This document shows, piece after piece, positions 1 through 64,000 of a DNA stretch of 64,000 nucleotides. This DNA is from Streptomyces aquilus. GTDB lineage: Bacteria > Actinomycetota > Actinomycetes > Streptomycetales > Streptomycetaceae. Each line of letters opens with the position of its first letter. Position 1 is the first letter of the stretch. A program made the translations under genes and the position numbers. Under the pieces are notes generated by a model. The model did no database searches and was not told the DNA's origin. It saw only the letters and a list, made by a program, of their open reading frames with translations. Location: positions 8,432,001-8,496,000 of the forward strand of contig NZ_CP034463.1 of assembly GCF_003955715.1 (NCBI RefSeq). Direction: 5' to 3'.

Positions 1-1442
1 CCGGCTGCTTCGCCTCCGAGGGCGCCGACGGGACGTCGGACGACACCGGCGACGGCTCCCGGCTGCGGGTCGCGCTCGCCTTCCCGCCCGCCGAGAACCT
101 CTCGCCGTACGGCGCCGATGCCACGATCCTCAGCCGCCTCGGCGTCACCGAAGGCCTGACCGCCCTCGACGCCAACGGCGCCGCCGCCCCCGCGCTCGCC
201 TCCTCCTGGCGGCGCGAGAACGACCGCACCTGGCTGTTCACCCTGCGCGAGGCCGACTTCCAGGACGGCACCGAGGTCACCCCGGCCGCCGTCGCCGCCT
301 CCCTCACCCACGCCACCGAGGCCAAGCCGGCCCCGGCCGCCCTGGCCGGCGTGACCCTCACCGCGAAGGCCGAGGGAAGCACGGGAGTACGGGTCACCAC
401 CAAGGACCCCGACCCCGTCCTGCCGCTGCGCCTGTCCAGCCCGAGCCTCGCCGTGCTCTCCACCAAGGCCTACGCCGGCGACGACGGCGCCGACCCGGTC
501 GGCCACGCCACCGGCCCCTTCGAGCTCACCAAGGTCATGGGCGCCACCGCCGCCACCCTCGACCGCTTCGCCGACTACTGGGGCGGCCGGGCCCAAGCCT
601 CCGGTGTCGACGTCAAGTTCGTCGCCGACGGCACCGCCCGCGCCAACGCCCTGCGCACCGGACAGGTCGACCTCGCCGAGGCGATACCCGTCGCCCAGGC
701 CGCCACCCTCGACCCGGGCACGCGCAAGGCGACGGCGACGACCCGCACCACCAGCCTGCTGATCAACACCGCGTCGGGGCCCTTCGAGAACGCCGGTCTG
801 CGGGCCGCCGCCCGCCAGGCCGTGGACACCTCGGTGTTCGCCAAGGACGTCTACGAGGGGTACGCGGACGCCGGCACCGGCATCTACGGGCCGGCCGTCA
901 CCTGGGCCGAGGGCAAGCGGACCGCACCGACCGGACGGGCCCGGCCCGCCGACGCCGACGGGACCACGATCACCCTCGCCACCTACGACAACCGGCCCGA
1001 ACTCCCGGAGGTCGCCCAGGTGTTGAAGCAGCAACTGGAGAAGGCGGGATTCCGGGTCGACCTGGAGGTGCGCGAGTACTCGCGGCTCGAAAGCGACGCG
1101 CTGGACGGGAAGTTCGACGCGTTCGTCCTCGCCCGCAACACCCTCGTCGACACCGGCGACCCCGTCTCCGTCCTCGCCAGTGACTACACCTGCGACGGCG
1201 GCTACGACATCGCCCAACTCTGCGACAAGGACGTGGACAAGGCCGTCGCGAAGGCCGAGCGGGTCACCGACACCGACGAACGGCAGGACGCGGCCATGGC
1301 CGCCGAGGCGGAGATCCTCGGCACCGACGCCGTCGTCCCCCTGATCCACCAGCGGATCATCACCGGCGTCGGCACCGGCGTCCGCGGCGCGCTCCTCGAC
1401 CCGTACGAGCGCACCCTCGTCGGCACCGGCACCCGGCGCTGA
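1..1442 (+). CDS. ABC transporter substrate-binding lipoprotein, peptide/nickel type (5' partial)
   Basis: The reading frame is open from base 3 and begins inside the gene. The first residues read GCF, so the window starts at the lipobox cysteine of a lipoprotein signal; the true start is upstream. The body is a family 5 (peptide/nickel/oligopeptide) binding protein: an 'NLSPYGADATILSRLGVTEGL' type opening, then 'TWLFTLREADFQDGTEVTP', typical of DppA/OppA/NikA. The mature protein would sit outside the membrane and deliver ligand to the permease encoded 3 bp downstream. The ligand cannot be told from sequence. The family call is confident; the exact start cannot be given. Confidence 0.9.
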   Translation, partial: GCFASEGADGTSDDTGDGSRLRVALAFPPAENLSPYGADATILSRLGVTEGLTALDANGAAAPALASSWRRENDRTWLFTLREADFQDGTEVTPAAVAASLTHATEAKPAPAALAGVTLTAKAEGSTGVRVTTKDPDPVLPLRLSSPSLAVLSTKAYAGDDGADPVGHATGPFELTKVMGATAATLDRFADYWGGRAQASGVDVKFVADGTARANALRTGQVDLAEAIPVAQAATLDPGTRKATATTRTTSLLINTASGPFENAGLRAAARQAVDTSVFAKDVYEGYADAGTGIYGPAVTWAEGKRTAPTGRARPADADGTTITLATYDNRPELPEVAQVLKQQLEKAGFRVDLEVREYSRLESDALDGKFDAFVLARNTLVDTGDPVSVLASDYTCDGGYDIAQLCDKDVDKAVAKAERVTDTDERQDAAMAAEAEILGTDAVVPLIHQRIITGVGTGVRGALLDPYERTLVGTGTRR

Positions 1443-1445
1443 CGC

Positions 1446-3221
1446 ATGCGGAACCGAGCGGCCGCGCTGCTGTGGCGGGCCGGGATCACGGCCGCCCTCG
1501 TGTGCGCGATCGGCCTGCTGCCGTGGCTGACCCGCACCGATCCGGCGCTCACCGTGCTCAAGGCGCGCTCGGCCGAACGCGATCCCGACCCCGCGGTGTT
1601 GGCCGACATCCGCGCCCAACTCGGGCTGGACGAAGGCCCGTTCCATTTCCTCGCGAAATGGGTGCGCGGGGACGCGGGGCGGTCGTGGATCTCCGGCGAC
1701 GAGGTCACGCCCGCCGTCCTCCAAGCCCTGGGCGCCTCCCTGCTGCTGATGGCGGCCGCCCTGGCGGTCGCCGCCGTCACCGCCGCGCTGATCTGCGCGC
1801 GCACGCTGTGGCTGGGCGCCCACTGGCGGCTCGCCGGCCGGCGGGCGGGGGGCGGCGGTTCCGCGGTCCTCGCCGCGCTGCCCGAGTTCCTCACCGCGTC
1901 CGTGCTCGCCACCGTCGTCGGCGTCCAACTCGGCTGGCTGCCCGCCCTCGGCTGGTACGGGCCACGGTGGACGATCCTGCCCGCCCTCGCCCTCGGCCTA
2001 CCGGCCGGGGCGGTGCTCGGCCGGCTCCTCGACGACCTGCTGCCCGGCGCCTTCGCCGAACCCTGGGCGCTGGCCGCCGCCGCACGGGGCCTGCCCGGCC
2101 GCGGCATCGCCCGCCAGGCGATCCGGCGCTGTCTGCCCGGACTGCTCCCGAACACCGGCCTGTTCGCGGTCGGCCTGACCGGCGGCGCGGTCGCCGTGGA
2201 ACAGATCTTCGACATCCCCGGCCTCGGCCGCACCACCCTCCAGGCCGCCCTCGCCCAGGACCTCCCCGTCCTCCAGGCCGGCACCCTCGCCCTCGTCCTG
2301 CTGGCAACCGCCGCCGCGGGCCTCGCGGCTCTCACCACCCGCCTCCTCATCGGCCCCGCCCTGCGCGACGGCGCCCTGCCGTCCCTGCACGGCCCGAAGC
2401 CCCCGGCACGCACGCTCCAGCCCTTCGTGTACGGCGGCCTCCTCGCGCTGGTCATCGCCCTCGGCCTGCCCCGCGACCCGCTCGCCCTCGATACCGGGGA
2501 ACGCCTCCGACCCCCGTCCCTCCAGCACCCGTTCGGCACCGACGGACTCGGCCGGGACGTCCTAGCCCGCGTCGGCCACGGCGCCCTCGACACCCTGCTG
2601 CTCGCCCTCGCGATCAGCGCCGCCGCACTGCTGACCGGCGTCCTGCTGGGTCTGCTGCCCCGTCTGTCGGGCCCGCTCGTGGACACGGTCGTCGCCCTGC
2701 CGCCGGTCCTGGTCGCCCTCCTCGTCACCGCGGTCGTCGGCGGCGGACCGGCCACCCCCGCCCTCGCCGTCGGCGCCGTGGCCTGGGCGCCCCTCGCGGC
2801 CCACACCTCCGCGCTGCTGCGTCAGGAACGGGCGGCCCTCCACATCACCGCCACCCGCGGCCTGGGCGCGGGCTCCCGGTACCTGCTCCGGCACGAACTC
2901 CTGCCCGCCGTGCTGCCCTCCGTCACCCGCCACGCCCTGCTCCGGCTCCCGGGCATCGCCCTCGCGCTCGCCTCGCTCACCTTCCTCGGCCTGGGCGCCC
3001 AGCCGCCGACCCCGGAATGGGGCCTGCTGCTCGCCGAGAACCAGCCCTACGCCGAGCGCGCCCCCTGGGCCGTCCTCGCCCCGGCCGCGGTCCTCGCCCT
3101 GCTGGGCGCGCTGGCCGTGACGGCGGCGGGCGGGGCGCGGGTGCCGCGGCGGAAGCGGTGGGAGCCGGTGGACGAGCCCCAACAGCAGCCTCGTACAAGG
3201 CAATTGGTGGAGGCTCGATGA
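1446..3221 (+). CDS. Fused DppB/DppC-type ABC transporter permease
   Basis: A 591-residue membrane protein in which the two permease subunits of a dipeptide-type importer are joined. Residues about 1-300 form a DppB-like half with a cytoplasmic EAA-like loop around 'EPWALAAAARGLPGRG'. Residues about 325-575 form a DppC-like half beginning with the usual 'HPFGTDGLGRDVLARV' and carrying a second EAA loop around 'ITATRGLGAGSRYLLRHE'. Separate DppB and DppC proteins are each about 300 residues, so this is a clean head-to-tail fusion. It starts 3 bp after the lipoprotein gene and overlaps the MFS gene by ATGA. No ATPase gene is in the visible part, so the nucleotide-binding partner is upstream or elsewhere. 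Confidence 0.88.
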   Translation: MRNRAAALLWRAGITAALVCAIGLLPWLTRTDPALTVLKARSAERDPDPAVLADIRAQLGLDEGPFHFLAKWVRGDAGRSWISGDEVTPAVLQALGASLLLMAAALAVAAVTAALICARTLWLGAHWRLAGRRAGGGGSAVLAALPEFLTASVLATVVGVQLGWLPALGWYGPRWTILPALALGLPAGAVLGRLLDDLLPGAFAEPWALAAAARGLPGRGIARQAIRRCLPGLLPNTGLFAVGLTGGAVAVEQIFDIPGLGRTTLQAALAQDLPVLQAGTLALVLLATAAAGLAALTTRLLIGPALRDGALPSLHGPKPPARTLQPFVYGGLLALVIALGLPRDPLALDTGERLRPPSLQHPFGTDGLGRDVLARVGHGALDTLLLALAISAAALLTGVLLGLLPRLSGPLVDTVVALPPVLVALLVTAVVGGGPATPALAVGAVAWAPLAAHTSALLRQERAALHITATRGLGAGSRYLLRHELLPAVLPSVTRHALLRLPGIALALASLTFLGLGAQPPTPEWGLLLAENQPYAERAPWAVLAPAAVLALLGALAVTAAGGARVPRRKRWEPVDEPQQQPRTRQLVEAR

Positions 3222-4435
3222 CCTCGCTCACCGTCGGCCTGCGCAAGACCGCCCCGCTCACGCCACTGCTCCGCCTGCTGATCCTCACCCAACTCGCCTT
3301 CAACATCGGCTTCTTCGCCGTACTGCCCTTCCTGTCCGAGCACCTCGGGCAGGCGGTGGGCATGGCGGGCTGGCTCGTCGGGTTCGTGCTGGGGCTGCGG
3401 ACCTTCAGCCAACAAGGGCTGTTCGTGGTGGGCGGCGCGCTGGCCGACCGGTACGGCATCCGCCCCGTCGTCCTCGCGGGCTGTGTGCTGCGCATCGCCG
3501 GGTTCGCCTGGCTCGGGTACGCGACGCGGACCTGGGCGGTCATCGGCGCCGTCCTGCTGATCGGCTTCGCCGCCGCCCTGTTCTCACCCGCGGTCGAGTC
3601 CGAGGTCGCCCGGCAGGCCGTGGTGCACGAGCAGGCCACCGGCGCCTCGCGCACCCGCGTCCTCGCCCTGTTCACGGTGGCGGGCCAAGCGGGCGCGTTC
3701 GTGGGGCCGTTGCTCGGTGCGCTGCTGCTCTCGGTGGACTTCCGGGCCGTGTGCCTGGCCGGCGCCGGCATCTTCGTCCTGGTGCTCGCCGGACACGCCT
3801 GGCTCCTGCCCCAGCACCTCCCCGGCCGCGAGCGCGTCCGACTCGAGGGAGGCGTACGGCTGTTGCTCCGCAACCGGCGCTTCCTCGCGCTGTGCTGCGC
3901 GTACGGCGCCTATCTCCTCGCCTACAACCAGCTCTACCTCGCCCTCCCGGCGGAGGTGGAGCGGGCCACCGGCTCCCAGGCGCCGCTTGCCTGGCTGTTC
4001 GCGCTGTCGTCCCTGCTGGTGGTGACCGCCCAGCTGCCCGTCACCCGCTGGGTGGGCGAACGGCTGGAGCCACGCCGCTCGATGGCCACCGGACTGCTCC
4101 TGATCGCCGCCGGGTTCGCCGTGGTGGCCCTGGCCCGCCCCGTCGGCTGGACGGGGACGGCGGGCCTGCTTCCCGCGGCCGGTTTCGTCGTCCTGCTCAC
4201 CCTCGGCCAGATGCTCGTCGCCCCGGTCGCCCGCGCCTGGGTCCCCGACCTGGCCGAGAAGGGCCGCCTCGGCCTCTACACCGGGGCGCTGTCCTCCGTG
4301 TCCGGCCTCATCGTCCTGACCGGCAGCTCGGCGACGGGCACCCTCCTCGACACCGGGCTGCCCGCGGCCGTTCCGTGGCTGGTCCTGGCCGCCGTACCGG
4401 CCGCGGCGATCGCGCTGCTGCCGCGCGGCACGTAG
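3218..4435 (+). CDS. MFS transporter (MdtH-like)
   Basis: A 405-residue protein with about 12 hydrophobic segments. The MFS motif A region between helices 2 and 3 reads 'GGALADRYGIRPVV'. The opening 'LLILTQLAFNIGFFAVLPFLSEHL' resembles MdtH/YceL-type drug exporters. The ATG at 3218 overlaps the permease stop (ATGA) and follows 'GGTGGAGG', so translation is probably coupled to the ABC genes. The gene ends one base before the convergent CDP-alcohol phosphatidyltransferase gene. The substrate is unknown; pairing with a peptide-type ABC importer could mean uptake and efflux of related compounds, which is inference. Confidence 0.82.
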   Translation: MTSLTVGLRKTAPLTPLLRLLILTQLAFNIGFFAVLPFLSEHLGQAVGMAGWLVGFVLGLRTFSQQGLFVVGGALADRYGIRPVVLAGCVLRIAGFAWLGYATRTWAVIGAVLLIGFAAALFSPAVESEVARQAVVHEQATGASRTRVLALFTVAGQAGAFVGPLLGALLLSVDFRAVCLAGAGIFVLVLAGHAWLLPQHLPGRERVRLEGGVRLLLRNRRFLALCCAYGAYLLAYNQLYLALPAEVERATGSQAPLAWLFALSSLLVVTAQLPVTRWVGERLEPRRSMATGLLLIAAGFAVVALARPVGWTGTAGLLPAAGFVVLLTLGQMLVAPVARAWVPDLAEKGRLGLYTGALSSVSGLIVLTGSSATGTLLDTGLPAAVPWLVLAAVPAAAIALLPRGT

Positions 4436-4436
4436 G

Positions 4437-5195
4437 TCATCCGGCGACCAGCTCGCGCACGTCCTCCACCAGGAGCGTCTCCACACGCGAGGTCCGCAGC
4501 AGCCACAGCACATCCCGGCCGAACGACCACACCAGCGTCCCCAGCGCGGTCGCCACGACCGCGAACTCCAGGGTGTACGACAGCAGGCCCGAGGCGGCGA
4601 GCAGCAGGAACACGCCCTGGAGTGCGGCGACCGTCTTGCGGGCCGTGCTCGGCGGGAGCGGGGCGTTGAGCCAGGTCCAGACGCGGGCGGCGGCCACGAA
4701 GGCGTAGCGCATGGCGCCGATCAACAGCACCCACGGGCCCAGGGACATCGAGACGTACACACTCAGCACCAGGATCAGGAACGCGTCGACCTCCATGTCG
4801 AAGCGCGCGCCGAGCGGGGTGGCGGTGCCGGTGCGGCGGGCCACCTTGCCGTCCACGCCGTCGAGGATCAGGGCCACCGCGGTGAGGCCGACGAAGAGCG
4901 TGACCGGCGGGGAGCTCTGGAAGGAGTCGGCGACCAGGGCGGTCACCCCGCCGACCAGGATGGAGCGGCCGAGGGTCACCCGGTTGGCGGGGCCGAACGA
5001 GCGGGGCTGGGTGCGGTGCAGGGCCCGGGAGAGCACCGCCCAGGTGGCCACGGCGAAGGCGAGGCCGGTCAGCCAGCCCGCCGGCCCCATGCCGATCGCG
5101 GTGCCGAGCAGCGCCAGCAACAGGATCTGGACACCCGCTCCGACCGCGGTCTCCTGCTGGACCAGCCTTGCCTCGTAAGTGTGGTTCAGGGCCAC
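4437..5195 (-). CDS. CDP-alcohol phosphatidyltransferase family protein
   Basis: A 252-residue membrane enzyme that would transfer a phosphatidyl or similar group from a CDP-alcohol to a second alcohol. The family signature is intact: D112 and D115-G, A119-R120, G129, D133 and D137. Several transmembrane segments flank it. The GTG at 5195 is chosen because GGAGG lies seven bases upstream; a longer frame to 5258 has no comparable site. It is divergent from the dehydrogenase at 5303 with only 107 bp between, so it may belong to the pterin/FAPy-type cluster. The acceptor alcohol cannot be predicted. Confidence 0.85.
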   Translation of the reverse strand: MALNHTYEARLVQQETAVGAGVQILLLALLGTAIGMGPAGWLTGLAFAVATWAVLSRALHRTQPRSFGPANRVTLGRSILVGGVTALVADSFQSSPPVTLFVGLTAVALILDGVDGKVARRTGTATPLGARFDMEVDAFLILVLSVYVSMSLGPWVLLIGAMRYAFVAAARVWTWLNAPLPPSTARKTVAALQGVFLLLAASGLLSYTLEFAVVATALGTLVWSFGRDVLWLLRTSRVETLLVEDVRELVAG

Positions 5196-5302
5196 CGAAC
5201 ATCCTCCGGCCGTGTGACAGAGTCGATCAACGCCGCGTACTGTGCGCGACCTGTGCACACCTCGGTACGTGAACTACTTCCCGATCGTTCAGGAGGATGC
5301 CG

Positions 5303-6286
5303 ATGAACCGCACCGCAAGGGCGTTCTGGCTCAACAGTCCGGGTGAAGGCGAGATACGGGAGGTCACCCTTCCGGCCCCCGCCGCGGACGAGGTGCTGGT
5401 CCGCGCCCTGTGGTCCGGCGTCAGCCGCGGCACCGAGACGCTCGTCTTCCGCGGCGGAGTCCCCGCCAGCCAGCACGCGGCGATGCGGGCACCCTTCCAG
5501 GAGGGCGAGTTCCCCGCCCCCGTGAAATACGGCTACCTCAGTGTCGGAGAGGTCGAGGAGGGGCCGGCGGAACTGGTGGGGCGCACGGTCTTCTGCCTCT
5601 ACCCGCACCAGACGCGGTACGTCGTCCCGGCCGCCGCCGTCACCGTCGTACCGGACGCCGTGCCCGCCGAACGCGCCGTCCTCGCCGGCACCGTGGAGAC
5701 CGCCGTCAACGCCCTGTGGGACGCGGCACCCCTGGTCGGGGACCGGATCGCGGTGGTGGGCGGGGGGATGGTCGGCTGCTCGGTGGCCGCGCTGCTGGCC
5801 CGCTTCCCCGGTGTACGGGTGCAACTCGTCGACGCCGATCCCTCCCGCGCGAAGACCGCAGAGGCGCTCGGCGTCGGCTTCGCGCTGCCGCCGGACGCGC
5901 TCGGCGAATGCGACCTCGTCGTGCACGCCAGCGCCACCGAGCAGGGACTCACCCGCGCGCTGGAACTCCTCACCGCCGAGGGCACCGTCCTCGAACTGAG
6001 CTGGTACGGCGACCGGCAGGTGAGCCTCCCGCTCGGCGAGGCCTTCCACTCCCGCCGCCTCGTCATCCGCTCCAGCCAGGTCGGCACCGTCTCCCCGGCC
6101 CGCCGCGCCAGCCGCAGCTACGCCGACCGGCTCGCCCTCGCCCTCGAACTGCTCGCCGACCCGTCACTCGACGCGCTCATCACGGGGGAAAGCGTGTTCG
6201 AGGAGTTGCCGGCTGTGATGCCGAAGCTCGCGGCGGGGGAGATTCCGGCCCTTTGTCACCGCATCAGGTACGGCAAGAGCGCCTGA
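5303..6286 (+). CDS. MDR-superfamily dehydrogenase lacking the zinc motif
   Basis: A 327-residue medium-chain dehydrogenase. The N-terminal GroES-like part contains '[15 protein letters not shown]', as in BchC-like and threonine dehydrogenase-like MDR proteins. The Rossmann part has the nucleotide site '[17 protein letters not shown]' near residue 155. The usual catalytic GHE zinc motif is replaced by '[11 protein letters not shown]', and the four-cysteine structural zinc loop is absent, so a zinc-independent oxidoreductase is likely. An ATG at 5297 directly abuts AGGAGG; the ATG at 5303 has a six-base spacing and is preferred. It is the first gene of the left-to-right run that continues with the PTPS homologue. 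The substrate is unknown. Confidence 0.82.
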
Positions 6287-6291
6287 CCTGA

Positions 6292-7984
<1,693 letters not shown>

Positions 7985-7988
<4 letters not shown>

Positions 7989-9274
7989 GGAAGACGGCTA
8001 CCACGGAGCGCAGCGGCAGGATCCCGGCCCAGCCGGGGCCGCGAGCCGAGACGGGCGGCAGCGGAGACGCGTCCCTCTTGCCCTCGGCGAGCACGGAGGC
8101 GTCCCTCCTGCCCTCGGCCGGCGGAGAGGCATCTCTCCTGCCCTCGGCGAGCACGGAGACGTCCCTCCTGCCCTCGGCCGGCGGGGAGGCGTCCCTCCTG
8201 CCCTCGGCGAGTGCGGGCGTCAGCGCGGAGGCGTCCCCCATGCGCCCGTTGACCGCGGGCGTCAGCGCGGAGGCCTCCCCCCTGCGCCCCATCAGCGCGA
8301 GCGGAACCGCGGAGGTGCCCCCCATGCCCACGCCGTCCGCGGTGCCGGACCCGGCCGCCGACTCCGTGATCCCCGGTGCCGGGCCCACCGCCGCCCGCCC
8401 GGGTGAGCGTCCCACCGTGCGGCTCCGCGAGGACGGTCCCGACGAGCAGCCCCGGTACGCGCCCGAGTGGCTGGAGCTGCGCGAGCCGGCCGACGCGGCC
8501 GCGCGGGCGCACGATCTGCTCGACCCGCTGCGCATCCGCCTGGCGAACCTGCCCGGAAAGTCGGGCCTGGTCATCCACGACCTCGGCTGCGGCACCGGAT
8601 CGATGGGCCGCTGGCTCGCCCCCCGCCTCGACGGCGCCCAGCACTGGGTCCTGCACGACCGCGACCCCTACCTCCTGCACTTCGCCGCCGTCGCCTCCCC
8701 GCGCGTCGCCGCCGACGGCAGCCGCGTCACCGTCGAGACCCGGCGCGGCGACGTCGCCCGGCTCACCCCGGACGCCCTCTCGGGCGCCTCCCTGGTGACC
8801 GCCTCCGCGCTCCTCGACGTCCTCACCCGCGAGGAGATCGACACCCTCGCCGAGGCCTGCACCGGCGCCGGCTGCCCGGCCCTGCTCACCCTGTCGGTGG
8901 CCGGTCGCGTCGACCTCACCCCGTCCCACCCGATGGACACGGAGATCATGGAGGCGTTCAACGCCCACCAGCGCCGCGCCGGCCTCCTCGGTCCGGACTC
9001 GGTCACGGCGGCCTGCGAGGCCTTCTCCGAGCGCGGGGCGACGGTACGCCTGAACCCCAGCCCCTGGCGGCTCGGCCCCGCCGAGGCCGCGCTCACCGCG
9101 CAGTGGCTGCGCGGCTGGGTCGGCGCGGCGGTGGAGCAGCGTCCGGAGCTGAAGGAGCGGGCCGAGGGCTATCTCCGGGAGCGCCTGGAGGCGTGTGAGG
9201 CGGGCGAGTTGACTGTCCTGGTCCACCACACGGACCTGCTGGCGCTGTCCCGGCCGACGGGCGGGGCGGCATGA
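7985..9274 (+). CDS. Class I SAM-dependent methyltransferase with a repetitive N-terminal extension
   Basis: A 429-residue protein. Residues about 175-400 form a class I methyltransferase with SAM motif I 'VIHDLGCGTGSMGRWLAP'. The first roughly 150 residues are low-complexity and probably disordered: five 10-residue repeats of the ASLLPSASTE/ASLLPSAGGE type (residues 29-78), then two 14-residue VSAEASP[M/L]RP repeats, then a Pro-rich linker. The ATG at 7985 overlaps the glycosyltransferase stop by ATGA, and the gene overlaps the next by ATGA. The substrate is unknown. The long frame open upstream of 7985 is antisense-free extension inside the glycosyltransferase gene and is not used. Confidence 0.85.
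8069..8302 (+). repeat. In-frame tandem repeats: five 30-bp units then two 42-bp units
   Basis: Five consecutive 30-bp units (8069, 8099, 8129, 8159, 8189) each encode A/T-S-L-L-P-S-A-x-x-E/G. They alternate between a 'SASTE' and a 'SAGGE' ending, so the ancestral duplicating unit may have been 60 bp. Two 42-bp units (8219, 8261) follow, encoding VSAEASP[M/L]RP plus four residues. All lengths are multiples of three, so copy-number change would leave the methyltransferase in frame. Confidence 0.95.
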
Positions 9275-10617
9275 GCGTGGAGACGGTACGGGCGTACGGG
9301 GTGCGCACGCCGCCGTCGGGCGGCCGCACGAGGCAGGGGGCCGCCGCGTCGGTCCTTCCGGTCGAGGTGACGGGCAGGGACGTTTCCGCCGCCGAGGGCG
9401 AGGCCGCCGCCACCCTCACCGACCGCACCCCTGACACCGCCGGCCTCGTCCTCGTACCCCCCGTCAAGGCCGTCCCGCCACCGGACGTCGCCGTCGCCGA
9501 CTCCCGTATCGGCGTGATCGTCTCCACCCCCCGCCCCGAAGCCGCCACCCCCCACACCCCGCGGTGGCGCCGCGCCCTCGCCCGCCTCAAGTCACCGGCC
9601 GTGCGCACCCACGTGGGCAGTGCCGTCGGCGTCGTCATCCTCGCCGTCCTGCTGTGGCGGCTCGGTACCGGGGTCTTCCTGGACGGGCTGCGGCGGATCG
9701 ACGGCGGGTCGCTGATCGCCGCGGTCGGGATCGGTGTCGTCACGACCGTGTTCAGCGCCTGGCGCTGGCAGTTGGTGGCCCGGGGGCTGAAGATCCGGCT
9801 GCCGCTCGGGCCGGCCGTCGCCGCCTACTACCGCGCGCTGTTCCTCAACGCGGCGCTCCCCGGCGGCGTCCTCGGTGACGTCCACCGGGCGGTGCGGCAC
9901 GGGCAGAGCACCCGCGACCTCGGGCGCTGTGTGCGGGCCGTCGTCCTCGAACGGGTCGCCGGGCAGCTCGCGTTGGCGTTCGTCGGCGCCGGCATCCTGC
10001 TCACCATGCCGTCGCCGGTGCTGAACCAGGCCCGGGACCTCGCGCCGGTGCTGCTGTTCGCCCTGGTGGGTGCGCTGGCCGTCGTACTCGCCCTGCGGAT
10101 GAACCGGACGCCCGCGCGGTACGGCCGGACGCTGGCCGAGGTGCGTGAGGGGCTGCTGTCCCGGCGCAACGGCCCGGGCGTCGCGCTGTCGTCCCTCGTC
10201 GTCCTCGCCGGGCACATCGGGATGTTCGTGCTCGCCGCCCGGGTCGCCGGGTCCGCCGCCTCCGTCGCCGTACTGCTGCCGATCGCCGTCCTGGCGCTGC
10301 TCGCCATGGGACTGCCGCTCAACGTCGGCGGCTGGGGACCCCGTGAGGGCGTCACCGCCTGGGCGTTCGGCGCGGCCGGCCTCGGGGCGAGCAGCGGGCT
10401 GGCCGTCGCCGTCGTGTACGGGGTACTCAGCCTCGTGGCCAGCCTGCCCGGTGTGCTGGTCCTGCTCGCCCGCTACCCGCGCAAGGAGTCACCGGAGCTG
10501 TCGGAGGTGAGCAGTGACAAGTACGGTCGGAACGCGTCCGCCAGGCTCTCCAGCAGCGCCTTGCCCTTTTCCGCCGAACCCAGCGAGGGACGGCCGATGA
10601 CACCGGAATCGGTATAG
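9271..10617 (+). CDS. UPF0104/LPG-synthase-TM family integral membrane protein
   Basis: A 448-residue membrane protein. After about 110 polar, Pro/Ala-rich residues come at least seven transmembrane segments with the family hallmarks 'NAALPGGVLGDVHRAVRHG' (near residue 195) and 'GWGPREGVTAWAFGAAG' (near residue 355). This is the membrane part of lysylphosphatidylglycerol synthase/flippase proteins, without the soluble aminoacyltransferase domain. The ATG overlaps the methyltransferase stop. The last 48 residues, after 'VLVLLARYPRK', look random and lie antisense to the C-terminus of the creatininase gene; the original stop may have been lost. Confidence 0.85.
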   Translation: MSVETVRAYGVRTPPSGGRTRQGAAASVLPVEVTGRDVSAAEGEAAATLTDRTPDTAGLVLVPPVKAVPPPDVAVADSRIGVIVSTPRPEAATPHTPRWRRALARLKSPAVRTHVGSAVGVVILAVLLWRLGTGVFLDGLRRIDGGSLIAAVGIGVVTTVFSAWRWQLVARGLKIRLPLGPAVAAYYRALFLNAALPGGVLGDVHRAVRHGQSTRDLGRCVRAVVLERVAGQLALAFVGAGILLTMPSPVLNQARDLAPVLLFALVGALAVVLALRMNRTPARYGRTLAEVREGLLSRRNGPGVALSSLVVLAGHIGMFVLAARVAGSAASVAVLLPIAVLALLAMGLPLNVGGWGPREGVTAWAFGAAGLGASSGLAVAVVYGVLSLVASLPGVLVLLARYPRKESPELSEVSSDKYGRNASARLSSSALPFSAEPSEGRPMTPESV

Positions 10618-11249
10618 GCGGACATGCCCAGAGTGAGCAGATGACGACGGTCGTCGGCGACGAAATCGGAGGTCTCATAACCGGGTCGGACGAATTCGGG
10701 ATGAGCGTGCAGAAGGATGGAGGTCTCGATTTCCCCCGCGTGCATGTCGGTGAGCAGAGACGTGACCACCCCCGCCCGTTCGCGCGCCGACTCCCAGTCC
10801 TCCGCCGCCGGGAACAGTGCCATTTTCTCGCCGCGGGAGGAGGATTCCTGGACGACGTTGCCCAGTACGTAGTTTCCGCCGTGCCCGTTGACCACGACCA
10901 GGGCGTCGACGCCCGAACGGCGGAGTGAAGCCGCTATGTCCCGTATCACCGAGTGAAGGGTCACCGAGGAGATGCTGACGGTCCCCGCCCAGGCCGCGTG
11001 CTCGTGCGAGCAGGAGATCGTCACCGGTGGGAGGAGGTGCACCGGGTACGCCGCGGCGATCTCCCGGGCGATGGCACAGGCGACCAGGGTGTCGGTCGCC
11101 AACGGCAGGTACGGGCCGTGCTGTTCGAAGCTGCCGACGGGGAGAACCGCGACCTGTCGTGAGACATTCGCGCCCCGCGTCCGTACGTCCTCCGTGGTGT
11201 CCGCCGGCAACGGACCGTATGCCGCCGACCGCGCTTGCGAATCACTCAT
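10473..11249 (-). CDS. Creatininase-family amidohydrolase, candidate FAPy deformylase
   Basis: A 258-residue metal-dependent amidohydrolase. The family metal ligands are present: E42 and H44 in 'GSFEQHG', D53 in 'ATD', H123 in 'NGHGGN' and E173 in 'HAGEIETS'. The family includes creatinine amidohydrolase, the mycofactocin peptidase MftE and archaeal ArfB. ArfB removes the formyl group from the GTP cyclohydrolase product FAPy. Divergent transcription from a GTP cyclohydrolase II paralogue, with only 41 bp between starts, makes the ArfB-like role the best guess. Its 3' end overlaps the converging membrane-protein gene by 145 bp. Confidence 0.85.
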   Translation of the reverse strand: MSDSQARSAAYGPLPADTTEDVRTRGANVSRQVAVLPVGSFEQHGPYLPLATDTLVACAIAREIAAAYPVHLLPPVTISCSHEHAAWAGTVSISSVTLHSVIRDIAASLRRSGVDALVVVNGHGGNYVLGNVVQESSSRGEKMALFPAAEDWESARERAGVVTSLLTDMHAGEIETSILLHAHPEFVRPGYETSDFVADDRRHLLTLGMSAYTDSGVIGRPSLGSAEKGKALLESLADAFRPYLSLLTSDSSGDSLRG

Positions 11250-11290
11250 TCTTTCACGGCCTTTCGTCTCTGCTTAGGAACTCGAGAATC

Positions 11291-11950
11291 ATGACAGACA
11301 AAATTGGCGTCCTCGGCAAGAAGTCCCCGCAGCGCACCGGCGTGGAACGCATAGTGAATGCCCCGCTGCCCACCGTGTACGGGCAATTCCGGGCGGTCGG
11401 CTACCTGGATCACGACCGCGGCGACGAACAAGTGGCCCTCGTCCACGGCGAGATAGGCACCGAGGACGTCCTCGTCCGGCTGCACTCCGAGTGCCTCACC
11501 GGTGACGCCTTCGGCTCCCGGCACTGCGAGTGCGGCGAGCAGCTCGACTCCGCCATGCGGGCCGTGGTCGCCCAAGGCAGCGGCATCGTCGTCTACTTGC
11601 GGGGCCACGAGGGCCGCGGTATCGGTCTGCTCGCCAAGCTCCGCGCGATGGCTCTCCAGGCGGAGGGCCTGGACACCGTCGAGGCGAACCTCGCCCTCGG
11701 CCTGCCGGTGGACGCCCGGGACTACGGCGTCGCCGCCGGCATGCTGCACGACCTCGGCGTGAACAGCGTCCGCCTGATGTCCAACAACCCCGACAAGCGG
11801 GAGGCGTTGGTACGGCACGGCATCGAGGTCACCGAGACCGTGCCGCTGCTGATCCAGCCGTGCGAGAGCAACATCACCTACCTGCGCACCAAGCGGGAGC
11901 GCCTCGACCACCATCTGCCCCATCTGGACGCGGTGGCCCACCTCTCCTGA
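11291..11950 (+). CDS. GTP cyclohydrolase II paralogue, predicted FAPy-forming
   Basis: A 219-residue RibA-like protein without the DHBP synthase domain. The zinc ligands C68, C79 and C81 are intact in 'HSECLTGDAFGSRHCEC', and the nucleophilic arginine is R143. The key difference is at residue 120: 'KLRAMALQ' has Met where E. coli RibA has catalytic Tyr105 ('KIRAYALQ'). In S. coelicolor SCO6655, as I recall from Spoonamore and Bandarian's work, this same Met120 makes the enzyme release the formylated pyrimidine (FAPy) rather than the deformylated riboflavin precursor. It is therefore probably not the housekeeping riboflavin enzyme but the entry enzyme of the cluster. Confidence 0.9.
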   Translation: MTDKIGVLGKKSPQRTGVERIVNAPLPTVYGQFRAVGYLDHDRGDEQVALVHGEIGTEDVLVRLHSECLTGDAFGSRHCECGEQLDSAMRAVVAQGSGIVVYLRGHEGRGIGLLAKLRAMALQAEGLDTVEANLALGLPVDARDYGVAAGMLHDLGVNSVRLMSNNPDKREALVRHGIEVTETVPLLIQPCESNITYLRTKRERLDHHLPHLDAVAHLS

Positions 11951-12018
11951 TTACGGGTGGCGCGGTCCGGACAGGAAGAGGGGGCCGACCGACCCCGACC
12001 CACCTGGGAGGCTCGCCC

Positions 12019-13164
12019 GTGAGAATGCAGGCACAGGCCGTCGTGATCGGCGGCGGAGTGATGGGCACGAGCATCGCCTACCACCTCGCCGCCGCCGGTG
12101 TCCGTGACGTCGTGCTCGTCGAACGGGACGAGCTGGCCTCCGGCTCCACCTCGAAGGCGGCGGGCGGGGTGCGGGCCCAGTTCTCCGACGAGCTCAACGT
12201 GCATCTCGGGGCGCGCAGCCTGGCCGCGTTCGGCCGGTTCCGGGAGGAGATCGGGTACGACATCGGGCTGCACCGGGTCGGCTACCTCTTCCTGCTGTCG
12301 ACCCCCGAGGACGTGGCCTCCTTCGAGGCGGGCGTACGGTTGCAGAACGCGCTCGGCGTGCCCAGCCGTCTGCTCACGCCGAAGGAGGCCCGCAAGCTCT
12401 CGCCGCTGATCCGCACCGAGGGCCTCCTCGCCGCCGCCTACTCGCCCGACGACGGCCACTGCACCCCCGAGGCCGTCGTCCACGGCTACGCCTCCGCGGC
12501 CCGCGCCCTCGGCGCCCGCGTCCTGCGGCACACCGAGGTCACCGGCATCGAACTCCACGGCGACCGCATCACGGCCGTGTCGACGACCCTCGGCCGGATC
12601 GCCACCGACACGGTGATCTGCGCGGCCGGACCCTGGTCGCGGGCCGTCGGCCGGATGGCCGGCGTGGACCTGCCCGTGGAGCCGCTGCGCCGCCAGATCG
12701 CCGTCACCGAACCGGTCCCGGACCTGCCGCCGGGCCTGCCCATGACCATCGACTTCAGCACCACCCTCTACTTCCACCGCGAGGGCCCCGGCCTCCTCCT
12801 CGGCATGTCCGACCCGGACGAACGCCCCGGCTTCGCCACCGACACCCACGACCGCTGGATCCCGCGGCTGGCCGCCGCCATGGAACAGCGCGCCCCCGCC
12901 CTCCTCGACCTGCGCCGCACCGGCGGCTGGGCGGGCCTGTACGAGGTCACCCCCGACCACAACGCCCTGATCGGCGAGGCGACTTCGGTCTCCCGGTTCC
13001 TCTACGCCACCGGCTTCTCCGGCCACGGCTTCCTCCAGGGACCGGCCGTCGGCGAGGTGGTCCGTGACCTGGTCCTGGGCCGCGTACCCTTCGTGGACGT
13101 CAGCCCGTTGAACGCCGGCCGGTTCGCGGCCGACGCCCCGCGCCCGGAGGCCAACTGCGTATGA
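12019..13164 (+). CDS. FAD-dependent oxidoreductase, DAO/sarcosine-oxidase family
   Basis: A 381-residue flavoprotein. The N-terminal dinucleotide fold is clear in 'VVIGGGVMGTSIAYHLAAAG', followed by 'ERDELASGSTSKAAGG', where covalent or close FAD contacts occur in the family. The C-terminal 'LYEVTPDHNALIGE' and 'ATGFSGHGFLQGPAVG' are typical of sarcosine and pipecolate oxidases. The GTG at 12019 is chosen because GGGAGG lies seven bases upstream. It overlaps the LYS1-like gene by four bases. Together with two saccharopine dehydrogenases this suggests oxidation of a lysine-derived secondary amine such as pipecolate or saccharopine; that is inference. Confidence 0.85.
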   Translation: MRMQAQAVVIGGGVMGTSIAYHLAAAGVRDVVLVERDELASGSTSKAAGGVRAQFSDELNVHLGARSLAAFGRFREEIGYDIGLHRVGYLFLLSTPEDVASFEAGVRLQNALGVPSRLLTPKEARKLSPLIRTEGLLAAAYSPDDGHCTPEAVVHGYASAARALGARVLRHTEVTGIELHGDRITAVSTTLGRIATDTVICAAGPWSRAVGRMAGVDLPVEPLRRQIAVTEPVPDLPPGLPMTIDFSTTLYFHREGPGLLLGMSDPDERPGFATDTHDRWIPRLAAAMEQRAPALLDLRRTGGWAGLYEVTPDHNALIGEATSVSRFLYATGFSGHGFLQGPAVGEVVRDLVLGRVPFVDVSPLNAGRFAADAPRPEANCV

Positions 13165-14222
13165 CCGATCTCCATCTGTGGCTGCGCCACGAGGTCCGTC
13201 CCACCGAGCGACGCACGCCGATCGTGCCGTCCGACGCCCGCCGGCTGGTCGAGAGCGGGGTGACCCTGACCGTCGAGGAGTCCCCGCAGCGGATCTTCCC
13301 GATCGAGGAGTACGAGGCGGTCGGCGCCCGCGTCGCGCCCGCGGGGTCGTGGGTGTCGGCGCCGCCGCAGGCCGTGATCCTCGGCCTGAAGGAACTCCCG
13401 GACGGTCCCGACCGGTTGGCGCACCGGCACATCTTCTTCGGGCACGCCTACAAGCGGCAGCCGGGCGCCGCCGGCCTGCTGCGCCGGTTCGCCGCCGGGG
13501 GCGGGACGCTCCTCGACCTGGAGTACCTGGTGGACGACACGGGCCGCAGGCTCGCCGCCTTCGGCTACTGGGCCGGATACCTGGGCGCCGCCCTCGCGGT
13601 GCTCCAGCAGCGGGGCCGTCTCGGCGCGCCGCTGACGCCCACCTCGAAGGAGGAACTGGACGCCCGCCTCCGCCCCGTCGCCGGGGACGCGGACTTCACC
13701 GCGCTGGTGATCGGCGCCCTCGGCCGCAGCGGCCGCGGCGCCCGCGCGGCCCTCCAGGCGGCCGGTGTCGAGCCGACCTGCTGGGACCTCGACGAGACCC
13801 GGAACCTGGACCGACCGGCCCTCCTCGCCCACGACGTCCTGGTCAACTGCGTCCTCGCCACGACCCCCGTCCCGCCCTTCGTCCGCGAGGCCGACCTCGA
13901 CGACCCGGCCCGCCGGCTGCGCACCCTCTCCGACGTCACCTGCGACGTCGGCTCCCCGCTCAACGTCCTGCCGGTCTACGACCGCACCACGGAGTGGGAC
14001 GACCCGGTACGGCGGCTGCGCAAGGAGCCCCCGCTCGACCTGATCGCCATCGACAACCTGCCCTCGCTGCTGCCGAGGGAGTCCAGCGAGGACTTCTCCG
14101 GCTCGCTCCGGCCCCTGCTCCTCGACTTCGGGGCCGGCGGGCCATGGGGGCGCGCTGTGGACCGGTTCCACCAGGCGAGCCGGGAACACGGCATCGCGGA
14201 AGGGGAGTTGCCGCATGACTGA
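13161..14222 (+). CDS. Saccharopine dehydrogenase, L-lysine-forming type (LYS1-like)
   Basis: A 353-residue protein of the AlaDH/PNT-like saccharopine dehydrogenase family. 'LRHEVRPTERRTPIVPSDARRLVESG' opens the N-terminal domain, 'IFFGHAYKRQPGAAGLLRRF' carries the conserved Lys/His catalytic region, and 'ALVIGALGRSGRGARAAL' is the nucleotide site near residue 185. In yeast this reaction interconverts saccharopine with lysine plus 2-oxoglutarate; in bacteria it can start lysine breakdown. It starts inside the oxidase stop and overlaps the next gene by eight bases. Confidence 0.85.
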   Translation: MTDLHLWLRHEVRPTERRTPIVPSDARRLVESGVTLTVEESPQRIFPIEEYEAVGARVAPAGSWVSAPPQAVILGLKELPDGPDRLAHRHIFFGHAYKRQPGAAGLLRRFAAGGGTLLDLEYLVDDTGRRLAAFGYWAGYLGAALAVLQQRGRLGAPLTPTSKEELDARLRPVAGDADFTALVIGALGRSGRGARAALQAAGVEPTCWDLDETRNLDRPALLAHDVLVNCVLATTPVPPFVREADLDDPARRLRTLSDVTCDVGSPLNVLPVYDRTTEWDDPVRRLRKEPPLDLIAIDNLPSLLPRESSEDFSGSLRPLLLDFGAGGPWGRAVDRFHQASREHGIAEGELPHD

Positions 14223-15369
14223 CCTGGTACCCGCGAGCGGCACCGTCCACTGGATCGGCACCGGGCTGTCCACGGGCAGCGGACTGGCGAAGCTGTGCGA
14301 GAGCGCCCCGCGGGTGCGGGTCTGGCATCGCACCGAGGAACGCGCGGCCCAGGCCCTCGACCGGCTGGGCCTCACCGGACGCGCCGAGCCGCGCGCGTAC
14401 ACCCTGGACAAGCTGACGGCGGCCCTCCAGCCCGGCGACGTCGTCGTCTCGATGCTGCCCGCGCCCGAGCACGCCGGCATCCTCGCGGTGTGCGTCGCCT
14501 CGCGGGCCCACTTCGCCTGCTCCAGCTATGTGTCGGACGCGGTCCTGGAGCAGGTCCCCGCCGCTGCCGCGGCCGGGCTCGTCGTCCTCACCGAGGCCGG
14601 GCTCGACCCGGGCATCGACCACCTCTTCGCGCACAGCCTCGTGGCCCGCGCCCGGGACGCGATCGGCGACGGCACGGCGGCCTCGTACCGCCTCACCTCC
14701 TACTGCGGCGGCATCCCCGCGGTGCCGAACGACTTCAGGTACCGCTTCAGCTGGGCGCCCCTCGGTGTCCTCAACGCCCTGCGCTCGCCCGCCCGTTACC
14801 TCGCGGACGGCGCCGAGACCACCGCCGCGCGGCCCTGGGAGGCGACCCGGCGGCACGTCGTCGACGGGGAGACCTTCGAGGTCTACCCGAACCGCGACAG
14901 CGTGCCCTTCGTCGAGCAGTACGGCATGCCGCCCGCCTGGAAACCGCAGACGTTCGTCCGGGGCACCCTGCGCCTGGAGGGCTGGCTGGAGGCCTGGGGC
15001 GAGGTCTTCGAGGAGCTGAAGGCGGGGGACGACGCCCGGATCGCCGCCCTGGCCCAGGAGTTGGCGGCCACCTACCCGACCACCGACACCGACCGGGACC
15101 GGGTCGTCCTCGTCGTGACGCTGGACGTGGCCGGTCCGGCGGGGCAGGCCTGGTCCGGCAGCTATCTGCTCGACCTGACCGGGGACGAGGAGGAGAGCGC
15201 GATGGCCCGCTGCGTCTCCCGCACCCTCGCCCTCGGTGTCCGCCGCGTCCTGGACGGCGCCCTGCCGCCGGGTCTCAACCGCGCCGCCGAGACGGCGGCA
15301 CGGTCGGAGGAGTGGCTGCGCGAACTCGCCCTGGAGGGAGTCGACTTCACGCTGCGGGTGGATGCCTGA
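14215..15369 (+). CDS. Saccharopine dehydrogenase family protein (LYS9-like)
   Basis: A 384-residue protein with the N-terminal Rossmann segment 'TVHWIGTGLSTGSGLAKLCE' and 'GDVVVSMLPAPEHAGILAVCV', and the C-terminal saccharopine dehydrogenase domain beginning around 'VLTEAGLDPGIDHLFAHSLV'. LYS9-type enzymes interconvert saccharopine with glutamate plus aminoadipate semialdehyde. With the preceding LYS1-like gene it completes a two-step lysine-to-aminoadipate-semialdehyde route. Its TGA and the TGA of the converging hydrolase gene are back to back in the sequence TGATCA. Confidence 0.85.
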   Translation: MTDLVPASGTVHWIGTGLSTGSGLAKLCESAPRVRVWHRTEERAAQALDRLGLTGRAEPRAYTLDKLTAALQPGDVVVSMLPAPEHAGILAVCVASRAHFACSSYVSDAVLEQVPAAAAAGLVVLTEAGLDPGIDHLFAHSLVARARDAIGDGTAASYRLTSYCGGIPAVPNDFRYRFSWAPLGVLNALRSPARYLADGAETTAARPWEATRRHVVDGETFEVYPNRDSVPFVEQYGMPPAWKPQTFVRGTLRLEGWLEAWGEVFEELKAGDDARIAALAQELAATYPTTDTDRDRVVLVVTLDVAGPAGQAWSGSYLLDLTGDEEESAMARCVSRTLALGVRRVLDGALPPGLNRAAETAARSEEWLRELALEGVDFTLRVDA

Positions 15370-16599
15370 TCAGTCCGTCACGGCCTCGTGCACCAGCCGC
15401 TTCAGCTCGGGATAGAGCGTGTGCGAGCCCTTGGGCCGGACCTGCGTCATGAACTGCACCGTCAGATCGCGGCGCGGGTCCACCCAGAACGTCGTCGTGG
15501 CGACCCCGCTCCAGCCGAACATGCCCAGGCTCGTGGGGACCCTGGTGCGCTCCGGGTCGATCACCACGGAGACGCCGAGGCCGAAACCGACGCCGTCGTT
15601 GCCGGGTTCGTCATGGGCCGGCCTGCTGCCGAAGGCGCGCAGGTCGACGCCGCCGGGGAGGTGGTTGGAGGCCATCAGGTCCACCGTCGCGGGGGACAGC
15701 AGCCGCACGCCGTCGAGTTCGCCGCGGCGCCGCAGCAGCTCCATGAACCGGTGGACGTCGTACGCCGAGGCCACCATGCCGCCGCTGCCGGACAGGAAGC
15801 GGGGACGCCCGCGCAGCGGCAGACCGGCGATCGGCTCGATACCGCCGCTGTCGGTCTCCCCGTACAACTCGGCGAGTCTGCCCGCCTGTTCGCCGCTCAC
15901 GCAGAACCCGGCGTCGGGCATCCCCAGCGGTCGGAAGATCCGCTCCGCGAAGAACTCGTCGAGCGGCTGCCCGGACACCACCTCGATGACGCGCCCCAGC
16001 ACATTGGTGGCGACCGAGTAGTTCCACTGCGTGCCCGGCTCGAACTGGAGCGGCAGGCTCGCGTACACGTCGACCGTCTCGGCCAGCGTCGAACCCGGCA
16101 CCACGGACGACTCCAGACCGGCCTCCCGGTACAGGGCGTCCACCGGATGACAGCGGTACGAGGCGAAGGTCAGGCCCGCGGTGTGGGTCATCAGATGCCG
16201 GATCAGCACCGGTTGGGCGGCGGGGCGGGTGCGGACGTCGGCGCCCGAGCCGCTCTCGTGGACCTGTATGCCGGCGAAGGCGGGCACATACCGGGCCACC
16301 GGGTCGTCCAGCGACAGCTTGCCCTCCTCCACCAGGAGCAGCGCGGCCACCGAGGTGACCGGCTTGGTCATGGAGTAGATCCGCCACAGGGTGTCGGAGG
16401 TGACGGGCAGCCCGGCCGCGAGGTCGCGCCGGCCGTGCGTGGTGAGGTGGGCGACCCGGCCGCCGCGGGCGACGGCTACGAGGAAGCCCGGCAGGCGGCC
16501 TTCGTCGACGTAGTGGGCGACGTGCTGGTCGAGGCGGTCCAGCGCCTTCGCGTCCAGTCCGACCTCACTCGGGTCCACCTCTTGCCACAGCTGTGCCAT
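15370..16599 (-). CDS. Serine hydrolase, class C beta-lactamase/esterase family
   Basis: A 409-residue protein of the beta-lactamase/EstB type. The nucleophile motif SxxK is S76-M-T-K79 in 'LWRIYSMTKPVTS', and the Tyr motif is 'WNYSVATNVLGRVIE' near residue 190. There is no signal peptide, so a cytoplasmic esterase is more likely than a periplasm-type beta-lactamase. The ATG at 16599 is followed by 'AQLWQEVDPSEVGLDAKAL', the usual N-terminus of these esterases. The gene stands alone between convergent saccharopine genes and the MFS gene. The substrate is unknown. Confidence 0.85.
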   Translation of the reverse strand: MAQLWQEVDPSEVGLDAKALDRLDQHVAHYVDEGRLPGFLVAVARGGRVAHLTTHGRRDLAAGLPVTSDTLWRIYSMTKPVTSVAALLLVEEGKLSLDDPVARYVPAFAGIQVHESGSGADVRTRPAAQPVLIRHLMTHTAGLTFASYRCHPVDALYREAGLESSVVPGSTLAETVDVYASLPLQFEPGTQWNYSVATNVLGRVIEVVSGQPLDEFFAERIFRPLGMPDAGFCVSGEQAGRLAELYGETDSGGIEPIAGLPLRGRPRFLSGSGGMVASAYDVHRFMELLRRRGELDGVRLLSPATVDLMASNHLPGGVDLRAFGSRPAHDEPGNDGVGFGLGVSVVIDPERTRVPTSLGMFGWSGVATTTFWVDPRRDLTVQFMTQVRPKGSHTLYPELKRLVHEAVTD

Positions 16600-16663
16600 C
16601 GTTCTCCTCCGAAACGTTCGTCGAGGTGCGATCCGGCATACCCAGCCGTAGCGACCTCAGACC

Positions 16664-17980
16664 TCATCGTCGCTCAGCGAGCCGTGAACGTCCCGGTGTC
16701 CGGCCAAGATCGGCGGACGTGGCATGCGGCGGCCGGCCCGGCAGCACCCCGCTCGCCACCGCCCCGACGACCGCCACCCCGGCGAGCACCACCAGCGCCC
16801 CGTGCCCCATCAGGGTCGTCGCCACGGCCACGCCCAGCGTGGGCCCGACGTTCATCGCGGTCTGCTGGAGCCCGCCCGCCACCCCGGCCGACTCGACGGG
16901 ACTGTGCCGTACGACGACATGGGTGGCCGCCACCATCACCGTGCCGAACCCGGCGCCCAGCAGGGCGAATCCGGCACAGAGCGCGAACGTGCCCGCGGCC
17001 CGGTCCAGGAGCAGGACACCCGCCGTGAGGACGGCCATCGCGGTCACCGCCGTACGCCGGGCCCCCACCCGGCGCAGCAGGATCGCGCACACCGGCGCGG
17101 CGGCCACCATCAGCACCGCCAACGGCAGGCAGCGCAGGGCGCTTTCGAGCGGATCGAGTCCGAGCGTGTACTGGAGGGTGTACGTGCTCACGAACAAGGT
17201 GCCCGACAGCGCGGCCGACGCGGCGACCAGGACCCCGAGCGCCGGACCGGCGACGGCCCGCGGCAGGAGCGGGCTCGCGGTACGGCGTTCATGGCGCAGG
17301 AAGGCCGCACCGGCGACCAGGGAAGCGGCCAGCCCGAGCCACTGCGACGACACCAGCGTGTGGACCAGGAAGCCCAGCGTCACCGCGAGCAGCAGGGCAC
17401 CCGGCACGTCCAGCCGTACCGGCGTCGCGCGCACCGGCTCCCGTCCGGTCAGCGCGAGCAGCCCGAACACCAGCGCCGGAACGACATTGAGGAAGAACAC
17501 CGCCCGCCACCCGGGCCCGGCCACCAGCACCCCGCCCACCAGCGGCCCCACCGCCGCCGACACCCCGATGGCCGCGGTCCGCACCGCGATCGGCGTGCGC
17601 AACCGGTCCGGTGGATACGCGGCCCGCAGCATGCCGAGCGTGGCGGGTTGCAGCAGCGCCCCGAACACCCCCTGGACGACCCGGAGTCCGACCACCCAGC
17701 CGATCCCGGGCGCCAGCCCGATGCCCGCCGAAGCGGCCCCGAACCCGAGCATGCCGATCGCGTAGAGCCGCCGATGCCCGTACCGGTCCCCGAGACGCCC
17801 CGCGAACACCAACAACCCGGCCACGGCGATGAGATAGCCGGTGCTGGTCCACTGGACCTGCGCGTACGACGCCCCCAGGTCCTCTTGCAGGGTGGGCTGG
17901 GCGATAGTGAGGACGGTGCCGTCGAGGGCGACGATCACGGCACCGACGACACTGCTCGCGAGCGCGAGACGCGGGTTCAT
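16664..17980 (-). CDS. MFS drug exporter
   Basis: A 438-residue major facilitator of the DHA2-like multidrug class. It opens with 'VVGAVIVALDGTVLTIAQPTL' (the LDxTVxNxALP-like motif C region of helix 1) and has motif A 'GRLGDRYGHRRLY'. The ATG at 17980 overlaps the TetR gene stop by ATGA, so it is the second gene of a tetR-exporter operon. It should be induced when the TetR protein releases the two operators at 18555-18590. The exported compound is not predictable. Confidence 0.87.
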   Translation of the reverse strand: MNPRLALASSVVGAVIVALDGTVLTIAQPTLQEDLGASYAQVQWTSTGYLIAVAGLLVFAGRLGDRYGHRRLYAIGMLGFGAASAGIGLAPGIGWVVGLRVVQGVFGALLQPATLGMLRAAYPPDRLRTPIAVRTAAIGVSAAVGPLVGGVLVAGPGWRAVFFLNVVPALVFGLLALTGREPVRATPVRLDVPGALLLAVTLGFLVHTLVSSQWLGLAASLVAGAAFLRHERRTASPLLPRAVAGPALGVLVAASAALSGTLFVSTYTLQYTLGLDPLESALRCLPLAVLMVAAAPVCAILLRRVGARRTAVTAMAVLTAGVLLLDRAAGTFALCAGFALLGAGFGTVMVAATHVVVRHSPVESAGVAGGLQQTAMNVGPTLGVAVATTLMGHGALVVLAGVAVVGAVASGVLPGRPPHATSADLGRTPGRSRLAERR

Positions 17981-18555
17981 CCGCCCTCCCGACCGAGGTG
18001 TGCGTCGAGGGCCGACCGCAGCAGGGGTGTGAAGTCGTCTGCGCCCGTGGCCAGTTGGAGGCTGCCCCAGCCCCACAGCTGGGCGATGCCGTGCAGGTTC
18101 GCCCACAACGCCCCCGCGACCAGGCGGGCGTCCAGGTCGGGGCGGACGAGGCCGACCAGCTCCACCAGGCGCCCGAAGAGCGGCAGGCTGGTGTCCCGCA
18201 GGCCCAGATGGCCGCTCTCCAGCAGATCGTGACGGAACATCAGCTCGTACATGCCGGGGTTCTCCCGCGCGAACGCCAGGTAGGCGCCGGCGAGCCGGGT
18301 GAGCTGGGTGCGCGCGGTCGCCGTACCGTCACCGGCCACCGTCGCCACCCGCGCCGCCAGCTCACCGAAGCCGTGCCGCGCGATGGCGGACAGCAGCTCC
18401 AGATGGGTCGGGAAATAGCGGCGTGGCGCCCCGTGCGAGACGCCCGCCCGGCGGGCGATCTCCCGGAGCGTGAGCGCCTGGGCGCCCTCCCGGGCCACCA
18501 GCTCCACGCCGACCTCGACCAGCCGGGCCCGCAGCCCGGTCTCGGGTTCATGCAT
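17977..18555 (-). CDS. TetR family transcriptional regulator
   Basis: A 192-residue repressor with the TetR helix-turn-helix near residues 25-48 ('TLREIARRAGVSHGAPRRYFPTHLELL'). The C-terminal ligand domain 'ANLHGIAQLWGWG' resembles TetR_C_13-type proteins. The ATG at 18555 is the last base of an operator copy, so bound protein would cover its own start. It probably represses itself, the downstream exporter and perhaps the divergent PPOX gene. Confidence 0.88.
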   Translation of the reverse strand: MHEPETGLRARLVEVGVELVAREGAQALTLREIARRAGVSHGAPRRYFPTHLELLSAIARHGFGELAARVATVAGDGTATARTQLTRLAGAYLAFARENPGMYELMFRHDLLESGHLGLRDTSLPLFGRLVELVGLVRPDLDARLVAGALWANLHGIAQLWGWGSLQLATGADDFTPLLRSALDAHLGREGG

Positions 18556-18590
18556 AGACAGTGTCTACCAGTAGAGGTAGACAGTGTCTA
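18555..18590. promoter_or_regulatory. Two identical 13-bp operators, TAGACAGTGTCTA
   Basis: TAGACAGTGTCTA occurs at 18555-18567 and again at 18578-18590, centres 23 bp apart (about two helical turns). Each is a perfect dyad around a central base. They lie between the divergent tetR and PPOX genes, the first touching the tetR start codon. Their position and identity suggest the binding sites of the adjacent TetR protein. Confidence 0.75.
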
Positions 18591-18629
18591 CCAGGAATGG
18601 GCGCGGACGGTGGCGGGGTTGATCCGGGC

Positions 18630-19067
18630 ATGACTCAGAACGCGCTGCTCCAGTTGCTCGGCACCGGACACGGCGGGGTGCTGGTCACCCTCAAACAGGA
18701 CGGCCGGCCCCAGCTGTCGAACGTCACCCACGCCTACTACCCGGACGAGGGCGTCATCCGGGTGTCGATCACCGACGACCGCGCCAAGACCCGCAACCTG
18801 CGCCGCGACGCCCGGGCCTCGTACCACGTCACCAGCCCCGACCGGTGGGCGTACACGGTCGTCGAGGGCACGGCCGAGCTCTCCCCGGTGGCGAAGGACC
18901 CGTACGACGACACTGTGGAAGAGCTCGTCCGGCTGTACCGCGACGTCCAGGGCGAGCACCCCGACTGGGACGACTACCGGGCCGCGATGGTCCGCGACCG
19001 GCGGCTGGTGCTGCGGCTGAAGGTCGAGCGGGCGTACGGGATTCCGGCGGCGGTCGACCAGGGCTGA
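18630..19067 (+). CDS. PPOX-class F420-dependent oxidoreductase
   Basis: A 145-residue split-barrel flavin/deazaflavin-binding protein. 'GGVLVTLKQDGRPQLSNVTHAYYPDEG' and 'DRAKTRNLRRDARASYHV' match the Rv1155-like group of F420-binding PPOX proteins. The ATG at 18630 gives the usual N-terminus 'MTQNALLQLLGTGHGGVL'; a longer frame to 18561 would run over the operators. It is divergent from the tetR gene and may share its control. The natural substrate is unknown. Confidence 0.85.
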   Translation: MTQNALLQLLGTGHGGVLVTLKQDGRPQLSNVTHAYYPDEGVIRVSITDDRAKTRNLRRDARASYHVTSPDRWAYTVVEGTAELSPVAKDPYDDTVEELVRLYRDVQGEHPDWDDYRAAMVRDRRLVLRLKVERAYGIPAAVDQG

Positions 19068-19381
19068 GGGCGCGGGCGGTGACGGACATCGGCCGCACCG
19101 CGCGCACCGGCCGCCCCTGAAATCGGCCGGGACGCACGGGGGCCACCCTCTCCGGCTGGTGACGTGTGCGGAGTGCCTGGCCGGCGCCGCACTTCACTCG
19201 TCGTAGGTGCCGATGGTCTTGCCGCGGGCGCCGCCTGTCAACGGGGCGATGCGGGCGAGGGTCGTACGACCGCGCGCGCGGGTCGTACGACCACGGGTGC
19301 AGGCCGGACGACCGATGGTCCGCACCGTCCCGGGTGCCTAGGCTTCCGAAGGTCAAGTCCACCGCGGGGAAAGAGACCACG
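19068..19381. other. Non-coding gap of about 310 bp upstream of the VOC gene
   Basis: No convincing gene is seen here. On the minus strand, 19196-19258 would read a short tail ending 'GKTIGTYDE' then stop, which looks like the last 20 residues of a dehydrogenase, but no upstream coding sequence continues it. The right half carries the phased palindromes listed separately and the promoter of the VOC gene. Confidence 0.5.
19260..19313. promoter_or_regulatory. Three 12-bp palindromes spaced exactly 21 bp apart
   Basis: GGTCGTACGACC, a perfect 12-bp palindrome, occurs at 19260-19271 and 19281-19292. A degenerate third copy, GGCCGGACGACC, is at 19302-19313. The 21-bp spacing puts all three on the same face of the helix, as in cooperative operator arrays. 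They end about 70 bp before the VOC start codon. The binding protein is not obvious from the neighbours. Confidence 0.7.
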
Positions 19382-19792
19382 ATGCCCGTCAACGGCCGCA
19401 GCCACATCCGCCTCGCCCGCCCGTCCCGTGACCTCGCGGCGGCGGAGCGCTTCTGGGCGGACGGGCTCGGACTCTCCGTCGTCTGGCGTGCCGAGGGCGG
19501 CACGGAACCCGGCGAGCACGACCTGCTCATGCTCGGCTGGCCCGATGCCGACTGGCATCTGGAACTGGTCAACGAAGCGGCGCACCCGGTCGAACCACGG
19601 CCCACGGAGGAGGACCTCCTGGTGATCTACGTCGACGGCCCCGTCCCCGAGGACCTGGTGACCAGGCTCGAAGAGCACGGCGGCAAGCGGGTCTCCTCGC
19701 CGAACCCGTACTGGAACCAGTGGGGGGTCACGATCGAGGACCCGGACGGATACCGGCTGGTGCTGTGCGAGCGGGCGTGGTCCAACGCCTGA
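19382..19792 (+). CDS. VOC family protein (glyoxalase/bleomycin-resistance fold)
   Basis: A 136-residue single VOC-superfamily protein. It opens 'HIRLARPSRDLAAAERFWADGLGL', has the strand 'DWHLELVNEA' and closes 'WGVTIEDPDGYRLVLCERAW', the usual metal-site strand ending in Glu/Asp. The ATG at 19382 is preceded by a GGGGAAAGAG ribosome-site region. Members are dioxygenases, lyases or drug-binding proteins; the function cannot be decided. It stands alone downstream of the phased palindromes. Confidence 0.82.
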   Translation: MPVNGRSHIRLARPSRDLAAAERFWADGLGLSVVWRAEGGTEPGEHDLLMLGWPDADWHLELVNEAAHPVEPRPTEEDLLVIYVDGPVPEDLVTRLEEHGGKRVSSPNPYWNQWGVTIEDPDGYRLVLCERAWSNA

Positions 19793-19860
19793 GAGGCCTC
19801 GCGCACGCCGGGCCCCCGGAGCCGTCGCGGCATCCGGGGACCCTGTGACTCCGAGGCGGT

Positions 19861-21210
19861 TCAGGCCGTCACGGTCGCCCGCTCGGCCGCCGTCTCCGGC
19901 GTGCGCTCGCCGAGCAGTTCCGTCGGGACCTTGTGGGTCTCGCGCGCCGAGAGCGCGGCGATGACCGGCGGCACGCACAGGGCCGCGGTGAACAGCGCCA
20001 CCGAGAACCAGTCGTCGCCGTCCGGGCCGGCGATCTCCGCGGCGAAGGTCACCGCGAACCCGGCCACGGCGAAGCCGATCTGGGTGCCGATGGCCATGCC
20101 GGACAGCCGGACCCGGGTCGAGAACATCTCGCCGTAGAAGGACGGCCACACGCCGTTCGCCGCGCTGTAGACCACGCCGAAGGCGATGATGCCGAGCAGC
20201 AGGATCAGCGGGTAGTTGCCCGTGGAGATCGCCCAGAGGTACAGGAACATCGCGATCGCGCTGCCCGTCGCGCCGACCAGGTAGACGGGACGGCGGCCGA
20301 TGCGGTCCGACAGCGTCGCCCACAGCGGGATCGCGGCCAGCGCGGCCAGGTTGGCCAGCGCGCCCACCCACAGCATCGAGGAACGGCTCATACCGACCGA
20401 GTCGCTCGTCGCGTAGGCCAGCGCCCAGACCGTGAAGATCGTCGAGACCGACGCGATGACCGCGCCCGCGATCACCCGCAGGACGTCCGCCCAGTGATGG
20501 CGCAGCAGGATCGCCAGCGGCATCTTCACGACGCCCTCGGTGACCGTCTGCTGCTCGAAGGCGGGAGTCTCGGCCAGGTTGCGGCGGATGAAGTAGCCGA
20601 CGACGGCCACCGCGATGCTCAGCCAGAACGGCACCCGCCAGCCCCAGGACAGCAGCTGGTCCTCGGGCATCGCGGCGATCGGGATGAAGGCGAGCGTGGC
20701 CAGCAGCTGGCCGCCCTGGGTGCCGCTGAGGGTGAAGCTGGTGAAGAAGCCGCGCCGGTGCGGCGGCGCGTGCTCCAGCGTCATGGAGTTGGCGCTGGCC
20801 TGCTCACCGGCCGCGGAGATGCCCTGGAGGACCCGGCACAGGACCAGCAGGACCGGGGCGAGCGTGCCGACCTGGGCGCGGGTGGGGAGGCAGCCGATGA
20901 GGAACGTCGACAGACCCATCAGGATCAGCGTGAAGACCATGATCTTCTTGCGGCCGAGCTTGTCGCCGAAGTGCCCGAGGAAGAGCGCGCCGACCGGGCG
21001 GGCGGCGTACGCGACACCGAACGTGGCCAGGGACAGCAGGGTCGCGGTGGCCGGGTCGGACTCGTCGAAGAAGACCTTGGGGAAGATCAGGGCGGCGGCG
21101 GACCCGTAGATGAAGAAGTCGTAGTACTCCAGCGCGCTGCCGATCCAGGCGGCGGTGGCCGCCTTGTTCGGCTGGCCGGGTGGCGCGGTGGCGGGGGAGG
21201 GGACGGACAC
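19861..21210 (-). CDS. MHS-family MFS transporter, probably shikimate/quinate-type
   Basis: A 449-residue metabolite:H+ symporter of the ShiA/KgtP/ProP branch. Family features: 'AAWIGSALEYYDFFIYGSAAALIFPKVFF' at helix 1, motif A 'GHFGDKLGRKKIMVFTL', and 'CRVLQGISAAGEQASANSMTLEHAPPHRRGFF'. The GTG at 21210 is chosen because AAAGGAG lies five bases upstream. Its promoter region contains a 24-bp dyad. Its neighbours convert shikimate or quinate to protocatechuate, so uptake of one of these acids is the likely role. Confidence 0.87.
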   Translation of the reverse strand: MSVPSPATAPPGQPNKAATAAWIGSALEYYDFFIYGSAAALIFPKVFFDESDPATATLLSLATFGVAYAARPVGALFLGHFGDKLGRKKIMVFTLILMGLSTFLIGCLPTRAQVGTLAPVLLVLCRVLQGISAAGEQASANSMTLEHAPPHRRGFFTSFTLSGTQGGQLLATLAFIPIAAMPEDQLLSWGWRVPFWLSIAVAVVGYFIRRNLAETPAFEQQTVTEGVVKMPLAILLRHHWADVLRVIAGAVIASVSTIFTVWALAYATSDSVGMSRSSMLWVGALANLAALAAIPLWATLSDRIGRRPVYLVGATGSAIAMFLYLWAISTGNYPLILLLGIIAFGVVYSAANGVWPSFYGEMFSTRVRLSGMAIGTQIGFAVAGFAVTFAAEIAGPDGDDWFSVALFTAALCVPPVIAALSARETHKVPTELLGERTPETAAERATVTA

Positions 21211-21286
21211 GGCGGCTCCTTTGGGGAACTCCAACGTAAGCGGAGTGAGCGGCGGGGAGGGAGAGGCCGGGTCTCGTGAACCCCGG

Positions 21287-21310
21287 CTAATTAACCCACT
21301 GGATAGTTAG
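21287..21310. promoter_or_regulatory. 24-bp operator-like dyad upstream of the MHS transporter
   Basis: The arms CTAATTAACC and GGATAGTTAG are near inverted copies of each other (8 of 10 positions) and flank four bases. The site lies 77 bp upstream of the transporter GTG. Half-site CTAACT recurs ahead of the shikimate dehydrogenase gene. The neighbouring TetR protein is the natural candidate to bind it. Confidence 0.6.
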
Positions 21311-21373
21311 TCCCGGTGGGTAGGGATGTTGCGCGCGTGTTTCCCCGCTGTCAAGAGGTCGGGCAGGCCGAAC

Positions 21374-22039
21374 TCAGTCCGCGATGCGGTCCGCCGTCAG
21401 GTACGCGATCACCATGTCGCCCAGCATGTTCCGGTAGTGCTCCCGCTGCGCCGGGTCGACCAGGTCGCGGCCGAAGAGGGCGCCGAAGGTGTGCCGGTTG
21501 GCGACCCGGAAGAAGCAGAAGGAGCTGATCATCGCGTGCAGGTCGACGGCGTCCACGTCGGCCGTGAACAGCCCGGAGTCCTGGCCGGACTTCAGGATGC
21601 GGCGGATCACGTCCAGGGCCGGCGAGCCGATCCTGCCGAGCTTCTCGGAGGCGGCGATGTGCTCGGCCTCATGGATGTTCTCGATGCTGACCAGCCGGAT
21701 GAAGTCGGGGTGCGCCTCGTGGTGGTCGAAGGTCAGCTCCGCCAGCCGCCGGATGGCCGCGACCGGGTCGAGGTGCTCGACGTCCAGCCCCTGCTCGGCC
21801 TCGCGGATCACGCCGTACGCCCGCTCCAGGACGGCCGTGAAGAGCTGCTCCTTGCCGCCGAAGTAGTAGTAGATCATCCGCTTGGTGGTGCTGGTGAGGG
21901 CCGCGATGTCGTCGACGCGGGCCCCGGCGAAGCCGACCCGGGCGAACTCGCGCGTGGCCACGTCGAGGATCTCGGCCTTGGTGCGGGCGGCGTCACGGAT
22001 GCGCCCGCCTGGTCGTGCCGGTTCTTCGACGCTGGTCAT
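21374..22039 (-). CDS. TetR family transcriptional regulator
   Basis: A 221-residue regulator. The DNA-binding region 'RTKAEILDVATREFARVGFAGARVDDIAALTSTTKRMIYYYFGGKEQLF' (residues about 20-68) is typical of TetR proteins, and the C-terminal domain resembles those controlling aromatic-acid catabolism. The ATG at 22039 follows GAAGGA; the extension to 22132 lacks such a site. It sits between the transporter gene and the divergent shikimate dehydrogenase/dehydratase genes, so it most likely controls both. Confidence 0.87.
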   Translation of the reverse strand: MTSVEEPARPGGRIRDAARTKAEILDVATREFARVGFAGARVDDIAALTSTTKRMIYYYFGGKEQLFTAVLERAYGVIREAEQGLDVEHLDPVAAIRRLAELTFDHHEAHPDFIRLVSIENIHEAEHIAASEKLGRIGSPALDVIRRILKSGQDSGLFTADVDAVDLHAMISSFCFFRVANRHTFGALFGRDLVDPAQREHYRNMLGDMVIAYLTADRIAD

Positions 22040-22153
22040 CGGGTTCCTTCGGGCGTAGGGCGAGGCTGCGGGGCCGCGTGCCGCAGATTCTAGAAGGCCC
22101 CCACCCCCGAGCGGCGGGTGAGGGCTTCCCAAGCGGATGCTCCCGGTGCTATG

Positions 22154-22168
22154 ACTAACTCACTAGTT
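22154..22168. promoter_or_regulatory. Operator-like dyad upstream of shikimate dehydrogenase
   Basis: AACT-CACT-AGTT (22157-22168) is a dyad preceded by ACT, giving the half-site CTAACT also seen at 21287-21310. It lies about 30 bp ahead of the GTG start at 22199, where a repressor would block the promoter. Confidence 0.5.
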
Positions 22169-22198
22169 CGTACATTGTGAGCCGCTCAGGAGGTCCGC

Positions 22199-23074
22199 GT
22201 GGCCAAGGACTCGTTTCTCGTCGGACTGATCGGCGCGGGCATCGGCCCGTCCCTCAGCCCCGCCCTGCACGAGCGGGAGGCCGACCGGCAAGGGCTGCGC
22301 TACCTGTACCGGCTCATCGACATCGACGTCCTCGGCGTCCCGCCGGAGGCGGTCGGCGACCTGGTGCGCTCCGCCCGCGACCTCGGCTTCGACGGGCTCA
22401 ACATCACCCATCCGTGCAAGCAACTGGTCATCGAGCACCTCGACGGGCTGTCCGCGCAGGCCGAGGCGCTCGGCGCGGTCAACACGGTCGTCTTCGAGGG
22501 CGGCCGGGCCGTCGGCCACAACACCGACGTCACCGGCTTCGCCGCCTCCTTCGCCCGCGGTCTGCCGGACGTACCGCTGGAGCGGGTCGTGCAGCTCGGC
22601 GCGGGCGGGGCCGGTGCGGCCGTCGCGCACGCCACGCTCACCCTCGGCGCCGAGCGGGTCACCGTGGTCGACGCGCTGGCCGACCGGGCGGCCGCCCTCG
22701 CCGCCTCCCTCGACCGCCACTTCGGCGCGGGCCGGGCCGCCCACGCGACCCCCGACCGGCTGCCGCAGCTCCTCGCGGACGCCGACGGCATCGTCCACGC
22801 CACCCCCACCGGCATGGCCGCCCACCCCGGCCTGCCCTTCCCCGCCGAGCTCCTGCACCCCGGGCTGTGGGTCGCCGAAGTCGTCTACCGCCCGCTGGAG
22901 ACGGAACTGCTCGGCACGGCCCGCGCGATCGGCTGCGCCACCCTCGACGGCGGCGGGATGGCCGCCTTCCAGGCCGCGGACGCGTTCCGTCTCTTCACCG
23001 GCCGGGAACCCGACGCGGCCCGCATGCTCGCGGACATCGGGGAACTGGCGGGCGCCGTCAGCGCACCGAAGTAG
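22199..23074 (+). CDS. Shikimate/quinate dehydrogenase
   Basis: A 291-residue AroE-family enzyme. The substrate domain has 'IGAGIGPSLSPALHEREADRQGLRYLYRLID' with the Ser pair that binds the carboxylate and the catalytic Lys in 'NITHPCKQLVIEHLD' (Cys replaces the usual Phe). 'GAVNTVVFEGGRAVGHNTDVTGF' follows, and the nucleotide site is 'QLGAGGAGAAVAHA'. The GTG has AGGAGG just upstream. The nucleotide loop lacks the NRT/RxxS basic signature of NADP-specific AroE, which fits a catabolic NAD-dependent enzyme. It is followed 14 bp later by the dehydratase gene. Confidence 0.88.
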   Translation: MAKDSFLVGLIGAGIGPSLSPALHEREADRQGLRYLYRLIDIDVLGVPPEAVGDLVRSARDLGFDGLNITHPCKQLVIEHLDGLSAQAEALGAVNTVVFEGGRAVGHNTDVTGFAASFARGLPDVPLERVVQLGAGGAGAAVAHATLTLGAERVTVVDALADRAAALAASLDRHFGAGRAAHATPDRLPQLLADADGIVHATPTGMAAHPGLPFPAELLHPGLWVAEVVYRPLETELLGTARAIGCATLDGGGMAAFQAADAFRLFTGREPDAARMLADIGELAGAVSAPK

Positions 23075-23088
23075 GAAGGGGCAGCGCC

Positions 23089-24897
23089 GTGCGTACGTCC
23101 ATCGCCACCGTCTCCCTCAGCGGCTCCCTCACCGAGAAGCTCACGGCCGCCTCCCGGGCCGGCTTCGACGGCGTGGAGATCTTCGAGAACGACCTGCTCG
23201 CCAGCCCCCTCGCCCCGGAGGAGATCCGGGCGAGGTGCGCGGACCTGGGCCTGCGCATCGACCTCTACCAACCCATGCGGGACATGGAGGCGGTACCGGC
23301 CGACGTGTTCGCGTCCAACCTGCGCCGGGCCCGGCACAAGTTCGAGCTGATGAGCCGCCTCGGCGCCGACACCGTCCTCGTCTGCTCCAGCGTGCACCCG
23401 CTGGCGGTGGACGACGACGCACTGGCCGCCGGGCAGCTGCGCGAACTCGCCGGTCTGGCCCAGGAGTTCGGCATCCGGGTCGCCTACGAGGCGCTCGCCT
23501 GGGGCCGGCACGTGAGCACGTACGAGCACGCCTGGAACATCGTCGAGGCGGCCGACCACCCCGCGCTCGGCACCTGCCTGGACAGCTTCCACATCCTCTC
23601 CCGCGGCAGCGACCCCAAGGGCATCGAGGACATCCCCGGCGAGAAGATCTTCTTCCTCCAGCTGGCCGACGCCCCGCTGCTGGCGATGGACGTCCTCCAG
23701 TGGAGCCGCCACTACCGCTGCTTCCCGGGCCAGGGCGGCTTCGACGTGGCGGACCTGGTCCGCCGGGTCCTGCACACGGGGTACGCCGGGCCGCTGTCCC
23801 TGGAGGTCTTCAACGACGTCTACCGGCAGGCCGAGGCGGGCCCCACGGCGGTGGACGCCCACCGCTCGCTGCTCCTGCTCCAGGAGACGGTCGGCGTCAC
23901 GGCCCCGCCAGCACCCGTCGTCCCCACGGGCGTGGCCTTCGCCGAACTGGTCACGCCGGACGCCGAACCGGTCGCCTCGCTGCTCGGCGCGCTCGGCTTC
24001 ACCCGCACGGCACGGCACCGCAGCAAGCCGGTGGACCTGTGGCAGCAGGGCGAGGCGCGGGTGCTCGTGAACACGGGGCCGGCGGGCCGCCGTGACGGCA
24101 CGAGCCTCGCCGCGATCGGCCTGGAGTCACCCGACCCGGCCGGAGCGGCCCTGCGGGCGGAGGCACTCCTCGCGCCGGTGCTGCCGCGGCGGCGAGCTGC
24201 GGCGGACGCCCCGCTGGACGCGGTGGCGGCACCGGACGGCACGGAGCTGTTCTTCTGCGCGACGGACCGCGCCGAACTGCCCAACTGGCGCGCCGACTTC
24301 GAGGACGTGGCGCACGAGAGCGGTCCCGGTGGCGTACGCGGGAGCTCGGGTGGCGTGCGCGGGATCGACCATCTCGCCCTCGCCCAGCCCTGGCACCAGT
24401 TCGACGAGGCGGCGCTCTTCCACCGCAGCGTGCTCGGGCTGCACGCCCAGGAGAGCGTGGACGTCGCCGACCCGTACGGCCTGATGCGCAGCCGCGCGGT
24501 GACGAACGCGGACGGCAGCGTGCGGATCGCCCTGTCGGTGGGCGCGGCCCCGAGCGACGACACCGTGCACGCACAGCACATCGCCCTGGCGACGGACGAC
24601 GTGGTGACGGCGGCGCGCCGCTTCCGGGAGGCGGGCGGTCGCGTCCTGCCGATCCCGGCCAACTACTACGACGACCTGGCCGCCCGATTCGAGTTCGCCG
24701 AGGGCGAGTTGGAGGCGTACCGCGAGCTCGGCATCCTCTACGACCGGGACGCGTACGGCGAGTTCCGGCACTGCTACACCCGCACGGTCGGCCGCGTCTT
24801 CTTCGAACTCGCCCAGCGGGACGGCGGCTACCGGGGCTACGGCGCCCAGAACGCGCCGGTGCGGCTGGCCGCGCAGCACACGGTCACTGGCGGCTGA
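23089..24897 (+). CDS. 3-Dehydroshikimate dehydratase fused to an HPPD-like domain (QsuB-like)
   Basis: A 602-residue two-domain protein. Residues about 1-270 form a TIM-barrel sugar-phosphate isomerase/epimerase-like domain ('GFDGVEIFENDLLA', 'VAYEALAWGRHVSTYEHAW', 'LSLEVFNDVYRQA'), as in bacterial 3-dehydroshikimate dehydratases, which form protocatechuate. Residues about 285-600 are two VOC modules of the 4-hydroxyphenylpyruvate dioxygenase fold, with 'GIDHLALAQPW', 'HIALATDDVVTAARRFREAGGRVLPIPANYYDDL' and the final metal Glu in 'GRVFFELAQRDGGYRGYGAQNAP'. This fusion is the QsuB/AsbF-related catabolic form. With the upstream dehydrogenase it should turn shikimate or quinate into protocatechuate. 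No protocatechuate dioxygenase gene is in this window. Confidence 0.88.
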   Translation: MRTSIATVSLSGSLTEKLTAASRAGFDGVEIFENDLLASPLAPEEIRARCADLGLRIDLYQPMRDMEAVPADVFASNLRRARHKFELMSRLGADTVLVCSSVHPLAVDDDALAAGQLRELAGLAQEFGIRVAYEALAWGRHVSTYEHAWNIVEAADHPALGTCLDSFHILSRGSDPKGIEDIPGEKIFFLQLADAPLLAMDVLQWSRHYRCFPGQGGFDVADLVRRVLHTGYAGPLSLEVFNDVYRQAEAGPTAVDAHRSLLLLQETVGVTAPPAPVVPTGVAFAELVTPDAEPVASLLGALGFTRTARHRSKPVDLWQQGEARVLVNTGPAGRRDGTSLAAIGLESPDPAGAALRAEALLAPVLPRRRAAADAPLDAVAAPDGTELFFCATDRAELPNWRADFEDVAHESGPGGVRGSSGGVRGIDHLALAQPWHQFDEAALFHRSVLGLHAQESVDVADPYGLMRSRAVTNADGSVRIALSVGAAPSDDTVHAQHIALATDDVVTAARRFREAGGRVLPIPANYYDDLAARFEFAEGELEAYRELGILYDRDAYGEFRHCYTRTVGRVFFELAQRDGGYRGYGAQNAPVRLAAQHTVTGG

Positions 24898-26314
24898 CGG
24901 TGCGGGTGATGCCGGTGAAGACGGTGGTGGCGAGGACCCAACCCGCGATGACGAGGGCGTAGGAGAGCGCCTGGTAGCCGCCCTTCGGGGCGAAGGCGCC
25001 CTCCTGCCCGAAGCCGATCACCGGTAGCAGCAGGTCGAGGGTGAAGAACACCGGGTTGAAATCCGGGTGTTCGGACGCCTTGAGCGGCGGCGGCTCGTGC
25101 ACGGCGTACGCGATGGAGCCGACGGCGAGGAGCGAGAGCAGCCAGGCCAGGGCACGCAGGGGGCGGAATCCGTAGCCGACGGTGACGTCCTGGAGGTGAC
25201 CCCACAGGCGGCCGTACCAGGCACGGGTGGTGCGCAGCCGGCGCTGCTTGGCGAGCTGCACCAGCCGGGCGGCGTGGTCGTCGCCGATGCGCTGGTACAA
25301 CGCGGTCAACTGCTCGTAGGCGTGCGGGACATAGCCGTCGATGTCCCGCCGCAACACGGGCAGCCAGCGCTCGGCGGGGACGTGCGGGGACAGCATGGTG
25401 TAGCTGAGGCCGTTGAGCCGTACCCCACCGGCCAGGGTCTCGGGTGCCACCCGCAGCAGGTCGGTCTGGGTCTGCCGGAAGTTCACCGAACCCTGAAGGG
25501 GCTCGGCCTCGTTGAGCCACAACTCCCCGATCACGGCGCTGCTCGCCTGGAGCACGGTGTGGCCAGGGTGCGACAACCGGGAGTGGGCGAGATCGAGCCG
25601 GCCGGTGACGCGGGCCCCGCGCAGGTCGATCCGGCCCCGGGCGGTGAGGCGTCTGGCGTGCACGTCGGAGGCCACGGTGAGGGTCTGGGCGTCGATGGCG
25701 GTGCCGCCGGGGTTGTCCAGCACCGCGTCCATGAGGTTGACGGACGCGTCGACGGAGGCGTCGTTGCACACCATCCGGCCGTGGACCCGGATGCCGGGGG
25801 CCACCAGGTCTTCCCCCACCGAGGCGTGGTTGAGGCGCAGGGCGGGTTCGTCGGAGTCGTCGGGAGCGCGGAACTCGGCGCGGTCCATGAACAGAGCCCC
25901 GCCGACATGGGCGCCGCCGAGCGTCACGGGCCCCTCGAACCGGCAGTCCGTCAGCCGGAGCACACCCTCCACCCGCAGGGTCGCGCCCGCCAGGCCGGGC
26001 AGCACCGACCCCCGGAGATTGAGCTGCCGGAACTGACCGCCGTACAGCCGCGGGGCCTCGTCGAACTCGCAATGGCTCAGCCGCACGACCCGCTCCACCG
26101 TCCCGTGCTGGACGTCGAGCACGCCGGTGATCCTCGCCCCCGCCACCTTCAATGCGGCGATCTCCCCGTCCTGAAGGGGCCCGTTCACCATCAGCGCCCG
26201 CAACACCACCGCCCGCACCACCCGTTCGGGGCTGCCGTGAAAGTCCACGGCCGCCCCCGTCGGGTACGCCTCCCACACCCGCAGCTCGGCCGGCGTCAGA
26301 TCATTGAGGTCCAT
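24884..26314 (-). CDS. Predicted beta-helix protein with C-terminal membrane segments
   Basis: A 476-residue protein I do not recognise as an enzyme. Residues about 70-330 consist of short repeats ending in hydrophobic/LDL-like steps ('VLDVQHGTVERVVRLSHCEF', 'GRIDLRGARVTGRLDLAHSRL'), suggesting a right-handed beta-helix or pentapeptide-like fold. Two hydrophobic segments occupy the C-terminus ('ALAWLLSLLAVGSIAYAV' and 'YALVIAGWVLATTVFTGI'). Streptomyces homologues are often labelled membrane-associated oxidoreductase, but I see no cofactor site. Its 3' end overlaps the converging dehydratase gene by 14 bases. Confidence 0.75.
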   Translation of the reverse strand: MDLNDLTPAELRVWEAYPTGAAVDFHGSPERVVRAVVLRALMVNGPLQDGEIAALKVAGARITGVLDVQHGTVERVVRLSHCEFDEAPRLYGGQFRQLNLRGSVLPGLAGATLRVEGVLRLTDCRFEGPVTLGGAHVGGALFMDRAEFRAPDDSDEPALRLNHASVGEDLVAPGIRVHGRMVCNDASVDASVNLMDAVLDNPGGTAIDAQTLTVASDVHARRLTARGRIDLRGARVTGRLDLAHSRLSHPGHTVLQASSAVIGELWLNEAEPLQGSVNFRQTQTDLLRVAPETLAGGVRLNGLSYTMLSPHVPAERWLPVLRRDIDGYVPHAYEQLTALYQRIGDDHAARLVQLAKQRRLRTTRAWYGRLWGHLQDVTVGYGFRPLRALAWLLSLLAVGSIAYAVHEPPPLKASEHPDFNPVFFTLDLLLPVIGFGQEGAFAPKGGYQALSYALVIAGWVLATTVFTGITRTVSRQ

Positions 26315-26325
26315 CAAGCGGGACT

Positions 26326-27690
26326 CTAGTGCCACACCTCCGCATGGCGCCGGTGTGTCGCGGTGAGCCCGTGCACGAAGAACCGCTCGTAGTACTCCCG
26401 CTCCACGTGATGTGCCTGGAGCCAGACCCCCGGCACATGGATGGCGTCGGTGTGGGCCGGGAAGCGGCGGTGGGTGCGCAGGACGTACGCGCAGATGTCG
26501 CGGGCGCAGTCGACGACCCGTTCCTCGTACTCGCTGGCCTCGGCCAGGTACCGCTGCTCGTAGTCCTCCTTGTAGATGCGGGTGAAGACGTCCTTGTCGG
26601 TGTAGATCCCGCCGGTGCCGAACTTCGACGCGATGACCGAATCCACCGCGTCCGACATGGACTTGTGCGCCGGGGGACAGGCCGCCGCGATGAGGGGCTC
26701 GCCCTCCGGTGACGTCAGCCCCACCGGGTGGGAGCGCAGGGCCGCGTACTTGGGCAGCGGGACGTGCCAGCGCCAGACGTCGGCGAGCCGCCAGCGCGGC
26801 GTGACGAAGGTGAAGCCGAGCATCCTGCCGTAGGCGCGGGAGAACTTCGGGTCGCCCAGGGCTATCTGGGGGTTGATCGACGCGTGGATCCAGGCGCCCA
26901 GGCCCATCGCCTCCGCCGTCAGCATGAGGTTCTGGAGGAGCAGATCGGCCTCGATCTGGGTGCGCATGGGGCCCAGCGCGCCCAGCGGAAGCTTCAGGTC
27001 GGCGTTGAGGAAGCCGTTGCGGACCCACTTCTTCACGCCTGCCGGGCGGTAGAAGTTGCGGTCGTCGACCAACGTCGGGCGGGCGCCGTCCGGTTGGGTC
27101 AGCAGGTACATCAGGGCGTTGATGTACTGGTGGGAGAGGTCCACGACCGGGAACAGGACCGTCGTCCCCGGCAGGTTGGACAGGAAGCGGTTGGAGTCCA
27201 GGTACGCCGGGAAGTCCCGCTTCGGGACGTCCAGTCGGTGGTCGAGCACCCGCACCTTCGCCTCACGGGCCCGCGCCAGCAGAGCGGCCTCCGTGAAAGG
27301 CTCCTGCGGCGCCGGCGGGAGCTTGCGCAGGTAGTAGGTGCCCGTGTCGTTGACGAGGAAGAAGTGCGTGCCCTGCGCGTTGTCGGGGCTGCCCGCGGTG
27401 CGTCCGGCCATGGTCAGGTTGGGCTTGGCCATGATGGGCGAGCCGTCGCGGGGGTCCTCGAAGGGGCGGTCCGGCATGGTCAGCCCGGTACAGCCGGTCA
27501 CCGCGATGAGCAGCGCCTCCTCCAGCTCGGACAGCGGCTCGGGGGAGTGCGGCGAGCGGTAGCTCATCGAGCCGGCCGGCACGGAGGCGCCCCGGCTGAC
27601 CCGATGCGTACGGCGCTGCCAGAGCGTCTCCAGCAAGGGGCGGGCGAGAACGTCGTCCAGGCCCGCGTCCCTGCCGTCGGCCGCGTTCAC
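26326..27690 (-). CDS. Nitroreductase-like protein coupled to the heme dioxygenase
   Basis: A 454-residue protein whose core resembles a nitroreductase: 'LARPLLETLWQRRTHRVSRG' near the N-terminus, 'LEEALLIAVTGCTGL', and 'IEADLLLQNLMLTAEAMGLGAWIHASI', where flavin reductases bind FMN. It is about twice the usual nitroreductase length, with added loops and a C-terminal extension. The GTG at 27690 overlaps the stop of the heme dioxygenase gene (GTGA), so the two proteins are made together. A flavin-dependent reduction of the dioxygenase product is plausible but not proven. Confidence 0.65.
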   Translation of the reverse strand: MNAADGRDAGLDDVLARPLLETLWQRRTHRVSRGASVPAGSMSYRSPHSPEPLSELEEALLIAVTGCTGLTMPDRPFEDPRDGSPIMAKPNLTMAGRTAGSPDNAQGTHFFLVNDTGTYYLRKLPPAPQEPFTEAALLARAREAKVRVLDHRLDVPKRDFPAYLDSNRFLSNLPGTTVLFPVVDLSHQYINALMYLLTQPDGARPTLVDDRNFYRPAGVKKWVRNGFLNADLKLPLGALGPMRTQIEADLLLQNLMLTAEAMGLGAWIHASINPQIALGDPKFSRAYGRMLGFTFVTPRWRLADVWRWHVPLPKYAALRSHPVGLTSPEGEPLIAAACPPAHKSMSDAVDSVIASKFGTGGIYTDKDVFTRIYKEDYEQRYLAEASEYEERVVDCARDICAYVLRTHRRFPAHTDAIHVPGVWLQAHHVEREYYERFFVHGLTATHRRHAEVWH

Positions 27691-30557
27691 TCACCCCCTC
27701 CGTCACTCGTGGGCCGTACCGCCCGCCACGGCGCGAACGCGCTCGCGTCGCGGGGCAGCAGGGCCGCCAGCTCCGGGCAGTGCCGCAGGATCACCGAGTT
27801 CATGCCGCTCCTCTCCACCCAGTCGATGCCCAGCGGCGTGTACACCTCGGGCCGGTAGTCGACGGTGAGGAAGCGGTCGGACTGAAGACGCCGGGTCGCC
27901 ATCAGGATGAAGATGCGGAACGCGGTGTCGCTGAAGCCGAACCCGGTCGGCGGGTTCTCCCCGAACAGGCCGACCACGGTGTCGATCTCGTCGACCGAGC
28001 CGTAGACCTCCTTGAGGCGCGCCAACGTCTCGGCGTTCTCGGTGAGTTCCTCGAAGGAGCGGATGCGCTTCTTGTGCAGCCCCTCGCGGAAGTCGTTGTA
28101 GCGCGGCACCCCGCGCCGCCGGGTGCGGACCAGGTCCACCACCGAGAGGTCGATGATCTCGCCGTCCCGCTCGAACTGCTGGAGCGCGCGCGGGAAGTTG
28201 TGCAGCGTGATGGCGCCCGGGTGGGCGATGCCGAACGAGTACAGGGAGTTCGCCAGCCCGGTCTTGCGGATCTGCGACTCGGCCGCCGCCCCCTGGATGT
28301 CGAGGAAGCCGACCGTCTCCAGGCGCTGCCCGAAGTGATGCTCGCGCAGCTCGAAGTCGTCCGGGACCAGCGGGTGCATCCGGTAGACGGTGACGAAGTC
28401 CTCGGTCAGCGAGTACGGCGCCGTGTGGTGGTCCGGCAGCGTCTTCGGGATACCGGTCAGCGAGTGCGCCTCGAACAGCCACAGACCCAGCTGGTTGAGC
28501 CACTTCCTGGGCGGGCCCTGCCAGTTGGTCTTCAGCCCGATGTCGATCGCCTCGGTGGCGAGGATCGCCGGGGTCCACTCCACCGTGTGGATCTTCGCGA
28601 TCAGCGCCGACACGACCAGCCTGGCCGTGTGGTGGATCCGCTCCTCGCTCATCCTCGGGTACTCCGCGCGCAGCGCCGCGCACACCGCGTTGTGCTCCCG
28701 CGCGAACAGGGTGTGCATGACGCTCAGGCCCATCCACCAGCTCTCGTTGAAGCCGGTCAACGGGATCGAGCCGTTGGTGCCCGCAGGCAAGTGCCCGTCC
28801 TCCAGGCGGAGCTCGGCCCGGCCCTCCGGCTCGCGCAGGAAGCGCGCCGTCTGCTCGTCGGCGCCGTACACCTCGGAGCCGTCCCACCAGTGCGAGGCGG
28901 CGTTGCCGAACAGGATCGGCGGCCGGCCGTCCGACTGCTCGATGCCCTCGTTCTCGGCGAACCGCATCACCGACTCGGCGGGCCCGCCCGGGGTGTTGTG
29001 CCAGGGCCCGCTCCCGGGCGGCAGCGGCACCTCGACACTGCGCTCACCGGCCTTGTACCGGCGGTGGTTGACCCAGTCGTGCACCTGGAACTGGATCCAG
29101 GCCGCGGCCAGCACATTGAGCGAGGTCGCGGGCACGAAGCTCTCGCGGTACAGGAGTTGGCGGCTGACCGTGACGGGGTTCGGGGTGTCGAAGAGGTCCG
29201 GGCGGTAGACCGGCTTCAGGTTGCGTCCGAAGGCCGAACCCACGGCACCCATCGCCGGGGCCGACAGATCGTTCTGCGTCCCGTCGTACGACCGCTCGGT
29301 GCGCAGCCGCTCCGGGATCGGCGCCGGCACCCGCTGGGCGGCCGGAGGTGCCTCACGCGGCTCGGTGTCGATGAGGTTGCGGCGCCGCAGCACCTTGCGC
29401 AGGAACACCAGGTTCAGCAGGCTCAGCTGGAGCGGCAGCCGGTGCCAGGGGACGTACCGGTTGAGGAGCGCGAATCCCGCCTCCATCGGCCGGCCGAGGA
29501 CGCGGTTGCGTACCGGTTCCTCGGTGACGAAGCGCAGGCCCAGCCGATGCGCGCTGCTTGCCTGGTACGCCGCCTTGCGCGCCCGGTTGATGTTGCCGAG
29601 CGGGCGGAACTCGTCCGTCGTGTACCAGGGGTTGAAGGCGAGATCCTCGATCCGGCGGGCGGCGGCGCGGGCCTCGGCGGAGGTGAGGTCCTGGCTCGGG
29701 ATGGTGAGCCGCGCGACTGGCAGCGCGGGTGCCACCGCGTCCTTCCACTCCACGGAGGCGTCCTCGACCGGGGTGCGCCGCTCGTCCACGAACCGTTGCA
29801 CGCACAGGTCGTAACTCACGTCCGCCCGCGCGAGCCGCTCGGTGAACTCCCGGTACAGCAGGTCCGGTTCACGGCGATCCGACGTGGGCGCGGGCGGACT
29901 GCCCGGGGCCGGCCGCAACAGACAGCGCACCGGTCCCGCCTCGCCCCACAGCATCGCGCCGCGGCTCCAGAACGTCTCCCCGGCGAGGGAGTCCACGGTG
30001 TGCCGGGTCGCCGCCCGCACATTGCGCCGCATCCGGTTCGCGGTGCCGAGCCCCACCGCCAGCGGCAGCTTCACGAACAGCCCGAACGCCTTCTGCAAGG
30101 GGCTGCGCGCGCCCGCCATCGCCTTGGCGAAGGCGACGAACTCCCGTGCGTCGCGGGCGTGCGAGACCGGATAGCTCGTCGCCAGCAGATCGTGGCTCTC
30201 CTCGTCCGACACCTGCACCCGCACCGCCGCGCCCCGCAGATCGGGCGAACCGTCGCCCTGCCGGATGCCACTCGCGTTCGACAGCCGCACGATCGCCGGG
30301 TACTCGGCGCCCGGCTGCGCGAACCCGACGCGCAGTGCCGCCGGAAGGTCGTCGTGGAACCGCAGCCGCGCGTTCTCCACGGCCACCGGCGCCTTGGCGT
30401 GGAAGGCCCGGGAGATCCCGCCGCCCCCGGCCCGCCGGTTCCTGACCTGCACCTTCATCAGCTCGCGGGCCAACTGCTCGAAGACGAGCCGTTCCGCCTC
30501 GGGACTGCCGCCTTCGTACCGCTCGTAGAGCTGTTCGTGCCGTGCAGTCTCGGTCAT
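27687..30557 (-). CDS. Catalase-like domain fused to a fatty-acid alpha-dioxygenase-like heme peroxidase
   Basis: A 956-residue protein with two heme domains. Residues about 1-400 are catalase-like: H53 in 'RAFHAKAPVAVENA' matches the distal His, 'YPAIVRLSNASG' follows, and 'RARKAAY' (Y331) gives the RxxxY axial-ligand motif. Residues about 425-955 match animal heme peroxidases of the plant alpha-dioxygenase branch. They contain 'NVLAAAWIQFQVHDWVNH' (distal H493), 'ALIAKIHTVEWTPAIL', 'DFVTVYRMHPLVPDDF' (catalytic Tyr725, proximal H728) and 'RRRGVPRYNDFREGL'. Alpha-dioxygenases insert O2 at C2 of fatty acids to give 2-hydroperoxides; a catalase-related domain could process that peroxide. The ATG at 30557 follows AAGGAAG. 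Confidence 0.85.
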   Translation of the reverse strand: MTETARHEQLYERYEGGSPEAERLVFEQLARELMKVQVRNRRAGGGGISRAFHAKAPVAVENARLRFHDDLPAALRVGFAQPGAEYPAIVRLSNASGIRQGDGSPDLRGAAVRVQVSDEESHDLLATSYPVSHARDAREFVAFAKAMAGARSPLQKAFGLFVKLPLAVGLGTANRMRRNVRAATRHTVDSLAGETFWSRGAMLWGEAGPVRCLLRPAPGSPPAPTSDRREPDLLYREFTERLARADVSYDLCVQRFVDERRTPVEDASVEWKDAVAPALPVARLTIPSQDLTSAEARAAARRIEDLAFNPWYTTDEFRPLGNINRARKAAYQASSAHRLGLRFVTEEPVRNRVLGRPMEAGFALLNRYVPWHRLPLQLSLLNLVFLRKVLRRRNLIDTEPREAPPAAQRVPAPIPERLRTERSYDGTQNDLSAPAMGAVGSAFGRNLKPVYRPDLFDTPNPVTVSRQLLYRESFVPATSLNVLAAAWIQFQVHDWVNHRRYKAGERSVEVPLPPGSGPWHNTPGGPAESVMRFAENEGIEQSDGRPPILFGNAASHWWDGSEVYGADEQTARFLREPEGRAELRLEDGHLPAGTNGSIPLTGFNESWWMGLSVMHTLFAREHNAVCAALRAEYPRMSEERIHHTARLVVSALIAKIHTVEWTPAILATEAIDIGLKTNWQGPPRKWLNQLGLWLFEAHSLTGIPKTLPDHHTAPYSLTEDFVTVYRMHPLVPDDFELREHHFGQRLETVGFLDIQGAAAESQIRKTGLANSLYSFGIAHPGAITLHNFPRALQQFERDGEIIDLSVVDLVRTRRRGVPRYNDFREGLHKKRIRSFEELTENAETLARLKEVYGSVDEIDTVVGLFGENPPTGFGFSDTAFRIFILMATRRLQSDRFLTVDYRPEVYTPLGIDWVERSGMNSVILRHCPELAALLPRDASAFAPWRAVRPTSDGGGE

Positions 30558-30843
30558 CGGTCGCTTCCTTCGTACGGATGCGTACGGGACAGGGGCCAGC
30601 ACGCTACCGACGGCCGCGGGGCACCCGCAGCGCGGGTTCGCGCCGATGTGCGCCGTCTTGCGCCCCCATGCGAACAATTGCACGAAAGTGGCAATCGGGC
30701 ATGTCAGCAGGGGGCGCGGCGACCCCGGAGCCGGACCCGTGCCACTCCCGTTCCCCCTCCGCCCCATCCGGACGCACCCGGAGTGGCCGGGGAGCGACGC
30801 CCCGCCGGTTGACGGCGAGCGGCCGCGGTGGTGTGGTCCGTCC

Positions 30844-32118
30844 ATGCGGGACAGCCATGTGAAGGGGCCCGGCTTCGCCGCCCTGCGCCCCTGCAAGCCC
30901 GAGACCGATCCGAGCAGCTTCCCGGTCTATCCCGACCTGGTGGAACGGCTCGTCGAGGCCAAGCAGCACCCGGACCCCGACGGCGTACTGCCGCACGTCA
31001 TGGCGACCTGCTCGGCCTACGCCTACGCCGGCTTCCAGCAGGGCGGCGACCCGGACACCGTCGCCATGATCATGGCGAGGCTGGGCCTCGACGAGAACGA
31101 CACCCGGGTCTTCGAACAGCGCGTCGACGCCCTCTACATCGCCTCCGCCGCCTACCTGGTCCAGGACAAGGACCGGCGCGTCGCGATCCTGTGCTACCGC
31201 GGCACCCAGCCCGAGGACATCATCAGCATCCTCACCGACGCCGACGTACGCCCCGAGATGCTTTCCGTGGAGCTGGAGGGCCGCCGGCACGAGGTGCACG
31301 CCGGCTTCTACCGCAACGTCCGCGCCACCCGCCACCTCGTCATCGCGGCCCTGGAACGCGCCCTGCGCGGCGAGTCCGTGAACCCGGCCGAACACGGCAC
31401 GAAGGGCGACGGCCTGGAGGCCCTCTACCTCACCGGGCACAGCCTCGGCGCCGCGATGGCCGCGATCATGGCGATCACCCTGGTGCACGAGCCTCGCTAC
31501 CGGCACCTCGCCGAGAAGCTCAAGGGCGTCTACACCTTCGGCCAGCCCATGGTCGGCGGCCCCGACCTCGCCCGCGCCTGTGAGGACACACCCGGCCCGG
31601 ACGGCACCCACGTCCTGCGCGACCGGCTGCTCCGCTACATCTTCGACCGGGACGTCGTCCCCGCTCTGCCGCCCCGCCCGGTCGGCCCGTACGCCCCCTT
31701 CGGCCGCGAGTTCCACTACCGCAGGCCCCGCGACCTCATGGACACGGCCCTCACGCTCGCGGCGGACTCGGCGATCGAGGCGCTCACGCTGCCGGGCGAC
31801 GTCGTACGGGCGGCCGTGGACCGCGACTGGAGCGGCCTTGGCCTCCGTGTCACAGAGGGGACGCGTCGTTCGCTACGGCCCCTGCTGCGGAGCCACGCGC
31901 CGGGCTGGACGGAGGTGGCGGAACCGGGCCTCCACTACCCCCAGATGGACAGCCTCGCCGGCCTCGCGGTCGTCGCGCCGCTCGCCTTCTTCGCCACCCG
32001 GCTGGCGCTGACCCGCACGATCCCGTTCAAGTACTCCTTCGACGACCACGGCCCGGGCCACTACGTCAACTCCCTCGCCCCACCAGGGGTGTTGAGCGAG
32101 TTCGGTGACGTGCTGTAG
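30844..32118 (+). CDS. Class 3 lipase family protein
   Basis: A 424-residue alpha/beta hydrolase of the lipase class 3 group. Features are 'RRVAILCYRGTQPEDIISILTDA' (the oxyanion-region strand), the nucleophile elbow 'LYLTGHSLGAAMAAIMA', 'VYTFGQPMVGGPDLA' and 'RYIFDRDVVPALPP' (catalytic Asp region). There is no clear signal peptide; one hydrophobic stretch ('LAGLAVVAPLAFFATRLAL') near the C-terminus may bind membrane. It is divergent from the heme dioxygenase gene across 286 bp and could supply it with free fatty acids. The start at 30844 is a choice; no strong ribosome site is seen. Confidence 0.82.
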   Translation: MRDSHVKGPGFAALRPCKPETDPSSFPVYPDLVERLVEAKQHPDPDGVLPHVMATCSAYAYAGFQQGGDPDTVAMIMARLGLDENDTRVFEQRVDALYIASAAYLVQDKDRRVAILCYRGTQPEDIISILTDADVRPEMLSVELEGRRHEVHAGFYRNVRATRHLVIAALERALRGESVNPAEHGTKGDGLEALYLTGHSLGAAMAAIMAITLVHEPRYRHLAEKLKGVYTFGQPMVGGPDLARACEDTPGPDGTHVLRDRLLRYIFDRDVVPALPPRPVGPYAPFGREFHYRRPRDLMDTALTLAADSAIEALTLPGDVVRAAVDRDWSGLGLRVTEGTRRSLRPLLRSHAPGWTEVAEPGLHYPQMDSLAGLAVVAPLAFFATRLALTRTIPFKYSFDDHGPGHYVNSLAPPGVLSEFGDVL

Positions 32119-32141
32119 CCCGGGCCGTCAGTCGGACCGGA

Positions 32142-32729
32142 TCAGACGCGGGTGTTCCACTCGGCGATCACGGGACGGCCGTGTTCCGTCGACAGCCGGC
32201 TGACCGTGCCGGTCGCCAGCTGGAACAGGCGGCCGTCGGCCGGTTCGAGACCGAGTCTGCGGGCCGTGAGCACCCGCAGGAAGTGGGCGTGCGCCACGAG
32301 GATCACGTCCCCCTGCGGAAGGGCCGTGTCCACGCGGGCCAGCACCCGGTCGGCGCGGGCGCCGACCTCGGCCGGTGACTCGCCCGGGTGCCCTTCGGGG
32401 CCGGGCGGCACGCCGTCCGTCCACAGGTACCAGTCGGGGCGGGTGCGGTGGATGTCGACGGTGGTGACACCCTCGTAGCCGCCGTAGTCCCATTCGTGCA
32501 GGTCGTCGTAGGGCAACGCCCCGGTGACGCCCGCGAGTTCGGCGGTGCGTATCGCGCGGCCCAGTGGGCTGGTCAGCGCGAGCGAGAAGGTCCGTCCGGA
32601 CAGGAGCGGAGCGAGCGCCTTGGCCTGTTCCTCACCGTGGGTGGTGAGGGGCAGGTCGGTCCAGCTGGTGTGCTGTCCCGACACGCTCCACTCCGTCTCG
32701 CCGTGGCGGACCAGCAGGAGATCCCCCAC
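32142..32729 (-). CDS. Histidine phosphatase family protein
   Basis: A 195-residue phosphoglycerate mutase-like phosphatase. The catalytic motif RHGE is at the N-terminus ('LLLVRHGETEWS'), with 'LTSPLGRAIRTAELAG' and the second catalytic His in 'DVILVAHAHFLRVLTAR'. It is the last gene of the pentose phosphate operon, 7 bp after gnd, so a sugar-phosphate substrate is likely. Sequence alone does not name it. Confidence 0.87.
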   Translation of the reverse strand: MGDLLLVRHGETEWSVSGQHTSWTDLPLTTHGEEQAKALAPLLSGRTFSLALTSPLGRAIRTAELAGVTGALPYDDLHEWDYGGYEGVTTVDIHRTRPDWYLWTDGVPPGPEGHPGESPAEVGARADRVLARVDTALPQGDVILVAHAHFLRVLTARRLGLEPADGRLFQLATGTVSRLSTEHGRPVIAEWNTRV

Positions 32730-32736
32730 GGTGCGC

Positions 32737-33612
32737 CTACTTCGACTCGACCGCGTGGCCGCCGAACTGGTTGCGCAGCGCCGCGATCATCTTCATCTGC
32801 GGGGAGTCGTCCTGGCGGGACGCGAACCGCGCGAACAGGGAGGCCGTGATCGCGGGCAGCGGCACGGCGTTGTCGATGGCCGCCTCGACGGTCCAGCGGC
32901 CCTCGCCGGAGTCCTCCGCGTAACCGCGCAGCTTGTCGAGGTGCTCGTCGTCGTCCAGGGCGTTGACCGCGAGGTCGAGCAGCCAGGAGCGGATGACCGT
33001 GCCCTCCTGCCAGGACCGGAAGACCTCGCGCACGTCGGTGACGGAGTCGACCTTCTCCAGGAGCTCCCAGCCCTCGGCGTAGGCCTGCATCATCGCGTAC
33101 TCGATGCCGTTGTGGACCATCTTCGCGAAGTGCCCGGCGCCCACCTTGCCGGCGTGCACGAACCCGAAGTCGCCCTCGGGCTTCAGGGCGTCGAAGACCG
33201 GCTGCACCTTCGCCACGTGCTCGGCGTCGCCGCCGACCATGAGCGCGTAGCCGTTCTGGAGACCCCAGACACCGCCGGAGACGCCCGCGTCGACGAAGCC
33301 GATGCCCTTGGTCGCCAGCTCCTCGGCGTGCTTCTCGTCGTCCGTCCAGCGGGAGTTGCCGCCGTCGACGACCGTGTCACCGGGGGAGAGGAGGTCGCCC
33401 AGCTCGTCCACGACGGACTGGGTCGGGGCGCCGGCCGGGACCATCACCCACACCACGCGCGGGCCTTCGAGCTTGTCGACGAGCTCGGCGAGGCTTGCCA
33501 CGTCCGAGACCTCGGGGTTGCGGTCGTAGCCGATGACGGTGTGCCCCGCGCGGCGGATCCGCTCGCGCATGTTGCCACCCATCTTGCCGAGGCCGATGAG
33601 TCCGAGCTGCAT
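32737..33612 (-). CDS. gnd: 6-Phosphogluconate dehydrogenase, decarboxylating (short type)
   Basis: A 291-residue enzyme oxidising and decarboxylating 6-phosphogluconate to ribulose 5-phosphate. 'LGLIGLGKMGGNMRERIRRAGHTVIGYDRN' is the coenzyme fold; the Asp after the second strand favours NAD. 'DAGVSGGVWGLQNGYALMVGG' is the substrate loop, and 'KMVHNGIEYAMMQAYAEGWELL' holds the catalytic Lys and Asn. The length matches the short YqeC/GntZ-like class rather than the 470-residue form. It lies between pgi (1 bp gap) and the phosphatase gene. Confidence 0.93.
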   Translation of the reverse strand: MQLGLIGLGKMGGNMRERIRRAGHTVIGYDRNPEVSDVASLAELVDKLEGPRVVWVMVPAGAPTQSVVDELGDLLSPGDTVVDGGNSRWTDDEKHAEELATKGIGFVDAGVSGGVWGLQNGYALMVGGDAEHVAKVQPVFDALKPEGDFGFVHAGKVGAGHFAKMVHNGIEYAMMQAYAEGWELLEKVDSVTDVREVFRSWQEGTVIRSWLLDLAVNALDDDEHLDKLRGYAEDSGEGRWTVEAAIDNAVPLPAITASLFARFASRQDDSPQMKMIAALRNQFGGHAVESK

Positions 33613-33613
33613 G

Positions 33614-35260
33614 TCAGTGCACTTCCTTCAGTTCACGGTAAGCGGCCACGAGGGCGGCGGTGGAGGGATCGAGACCGGGGACGTCCGCGCCCTCGGTCAG
33701 CGCGGGTTCGACCCGCTTGGCGAGCACCTTGCCCAGCTCGACACCCCACTGGTCGAAGGAGTCGATGTTCCAGACGGCGCCCTGCACGAACACCTTGTGC
33801 TCGTACAGCGCGATCAACTGGCCGAGCACGGACGGCGTCAGCTCACGGGCGAGGATCGTCGTCGTCGGGTGGTTGCCCTTGAACGTCTTGTGGACGACCA
33901 GTTCCTCGGGCACCCCCTCGGCGCGCACCTCGTCCGGCGTCTTGCCGAAGGCGAGGGCCTGCGTCTGGGCGAAGAAGTTCGCCATCAACAGGTCGTGCTG
34001 CGCCTTGAGTTCGTCACTCAGCTCACCCACGGGCCGGGCGAAGCCGATGAAGTCCGCCGGGATGACCTTCGTCCCCTGGTGGATCAACTGGTAGTACGCG
34101 TGCTGCCCGTTGGTGCCGGGCGTGCCCCACACCACGGGACCCGTCTGCCAGTCCACGGGCCGGCCGTCCCGCTGCACCGACTTGCCGTTGGACTCCATGT
34201 CCAGCTGCTGGAGGTAGGCGGTGAACTTGGACAGGTAGTGGCTGTACGGCAGCACCGCGTGCGACTGGGCGCCCAGGAAATTGCCGTACCAGATGCCCAG
34301 CAGGCCCAGCAGCAGCGGGGCGTTGGCCTCGGCGGGGGCGGTGCGGAAGTGCTCGTCGACGATGCGGAAGCCGTCGAGCATCTCCCGGAAGCGGTCCGGG
34401 CCGATGGCGATCATCAGGGAGAGACCGATCGCCGAGTCGTAGGAGTAGCGGCCGCCGACCCAGTCCCAGAACTCGAACATGTTGTCCGGGTCGATACCGA
34501 ACTCGGTGACCTTCCCGGCGTTCGTCGACAGGGCCACGAAGTGCTTGGCCACGGCCTTGTCGTCGCCGCCGAGCCCCTCCAGGAGCCAGGACCGGGCCGA
34601 GGTGGCGTTGGTGATCGTCTCGATGGTGGTGAAGGTCTTGGACGCGACGATGAACAGCGTCTCCGCCGGGTCCAGGTCACGGGTGGCCTCGTGCAGGTCG
34701 GCGCCGTCCACGTTCGACACGAAACGGAACGTCAGGTCCCGTGCCGTGTACGGCCGCAGCACCTCGTACGCCATCGCCGGACCGAGGTCGGAGCCGCCGA
34801 TGCCGATGTTGACGACGTTCCTGATCCGCTTGCCGGTGTGGCCGGTCCACTCGCCCGAGCGCACCCGGTCGGCGAAGTCGCTCATCTTGTCGAGGACGGC
34901 GTGCACCTGCGGGACGACGTTGTCGCCGTCGACCTCGACCACCGCGTCCCGCGCTGCGCGCAGCGCGGTGTGCAGGACCGCCCGGTCCTCGGTGAGGTTG
35001 ATCTTCTCGCCGCGGAACATGGCGTCCCGCAGCCCGAACACGTCGGTGGCGGCGGCCAGTTCCTGGAGCAGCGCCAGCGTCTCGTCGGTGATCAGGTGCT
35101 TGGAGTAGTCGATGCGCAGATCGCCCACGCGCACCACGTACCGCTCGGCGCGCCCGGGGTCGTCCGCGAACAACTCCCGCAGCGGCGTGAGCCCTTCGGC
35201 GCGGTGGTCCTCGAGAGCCGTCCACTCGGGGCGACGGGTCAACAGGGGTGAGTCAGACAT
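33614..35260 (-). CDS. pgi: Glucose-6-phosphate isomerase
   Basis: A 548-residue phosphoglucose isomerase interconverting glucose 6-phosphate and fructose 6-phosphate. '[21 protein letters not shown]' is the phosphosugar signature, followed by '[20 protein letters not shown]' and '[19 protein letters not shown]'. Length is normal for the family. The start overlaps the opcA stop by eight bases. Having pgi inside a pentose phosphate operon lets fructose 6-phosphate be recycled into glucose 6-phosphate. Confidence 0.95.
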
Positions 35261-36191
35261 GGGCGGGGGTCTCCTTGGCGCGGCCCTCGCCCCGCAGGGC
35301 GACGGCGTACATCTCGTCCGCGTCGAGGCGCCTGAGCTCCTCGGCGATGAGTTCGGAGGTGGTGCGGACCTTCAGCGCGAGCGTCCGCGAGGGCTGGCCC
35401 GGCAGGGACAGCGTGGCCAGCGGGCCCTCGGGGCGGTCGATGACGACCTCGCCGTCCGCGGTGCGCAGCCGCACGGCCGTGACGACCGGACCGGCGGTGA
35501 CGACCCGGTCGATCTTCACCTTGAGCCGCGCCTCCAGCCAGCGCGCGAGCAGCTCGGCGGCCGGGTTGTCGGCCTCGGCCTCCACCGCCCCCGAGATGAT
35601 CTTCGCGCGGGCCTGGTCCAGGGCCGCCGCCAGCATGGAGCGCCACGGGGTCAGCCGGGTCCAGGCGAGGTCGGTGTCACCCGGCGCGTAGGAGCGCACC
35701 CGGGTGTCCAGCACCTCCAGGGGGTTCTCCACCGCGTACAGGTCGGTGATCCGGCGCTGGGCCAGCGCGCCCAGCGGGTCCTTCGACGGGTTCTCCGGCG
35801 CGTCCACCGGCCACCACACGACGACCGGCGCGTCCGGCAGCAGCAGCGGCAGGACGACCGAGTCGGCGTGGTCGGACACCTCGCCGTAGGTGCGCAGCAC
35901 CACCGTCTCGCCGGTGCCGGCGTCGGCGCCCACCCGGACCTCGGCGTCCAGCCTGGACTGCTGGCGGTCGCGCGGGGTGCGGGCGTGCCGCTTGATGACG
36001 ACCAGGGTGCGCGAGGGGTGCTCGTGCGAGGCCTCCTCGGCCGCCTTGATCGCGTCGTAGGCGTTCTCCTCGTCCGTGACGATCACCATCGTCAGGACCA
36101 TGCCCACAGCAGGGGTGCCGATGGCGCGGCGGCCCTGCACCAGCGCCTTGTTGATCTTGCTTGCCGTGGTGTCGGTCAGGTCGATCTTCAT
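35253..36191 (-). CDS. opcA: Glucose-6-phosphate dehydrogenase assembly protein OpcA
   Basis: A 312-residue OpcA family protein, an actinobacterial and cyanobacterial partner needed for activity of glucose-6-phosphate dehydrogenase. '[22 protein letters not shown]' is the usual N-terminus, and '[28 protein letters not shown]' is a typical central segment. The ATG at 36191 overlaps the zwf stop by ATGA, as expected for a stoichiometric partner. Confidence 0.93.
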
Positions 36192-37738
36192 GGCCTGCGC
36201 CAGCTCCGTCCGTCTCGTGCGAGCATCTCGTCGGCTTCCTTCGGTCCCCAGCTGCCCGACGCGTACTGCGCGGGCTTGCCGTGCCGTGCCCAGTACTCCT
36301 CGATCGGGTCGAGGATCTTCCAGGACTCTTCCACTTCCTGGTGGCGGGGGAACAGGTTGGCGTCGCCGAGGAGGACGTCCAGGATGAGCCGCTCGTACGC
36401 CTCGGGCGAGGACTCCGTGAACGACTCGCCGTAGGCGAAGTCCATCGACACGTCCCGGATCTCCATGGAGGTGCCCGGAACCTTCGAGCCGAACCGCACG
36501 GTCATGCCCTCGTCCGGCTGGACGCGGATGACGATCGCGTTCTGCCCGAGCTCCTCGGTGGCCGTGGAGTCGAAGGGGGAGTGCGGGGCGCGCTTGAAGA
36601 CGACCGCGATCTCGGTGACGCGGCGGCCGAGCCGCTTGCCGGTGCGCAGGTAGAACGGGATGCCCGCCCAGCGCCGGTTGTCGATCTCCAGCTTGATGGC
36701 CGCGTAGGTGTCGGTCTTCGACTTGGGGTCGATGCCGTCCTCCTCCAGATAGCCGGCGACCTTCGCGCCGCCCTGCCATCCGGTCGCGTACTGGCCGCGC
36801 ACGGTGTGCTTGCCGAGCTCCTTCGGCAGCCGCACCGACTTCAGCACCTTCAGCTTCTCGGTGAGCAGCGCGTCCGCGTCGAAGGCGATCGGCTCCTCCA
36901 TGGCGGTGAGCGCCATCAGCTGGAGGAGGTGGTTCTGGATGACGTCACGGGCCGCGCCGATGCCGTCGTAGTACCCGGCCCGGCCGCCGATGCCGATGTC
37001 CTCCGCCATGGTGATCTGAACGTGGTCGACGTACGACCGGTTCCAGATCGGCTCGTACATCTGGTTGGCGAAGCGGAGCGCCAGGATGTTCTGGACGGTC
37101 TCCTTACCGAGGTAGTGGTCGATCCGGAACACCTGGTCCGGGTCGAACACGTCGTGCACGAGCGCGTTCAGCTCCCGCGCGCTGGCGAGGTCGTGGCCGA
37201 ACGGCTTCTCGATGACCGCCCGCCGCCAGGAACCCTCGGGAGCGTCCGCGAGCCCGTGCTTCTTCAGCTGCTGGACGACCTTCGGGAAGAACTTCGGCGG
37301 TACGGAGAGATAGAAGGCGTAGTTGCCGCTGGTGCCGCGCGAGGAGTCCAACTCCTCCACGGCCTCGGCCAGTTGCTTGAACGCCTGGTCGTCGTCGAAG
37401 TCACCCGGGATGAACCGCATGCCCTCGGCGAGCTGCTGCCAGACCTCCTCGCGGAACTCCGTCCGCGCGTGCTCGCGCACCGAGTCGTGCACGACCTGCG
37501 CGAAGTCCTGGTCCTCCCAGTCCCGCCGGGCGAACCCGACGAGCGAGAAGCCCGGCGGCAGCATGCCGCGGTTGGCCAGGTCGTACACGGCCGGCATCAG
37601 CTTCTTGCGGGACAGGTCACCGGTGACCCCGAAGATGACGAGCCCGGACGGACCGGCGATGCGGGGCAGGCGCCGGTCGCGCGCGTCGCGCAGCGGGTTC
37701 TCCCAGGCGACGGCCTCGGTTGCGGTGGTGTCGGTCAT
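36188..37738 (-). CDS. zwf: Glucose-6-phosphate 1-dehydrogenase
   Basis: A 516-residue enzyme that oxidises glucose 6-phosphate to 6-phosphogluconolactone. '[22 protein letters not shown]' is the coenzyme site and 'RIDHYLGKE' the substrate signature with catalytic His and Lys; '[15 protein letters not shown]' follows. The ATG at 37738 overlaps the tal stop by ATGA. It forms an obvious functional unit with opcA downstream. Confidence 0.96.
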
Positions 37739-38880
37739 TCCGCGTCGACCCCCTTGCTGTCCAGCGACTTCGAGACGGTGGCCAGCAGGTCGTTCCAGGC
37801 CACCTCGAACTTGGCGACGCCCTCGTCCTCCAGCTGCTGCACGACCTCGTCGTAGGAGATCCCCAGAGCCTCGACGCCGGCCAGGTCGGCGCGCGCCCGG
37901 TCGTAGCCGCCCGTGACCGTGTCGCCGGTGATCTCGCCGTGGTCGGCGGTGGCGTTGAGGGTCGCCTCCGGCATGGTGTTGACGGTGCCGGGCGCGACCA
38001 GCTCGTCCACGTACAGGGTGTCCTTGTACGCCGGGTCCTTCACACCGGTCGAGGCCCACAGCGGGCGCTGCTTGTTGGCCTGGGCCTTGTCCAGCTCCTG
38101 CCAGCGGGCCGAGGCGAAGACCTCCTCGTACGCCTCGTACGCGAGCCGCGCGTTGGCGAGGGCGGCCTTGCCCTTGAGGGCGAGGGCCTCGTCCGTGCCG
38201 AGGACGGTCAGCCGCTTGTCGATCTCGGAGTCGACGCGGGAGACGAAGAAGGAGGCCACGGAGTGGATCGTGGCGAGGTCGAGGCCCTTGGCGGCGGCCT
38301 TCTCCAGACCGGCGAGGTAGGCGTCCATGACCTCGCGGTAACGCTCCAGCGAGAAGATCAGCGTGACGTTGACGCTGATCCCGAGGCCGATGACCTCGGT
38401 GATCGCCGGGAGGCCGGCCTTCGTCGCCGGGATCTTGATCATGACGTTGGGGCGGTTCACCAGCCAGGCCAGCTGCTTGGCCTCGGCGATGGTGGCGGCC
38501 GTCTCGTGGGCCAGGCGCGGGTCGACCTCGATGGAGACCCGGCCGTCCCGGCCGTCGGTCGCGTCGTACACACCGCGCAGGATGTCGGCGGCGGCACGCA
38601 CGTCGGCGGTCGTCATCATGCGTACGGCCTCGTCGACCGTCACGCCGCGCACGGCGAGGTCGGTGAGCTGCTCCTCGTACCCCTCACCGGAGCCGATGGC
38701 GGCCTGGAAGATGGAGGGGTTGGTGGTGACGCCGACGACGTTCTTGTTCTCGACGAGTGCGGCGAGGTTCCCGGACTCGATCCGCTTGCGCGACAGGTCG
38801 TCCAGCCAGATGGAGACGCCCTCGTCGGACAGGCGCTTGAGTGCTCCCGCGGTCGCGGTTGCTTCGGTCACAGTGATCAT
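37735..38880 (-). CDS. tal: Transaldolase
   Basis: A 381-residue actinobacterial-type transaldolase exchanging a dihydroxyacetone unit between sedoheptulose 7-phosphate and glyceraldehyde 3-phosphate. '[22 protein letters not shown]' and '[18 protein letters not shown]' are N-terminal signatures; the Schiff-base Lys lies in '[21 protein letters not shown]'. The ATG at 38880 is taken. The ribosome site AGAAAGAAG is weak but could also serve a GTG three codons later. It lies 19 bp after tkt. Confidence 0.95.
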
Positions 38881-38899
38881 CTTCTTTCTGGCGGTCGGA

Positions 38900-40993
38900 T
38901 CAACCACGCGCGGCGGCAAGGGATTCCCTCGCGGCGGCGGCGACGTTCTCGGCGGTGAAGCCGTACTCGGCGAAAAGGGTCTGGGCGTCGGCGGAGGCGC
39001 CGAAGTGTTCGAGAGAGACGATGCGTCCTGCGTCACCTGTGAACCGGTACCACGTCAGACCGATCCCGGCCTCGATTGCGACACGGGCTCGCACGGACGG
39101 CGGAAGGACGCTGTCGCGGTACTCGCGCGGCTGCTCCTCGAACCACTCCACGGACGGCATCGACACCACCCGGGCGCCGATCCCCTCGGCCTCCAGCCGC
39201 TCCCGCGCGGCGACGGCGAGCTGCACCTCGGAGCCGGTGGCGATGAGGACGACGTCCAGGGTCTCCTTCTCGGTGTCCTGAAGCACGTAACCGCCCTTCG
39301 CCGCGTCCGGGTTGGGCGCGTAGGTCGGGACGCCCTGCCGGGTGAGCGCGAGGCCGTGCGGGGCGGGCTTGGTGCTGTGCCGCTTGAGGATCTCGGCCCA
39401 GGCGATGGCGGTCTCGTTGGCGTCGGCGGGCCGTACGACGTTCAGGCCCGGGATGGCGCGCAGCGAGGCGAGGTGCTCGACCGGCTGGTGGGTGGGACCG
39501 TCCTCGCCGAGCCCGATGGAGTCGTGGGTCCAGACGTAGGTGACGGGCAGCTGCATGAGCGCGGCCATGCGGACGGCGTTGCGCATGTAGTCGGAGAACA
39601 CCAGGAAGGTGCCGCCGTAGATGCGGGTGTTGCCGTGCAGGGCGATGCCGTTCATCTCGGCCGCCATCGAGAACTCGCGGATGCCGAAGTGGACCGTACG
39701 GCCGTAGGGGTCCGCCTCGGGGAGCGGGTTGCCCGTCGGAAGGAACGAGGAGGTCTTGTCGATGGTGGTGTTGTTCGAGCCGGCGAGGTCGGCGGAACCG
39801 CCCCACAGCTCGGGCAGGACCGCGCCGAGCGACTGGAGGACCTTGCCGGAGGCGGCGCGGGTCGCGACGGACTTGCCCTCCTCGAAGACGGGCAGCGCGT
39901 CCTCCCAGCCCTCGGGGAGCTGACCGGCGACGACCCGGTCGAAGAGCGCGGCCCGCTCGGGCTGGTCGGCTCGCCATTCGGCGATCCGCTTGTCCCAGGC
40001 GGCGTGCGCCTCGGCGCCGCGGTCGAGGGCCTGACGGGTGTGGGCCAGGACCTCGTCGGCGACCTCGAAGGACTGCTCCGGGTCGAAGCCCAGGACCCGC
40101 TTGGTGGCGGCGATCTCGTCCGCGCCGAGCGCGGAGCCGTGCGAGGCCTCGGTGTTCTGCGCGTTGGGAGCGGGCCAGGCGATGATCGTGCGCATCGCGA
40201 TGATCGAGGGCCGCTCGGTCTCGTCCCGCGCGGTCTTCAGCGCCGCGTACAGGGCCGGTACGTCGATGTCACCGTCGCCGGTGGGCTCGATGCGCTGGGT
40301 GTGCCAGCCGTAGGCCTCGTACCGCTTCAGCACGTCCTCGGAGAAGGCGGTCGCGGTGTCGCCCTCGATGGAGATGTGGTTGTCGTCGTAGAGGAAGACC
40401 AGGTTGCCGAGCTTCTGGTGCCCGGCGAGGGAGGAGGCCTCGGCGGAGACGCCCTCCTCCAGGTCGCCGTCGGAGACGATGGCCCAGACGGTGTGGTCGA
40501 AGGGCGAGGTGCCCTGCGGCGCCTCGGGGTCGAAGAGGCCGCGCTCGTAGCGGGCGGCCATGGCCATGCCGACGGCGTTGGCGACGCCCTGACCGAGGGG
40601 ACCGGTGGTGGTCTCGACGCCGGCGGTGTGCCCGTACTCGGGGTGACCGGGGGTCTTGGACCCCTGCGTCCGGAACGCCTTCAGGTCGTCCAGCTCCAGC
40701 TCGTACCCGGCGAGGAAGAGCTGGGTGTAGAGGGTGAGGGAGGTGTGCCCCGGGGACAGCACGAAGCGGTCGCGGCCGGTCCACTCGGGGTCCGCCGGGT
40801 CGTGCCGCATCAGCTTCTGAAAGATCGTGTAGGCGGCCGGGGCGAGGCTCATGGCGGTGCCCGGGTGCCCGTTCCCGACCTTCTGCACGGCGTCGGCCGC
40901 CAGCAGACGGGCGGTGTCGACGGCACGCCGGTCGAGATCGGTCCACTCGAAGCCGTCCGCGCTGTCCGCGCCGCCCGGTGTCTGCGTGCTCAT
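38900..40993 (-). CDS. tkt: Transketolase
   Basis: A 697-residue thiamine diphosphate enzyme, first gene of the operon. '[27 protein letters not shown]' contains the family's N-terminal motif, '[37 protein letters not shown]' the cofactor-binding GDG...N motif, and '[28 protein letters not shown]' the pyrimidine domain signature. Promoter signals should lie in the gap to the divergent AraC-type gene, which contains a 17-bp dyad. Confidence 0.96.
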
Positions 40994-41059
40994 CTGTGAC
41001 CAGTCCTCTTCAAGAGTTCATGGATTCGTGCATCGTTCCTGGTGGGACGCGTTCGACTC

Positions 41060-41076
41060 TAAAAGTCTGACTTTTA
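41060..41076. promoter_or_regulatory. Operator-like dyad between tkt and the AraC-type gene
   Basis: TAAAAGTCTGACTTTTA is a perfect 8-bp inverted repeat around one base, strikingly AT-rich for this chromosome. It lies 67 bp upstream of tkt and 77 bp upstream of the AraC-type gene, where it could control either or both. The cognate protein is unknown. Confidence 0.6.
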
Positions 41077-41153
41077 CGAAGGAAGGTCGGGGTGTGTCAG
41101 CCTGTGGTGAAAGTGGGACACGGGCAGCGGCTTCGAGGCGACGCGAGAAGGAC

Positions 41154-42047
41154 ATGGCGGACAGAACATCCCAAGGCGGCGACGGTGACGGGATCAGAAC
41201 CTTCCCCTTCCCGGTCGAGCTGAGCGAAGGCGGCGTCGGCATGCAGGTCGGCCCGATGGGCCCGCACCGCACCTGGCACGCCGACGCCCCGCTCCAGCGC
41301 GTCCACCGGATCGACTTCCATGTCGTGATGCTCTTCGACAAGGGCCCCGTCCGCCACATGATCGACTTCGCCGAGTACGAGGCGTACGCGGGCGACGTGC
41401 TCTGGATCCGTCCGGGCCAGGTCCACCGCTTCTCGAAGTTCAGCGGGTACCGCGGAACGGTCCTGACCATGCAACCGGGCTTCCTGCCCCGGGCGACGGT
41501 GGAGGCGACGGGCCTGTACCGCTACGACCTGCCGCCGCTGCTGCACCCCGACGCGGCGCAGCTGGCGGGCCTGGGGGCGGCCCTCGCCCAGCTGCGACGC
41601 GAGTACAAGGACACGACGACGCTCCCCCTCAGCCTGCACACGGCCGTCCTCCGCCACTCCCTGACGGCGTTCCTGCTCCGCCTCGCGCATCTCGCCGCGA
41701 GCTCGCAGGAGGCGGCGCGGGCCCAGGCGGACACGACCTTCACCCTGTTCCGCGACGCGGTGGAGCGGGACTTCGCCACGAACCACAGCGTCAGCGCCTA
41801 CGCCGACGCCCTCGGCTACTCGCGCCGGACACTGGTCCGCGCGGTCCGCGCGGCGACGGGCGAGACCCCGAAGGGCTTCATCGACAAGCGGGTCGTCCTG
41901 GAGGCCAAACGCCTCCTCGCCCACACGGACCTGCCCATCGGACGGGTCGGCGCGGCGGTGGGCTTCGCGGACGCGGCGAACTTCTCGAAGTTCTTCCAAC
42001 TGCACGCGGGACAGACCCCGGTGGGGTTCCGGGCGGAACTGCGCTGA
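41154..42047 (+). CDS. AraC family transcriptional regulator
   Basis: A 297-residue regulator. The N-terminal cupin-like sensing domain includes 'RIDFHVVMLFDKGPVRHMIDFAEYEAYAGDVLWIRPGQVHRF'. The C-terminal pair of helix-turn-helices includes 'SVSAYADALGYSRRTLVRAVRAATGETPKGFIDKRVVLEAKRLLAHTDL' and 'VGFADAANFSKFFQLHAGQTPVGFR'. The ATG at 41154 follows GAGAAGG closely. It is divergent from the pentose phosphate operon and a candidate regulator of it, but unlinked targets are equally possible. Confidence 0.9.
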   Translation: MADRTSQGGDGDGIRTFPFPVELSEGGVGMQVGPMGPHRTWHADAPLQRVHRIDFHVVMLFDKGPVRHMIDFAEYEAYAGDVLWIRPGQVHRFSKFSGYRGTVLTMQPGFLPRATVEATGLYRYDLPPLLHPDAAQLAGLGAALAQLRREYKDTTTLPLSLHTAVLRHSLTAFLLRLAHLAASSQEAARAQADTTFTLFRDAVERDFATNHSVSAYADALGYSRRTLVRAVRAATGETPKGFIDKRVVLEAKRLLAHTDLPIGRVGAAVGFADAANFSKFFQLHAGQTPVGFRAELR

Positions 42048-42073
42048 GGGGCCCCGCACGTGCGGAGCCCCTC
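42046..42073. terminator. Bidirectional hairpin between convergent genes
   Basis: A 28-nt inverted repeat with 12 of 13 pairs and a tight ACGT tip lies between the AraC-type stop (42047) and the glucanase stop (42087). It has no T-run, as is usual in Streptomyces, and its symmetry allows it to end transcripts from both sides. Confidence 0.7.
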
Positions 42074-42086
42074 GTCAACGGGTCTG

Positions 42087-43472
42087 TCAGTGCCCGAAGT
42101 TGAACCAGTTCACGTTCACGAAGTCCGCCGGCTGGCCGCTCGTGAACGTCAGATACACGTCGTGCGTCCCCGTCGCCGACGAGATGTTCGCCGGTACCGT
42201 CCGCCAGGACTGCCAGCCCCCGGTGTTGGCCAGGGCGAAGCTGCCGATGGGGGCGTTGGAGCGGCTGTCCAGGCGTACCTCGACCAGGCCGCTGACCCCG
42301 CCGCCGGCGCCGCTCGCCACCCGGGCGACGAACTGCGTGGCCGCCGTGGAGCCGAAGTTGACGTTCTGGTAGAGCGCCCAGTCGCCGTTGGCCAGCGCGC
42401 CGATGTTCTGACCGCCGCCGGTGTCGGTGGTGGTCTCGGTGATCGTGCCGGACTGGCTGTTGTAGGACTCGGCCTGGATGGTGCTGTAGGCGTCACGGCC
42501 GCCCGACGGCGGAGGAGTGGTACCGCCCCCGCCGGCCGACAGCACCTGGACGTAGTCGACCGTCATCGGCACACCGGACTGGGTGCCGCTGTCCAGGCCG
42601 CCGCCGAACGCGTCCGGGAACGCGCCGCCCATCGCCACGTTCAGGATGACGAAGAAGCCGTGGTTGGTGGCGTTGGCCCAGGTCGTGGCGTCCATCTGGC
42701 TCGCGTTGACCGAGTGGAACTGCGTGCCGTCGACGTAGAAGCGGATCGTCTCGGGGCTCACCGAGCGGTCCCATTCCATGGTGTACGTGTGGAACGCCGA
42801 CTGGCAGGTCGAGCCCGGACAGGCGACGTTGTTGCCGATGCCCGTCGTCTCGTTGCAGGGGCCGCCCGGGTTGGTGCCGCAGTGCATCGTGGCCCACACG
42901 CGGTTCATGCCCTGGACGTTCTCCATGATGTCCAGCTCGCCCACGCCCGGCCAGTTCTGGTAGTTGCCGCGGTAGGGCGCGCCCAGCATCCAGAACGCCG
43001 GCCAGTAGCCCTCGGCCGCCGTGCCCGTCACGTTCGGCATCTGGATGCGCGCCTCGACGCGCAACTTGCCGCCGGCCGGGGGCTGGAAGTCGGTGCGGTT
43101 GGTCTCGATGCGGCCCGACGTCCACCGGCCGGCGGAGTCGCGGAGCGGGGTGATGCGCAGATTGCCGTTGCCGTCGAGCGCGACGTTGGACGTGCTGTTC
43201 GTCATCGTCTCGACCTCGCCGGTGCCCCAGTTGGCGGGGCCGCCGGGGTAGGAAGTGCCGGTCGCGTACTGCCAGTTGGAGGTGTTGACGCCGGTTCCGG
43301 CCGAGCCGTTGAAGTCGTCGAGGAAGACCTGGGTCCAGCCCGACGGGGGAGTGGGCGCGGAGGCGTTCGCGGGGAGGGTCGCGGCCGAGGCCACGGCCGC
43401 CGCCAGACCGAGCGTGGCGAGGACGGCGACCAGGGCCCGTCGCCGTCTGGGTATGCCGGAGGTGTCGCTCAT
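42087..43472 (-). CDS. Secreted GH16 endo-beta-1,3-glucanase-like enzyme with CBM6
   Basis: A 461-residue secreted enzyme. The N-terminus has a twin-arginine-like basic stretch and a hydrophobic core ('RRRRALVAVLATLGLAAAVASA'), with cleavage expected near residue 38. Residues about 45-315 are the GH16 domain, with catalytic E179 and E184 in 'GELDIMENV'. A Gly/Pro/Thr linker leads to a CBM6-like module (residues about 335-461, 'IQAESYNSQSGT', 'GDWALYQNVNFG', 'FVNVNWFNFGH'). Laminarin or another beta-1,3-glucan is the likely substrate. A LacI-type operator overlaps its predicted promoter. Confidence 0.92.
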   Translation of the reverse strand: MSDTSGIPRRRRALVAVLATLGLAAAVASAATLPANASAPTPPSGWTQVFLDDFNGSAGTGVNTSNWQYATGTSYPGGPANWGTGEVETMTNSTSNVALDGNGNLRITPLRDSAGRWTSGRIETNRTDFQPPAGGKLRVEARIQMPNVTGTAAEGYWPAFWMLGAPYRGNYQNWPGVGELDIMENVQGMNRVWATMHCGTNPGGPCNETTGIGNNVACPGSTCQSAFHTYTMEWDRSVSPETIRFYVDGTQFHSVNASQMDATTWANATNHGFFVILNVAMGGAFPDAFGGGLDSGTQSGVPMTVDYVQVLSAGGGGTTPPPSGGRDAYSTIQAESYNSQSGTITETTTDTGGGQNIGALANGDWALYQNVNFGSTAATQFVARVASGAGGGVSGLVEVRLDSRSNAPIGSFALANTGGWQSWRTVPANISSATGTHDVYLTFTSGQPADFVNVNWFNFGH

Positions 43473-43523
43473 GGGGGTGCCTCTCGGGTACGGAGATGGG
43501 TGCGCGGGTACCTCTTGAGAACC

Positions 43524-43541
43524 TTTGAGAGCGCTCTCAAA
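43524..43541. promoter_or_regulatory. 18-bp LacI-type operator upstream of the glucanase gene
   Basis: TTTGAGAGCGCTCTCAAA is a perfect 18-bp palindrome with the central GAGCGCTC of LacI-family sugar regulators (CebR-like). It lies about 50 bp ahead of the GH16 start and just downstream of the predicted -10 hexamer, so bound repressor would cover the transcription start. No LacI gene is in the window. Confidence 0.8.
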
Positions 43542-43549
43542 GTGGGCCC

Positions 43550-43578
43550 AATGTGCTCTCCGCCGGGGAGGCCGTCAA
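43550..43578 (-). promoter_or_regulatory. Predicted promoter of the GH16 glucanase gene
   Basis: Reading leftwards, TTGACG (43573-43578) and CACATT (43550-43555) are separated by 17 bp, a plausible -35/-10 pair for the main sigma factor. Transcription would begin near 43543, at the edge of the operator. The -10 match is weak. Confidence 0.4.
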
Positions 43579-43641
43579 GACTTAAAACAAGGAAAGTCCT
43601 TTGACTCCAGGCAAGTTCAGTTCATGAACGGCGCATACGCC

Positions 43642-44883
43642 CTAAAGCGCGCTGCCCGCCTTCCACTCCGCCCACGACAGGTTCCAGCCGTTGAGCCCGT
43701 TCGCCGGATCGACCGTCTTCTCACCGGAGTTCTTCACGATGACGACATCGCCGAGCATCGAGCTCTTGTAGAACCGGTAGCCCGGCACCGAGCTGTCGTT
43801 CGCACCCTTGGCGTCATGCAGTCCGACACAGCCATGGCTGGTGTTCCGGCTGCCGAACACCGAGGTGGACGCCCAGTAGTTGCCGTGGATGAAGGTGCCG
43901 GAGGTGGTGAGGCGCTGGGCGTGCGGGACGTCGGAGATGTCGTACTCGTCGCCCAGTCCGACGGTGGAGGACTCCATCCGGGTCTCCTTGAACCGCTCGC
44001 TGATCACCATGATCCCGGACCAGGTGGTGTGCTCGGCGTCGCCGCCGGAGACGGGATAGGTGGCGTACGTCGCCCCGTCCCGCTTGACCACCATCTCCTT
44101 CGCGGACAGGTCGACGGTGCTGATCTGCTCGCGCCCGATGTGGAAGGTGACGTCCTTGGACTGGACGCCGTAGACCCCGTCCGTGCCCTCGACGTCCTTC
44201 AGGCGCAGCCCGAGCGTGATGGTCGTGCCGGCCGCCCAGTAGGTCTCGGGCCGGAAGTCGAGGCGGGTGTCGCTGAACCAGTGGCCGACCACCTCGACGG
44301 CCGGTTCCGCGGTCACCGTGATCGCCTTCTCGACGGCGGCCTTGTCGGACACGGCGTGCGTGAAGTTGATCGAGACCGGCATGCCGACGCCGGACGTGGA
44401 GCCGGCCTCGGGGGTGAAGTAGCCGACGAAGGTCTCGCCGGGCGCCTTGGTGGTGAAGGTCGCGGTCTGCGCGTCGGCGCCCCGCGCCGTCGCCGTCACC
44501 GTGTACTTCGTCCCCGAGTACGGGTTCTGTGTCGACGTCCAGGTGGTCCTCGCGTCGTCGAAGGTGCCCTTCAGTGTCGAGCCGTCGTTGCCGCTGACCT
44601 CGACGGACGCGAGGGTGCCGTCGGTCACGGTGACCTCGACGGGGCTGGTGAACGCGGCTTTCGTGGTGCCGTCGGCGGGGCTGACCGTGACGACCGGCGT
44701 CTTCGGCGCGGCGGACTTCACCGACGCCGTCGCCCCCGTGTCCTTCGCGTCCGTGGCGTCCGCCGTCCCGCCGCACCCGGTGAGCACCGCGGCGGGGACG
44801 ACGCCGAGCACGCCGAGCACTCCGCGCCGCGACCACCTCGGCGACGATTGGTCGGACGGGTTCGATCGGTGCGAGACGCCCAC
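43642..44883 (-). CDS. L,D-transpeptidase lipoprotein with Ig-like domains
   Basis: A 413-residue cell-wall enzyme. The N-terminus carries 'SRRGVLGVLGVVPAAVLTGC', a lipoprotein signal with C37 as the acylated residue. Two Ig-like domains (residues about 60-275) resemble those of mycobacterial LdtMt2. The YkuD domain ends with 'TFIHGNYWASTSVFGSRNTSHGCVGL', containing the catalytic Cys and His. It would form 3-3 crosslinks in peptidoglycan outside the membrane. The GTG at 44883 is preferred because AGGAAGG lies six bases upstream; an ATG at 44910 lacks this. Confidence 0.9.
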   Translation of the reverse strand: MGVSHRSNPSDQSSPRWSRRGVLGVLGVVPAAVLTGCGGTADATDAKDTGATASVKSAAPKTPVVTVSPADGTTKAAFTSPVEVTVTDGTLASVEVSGNDGSTLKGTFDDARTTWTSTQNPYSGTKYTVTATARGADAQTATFTTKAPGETFVGYFTPEAGSTSGVGMPVSINFTHAVSDKAAVEKAITVTAEPAVEVVGHWFSDTRLDFRPETYWAAGTTITLGLRLKDVEGTDGVYGVQSKDVTFHIGREQISTVDLSAKEMVVKRDGATYATYPVSGGDAEHTTWSGIMVISERFKETRMESSTVGLGDEYDISDVPHAQRLTTSGTFIHGNYWASTSVFGSRNTSHGCVGLHDAKGANDSSVPGYRFYKSSMLGDVVIVKNSGEKTVDPANGLNGWNLSWAEWKAGSAL

Positions 44884-45004
44884 GGCAGGCCTTCCTGAGA
44901 TATCCGCCATTGCGTGGGCATCCTGCGTCGCGCAGATGTGCTGATCCTTTGAATCCCCGCGCCGCTTCCTGAGATTCCGGTGAGGACGGGCGCGGGGGCG
45001 CGGA

Positions 45005-45169
45005 CTACCAGAAGTCCAGGAACTCGAAGACGGCGTCCATCACCCGGTTCCTGCGCCGATGGGACTTGCTGCAGAAACTCCGCCGGCGCCACCGGCCGTG
45101 CGGCTGCTCGACCGGCTTGCCGCACCATTTGCACGGCCGCGTGGGCCGTTCCCCCGTGTCCCCACCCAT
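45005..45169 (-). CDS. Small zinc-finger-like protein, 54 residues
   Basis: A short basic protein. CxxC in 'CKWCGKPV' is followed by 'RRRSFCSKSHRRRNRV', giving four potential zinc ligands (three Cys plus His or further Cys), and a hydrophobic tail 'VMDAVFEFLDFW'. The ATG at 45169 follows a weak ribosome site. The strong Cys/His pattern and high Arg content suggest a nucleic-acid-binding zinc ribbon of the kind common in Streptomyces. No function is known to me. Confidence 0.7.
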   Translation of the reverse strand: MGGDTGERPTRPCKWCGKPVEQPHGRWRRRSFCSKSHRRRNRVMDAVFEFLDFW

Positions 45170-45237
45170 GAAGAAGACTCTAGCCGTCGCACGGGAAACG
45201 GGACCCGGTCGAAAGCCGGGCCCCGCCCACCCCCCCG

Positions 45238-47340
45238 TCAGACGCTCGTCGGCACCTTCGGCGCGGCCGACGCCTCCTCCCTCAGCCCGAACCGGTCATG
45301 CAGCCGCCGCAGCGGCTTCGGCGCCCACCACGCCCGCCGCCCGAGCAGCGCCATCGTCGCCGGCACGAGCAGCATGCGGACGACGGTGGCGTCGATCAGC
45401 ACCGCGAGGGTGAGCCCCAGTCCGATCTGGAGGATGGGGGAGAAGCCGCCCGTCATGAAGGCACCGAACACGACCGCGAGGAGCAGGGCGGCGCAGGTCA
45501 CCACCCGGCCCGAGCGGCGCAGCCCGGTCACCACGGCCTCCCGGTCGTCCCCGGTGACCCGGCGGGCCTCCCGCATCCGGGCCAGGATGAACAGCTCGTA
45601 GTCCATCGCCAGACCGAAGGCGATCGCGATGATCAGCGGCGGTGCCGTCAGGCTCAGCGCCCCGAGGCCCTCGGCGCCGAGCAGCCCGGCCAGGTGCCCG
45701 TCCTGGAACACCCACACCACCGCGCCCAGCGCGGCACCCAGGCTGAGCAGCGTCGTCGCGATCGTGCGCAGCGGGATCAGCACCGAGCCGGTGAAGGCGA
45801 ACAGCAGGACGAAGATGCCGGCCAGCACGGTCAGCGCGGCCCAGGGCGCCCGGTCGGCGAGCATGGCCCGGAAGTCGACGAGGCGGGCGGCGGGGCCGGT
45901 GACCTCGACGGGCGCGTCCCCGCGCAGTTCACGGACCTGCTTCACCAGGTCGGTGGCCGCGTCCCCGTCCATGCTGCCGGACGGCGGCAGCTCCACGACG
46001 GTGGTGCCGTTCGGCAGGTCCCGGGACTCGGCGCGTGGTGACAGGGCGCGGATGCGGTCGGCGGTGCCCGCGTCAGCGCCGGGCTTGAGGACGACGGTGA
46101 CCGTGGACACGCCGGTGCCGGGTGGGAAGTGGGCGTCGACGGTGTCGTACAGCTGCCGTGCCTCGGTGCTCGACGGCAGTTGCCGGGCGTCGCCGATGTT
46201 GATCCGCATGCCCGTGACAGGCAGGGTGAGCACGAGCAGCGCCGGGACGATCACCGCCAGGACGGCGACGCGGTTGCGCGCGGAGAACCGGGCGAGGCGG
46301 GCGAAGACCCGGCCCTCCTCGTTCTCCGGCCGGTCCTTCGCGGGCGGGATCTTCCGGCCGAAGCGAGCGAGCAGCGCGGGCAGCAGCGTGACCGCGGCGA
46401 GCATGTCGACGACGACCACGGCGGCCACCGCGAGGCCCATGCTGCGCAGGAAGACGCTCGGGAAGACCAGCAGCCCGGTCAGGCTGACCGCCACGGTGAG
46501 TCCGGAGAACAGCACGGTCCGCCCGGCCGCGGCGACCGTACGGTGCACGGCCTCGACGACGTCCTCCGTCGTCCGGCGTTCCTCGCGGAAGCGGACCAGC
46601 ATCAACAGGGCGTAGTCCACGGCGAGTCCGAGCCCCAGCATCGTCGTCACCTGGATCGCGTACACGGAGATGTCGGTGACCGAGCTGAACAGGAACAGCG
46701 CCAGGAACGCGCCCGCGATGCCGCTCACCGCGATGACGAGGGGCAGCGCGGCCGTGCGCAGTCCGCCGAAGACGACGAGCAGCAGCGCGAGGACCACGGG
46801 CAGGGAGATCAACTCCGCGTTCCGGACGTCCTCCTGGGCCCTCTCGCCGATCTGGAGGCCCAGCAACGGGCCGCCGCTGACGTGGACTTCGGGCGCGTCG
46901 ATCTCCCTGATGCGGTCGGCCGCGTCGTTCACGGTCCGTTCCTCGGCGTCGTCGTCGAGGCCGCCCTTCAGGGCGACGGGGACGAGGAGCGCCCGTCCGT
47001 CCTCGGCGGTCAGACCGGGGGTGGTGTACGGGTCCGGTACGGCGGCCACCCCGGCGATCTTCCGTACGTCGGCGACGGCTTGCTCGACCTGGGTCCGCAA
47101 CGCGGGATCGGTGACGGCGGTGCCCTCGACGACGGCGGTGATCGAGTCGCCGGACGGGTCGACCCGGTCGAGATACTCCGCGGCCGCCTCCGACTCGGTG
47201 CCGGGCACCTCGGGCACGTTGTCCGACAGGCGCCCGAAGACACCCGTGCCGAGCCCGAAGCCGAGCAGCAGGAAGAGCACCCACAGGGTGATGACGGTGA
47301 GCGGACGGCGCGTGGCCGTCCGGGCGAGTGTGGAGAGCAC
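45238..47340 (-). CDS. MMPL family RND-type transporter
   Basis: A 700-residue membrane protein with two repeats of an outer loop plus five or six transmembrane segments, typical of MMPL lipid/drug exporters. Helix 4-type signatures are 'GLGLAVDYALLMLVRFREER' and 'AFGLAMDYELFILARMREAR', each with the proton-relay Asp-Tyr pair. The GTG at 47340 is preferred because GGGAGG lies a few bases upstream; the longer frame to 47463 is Pro/Arg-rich and lacks a site. The substrate is unknown. Confidence 0.9.
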   Translation of the reverse strand: MLSTLARTATRRPLTVITLWVLFLLLGFGLGTGVFGRLSDNVPEVPGTESEAAAEYLDRVDPSGDSITAVVEGTAVTDPALRTQVEQAVADVRKIAGVAAVPDPYTTPGLTAEDGRALLVPVALKGGLDDDAEERTVNDAADRIREIDAPEVHVSGGPLLGLQIGERAQEDVRNAELISLPVVLALLLVVFGGLRTAALPLVIAVSGIAGAFLALFLFSSVTDISVYAIQVTTMLGLGLAVDYALLMLVRFREERRTTEDVVEAVHRTVAAAGRTVLFSGLTVAVSLTGLLVFPSVFLRSMGLAVAAVVVVDMLAAVTLLPALLARFGRKIPPAKDRPENEEGRVFARLARFSARNRVAVLAVIVPALLVLTLPVTGMRINIGDARQLPSSTEARQLYDTVDAHFPPGTGVSTVTVVLKPGADAGTADRIRALSPRAESRDLPNGTTVVELPPSGSMDGDAATDLVKQVRELRGDAPVEVTGPAARLVDFRAMLADRAPWAALTVLAGIFVLLFAFTGSVLIPLRTIATTLLSLGAALGAVVWVFQDGHLAGLLGAEGLGALSLTAPPLIIAIAFGLAMDYELFILARMREARRVTGDDREAVVTGLRRSGRVVTCAALLLAVVFGAFMTGGFSPILQIGLGLTLAVLIDATVVRMLLVPATMALLGRRAWWAPKPLRRLHDRFGLREEASAAPKVPTSV

Positions 47341-47540
47341 GGTCCCTCCCGGCGAGACGTCGGTTGACGCCCTCAGACTCGCGGGGGAGGGGGTGGCGCC
47401 GGATCGCCGGAGGGAGCGGTTTCCGGGACTCCGTCGTACGGGGGAGACGGCCGCCGGTCTCACTCCTCAGGGGGAGGAACCAACGGACCGGTGGACGAGT
47501 TGCCCTCCATGTCAGTGCCCGCGATCGTGAAGGAGCCCGC

Positions 47541-47951
47541 ATGTCCGACGAAACCGCCGTCCGTGAACTCCGCCTCGTCGTCACCGCCGATGACTACGAC
47601 GAGGCGCTGCGCTTCTACCGCGACGCCCTCGGCCTGCCCGAACGGGCCGCCTTCTCCTCGCCCGACGGCCGGGTCACGATCCTGGAGGCGGGCCGGGCCA
47701 CGCTGGAGATCACCGATCCGCACCATGCCGCGTTCATCGACGACGTGGAGGTCGGCCGCCGGGTCGCCGGGCACATCCGCGTCGCCTTCCAGGTCGGCGA
47801 CTCCACCGCCGCGACGGCGACGCTGGCGGCAGCGGGCGCCGAGGTGCTCGCCGAGCCGACCCGCACCCCGTGGAACTCCCTCAACTCCCGTATGGAGGCA
47901 CCGGGTTCGTTGCAGCTGACGCTCTTCGAAGAGCTCGGGGACATGACCTAA
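47541..47951 (+). CDS. VOC family protein
   Basis: A 136-residue glyoxalase-fold protein with 'LRLVVTADDYDEALRFYRDALGL', 'VTILEAGRATLEITDP' and 'NSLNSRMEAPGSLQLTLFEEL'. The last strand ends with Glu, as in metal-binding members. AAGGAG precedes the ATG. It is divergent from the MMPL gene and overlaps the stop of the response regulator gene by four bases. No specific activity can be assigned. Confidence 0.83.
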   Translation: MSDETAVRELRLVVTADDYDEALRFYRDALGLPERAAFSSPDGRVTILEAGRATLEITDPHHAAFIDDVEVGRRVAGHIRVAFQVGDSTAATATLAAAGAEVLAEPTRTPWNSLNSRMEAPGSLQLTLFEELGDMT

Positions 47952-48616
47952 GCCGAGCCCGGCGTCACCAGCCCGGTCTCGTAGGCGCAGATCACGGCCT
48001 GCACCCGGTCCCGCAGTCCCAGCTTGCTCAGCACATTGCTGACATGGGTCTTCACGGTGTGCTCGCTGACGAACAGCGTGGTGGCGATCTCCGCGTTGGA
48101 CAGCCCCCGCGCCAGCATCCGCAGCGTCTCCACCTCGCGGGCGGTCAGCACGTCCAGGCGGTCCGGGGTGACCTCGGCCGTGGCCTCCTCCCGCCGGCGG
48201 CGCACGATGTCCGCGACCAGCCGGCGGGTCACGGCGGGCGCGAGCAGCGAGTCCCCGGCGGCGACGACCCGCACGGCGTGCACCAGGTCGTCCCGGCGCA
48301 CGTCCTTCAGCAGGAAACCGCTGGCGCCCGCGTACAGGGCCTCGTAGACGTACTCGTCCAGGTCGAACGTGGTCAGCATGACGACCTTGCACGCGGACTG
48401 CCCGCACACCCGGCGGGCCGCCTCCAGGCCGTCCATCACCGGCATGCGGATGTCGAGGAGCAGCACGTCCGGCGCGTGCCGCTGCACCGCGGCGACGGCC
48501 TCGGCGCCGTCCCCGGCCTCGGCGACGACCTCGATGTCCGCCTGCGCCTCCAGGATCATGCTGAAGCCGCTGCGGACGAGTTCCTGGTCGTCGGCGACGA
48601 CCACCCGGATGCTCAC
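47948..48616 (-). CDS. NarL/LuxR-type response regulator
   Basis: A 222-residue response regulator. The receiver domain has acidic D9-D10, the phosphorylation site D55 in 'DVLLLDIRMPVMDG' and the conserved Lys in 'ASGFLLKDVRRDD'. The C-terminal LuxR helix-turn-helix reads 'LTAREVETLRMLARGLSNAEIATTLFVSEHTVKTHVSNVLSKL'. The ATG overlaps the kinase stop by ATGA, so it is the partner of the adjacent histidine kinase. Target genes are not evident; the nearby MMPL exporter is a candidate. Confidence 0.93.
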   Translation of the reverse strand: MSIRVVVADDQELVRSGFSMILEAQADIEVVAEAGDGAEAVAAVQRHAPDVLLLDIRMPVMDGLEAARRVCGQSACKVVMLTTFDLDEYVYEALYAGASGFLLKDVRRDDLVHAVRVVAAGDSLLAPAVTRRLVADIVRRRREEATAEVTPDRLDVLTAREVETLRMLARGLSNAEIATTLFVSEHTVKTHVSNVLSKLGLRDRVQAVICAYETGLVTPGSA

Positions 48617-49803
48617 CCGAGGGCCGCCTGCCGGTCACCGGCCGGGAGGCGTACGACGACCCGGAAGCCGCCGTCCGGGCCGCGCCCGGCACGAGCCTCG
48701 CCGCCGCAGGCGGCCGCCCGCTCCCGGATGCCGATCAGCCCGTGTCCGCGGGGTCCCCCTGCCGAACCTGTGGGGCCGGCTCCGTCGTCCGTCACCGTCA
48801 GCGTCAACGCCTCCTCCGTCCAGTCGAGTTCGACGGTCGCGGAGGAAGCGTACGCGTGCTTGACGGTATTGGTGAGCGCCTCCTGCACCACCCGATAGGC
48901 GGCGATGTCGGTGTCCGGTGGGAGGGGAAGCGGCTCGCCGGTCGTGCTCAACCGCACCCGCAGGCCGGTGGATTCACCCACCTGTCGGACCAGCGCCGGC
49001 AGTGCCCGGATGCCGGGCTGCGGTGAAGTCCCGTTGCGCTGCTCCTCCTTGAGGACGCCGAGGATGCGGCGCAGCTGTGCCATCGCGTCCCGGCCCGCCC
49101 CCGCGATCGCGTCGAACGCGGCCTCCGCGCGCGCCGGATCACTGCGGACCACCACCGGACCGGCCTCGGCCTGCACCACCATCAGGCTCACCGCGTGGGC
49201 CAGGATGTCGTGCATGTCCCGGGCGATCCGGGCCCGCTCCTGCGCCGTCGCCCGCGCAGTGTCCGCGGCCCGCTCCCGCTCCAACCGCCGCGCCCGGTCC
49301 TCCAGTTCGGCGGTGTAGGCGCGCTGGACCCGGGCCAGCACACCGAACGCGTAGGCGCAGGCCACGCTCATCAGCTGGAAGGCGTACTCGAAGGGTTCCG
49401 GGCTCTCCTTGTGCGTCATGACGAGCGTGACCCCGATCGTCCAGCCCACCAGCATGAAGCGCCGCTGCCAGGGCGTGCCGAGGGCGGCCATGGTGTACAG
49501 GACCACGAACCCGCCGTACATCAGGTCCGGCGGCGGCGCGTGGTACAGCGCCTGGGCGGGGGTGGCCACCGACACCGCGCAGGCCATCGCGAACGGCGCC
49601 CGGTGCCGCCAGATCAGGGGGACGGCGGTGGCGGCGCCGAGCAGCCAGCCCTGCCAGGTCAGCCGGTCGTCCCCCTCGTCGGGGAAGATCCACTGAAGCG
49701 AGGCGGCGAACAGCACGAGGGCGGCGAGCGCGGTGTCGACGACGTACGGATTCGCCGTACGCACCCGCTTGACCAGCGGTGCGAACCAGGGGTGAGCGGA
49801 CAT
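48613..49803 (-). CDS. Sensor histidine kinase, HisKA_3 type
   Basis: A 396-residue kinase with four to six transmembrane segments in residues 20-160 and almost no extracytoplasmic loop, so it may sense membrane stress. The phosphoacceptor is H198 in 'ARIARDMHDILAHAVSLMV', and the ATPase domain has 'VVQEALTNTVKHAYAS' (N box) and 'DDGAGPTGSAGGPRGHGLIGIRERA' (G boxes). GAGGAG lies upstream of the ATG at 49803. It forms a two-component pair with the downstream response regulator. Confidence 0.92.
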   Translation of the reverse strand: MSAHPWFAPLVKRVRTANPYVVDTALAALVLFAASLQWIFPDEGDDRLTWQGWLLGAATAVPLIWRHRAPFAMACAVSVATPAQALYHAPPPDLMYGGFVVLYTMAALGTPWQRRFMLVGWTIGVTLVMTHKESPEPFEYAFQLMSVACAYAFGVLARVQRAYTAELEDRARRLERERAADTARATAQERARIARDMHDILAHAVSLMVVQAEAGPVVVRSDPARAEAAFDAIAGAGRDAMAQLRRILGVLKEEQRNGTSPQPGIRALPALVRQVGESTGLRVRLSTTGEPLPLPPDTDIAAYRVVQEALTNTVKHAYASSATVELDWTEEALTLTVTDDGAGPTGSAGGPRGHGLIGIRERAAACGGEARAGRGPDGGFRVVVRLPAGDRQAALG

Positions 49804-49957
49804 CGGCGGCTCCTCGGGGCAGGGGCCGTTCCAGTATCGCGAGCGGTCCGGGGCGCGGCCTCGCCGGTGAGAGGGATATCCGCGCACCAGTCAGCGGGGC
49901 GCGGTCATGATCGGCTTCCCGGCCCGCCGGCGCCGGCAACTGCCCCGGCCCGGACCC

Positions 49958-50734
49958 TCACTTCTCCGGCCGCCACCCCAACGCCCGCGATATCCCGCGC
50001 GCGGCGACCCGCACCGCCGGTACCAACACCGGTACCTGCGCGGCGACTTGGGGCACCACGATCGACACGGCGGCCACCACCGCCCCGCCGGTCCCGCGCA
50101 CGGGGGCGGCCACCGACAGCGCGTCGTCGGTGACCTGGCGGTCGCTCACCGCCACCCCCGTGCGCCGGGTCTCGGCCAGGGCCCGGCGCAGTCGTGCCGG
50201 GTCCGTGATCGTGTACGGGGTGAAGGAGGCGAGGGTGCCCGCGCAGTACCGCTCCTGGAACTCCGGGGTGTCATGGGCGAGCAGCGCGAGCCCGACGCCG
50301 GTGGCGTGCAGCGGCCAGCGGGCGCCGACCCGGATGTGCACGCCGACCGACGAACGCCCCGACAGCCACTCGATGTAGACGACGTCCGTGCCGTCCCGGA
50401 CCGCCAACTGCACGTTCTCGTGCGTCGCTTCGTACAGGTCCTCCAGATACGGCAGCGCGATCTGCCGCAGCGCGAGCCCGCGCGGGGCGAGGGCGGCGAC
50501 CTCCCACAGCCGCAGGCCCACGTGGTAGACGCCGGAGTCGTCCCGCTCCAGGGCGCCCCACTCGGTGAGGGCGCCCACGAGCCGGTGCGCGGTGGTCAGG
50601 CTCAGCCCCGCCCGGCGGCTGATGTCCGTCAGGCTCAGCGCCGGGTGCCCGTGGTCGAACGCGCCCAGCACGGACAGCAGCCGCTCGGGCGCGGTGGCGG
50701 CGTCGCGTGAGCGGACCCTCGGCTGACCGGTCAT
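49958..50734 (-). CDS. IclR family transcriptional regulator
   Basis: A 258-residue regulator. The winged helix-turn-helix is in residues about 15-75 ('LSVLGAFDHGHPALSLTDISRRAGLSLTTAHRLVGAL'), followed by the GAF-like effector domain ('GVHIRVGARWPLHATGVGLALLA'). The ATG overlaps the MarR gene stop by ATGA. IclR proteins often control aromatic or fatty-acid catabolism, which fits the divergent operon at 51372-55141. Confidence 0.9.
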   Translation of the reverse strand: MTGQPRVRSRDAATAPERLLSVLGAFDHGHPALSLTDISRRAGLSLTTAHRLVGALTEWGALERDDSGVYHVGLRLWEVAALAPRGLALRQIALPYLEDLYEATHENVQLAVRDGTDVVYIEWLSGRSSVGVHIRVGARWPLHATGVGLALLAHDTPEFQERYCAGTLASFTPYTITDPARLRRALAETRRTGVAVSDRQVTDDALSVAAPVRGTGGAVVAAVSIVVPQVAAQVPVLVPAVRVAARGISRALGWRPEK

Positions 50735-51252
50735 GGCTGGTCGGCGATCCTCAGCAGCAGCGCGTGCAGCGCGTCGCGCTCCCCGGCGTCCAGCGGCTCC
50801 AGCAGGTCGTTGGTCACCCGCCGTCCCGCCTCGTCGGTGTCGCGGAGGAAGGCGCGGCCCTTCTCGGTGAGGACGACGATCTTGCTGCGGCGGTCGTCGG
50901 GGGAGGGCCGGCGCTCGGTGAGGTCCAGCTTCTCCAGGTCGTCGACCAGGCCGACGATCGCGCTCGGGTCGTAACCGAGTCGGGTGCTCAGCTCCCGCTG
51001 GAGGGCGCCCGCGGAACCGGCGAGATAGCGCAGCACCGCGTAGTGGCGCAGCCGCAGCCCGGACTCCTGGAGGAACGTGTTGAAGAGCTGACCCGAGCGG
51101 AGTCCCAGGCGGTAGAGCAGATAGCCGGTGTCCGCGTGCAGCCCGCGCATCCACGGCTCGTCCGCGTCGATGGGCTTGGGGGTGGCGTGCTGGCGAGTGA
51201 TGGCGGGCTCCCTGGGTCGCGGTACCGGCGTGCAGATTCCAGCATGACGCAC
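50731..51252 (-). CDS. MarR family transcriptional regulator
   Basis: A protein of about 173 residues (as started here) with the winged helix 'LRLRHYAVLRYLAGSAGALQRELSTRLGYDPSAIVGLVDDLEKLDLTERRPSPDDRRSKIVVLTEKG'. The start is uncertain. The GTG at 51252 has no good ribosome site, whereas AGGGAG lies at ideal distance before an ATC codon at 51199-51201, where homologues usually begin ('TRQHATPKPIDADEPWMRG'). It is co-transcribed with the IclR gene, and a TTGACGTCAA palindrome lies just upstream. Confidence 0.87.
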   Translation of the reverse strand: MRHAGICTPVPRPREPAITRQHATPKPIDADEPWMRGLHADTGYLLYRLGLRSGQLFNTFLQESGLRLRHYAVLRYLAGSAGALQRELSTRLGYDPSAIVGLVDDLEKLDLTERRPSPDDRRSKIVVLTEKGRAFLRDTDEAGRRVTNDLLEPLDAGERDALHALLLRIADQP

Positions 51253-51272
51253 CCGTGGGTCGCCAACAACTA

Positions 51273-51282
51273 TTGACGTCAA
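51273..51282. promoter_or_regulatory. MarR-type palindrome, TTGACGTCAA
   Basis: TTGACGTCAA is a perfect 10-bp palindrome flanked by AT-rich TAT and CAAT runs, unusual for this chromosome. It sits between the divergent MarR and SDR genes. Such TTGA/TCAA sites are typical of MarR-family operators, so autoregulation and control of the catabolic operon are likely. Confidence 0.65.
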
Positions 51283-51371
51283 CAATTATTGCTCTTAGCT
51301 TCGATCTCGAAGCCGCAGCGACGCGCCTCCAGGGCGCGTCCCCCGCATCAGCTCGTGAAGGGACCTCCCCC

Positions 51372-52289
51372 GTGCCCAGCATCGATCTCTCCGGCAAGGT
51401 CGCCGTCGTCACCGGCAGCGGCCGGGGCCTCGGCCTCGCCTATGCGCACGCCCTCGCCGCCCACGGCGCCTCCGTGGTCGTCAACGACGTCGACGAGGCC
51501 GTGGCCGAGCAGGCCGTGAAGTCCATCGCCGAGGCCGGCGGCACGGCCGTCGCCGAGGTCGTCCCGGTCGGCACCAGCGAGGCGGCACAGCGCCTGGTCG
51601 ACCGGGCCGTGGCGGAGTTCGGACGGCTCGACGTCCTGGTCACCAACGCGGGCATCCTGCGCGACAAGGTGCTGTGGAAGATGACCGACGACGACTTCGA
51701 CGCGGTGATCACCACCCATCTCAAGGGCACCTTCACCTGCGCCCGTGCCGCGGCCGTCCGCATGCGCGAGCAGGGCGAGGGCGGCTCGCTGATCCTGGTC
51801 GGCTCCCCGGCCGGCCAGCGCGGCAACTTCGGCCAGACCAACTACGCCGCCGCCAAGGCCGGCATCGCCGCCATGGCCCGTACCTGGTCCATGGAGCTGG
51901 GGCGCGCGGGCATCACCGTCAACGCCATCGTGCCGGTCGCCGCGACCGCGATGACCGAGACCATCCCCGCCTTCGCCCCGTACATCGAGGCCATGAGGAA
52001 CGGCGAGCCGCTCCCGGACTTCCTGCGCAAGGGCGAGGGCTTCGGCACCCCCGAGGACTGCGCCGCCCTCGTCCCCTTCCTCGCCTCCGAGGCCGCCCGC
52101 TCCATCACCGGCCAGGCCATCGGCATCGGCGGCGACAAGGTGGCACTCTGGTCGCATCCGCAGGAGATCAAGGCGGCGTACGCCGACGGCGGCTGGACCC
52201 CGGACACCCTCGCCGACGCCTTCCCCACCTCGGTCGGCGCCGAACTCCAGTCGGTCGGCATCCCGGCCCCGAAGCTCCCGGAGGCGTGA
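51372..52289 (+). CDS. SDR family oxidoreductase
   Basis: A 305-residue short-chain dehydrogenase resembling FabG and the dehydrogenase part of peroxisomal multifunctional enzyme. 'KVAVVTGSGRGLGLAYAHALAAHGA' is the nucleotide site, 'LVTNAGILRD' follows, and the catalytic Ser/Tyr/Lys set is 'GSPAGQRGNFGQTNYAAAKAG'. The C-terminal 'KVALWSHPQEIKAAYADGGWTPDTLADAF' is longer than in FabG. The GTG at 51372 follows AAGGGA. It is the first gene of an operon with amidohydrolase, AMP ligase and MaoC. Confidence 0.9.
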   Translation: MPSIDLSGKVAVVTGSGRGLGLAYAHALAAHGASVVVNDVDEAVAEQAVKSIAEAGGTAVAEVVPVGTSEAAQRLVDRAVAEFGRLDVLVTNAGILRDKVLWKMTDDDFDAVITTHLKGTFTCARAAAVRMREQGEGGSLILVGSPAGQRGNFGQTNYAAAKAGIAAMARTWSMELGRAGITVNAIVPVAATAMTETIPAFAPYIEAMRNGEPLPDFLRKGEGFGTPEDCAALVPFLASEAARSITGQAIGIGGDKVALWSHPQEIKAAYADGGWTPDTLADAFPTSVGAELQSVGIPAPKLPEA

Positions 52290-53164
52290 TGGACATCGAC
52301 GAACTGGTCGCCATCGACGTACACACCCATGCGGAGGTCTCGTCGAAGGGCCACTCCTCCCTCGACGACGACCTGCACGACGCCTCCTCCGCCTACTTCA
52401 AGGTCGAGGGCAAGCGGAAGCCGACGCTGGAGGAGACGGCCGCCTACTACCGCGAGCGGAAGATGGCCGCCGTGATCTTCACGGTCGACGCCGAGTCCGC
52501 GACCGGCACCGCGCCGGTCCCGAACGAGGAGGTCGCGGAGGCGGCCGCCGCGAACGCGGACGTCCTGATCCCCTTCGCCTCCATCGACCCCTTCCGCGGC
52601 AAGGCGGGCGTCAAGCAGGCCCGCCGCCTGGTCGAGGAGTACGGGGTGAAGGGCTTCAAGTTCCACCCCAGCATCCAGGGCTTCTTCCCCAACGACCGCT
52701 CGGTGGCGTACGACCTCTACGAGGTCATCGAGGAGACCGGCACGATCGCCCTCTTCCACACCGGCCAGACGGGCATCGGCGCCGGAGTCCCGGGGGGCGG
52801 CGGCATCCGCCTGAAGTACTCCAACCCCCTCCACGTGGACGACGTGGCGGCCGACTTCCCGCACCTGAAGATCATCCTGGCGCACCCGTCCTTCCCCTGG
52901 CAGGACGAGGCCCTCGCGGTCGCCACCCACAAGCCGGGCGTCCACATCGACCTCTCCGGCTGGTCCCCGAAGTACTTCCCGCCGCAGCTCGTCCAGTACG
53001 CCAACACCCTGCTCAAGGACAAGGTCCTCTTCGGCTCCGACTTCCCCGTCCTCACCCCCGACCGCTGGCTCGCCGACTTCGGGAAGCTGTCGATCAAGGA
53101 CGAGGTGAAGCCGAAGATCCTCAAGGAGAACGCCGCCCGCCTGCTCGGGCTGACAAAGTCATAA
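52289..53164 (+). CDS. Amidohydrolase family (ACMSD-like) metalloenzyme
   Basis: A 291-residue TIM-barrel hydrolase or decarboxylase of the amidohydrolase-2 type. The metal site begins with 'IDVHTHAEV'. 'GFKFHPSIQGFFPND', 'TIALFHTGQ', 'IILAHPSFPW' and 'VLFGSDFPVLTPDRW' supply the other His and the catalytic Asp. The ATG overlaps the SDR stop by one base. Related enzymes decarboxylate or hydrate aromatic-ring products. The substrate here is unknown. Confidence 0.87.
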   Translation: MDIDELVAIDVHTHAEVSSKGHSSLDDDLHDASSAYFKVEGKRKPTLEETAAYYRERKMAAVIFTVDAESATGTAPVPNEEVAEAAAANADVLIPFASIDPFRGKAGVKQARRLVEEYGVKGFKFHPSIQGFFPNDRSVAYDLYEVIEETGTIALFHTGQTGIGAGVPGGGGIRLKYSNPLHVDDVAADFPHLKIILAHPSFPWQDEALAVATHKPGVHIDLSGWSPKYFPPQLVQYANTLLKDKVLFGSDFPVLTPDRWLADFGKLSIKDEVKPKILKENAARLLGLTKS

Positions 53165-53174
53165 GGGGCCGTAC

Positions 53175-54689
53175 ATGCGCAACGAGGGACTGGGGTCGTG
53201 GCCCGCACGCCGGGCCCGCAAGACCCCGCACCGCACCGCACTGGTGCACGGCGACACGACATGGACGTACGCCCAGCTGTACGAGCGCACGACCCGCCTC
53301 GCGCACGCCCTGCGGGCCCGGGGCGTCCGCCGCGGCGACCGGATCGCCTACCTCGGCCCGAACCACCCCTCCTACCTGGAGACGCTGTTCGCGGCGGGCA
53401 CCCTCGGCGCGGTCTTCGTCCCGCTCAACATCCGCCTCGCCGGCCCGGAGATCGCCTACCAGCTCGCCGACTCCGGCGCCAAGGCGCTCGTCTACGGCCC
53501 CCAGTACGCGGGCCTGGTCGCGGGCCTGCCGGGCGACACGGACGTACGGTCGTACGTGGAGGTGGGCGCCGAGTACGAGGAGGAGCTGGCGAGGTCCTCC
53601 AGCGAGCCGATCGACCAACCGGTGACGCCCGACGACACCTGCATCATCATGTACACCTCGGGGACGACGGGCCGTCCCAAGGGCGCGATGCTCACCCACG
53701 GCAACCTGACCTGGAACGCGATCAACGTCCTGGTCGACCACGACCTGATCGCCGACGAACGTGCCCTGGTCTCGGCCCCGTTGTTCCACACGGCGGGCCT
53801 GAACATGCTGACCCTGCCGGTGTTGTTGAAGGGCGGCACCTGCGTCCTGGTGGAGGCCTTCGACCCGTCGGCGACCTTCGACCTGATCGAACGCCACCGG
53901 ATCACCTTCATGTTCGGCGTCCCGACGATGTTCGAGCAGGTCGCCCGCCACCCGCGCTGGCCGGACGCGGACCTCTCCTCCCTCCGCATCCTCACCTGCG
54001 GCGGCTCACCGGTCTCCACCTCGATGATCGCGGCATACCAGGAACGCGGCCTGAACTTCCTCCAGGGCTACGGCATGACGGAAGCCGCCCCCGGCACGCT
54101 CTTCCTGGACGCCGAACACGCGGTCGCCAAGGCCGGTTCGGCGGGCGTACCGCACTTCTTCAGCGACGTACGGGTCGTACGTCCGGACATGGCACCGGTC
54201 GACGTCGGCGAGACCGGCGAGGTGGTGATCCGCGGCCCCCATGTCATGCCCGGCTACTGGGGGTTGCCGGAGGAGACGGCCGCCTCCTTCACGGACGGCT
54301 GGTTCCGCAGCGGGGACGCCGCCCGTGTCGACGAGGACGGCTATGTCTTCATCGTCGACCGCATCAAGGACATGATCATCTCGGGTGGCGAGAACATCTA
54401 CCCCGCCGAGATCGAGGACCTGCTCCTCACCCACCCCGACATCGTCGAGTGCGCGGTCATCGGCGTGCCGGACGACAAGTGGGGCGAGGTGCCGCGCGCG
54501 GTCGTGGTCCCCCGCGAGGGCGCCTTCCTCGACCCCGACGCGGTACTGGCCTCCCTGGCCGGCCGCCTCGCCAAGTACAAGATCCCCAAGTCGGTGGTCA
54601 TCGCGGCCGAGTTGCCGCGCACCGCCTCCGGAAAACTCCTCAAGTCCCGCGTCCGTACCCGGTACGGCCACAGCGAAGGAACCTCATGA
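53175..54689 (+). CDS. Acyl-CoA ligase, AMP-binding family
   Basis: A 504-residue adenylating enzyme that would activate a carboxylic acid to its CoA ester. 'IIMYTSGTTGRPKGAMLTH' is the phosphate loop, 'GYGMTEAAPGTLF' the adenine-site motif, and 'FRSGDAARVDEDGYVFIVDRIKDMIISGGENIYPAEIE' the hinge and A8 region. The catalytic Lys is in 'LPRTASGKLLKSRVR'. Length is normal. The stop overlaps the MaoC start by ATGA. The acid could be aromatic, terpenoid or fatty. Confidence 0.92.
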   Translation: MRNEGLGSWPARRARKTPHRTALVHGDTTWTYAQLYERTTRLAHALRARGVRRGDRIAYLGPNHPSYLETLFAAGTLGAVFVPLNIRLAGPEIAYQLADSGAKALVYGPQYAGLVAGLPGDTDVRSYVEVGAEYEEELARSSSEPIDQPVTPDDTCIIMYTSGTTGRPKGAMLTHGNLTWNAINVLVDHDLIADERALVSAPLFHTAGLNMLTLPVLLKGGTCVLVEAFDPSATFDLIERHRITFMFGVPTMFEQVARHPRWPDADLSSLRILTCGGSPVSTSMIAAYQERGLNFLQGYGMTEAAPGTLFLDAEHAVAKAGSAGVPHFFSDVRVVRPDMAPVDVGETGEVVIRGPHVMPGYWGLPEETAASFTDGWFRSGDAARVDEDGYVFIVDRIKDMIISGGENIYPAEIEDLLLTHPDIVECAVIGVPDDKWGEVPRAVVVPREGAFLDPDAVLASLAGRLAKYKIPKSVVIAAELPRTASGKLLKSRVRTRYGHSEGTS

Positions 54690-55141
54690 GCATCACCGTC
54701 AACGGCCTCGACGAACTCAAGAAGCTGGCCGGCAGCGACCTGGGCACCAGCGCGTGGATCGAGGTCACCCAGGACCGCATCAACACCTTCGCCGACGCGA
54801 CGGGCGACCACCAGTGGATCCACGTCGACCCGGAACGCGCGGCCGAGGGCCCCTTCGGCGCCCCGATCGCACACGGCTATCTGACCCTCTCCCTGTTCAT
54901 CCCCCTGTTCACTGAACTGCTGGACGTCCAGGGCGTCACGACAAAGGTCAACTACGGCCTGAACAAGGTCCGTTTCCCGTCCCCGGTGAAGGTGGGCTCA
55001 CGCATCCGACTGGTGGCGAAGCTGGCGGACGTCGAGGACGTGCCGGGTGGAGTCCAGATCACGGTCGACGGGGCGATCGAGATCGAGGGCGGGGGGAAGC
55101 CGGCGGCGGTGTTGCAGAGTCTTTCGCGGTTCTACGCCTGA
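54686..55141 (+). CDS. MaoC-like dehydratase
   Basis: A 151-residue hot-dog-fold enoyl-CoA hydratase. The hydratase 2 motif is 'FADATGDHQWIHVDPERAAEGPFGAPIAHGYLTLSL', with catalytic Asp and His. Such single-domain proteins hydrate enoyl-CoA to (R)-3-hydroxyacyl-CoA. As last gene of the operon it could act after the ligase and before the SDR oxidation. AAGGA precedes the ATG. Confidence 0.92.
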   Translation: MSITVNGLDELKKLAGSDLGTSAWIEVTQDRINTFADATGDHQWIHVDPERAAEGPFGAPIAHGYLTLSLFIPLFTELLDVQGVTTKVNYGLNKVRFPSPVKVGSRIRLVAKLADVEDVPGGVQITVDGAIEIEGGGKPAAVLQSLSRFYA

Positions 55142-55393
55142 GCAGCCGGACGCGAGGGGCGGACGGCCGGGCTCAAAGCTGATTCGAGGGGCGCTCCAGG
55201 CGCACACCCGTTAATCTGACCAAGGCTGTCCACCCCCGGAGAGATCGGTCACCCGACAGGAGCCAGTTTCGGGTCGCGTGTATCCGTGGTGGCTTGCCTG
55301 GCCTTATTGTGCAGCCAAAAGCCGCTTCGTCGAATCGGCGAAGGGTTCCTCACCTCTGCCCTCCGGGGCCTCAAAACTCCGACAAGGAATGCC
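55142..55393. other. Leader region upstream of the FxSxx-COOH locus
   Basis: About 250 bp between the MaoC gene and the precursor gene. It is more AT-rich than its surroundings ('GGCCTTATTGTGCAGCCAAAA' near 55300 is the richest part) and should hold the locus promoter. I see no gene and no clear hairpin; no -35/-10 pair is good enough to name. Confidence 0.4.
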
Positions 55394-55579
55394 GTGACCA
55401 TTCCAGCAAGAACCACTGCAGGCACGTCTGTGCAGTCGGTAGGCGTCACCGAGCCGCCCAAGGCCTCGGTGCGTTTCGACGCTCCGCACGACCCGAAGAG
55501 CGTCCGAGGGATGCGTCGCGCCCTGTCGGCCCGCCATGTGCCCAAAGAGGCCGGGGTGACCTTCAACTCCTCCATCTGA
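55394..55579 (+). CDS. fxsA: FxSxx-COOH precursor peptide (FxsA)
   Basis: A 61-residue peptide ending V-T-F57-N58-S59-S60-I61, the F-x-S-x-x carboxy-terminus that defines the FxsA family. The rest is a polar, basic leader with no cysteines. GTG at 55394 is preceded by AAGGA and gives the family's normal length; the upstream frame to 55286 would be atypical. The downstream radical SAM enzyme is expected to join the Phe ring to the beta-carbon of Ser59, forming a three-residue cyclophane, as reported for FxsB-type enzymes. What the modified peptide does is unknown. Confidence 0.88.
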   Translation: MTIPARTTAGTSVQSVGVTEPPKASVRFDAPHDPKSVRGMRRALSARHVPKEAGVTFNSSI

Positions 55580-55599
55580 CGGCAGTAACCACTTCCATC

Positions 55600-57753
55600 G
55601 TGACCAGTTCGCCCGTTCCGCTACGGCAGCTCGTACTCAAGGTGCACAGCAGGTGCGATCTCGCCTGCAAACACTGTTACGTGTATGAGGGGGCCGATCA
55701 GAGCTGGAGCGACCGGCCCAAGGCGATCTCGGAAGAGACGATCTCCTGGACGGCACTCCGGCTGGCGGAACACGCCAAGCGCCATATGCTCGCCTCCGTG
55801 CAGGTGATTTTGCACGGAGGCGAGCCTTTGTTGGTCGGCCCGACCCGCTTACGTCACATCTGCGAACAGCTGCACACGGCCCTGGACGGTGTGTGTGATC
55901 TCGAACTCCGTGTCCACACCAACGGCGTTCAGCTGAGCGAGCGCTACCTCGATCTGTTCGCCGAGTTCGGCGTCGGGGTGGGGATCTCGCTGGACGGAGA
56001 TCGGTCGGCCAATGATCGATACCGCGTCTACGCGGATGGCCGAAGCAGCTACGACAAAGTGCTCAGAGCGATCGATCGGCTGAACGAGGATCGCTACCGT
56101 CATCTGTTCAAGGGCATCCTCTGCACCGTCGACGTACGCAATGATCCACTCGCCGTCTATGACGCGCTGGCCGAGACTCGGGCGCCTCGCATCGACTTCC
56201 TGCTGCCCCACGCGACGTGGGACACCCCACCCCTGCGTCCGGAGGGTGCGGCCACCCCGTACGCGGGCTGGCTGCTGGCCGTCCACGACCGTTGGAGCGC
56301 ACAGGGCCGTCCGATGCCGGTGCGGCTGTTCGATTCGGTGATCAGTACGCTCGGCGGCGGTCCGAGCCTCACCGAGGCCATGGGGCTGGAGTCCGCCGAC
56401 GTCGTCGTGGTGGAGACCGACGGCAGCTATGAACAAGCCGACTCGCTCAAGATCGCCTACGACGGGGCACCCGCCACCGGACGGACGGTCTTCCGCCACA
56501 CCTTCGACGAGGTGGCGGACCATCCCGGGATGATCGCTCGACAGCAGGGGCTGGACGGCCTGTGTGAGCAGTGTCGCGCCTGTCCGGTGGTGCGGTCCTG
56601 CGGCGGTGGGCTGTTCGCCCACCGACATCGCAGCGACGGGACGGGATTTGACAATCCGTCAGTCTATTGTGCGGACCTCCTGGAGCTGATCCGCTCGCTC
56701 GACGCCCGCACCGCTGTCGGCATGGACCGGCCGATCGAAGGCTTCGACGCCCTCGCCGACGGCTCGGACGACGGCACCGCGGCGCGGGTGCTCCTCGAGA
56801 CCAGGCAATCCGTCACGCTGGAAATGATCACCTCGATCGAGCGGAAGCGGGCGCCGGACGACCGGGAGGTCTGGGACGCCGCCTGGCGGCTGGCCCTGGA
56901 CCTGGGCGCGCGAGACGGTGCGCTCCTCGCACCTCTCGTAGCCCATCCGTATGCCCGCACCTGGGCCGTGCGCTGCCTGGACGGCTCGGCTCCACCCGAT
57001 CACCTGGCCTCTCTGGTGGCGGCCGTCGCCTTCCCGGCGGGAGCTGCCGACGCGATGGTGGTGCCCGTGCGCGACGGGTACGCCCATCTGCCGATGCTCG
57101 GGCGCCTGCGCGCGCCCGTGGCCTCCGGCAACGTCGTCTCCGGGAACCTGCGGGTGACCAGGGACCAGCTGGTCGACGGGACGGCGGGCTGGGAAGGCGT
57201 ACGCCGGATCCAGGTCGCCGGGGTGGACATCGCTCTGGACGACGTCGACCTCTACCGGGACTGTTTCGGCGGCTTGGCCGCGGAGCGGTTGCCGGACGAG
57301 GACGTCGCACGATGGCAGCACGTGCTGCCGCAATCCTGGGCGCACATCCGCGCGTCCCTGCCTGCCGTCGCCACCGCCATGGCGGCGCACGTACGGACCG
57401 TCACCCCGCTCGTCGCCGACCCCGCGCCCGAACTCGTTGTCCCGGAAGGCGGGTTCACCGCCCTCGGGCTGCGTTTCGCCCCCGATCCGGTGCGCATGGC
57501 GGTGGACCTGGTCCGTGGGTTCCGGCTGGGTCTCCTGGACGCCCTGCTGGACGTGTGCGAACTGTACGACGAGGCGGACACCCGGACCGCCGAACTGCTC
57601 GCCGACACCTACGCGCGACTGGCCACCGACCCGCTACGGAGCGATCCTGAGGCCGTGCGCCGCACCCGATCGCAGTGGGCACAGCTGTCGGCCACGGCCT
57701 CGCTGAGTCCGCTCGGGCGGCGATTCGTCGACGGCATGGGGAGGGGACTGTGA
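55600..57753 (+). CDS. fxsB: Radical SAM/SPASM peptide maturase FxsB
   Basis: A 717-residue maturase. Residues 1-250 form the radical SAM core with iron-sulfur cysteines C19, C23 and C26 in 'CDLACKHCYVYEG'. A SPASM region around 'GLCEQCRACPVVRSCGGGLF' and 'PSVYCADLL' holds auxiliary cluster cysteines. Residues about 390-717 correspond to the HExxH metalloprotein-like extension of FxsB, but the place of the motif reads 'DLVRGFRLGLLDALLD', so both histidines and the Glu are gone. The GTG at 55600 is 20 bp after fxsA and has no strong ribosome site, so coupling to fxsA is likely. It overlaps the next gene by GTGA. Confidence 0.9.
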   Translation: MTSSPVPLRQLVLKVHSRCDLACKHCYVYEGADQSWSDRPKAISEETISWTALRLAEHAKRHMLASVQVILHGGEPLLVGPTRLRHICEQLHTALDGVCDLELRVHTNGVQLSERYLDLFAEFGVGVGISLDGDRSANDRYRVYADGRSSYDKVLRAIDRLNEDRYRHLFKGILCTVDVRNDPLAVYDALAETRAPRIDFLLPHATWDTPPLRPEGAATPYAGWLLAVHDRWSAQGRPMPVRLFDSVISTLGGGPSLTEAMGLESADVVVVETDGSYEQADSLKIAYDGAPATGRTVFRHTFDEVADHPGMIARQQGLDGLCEQCRACPVVRSCGGGLFAHRHRSDGTGFDNPSVYCADLLELIRSLDARTAVGMDRPIEGFDALADGSDDGTAARVLLETRQSVTLEMITSIERKRAPDDREVWDAAWRLALDLGARDGALLAPLVAHPYARTWAVRCLDGSAPPDHLASLVAAVAFPAGAADAMVVPVRDGYAHLPMLGRLRAPVASGNVVSGNLRVTRDQLVDGTAGWEGVRRIQVAGVDIALDDVDLYRDCFGGLAAERLPDEDVARWQHVLPQSWAHIRASLPAVATAMAAHVRTVTPLVADPAPELVVPEGGFTALGLRFAPDPVRMAVDLVRGFRLGLLDALLDVCELYDEADTRTAELLADTYARLATDPLRSDPEAVRRTRSQWAQLSATASLSPLGRRFVDGMGRGL

Positions 57754-58586
57754 CCGACGACCGGTCGCTCGTCGAGGGGCTGGAAAGGCTGGGCGTTCGC
57801 CCCGGGGCGACTCTTCTGGTGCACGCGTCCCTGCGCCGGCTGGGCACGGCGCCCGACGCGGTCCTGGCGGCTCTGCTCGACGCGCTGGGCCCCGAAGGGA
57901 CGGTGGTCGTGCCGACGTTCACCGCCGGCAACTCCGACACCTCACGGGCGTACCGGGAAGCCACTCGGCACATGACGAGGCGTCAGCGTCACGCGTACCT
58001 GGCGGAGATGCCGGCGTTCGACCCGGCGGTCACGCCCTCCGAGGACATGGGCCGGCTCGCTGAGACCGTGCGGTGCGCGCAGGGTGCGGTGCGCAGCGGA
58101 CACCCGCAGACGTCTTTCGCCGCCTTGGGCGCGCGTGCGGCCGAGTTGGTGGCCGGGCACGACGAGACCTGTCACCTCGGCCCGCGGTCTCCGCTCGGCC
58201 GGCTGTACGACACCCGGGCCCAGGTGCTGTTCCTCGGTGTGGGGTACGAGAGCTGCAGCGCCTTCCATCTCGCCGAGTACCGCGTCGACGGCGCGCCCCG
58301 GAAGGAATACCGCTGTGTGGTGCTGCGGGACGGGGCGCGGCACTGGATGGCGTACAAGGACGTCGACCTCGACGACGAGGACTTCGGAGCGCTCGGAGAG
58401 GCCTTCGAGGCGCGCCACGCCCCTGGTGCCGGATCCGTCGTGTGCCGCGGGCAGGTCGGATACGCGGACGCCCGGCTGTTCCCCGTGCGGGAGGCCGTGG
58501 ACTTCGCCGTCACATGGCTGGCCGGAAATCGTCCACTCGGCATTCACACGGACCCATCACAAAACGCTGCACGGTTCCTACACTGA
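57750..58586 (+). CDS. AAC(3)-family N-acetyltransferase of the FxSxx-COOH locus
   Basis: A 278-residue protein of the aminoglycoside 3-N-acetyltransferase family. 'LLVHASLRRLG', 'GPEGTVVVPTFTAGNSD', 'GHPQTSFAALG' and 'HLGPRSPLGRLYDTRAQVLFLGVGYESCSAFHLAEY' are family signatures. The GTG overlaps the fxsB stop, with GGGAGGGG upstream. Family members occur in many FxSxx-COOH loci, so acetylation of the peptide or a partner, rather than antibiotic resistance, is the likely role; this is inference. Confidence 0.88.
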   Translation: MTDDRSLVEGLERLGVRPGATLLVHASLRRLGTAPDAVLAALLDALGPEGTVVVPTFTAGNSDTSRAYREATRHMTRRQRHAYLAEMPAFDPAVTPSEDMGRLAETVRCAQGAVRSGHPQTSFAALGARAAELVAGHDETCHLGPRSPLGRLYDTRAQVLFLGVGYESCSAFHLAEYRVDGAPRKEYRCVVLRDGARHWMAYKDVDLDDEDFGALGEAFEARHAPGAGSVVCRGQVGYADARLFPVREAVDFAVTWLAGNRPLGIHTDPSQNAARFLH

Positions 58587-58628
58587 GTGTCCGCCCCTCG
58601 CGGGACGGAGGCGGGATCGGGGGATCGC

Positions 58629-59906
58629 GTGGTGCCGACGGAATCCATGGGGACAGCGTCCAAAGGGCCCTACTTCTTTCTCAGTTACGCCCACACCCCC
58701 TCGGACGGCCTGGGCAAGTCCGAACCCAACTTATGGGTCCGCCGCCTCTACGGCGATCTGTGCGCCCATATAAGGGAAATGACGACCGTGCAGGGCGATC
58801 TGGCGGGGTTCATGGACAGCACCTCGATACGCACCGGTGACGACTGGCCCACCGCGCTCGCCGAATCCCTCGCCGCCTGCCGGGTGTTCGTGCCGCTGTA
58901 CTCCCCGCGCTACTTCATCAGCCCTTGGTGCGGCAAGGAATGGACAGTGTTCAGCCGTCGGCAGGCCACGGGTCAGGGCGAGCGGCGCATCGGTGCGACG
59001 AGCGCGGTGGTCCCGGCCCTCTGGTCGCCGGTGCGCGATCACCAACTCCCCCTGTGTGTGCGGAATGTGCAGTACACGCACTCCGAACTAGGGCACCGCT
59101 ATCAGGAGTACGGACTGTACGGCCTGGTAAAGGTCAGCTCGTTCCGTGCCGACTATCAGCGCGCCGTACTCCATCTGGCCCGCCGTATCGTCGAGATCGG
59201 TGAGACTGTCGCCGTGGAACCCGGTACCCATGCGCACCTGCAGGGGGCGGACGACGCCTTCGCCCCCGAGCCCGCGCTGCCGACGGGGCCGACGCTGCGG
59301 ATCACCGTGGCCGCCGGCGCTCTGGGCAGGCTGCCGGAGAGACGCAGCCCGCTCTACTACGGGCCCACGCCGCTGCACTGGAACCCCTATCACCCCGAGT
59401 CCGCCTACCCGCTGGTCACGCTGGTCGCCAATATTGTCGAAGGCCTCAACTACCGTGTGATCGTGCGTGAGTTGGACCAGGAAGCGGACCTGGTCGACGG
59501 TCCGGAGATCCTGCTGCTCGATCGCTGGGTGCTCCGCGACCCCAAGCACCGCGCGCGGCTGCGGGAGCTGGACACAGAACACCGCTCGTCGACCGGTCTG
59601 GTGGTGCCGTGGAACAGCGCGGACCCCGACGGCAGTGCCGGGCAGCACGAACTGGCCGCCGCGGTCGACGAGGCCCTGCCGCGCGCCACCAGCCTGCAAC
59701 GGCAGGGTGGGAGGGCCGGTGCCCTGAGCATCCCGGACCTCGGATCCTTCAGGGCGCTGCTGCCGCAGGTGGTCGAAGCGGCGGCGAACTCGTACCTCTC
59801 CAGCGCCGGGACAGCACTGCCCGGCGAGAGCACTCCGCGCTTCAAGCTGGGCGCCGCCGGGCCGCCGCCGGGCGCGTCCCCCACTTGGGCACGGCCGGGA
59901 CTTTGA
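58629..59906 (+). CDS. fxsC: TIR domain protein FxsC
   Basis: A protein of about 425 residues. The TIR domain opens with 'YFFLSYAHTPSDG' and has 'MDSTSIRTGDDWPTALAESLAACRVFVPLYSPRYFISPWCGKEW'. The Glu in WCGKE is the residue that acts as catalytic Glu in NAD-cleaving TIRs, so activity is possible. The C-terminal half is a second alpha/beta domain ('GPEILLLDRWVLRDPKHR') of unknown function. In-frame GTGs occur at 58587, 58629 and 58632; GGGGGA just before the latter two favours them. FxsC-type proteins are standard in FxSxx-COOH loci. Confidence 0.88.
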   Translation: MVPTESMGTASKGPYFFLSYAHTPSDGLGKSEPNLWVRRLYGDLCAHIREMTTVQGDLAGFMDSTSIRTGDDWPTALAESLAACRVFVPLYSPRYFISPWCGKEWTVFSRRQATGQGERRIGATSAVVPALWSPVRDHQLPLCVRNVQYTHSELGHRYQEYGLYGLVKVSSFRADYQRAVLHLARRIVEIGETVAVEPGTHAHLQGADDAFAPEPALPTGPTLRITVAAGALGRLPERRSPLYYGPTPLHWNPYHPESAYPLVTLVANIVEGLNYRVIVRELDQEADLVDGPEILLLDRWVLRDPKHRARLRELDTEHRSSTGLVVPWNSADPDGSAGQHELAAAVDEALPRATSLQRQGGRAGALSIPDLGSFRALLPQVVEAAANSYLSSAGTALPGESTPRFKLGAAGPPPGASPTWARPGL

Positions 59907-59920
59907 GGAGGAAGTCCGCG

Positions 59921-62900
59921 ATGAGCAGCCTCGACGAACCGAACGGCCGCCAGGGTCGCATCGTGACGTTCTACTCGTACAAGGGCGGAACCGGCCGGAC
60001 GATGGCCCTCGCCAACACCGCTTGGATCCTTGCCGCCAACGGCAAACGGGTGCTCGCCGTGGACTGGGATCTGGAGGCCCCTGGCCTGCACCGGTTCTTC
60101 CATCCCTTTCTCGACCCGGCGACCCTCGGCGCCACCACCGGCGTCATCGACCTGCTGAAGGACTACGCGTGGGCCGCGGTCGGCGAAGGCGCGACCGAGG
60201 ATCGGCCGCCGCACTGGTACCGCGACTACGCGCGCGTCCAACGTCACGCCGTCTCGCTGGACTGGTCCTTCCCCGAGCCTGGCACGCTCGACCTGGTGAC
60301 CGCCGGCCAGCAGGACCGCGACTACTCGGCGACCGTGAGCACCTTCGACTGGGACAACTTCTACGAACGCCTCGGTGGCGGCGAGTTCTTCGACGCGTTA
60401 CGCGAGGACATGCGCGAGAACTACGACTACGTCCTCATCGACAGCCGCACCGGTCTGTCCGACATCGCCGACATCTGCACCGCCCACCTGCCCGACATCC
60501 TGGTCGACTGCTTCACTCTCAGCGGTCAGAGCATCGACGGCGCCTCCTTTGTCGCCCGCGACATCCACGAACGGTTCCACCGGCGCCGTATACGCATCCT
60601 GCCCGTCCCCATGCGCATCGATGAAGGGGAGAAGGAGAAGGCCGACGCCGGACGGTCGCTGGCCCGGGCGAAGTTCGACGGCTTCCCCGCCGGCATGACC
60701 GAAGAGGAACTCACCGCGTACTGGGGTGCCGTGGAGGTCCCGTACCGGCCCTACTACGGGTACGAGGAGACACTGGCCACCTTCGGTGACGCGGCCGGCG
60801 CGAACCCCACCTCCCTGCTGTCGGCCTTCGAACGGCTCAGCAGCGTCATCAGCGACCGGGACGTCACCTCGCTGCCCGCGGTCGACGAGGAGGAGCGTCG
60901 GCGCATCAACAAGATGTTCACCCGCACGCGCTCACACCTTCCCACGGACCTGCACCTCAGCTATGTCTCCGAGGACCGGATGTGGGCCGAGTGGATCGCC
61001 GCGCTGCTGACCCGCGCGGGATTCCGGGTGATGCCGAAATACGTCGGCGCCGAGGGCGACGGCGCGGAGAACCCGGCCGACCGTACCGTCGTCGTGGTCT
61101 CGGCGGCCTACCAGCGCTCCGGACGAGCCCGCCAGGTCTGGGAGGCCGCCACCGGCGGTGACCCCACGGGACGCCGTCAGGTGGTCGGGGTCCGCGTCGG
61201 CGACTTCCGGCTGGCGCCCGCCTTCAGTGAGTCGGCCTCGGTCGACCTCGTCCGCACCACGGAGAAGAACGCCGCGTCCACCCTGCTGAGGGCACTGGGC
61301 AAGCCGTCCCTGCCGGCCGACCTGCCCGATGACGAGGTGACTCCCGATGCCCGGTTCCCGGGCAACACGCCGCGGTTCTGGAACGTGTCGCCGCGCAACG
61401 CTTCCTTCACCGGCCGGTCCGCGCTGCTGGAGCGGCTGCGTGACGGCCTCACCGGCAGCGGTTCCGCCGAATCCTCGCCGGTGTACGCCCTGTCCGGGCT
61501 GGGCGGTGTCGGCAAGACGCAGATCGCTCTGGAGTACGTGCACCGGTTCGCCGCCGACTACGACCTGGTGTGGTGGATCCCCTCCGAACAGAACGAACTC
61601 ATCGTCTCCTCGCTGGCCACGCTCGCCGGCCGGCTCGATCTGCGGGTCGGCGACGAGGCGGCGCAGGTGGCGCAGGAGGTGCGCGACCATCTGCGGCAGT
61701 CGAGCCCGACCCTGCGCTGGCTCCTCGTCTTCGACAACGCCGACGAGCCGCAGGAGGTCAGCCAGCACTTCCCCGGAGGCAGCGGGCATGTCCTGGTGAC
61801 CTCGCGCAACCAGACCTGGCTCCAGTTCGGCAAGGCCCTTGAGATCGACCCGTTCCTGCGCGAGGAGAGCGTCGAGCATCTGCGACGCCGGGCGGCGGAC
61901 CTTTCGGACGAGGACGCCGACCGGGTGGCCGCCGCGGTGGGAGACCTGCCGCTCGCTCTCGACCAGGCCGGCGCCTGGCTCGCCGAGACCGGTACGCCGG
62001 TCGACACCTATCTGGCGGAACTGGATCAGCAGGCCGAGCGGGTCCTGTCCCTGAGCCAGCCCGCCAACTACCCGAAGCCGGTCGGGGCGACCTGGAACGT
62101 CTCCATCGAACGGCTCAAGCAGCGTTCACCGGCAGCCGTACGACTGCTGCAACTGTGCGCCTTCTTCGCGGCCGAACCCATTTCGCTGAAGCTGCTCTAC
62201 GGCGACGAGATGATCCGCGTCCTCGCCAGCGAGGACCCCACTCTGCAGGAGAAGATGGTCCTCGGCCAGGTGATCCGGGAGATCGGCCGGTTCGCACTGG
62301 CCAAGGTCGACCGGGCCACCGAGTCGATCCAGGTGCACCGGTTGGTGCAGGCCGTCATCCGCTCCCAGCTCAGCGCGAAGGAGCAGGAAGAGGCCCAGCA
62401 CGTCGTCCACCGCATCCTGGCCGGGGCGCGGCCCTCGGGCGAGGAGCCGATCGACGACCCGTCGAACCAGGCCGACTTCGCGGCGATCTGGCCGCACCTG
62501 GAAGCCTCCGAGGCGAGTACGTGCGACGAGACCGAGACGCGACAGCTGCTCATCGACCGACTGCGCTATCTGTGGCGACGTGGTGACCTGATCTCGGCAT
62601 TCTCCCTCGGCGAGGAACTGCAGGCACTGTGGAGGCGCCAGCTCGCGAGGCGCCGTGCGGACGTCGTGCAGTTGGAACGAGCGATCGCGGAGAGTGACGC
62701 GGCCGCCGGCTCACGGGACGAACTCGTGCTGGCGCGGCGCAACGCCGACAACCTGGAGGCCCAACTGCTCCACCTGCGGTTCCACATCGGGAACGTGCTG
62801 CGGACGATGGGCAAGTACGTGGAGGCGGAGGAGCTGGGCTCCGAGACCCTGGACCGCCAACGCGCTCTGCTGGCCCCGGGGCATCCGCACATCCTCATGA

Positions 62901-63961
62901 CGGCCAGCGCGCTCGCGATCGACCTCGGCAGCGTCGGCCGCTTCGACGACGCCCTGGCGATGGCGACGGAGGCGCACTCGGGCTTCCTGGAGACCCTCGG
63001 AGAGGATCACCCCCGCACTCTCAGTGCCAAGAACAACCGTGCCCTGTGCCTGCGCCAGCTCGGCCGCTACGCCGAAGCCCGCGACGTGGACCAGGAGATC
63101 TACGATCGCCGTCGCAACGACCTGGGCGCCGACCACCCGTCCACGCTGAGCAGCGTCACCAACCTGGGCCGGGATCTGCGGGAACTCGGTGAGTACCGTG
63201 ACTCGATCGCGCTCCTGAGCACCGGTTACGAGTCGTACCTCCGCAGGTTCGGCGACTCCCATCCCGACACCCTGCGTACCGCGAAGAGCCTCGCGGTGTC
63301 GCTTCGCAAGGCCGGACGGGTCGAGGAGGGACGGGACCTGACCCGGCAGACCCGCGACCACTACCGGCTGCGAGGCACCGCACAGACGACCCCGGACGTG
63401 CTCGACTGCACCCTGAACTACGCGACGGACCTGTACGCCATCGGGTCCCGTGCCGAGGCGCTCGCGCTGGCGCAGGACACGGTACGCCAGTACCAGTCAG
63501 CACCCGGCCAGCGGCATCCGTCCACGCTGGCCGCGATCAACAACCTCGGGATCTTCCTGCGCGGATGCAGGGAGACGGTCCCGGCGCGCGCGCTGATGGA
63601 ACAGAACTTCGCCACCCTGCGTGAGGTGCTGGGCGACCGCCACCCCTACACCCTGGCCTGTGCGGTGAACCTCGCCAACATCCAGGCCGAACTGGGTGAA
63701 CTGCACGAGGCCGAGAAGCTCGAGCGGATGGCCGTGGCCGGGTTCCAGGGAGCCCTGGAGGTGGATCACCCCGACACCATTGTGGCCCGCGCCAACCTGG
63801 CCGTGACACTGCGCGCACTGGACCGGCTCCCGGAGGCGGACCAGCTCAGGGAGAAGGCCCATGCCGATCTCATGCGGCTGCTGGGGGAGGACCATCCGCA
63901 CACGGTGAGCGTGCGCGAGGGCAAGCGCATCCACCGGGACCTGGAACCCTTGCCGGTCTGA
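59921..63961 (+). CDS. fxsT: FxSxx-COOH system NB-ARC/TPR protein (FxsT)
   Basis: A 1346-residue multidomain protein. Residues 13-330 form a MinD/ParA-like ATPase with deviant P-loop 'SYKGGTGRT' (21-27) and 'LIDSRTGLSDIADI'. Residues 343-455 are a TIR-like domain ('LHLSYVSEDRMWAEWIAALL', 'VVVVSAAYQRS'). Residues 495-720 are NB-ARC: Walker A 'SGLGGVGKTQIAL' (525-537), Walker B 'LLVFDNADEP', 'LVTSRN' and GLPL-like 'GDLPLALDQAGAWL'. From about 800 to the end come kinesin-light-chain-like TPRs with repeated 'G.DHP.TL'. The ATG follows GAGGAGGAA. This looks like a STAND-type switch coupled to the peptide and to FxsC. Confidence 0.9.
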   Translation: MSSLDEPNGRQGRIVTFYSYKGGTGRTMALANTAWILAANGKRVLAVDWDLEAPGLHRFFHPFLDPATLGATTGVIDLLKDYAWAAVGEGATEDRPPHWYRDYARVQRHAVSLDWSFPEPGTLDLVTAGQQDRDYSATVSTFDWDNFYERLGGGEFFDALREDMRENYDYVLIDSRTGLSDIADICTAHLPDILVDCFTLSGQSIDGASFVARDIHERFHRRRIRILPVPMRIDEGEKEKADAGRSLARAKFDGFPAGMTEEELTAYWGAVEVPYRPYYGYEETLATFGDAAGANPTSLLSAFERLSSVISDRDVTSLPAVDEEERRRINKMFTRTRSHLPTDLHLSYVSEDRMWAEWIAALLTRAGFRVMPKYVGAEGDGAENPADRTVVVVSAAYQRSGRARQVWEAATGGDPTGRRQVVGVRVGDFRLAPAFSESASVDLVRTTEKNAASTLLRALGKPSLPADLPDDEVTPDARFPGNTPRFWNVSPRNASFTGRSALLERLRDGLTGSGSAESSPVYALSGLGGVGKTQIALEYVHRFAADYDLVWWIPSEQNELIVSSLATLAGRLDLRVGDEAAQVAQEVRDHLRQSSPTLRWLLVFDNADEPQEVSQHFPGGSGHVLVTSRNQTWLQFGKALEIDPFLREESVEHLRRRAADLSDEDADRVAAAVGDLPLALDQAGAWLAETGTPVDTYLAELDQQAERVLSLSQPANYPKPVGATWNVSIERLKQRSPAAVRLLQLCAFFAAEPISLKLLYGDEMIRVLASEDPTLQEKMVLGQVIREIGRFALAKVDRATESIQVHRLVQAVIRSQLSAKEQEEAQHVVHRILAGARPSGEEPIDDPSNQADFAAIWPHLEASEASTCDETETRQLLIDRLRYLWRRGDLISAFSLGEELQALWRRQLARRRADVVQLERAIAESDAAAGSRDELVLARRNADNLEAQLLHLRFHIGNVLRTMGKYVEAEELGSETLDRQRALLAPGHPHILMTASALAIDLGSVGRFDDALAMATEAHSGFLETLGEDHPRTLSAKNNRALCLRQLGRYAEARDVDQEIYDRRRNDLGADHPSTLSSVTNLGRDLRELGEYRDSIALLSTGYESYLRRFGDSHPDTLRTAKSLAVSLRKAGRVEEGRDLTRQTRDHYRLRGTAQTTPDVLDCTLNYATDLYAIGSRAEALALAQDTVRQYQSAPGQRHPSTLAAINNLGIFLRGCRETVPARALMEQNFATLREVLGDRHPYTLACAVNLANIQAELGELHEAEKLERMAVAGFQGALEVDHPDTIVARANLAVTLRALDRLPEADQLREKAHADLMRLLGEDHPHTVSVREGKRIHRDLEPLPV

Positions 63962-64000
63962 GCGGCCTCTCCTCAGGAGCGGTGGGTCGCCAGCCGGGCC

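Follow-up and report, generated by a model that had tools for sequence, protein, structure and literature searches.

Gene content and borders of the locus

The window analyzed here is a 64,000-nucleotide stretch of the Streptomyces aquilus chromosome. At its right end, it contains five genes on the forward strand, whose starts, stops, and frames were each checked (Table 1). The sequence-only reading had placed an FxSxx-COOH locus at 55394-63961 with the order FxsA, FxsB, AAC(3)-like protein, FxsC, FxsT, and these coordinates were confirmed. It had also described the gene family as catalogued. Three of the proteins scored above the curated NCBIfam cutoffs: FxsB with TIGR04269 (574.7 bits; cutoff 370), FxsC with NF040588 (204.5 bits; cutoff 130) and TIGR04276 (146.8; cutoff 55), and FxsT with NF040586 (978 bits; cutoff 300), its KGGVGR ATPase part additionally matching NF047398 (143.9 bits; cutoff 90). 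FxsB remained below the cutoff of 225 for NF040587 (141.1 bits), the model for FxsBH, the form with an inactivated extension. The AAC(3)-like protein, scanned with a 25-codon upstream extension, matched PF02522 with 255.7 bits and stayed under every NCBIfam AAC cutoff.

Comparison with relatives that lack the locus at the same site delimited a discrete cassette of ~9.9 kb with six genes. The sixth is a convergent alpha/beta hydrolase gene, most of which lies just beyond the window end. Thus, the five genes fill the span originally proposed, but the unit extends past it. At orthologous sites in one genus, the cassette was missing in 25 of 30 cases. The locus is a present-or-absent cassette and therefore dispensable.

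Table 1. Features of the cassette, in window coordinates
Feature	Position	Strand	Remarks
Cassette, portion within the window	55142..64000		Delimited by empty sites in relatives; ends outside the window on the right, at about 65004-65045
FxsA, precursor of 61 aa with FNSSI as core and C-terminus	55394..55579	+	GTG start; assigned by C-terminus and position
FxsB, radical SAM/SPASM maturase (residues 8-367); C-terminal HExxH-type domain with motif lost	55600..57753	+	717 aa; TIGR04269
AAC(3)-like protein	57750..58586	+	278 aa; PF02522; start overlaps FxsB stop by 4 bases
FxsC, TIR (residues about 27-206, catalytic-type Glu118) and C-terminal FxsC domain	58587..59906	+	439 aa; NF040588, TIGR04276; model and fold match
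FxsT, KGGTGR MinD/ParA-like domain, Glu-less TIR, NB-ARC, TPRs	59921..63961	+	ATG start; 1346 aa; NF040586, NF047398, PF13676, PF00931, PF13424; fold
Alpha/beta hydrolase, convergent, 3' end	63973..64000	-	Whole gene 63973-64866, read in locus L006

The precursor and the HExxH-type domain of FxsB

FxsA matched no family model in NCBIfam or Pfam and was therefore identified by its F-x-S-x-x C-terminus and its place, 20 bases upstream of FxsB. Precursors were searched for with the pattern F.S..$, so F and S are invariant by definition. Seventeen loci (4 + 13) failed this pattern and were excluded from the counts. In about 14 of them, a variant core was present just upstream (e.g., VAAFQASI, VAAFQSSLL, or, with HExxH lost, GITFESSIG); none was found in the other 3. 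Judging from its enzyme family, FxsB probably forms a cyclophane by crosslinking F-N-S in the FxsA core.

At its C-terminus, FxsB carries a fused domain of the HExxH oxygenase type, in which the HExxH column reads RGFRL in the window; none of the six cassette genes is a separate HExxH gene. All core parts had been considered intact. This is not quite right, since the HExxH motif is lost and both this part of FxsB and the TIR domain of FxsT look catalytically dead.

Across loci, a V-A-A motif just before the FxsA crosslink site was present in 66 of 81 loci with HExxH and in 0 of 80 that had lost it. Because the state of HExxH tracks this motif, the domain probably acts on the peptide there. The nature of the action is evenly balanced between oxidative cutting of the backbone and an alternative, namely beta-hydroxylation of a residue at this site or mere recognition. 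For the latter speaks that the characterized fused rSAM/HExxH enzymes summarized in PMC12636437 beta-hydroxylate Asp and His. Moreover, V(-3) followed the HExxH state on five of six loss branches, A(-1) alone on one, and several HExxH-containing loci have R or K at -1. In contrast, PosC/PflC are described in the same source as cleaving at Ala and partly at Gly, larger residues being hydroxylated only, and A or G occupies position -1 in 16 of 17 FxsA peptides encoded beside a separate HExxH gene (hand count). In the 40 FxsB loci not of the window type, 17 peptides were counted after exclusion of a spurious one (L058) and one lacking a core F (L077); that of L071, 2.7 kb from FxsB, was included.

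TIR and NB-ARC domains of FxsC and FxsT

FxsT has its own TIR domain (PF13676, residues 346-454). The catalytic-type Glu of TIR domains was kept in all 85 FxsC proteins (E118 in the window) and in 0 of 83 FxsT TIR domains, and the NB-ARC P-loop of FxsT was intact in 83 of 83. Structures were predicted for FxsC and for residues 1-515 of FxsT. The C-x-x-E of FxsC aligned with that of RUN1 (a weak match, E 0.4); from the numbering and the title of 7s2z, we infer that Glu118 is the counterpart of RUN1 E100. By these features, FxsC appears to belong to the NAD-cleaving type of TIR proteins.

Distribution and conserved neighbors

In 196 genomes of the class, 53 FxsB places exceeded the cutoff. Long FxsB, FxsC, and long FxsT occurred in the order of the window at 13 of them, 12 of which had a detectable FxsA, so the grouping is not due to chance. 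In the samples examined, the system was restricted to actinobacteria, save one metagenome-assembled genome (MAG). About half of the genomes of the family carry it, at stable clade-specific positions with shared flanks, and a physiological role would therefore fit too. The cassette might accordingly be a developmental or physiological regulator (e.g., of sporulation or programmed lysis), with FxsA as an internal signal and the STAND protein, TIR protein, and hydrolase serving colony life instead of defense. We consider this unlikely: the empty orthologous sites speak against it, and the SLATT neighbors and SAV_2336/AAA-type fusions described below point to conflict.

The alpha/beta hydrolase gene adjoined 52 of 56 dereplicated window-type loci versus 0 of 40 other FxsB loci, and a SLATT effector-type gene was near 32 of the 56. 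On plasmids, FxsC was found fused to SAV_2336-type proteins with AAA genes adjoining, and one plasmid encodes a single fusion protein of an FxsT-type TPR array and FxsC.

The AAC(3)-like gene, whose product could be a tailoring or immunity-type enzyme, was present in the window and in 41 of the 80 loci with enough flank. Together with the membership of FxsB in a RiPP maturase family, this would suit a secreted antimicrobial or signaling peptide, for which FxsC and FxsT provide immunity or regulation. Such a role is, however, quite improbable. NCBIfam, Pfam, neighbor, and border analyses identified neither an exporter nor a dedicated leader protease in the six-gene cassette, and no transporter was a common neighbor among the top clusters, the most shared being the hydrolase, SLATT, and a SLOG-like gene.

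Comparison with known systems

Systems of this kind were described as predicted conflict systems by Kaur et al. 2020 (PMC7159879), who suggested that the peptide acts as a toxin or signal and is coupled to an ATPase of this type. The NCBIfam FxSxx-COOH system and their standalone peptide-processing system share with our locus the maturase, the FxSxx peptide, the TIR-like FxsC, and an AP-ATPase (here FxsT) that bears TPRs and a MinD/ParA-like domain. Our locus differs in that the HExxH domain, zincin-like in the processing enzyme of Kaur et al. 2020, is fused and dead in FxsB, and in the alpha/beta hydrolase member and SLATT neighbors, which go unmentioned in the relevant parts of the published descriptions. 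According to PMC7159879, some VMAP/MoxR-vWA ternary systems also contain an FxSxx peptide, a radical SAM enzyme, and TIR/AP-ATPase effectors. The plasmid-borne FxsC fusions resemble these, but vWA and MoxR genes are absent from the six cassette genes.

Thoeris likewise has a TIR enzyme and, tentatively, a parallel in the SLOG-like neighbors of some relatives; ThsA is missing here, and the best model, ThcB4, reached 23.4 bits against a cutoff of 220. With plant TIR-NB-LRR receptors, the locus shares the logic of TIR, NB-ARC, and repeats, but the active-type TIR is a separate protein, the repeats are TPRs and not LRRs, and a ParA-like domain, a maturase, and a peptide are added. A PADLOC scan of the locus returned cross-hits alone: pVip (viperin) for FxsB, a superfamily cross-hit with 37.1 bits versus 574.7 for TIGR04269, and PDC-M28B for the KGGVGR part of FxsT (79 bits).

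A proposed peptide-gated switch

The architecture suggests, at about even chances, that the cassette is an accessory conflict (self-alarm) system, an intracellular peptide-gated STAND/TIR switch. The sequence-only reading had proposed a sense-and-respond immune switch. The conserved FxsC Glu and NB-ARC P-loop, the SLATT neighbors, the present-or-absent cassette, and the TPR-FxsC fusion favor it, but the idea is not novel, Kaur et al. 2020 having already suggested a coupling of peptide and ATPase. New here are the cassette with its hydrolase and SLATT neighbors, the split into live and dead TIR domains, and the link between HExxH and V-A-A.

In the switch, FxsA crosslinked by FxsB would stay in the cell, since the cassette has no exporter, and would serve as a ligand or restraint of FxsT. 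This NLR-like STAND ATPase most likely reads it via the TPRs. Once the balance is upset, FxsT would assemble and recruit FxsC, perhaps via its dead TIR, and FxsC may then cleave NAD or produce a nucleotide signal. Two more outputs are likely: the alpha/beta hydrolase and, in numerous relatives, a SLATT protein of the pore type. Against the alarm reading stand the PADLOC result, the absence of FxsB from the phages searched, of a full cassette from 5 plasmid records, and of SLATT and SLOG-like genes near the window's own cassette, and the stable clade-specific places.

A more detailed version, which we regard as doubtful, joins these outputs and the TPR-mediated gating of FxsC to peptide cutting. 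Here, HExxH-containing FxsB would oxidatively cut FxsA at V-A-A and free a short acyl-capped cyclophane; in the lineage of the window, where the cutter would have died and the site would have changed to V-T, signaling would fall to FxsA left whole.

If a crosslinked peptide indeed gates an NLR-like receptor, RiPP chemistry would join the innate immunity of bacteria, and one could directly test what a widespread peptide family of unassigned function does. The hydrolase, the TIR split, and the HExxH/V-A-A link each point to a residue or gene to alter, and the last predicts the site on FxsA where the HExxH domain would act.

The fxs locus and its distribution

Five genes, all head to tail, were found where the sequence-only reading had placed an FxSxx-COOH locus (see the table), in a genome of 10.39 Mb on one contig. 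FxsB, FxsC, and FxsT scored well above the NCBI cut-offs, and FxsA was recognized solely by its terminal FNSSI and its location in the locus. FxsB-type enzymes carry out cyclophane chemistry. The claim that all core parts are intact held for the P-loop of FxsT and the TIR glutamate of FxsC; the HExxH motif of FxsB is replaced. The nearest named FxsB loci belong to Streptomyces. An Rfam scan of the window gave nothing that reached a gathering score.

FxsT is composed of a KGGTGR-type MinD/ParA-like domain, a TIR domain, NB-ARC, and TPRs, in this order. In its "inactive" ParA-like domain (residues 1 to 260), KGGTGRT was strictly kept (84/84). Because of this conservation, the domain probably does something, which may be nucleotide binding without the usual Lys.

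This kind of system is already known. Among the literature matches listed, one paper treats it, Kaur et al. 2020 (PMC7159879). The standalone peptide-processing systems of actinobacteria described there include an AP-ATPase together with a MinD/ParA-like domain that is inactive, and the peptide is proposed to be a toxin or signal. In the accessible part of a fungal paper (PMC12734244), FxSxx appears as an annotation label only.

Among 196 genomes sampled from the class, FxsB, FxsC, and FxsT exceeded the cut-offs in 41, 20, and 57, respectively; none of 14 control genomes exceeded any of them. The window's layout (long FxsB, FxsC, and long FxsT in the window's order) was present at 13 of the 53 FxsB places that exceeded the cut-off, seven of them with the AAC(3)-like gene. 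The remaining 40 lack the long-extension layout, and a separate HExxH gene was found in 31. The window's family had a match at E 1e-155 or better in 143 of 297 genomes and a second actinobacterial family in 53 of 200. A short contig labeled as an Acidobacteriaceae MAG (L113, JASIAO010000132.1) carries an HExxH-containing FxsB and FxsA; transfer and a mis-binned actinobacterial contig are both possible.

Features of the fxs locus and of other FxsC loci
Feature	Position	Remark
MaoC-like gene	54686-55141	directly left of locus
FxSxx-COOH locus	55394-63961	five genes
ParA-like domain of FxsT	59921-60700	
Alpha/beta hydrolase	63973-64866	convergent to fxs genes; inside span removed by shortest jump
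SAV_2336 N-terminal domain + FxsT-type TPRs + FxsC	L171 5521-10218	one 1566-aa protein; NZ_CP109474.1, Streptomyces plasmid
Second FxsC (414 aa) and adjoining KGGVGR protein	L007 6827-11163 (contig of window's genome, about 7896826-7901162)	both FxsC models over cut-off

Sites with and without the cassette

The MaoC-like gene served as the anchor for site comparison. It was matched in 87 of 121 genus genomes, and the best 30 of the 87 places (83 to 100% identity, including the window's own) were fetched. FxsB followed the anchor in 5 places and was missing in 25. At the latter, homology to the window's genome restarted at 65045-65084 (seven sites), 65893-65900 (four), 66705-66748 (nine), or 78102 (one); four sites had no further downstream match, although one of these matched an unrelated location over a short length. 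The shortest jump, from 55142 to approximately 65045, drops the five genes and the convergent hydrolase. Neither a repeat nor a tRNA marks the cassette ends. GC3 was 76 to 89% in cassette genes versus 90 to 98% in four left-hand neighbors.

The HExxH-type domain of FxsB and the FxsA motif

The C-terminal domain of the window's FxsB is related to alpha-ketoglutarate HExxH enzymes. In a first set of 93 loci, from which 2 duplicates were removed, FxsA was found in 87. Ala before the core Phe occurred in 36/39 loci with HExxH versus 1/48 without, and Val at -3 in 35/39 versus 6/48. A V-A-A-like motif, chosen afterwards, was lost on all four HExxH-loss branches (random placements, 0/20000).

For a held-out set, 100 loci were fetched; 10 near-duplicates, 13 loci without an F.S..$ peptide, 1 without the extension, and 2 spurious peptides were left out, and 74 remained. 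The V-A-A-like motif was present in 30/42 loci with HExxH versus 0/32 without, and Val(-3) in 38/42 versus 4/32. On the combined tree (n = 167), with six HExxH-loss branches, Val(-3) was lost on five and the V-A-A-like motif on four (random, 0/5000 each); Ala(-1) alone was lost on one (random, 2209/5000). Seven independent pairs for Val(-3) gave a median p of 0.03; for the V-A-A-like motif it was 0.06. Two apparent HExxH regains indicate that the tree or the states are imperfect.

Of 17 FxsA peptides found next to a separate HExxH gene, 16 carry Ala or Gly at -1, and two loci in which no HExxH gene was found had Asn there (both counted by hand). According to a 2025 preprint (PMC12636437), HExxH enzymes cleave the peptide backbone at Ala and in part at Gly, and larger residues are hydroxylated. 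Most likely, the HExxH domain acts at the V-A-A motif, where it may cut or hydroxylate. In the window's lineage, the domain with its replaced motif is predicted to do neither.

In two further loci (L060 and L068), precursors upstream of FxsB contain repeated cores (GNFNSFI...GNFNSFI) and are possibly multi-core FxsA; no HExxH gene was found there.

A sixth gene and accessory neighbors

We counted the hydrolase in 56 window-type loci, dereplicated at 92% identity. Of these, 52 had the gene: in 49 it lies downstream of fxsT in convergent orientation (cluster median, 55 bases), and in the other 3 it lies upstream of fxsA, no more than 1.7 kb off. It belongs to PF00561 (71 and 75 bits) and shows conservation at Ser, Asp, and His positions that we take to be catalytic. 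It was detected in 57 of 76 held-out loci, where the fetched ends often cut the gene, and in none of the 40 other FxsB loci.

A SLATT_3-SLATT_1 protein (PF18184, 126 to 134 bits) flanks 32 of the 56 loci at distances of up to 2.1 kb, and a protein of approximately 154 aa with a VTGHR motif was present in 26. Since the latter gave only one sub-threshold DprA match (two proteins scanned), we tentatively call it "SLOG-like." Each was detected in 2 of the 40 other FxsB loci; neither was found in the window or in 18 kb past its end. SLATT proteins with TIR-type effectors are noted in other conflict systems by Kaur et al. (PMC7159879).

FxsC in other contexts

On two plasmids, FxsC forms the C-terminus of a SAV_2336-type protein adjoining an AAA gene. 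In one, L171, an FxsT-type TPR array (NF040586 positions 427 to 807) precedes FxsC in the same chain, and an integrase and a Tn3 transposase are near. No other observation speaks as strongly for joint action of FxsT-type TPRs and FxsC as this natural fusion. The second FxsC of the window's genome (L007) adjoins a 1383-aa KGGVGR protein without an FxSxx TPR match, and no FxsB is there; it is the same output pair, apparently without a peptide. We read FxsC as a movable output.

Proposed working of the system

Based on gene order, FxsA would fit as a ligand or restraint of FxsT. We favor an intracellular alarm, because the cassette contains no exporter, the STAND P-loop is intact, the TIR glutamate is kept, SLATT proteins are neighbors, and the cassette is inherited in a present-or-absent manner.
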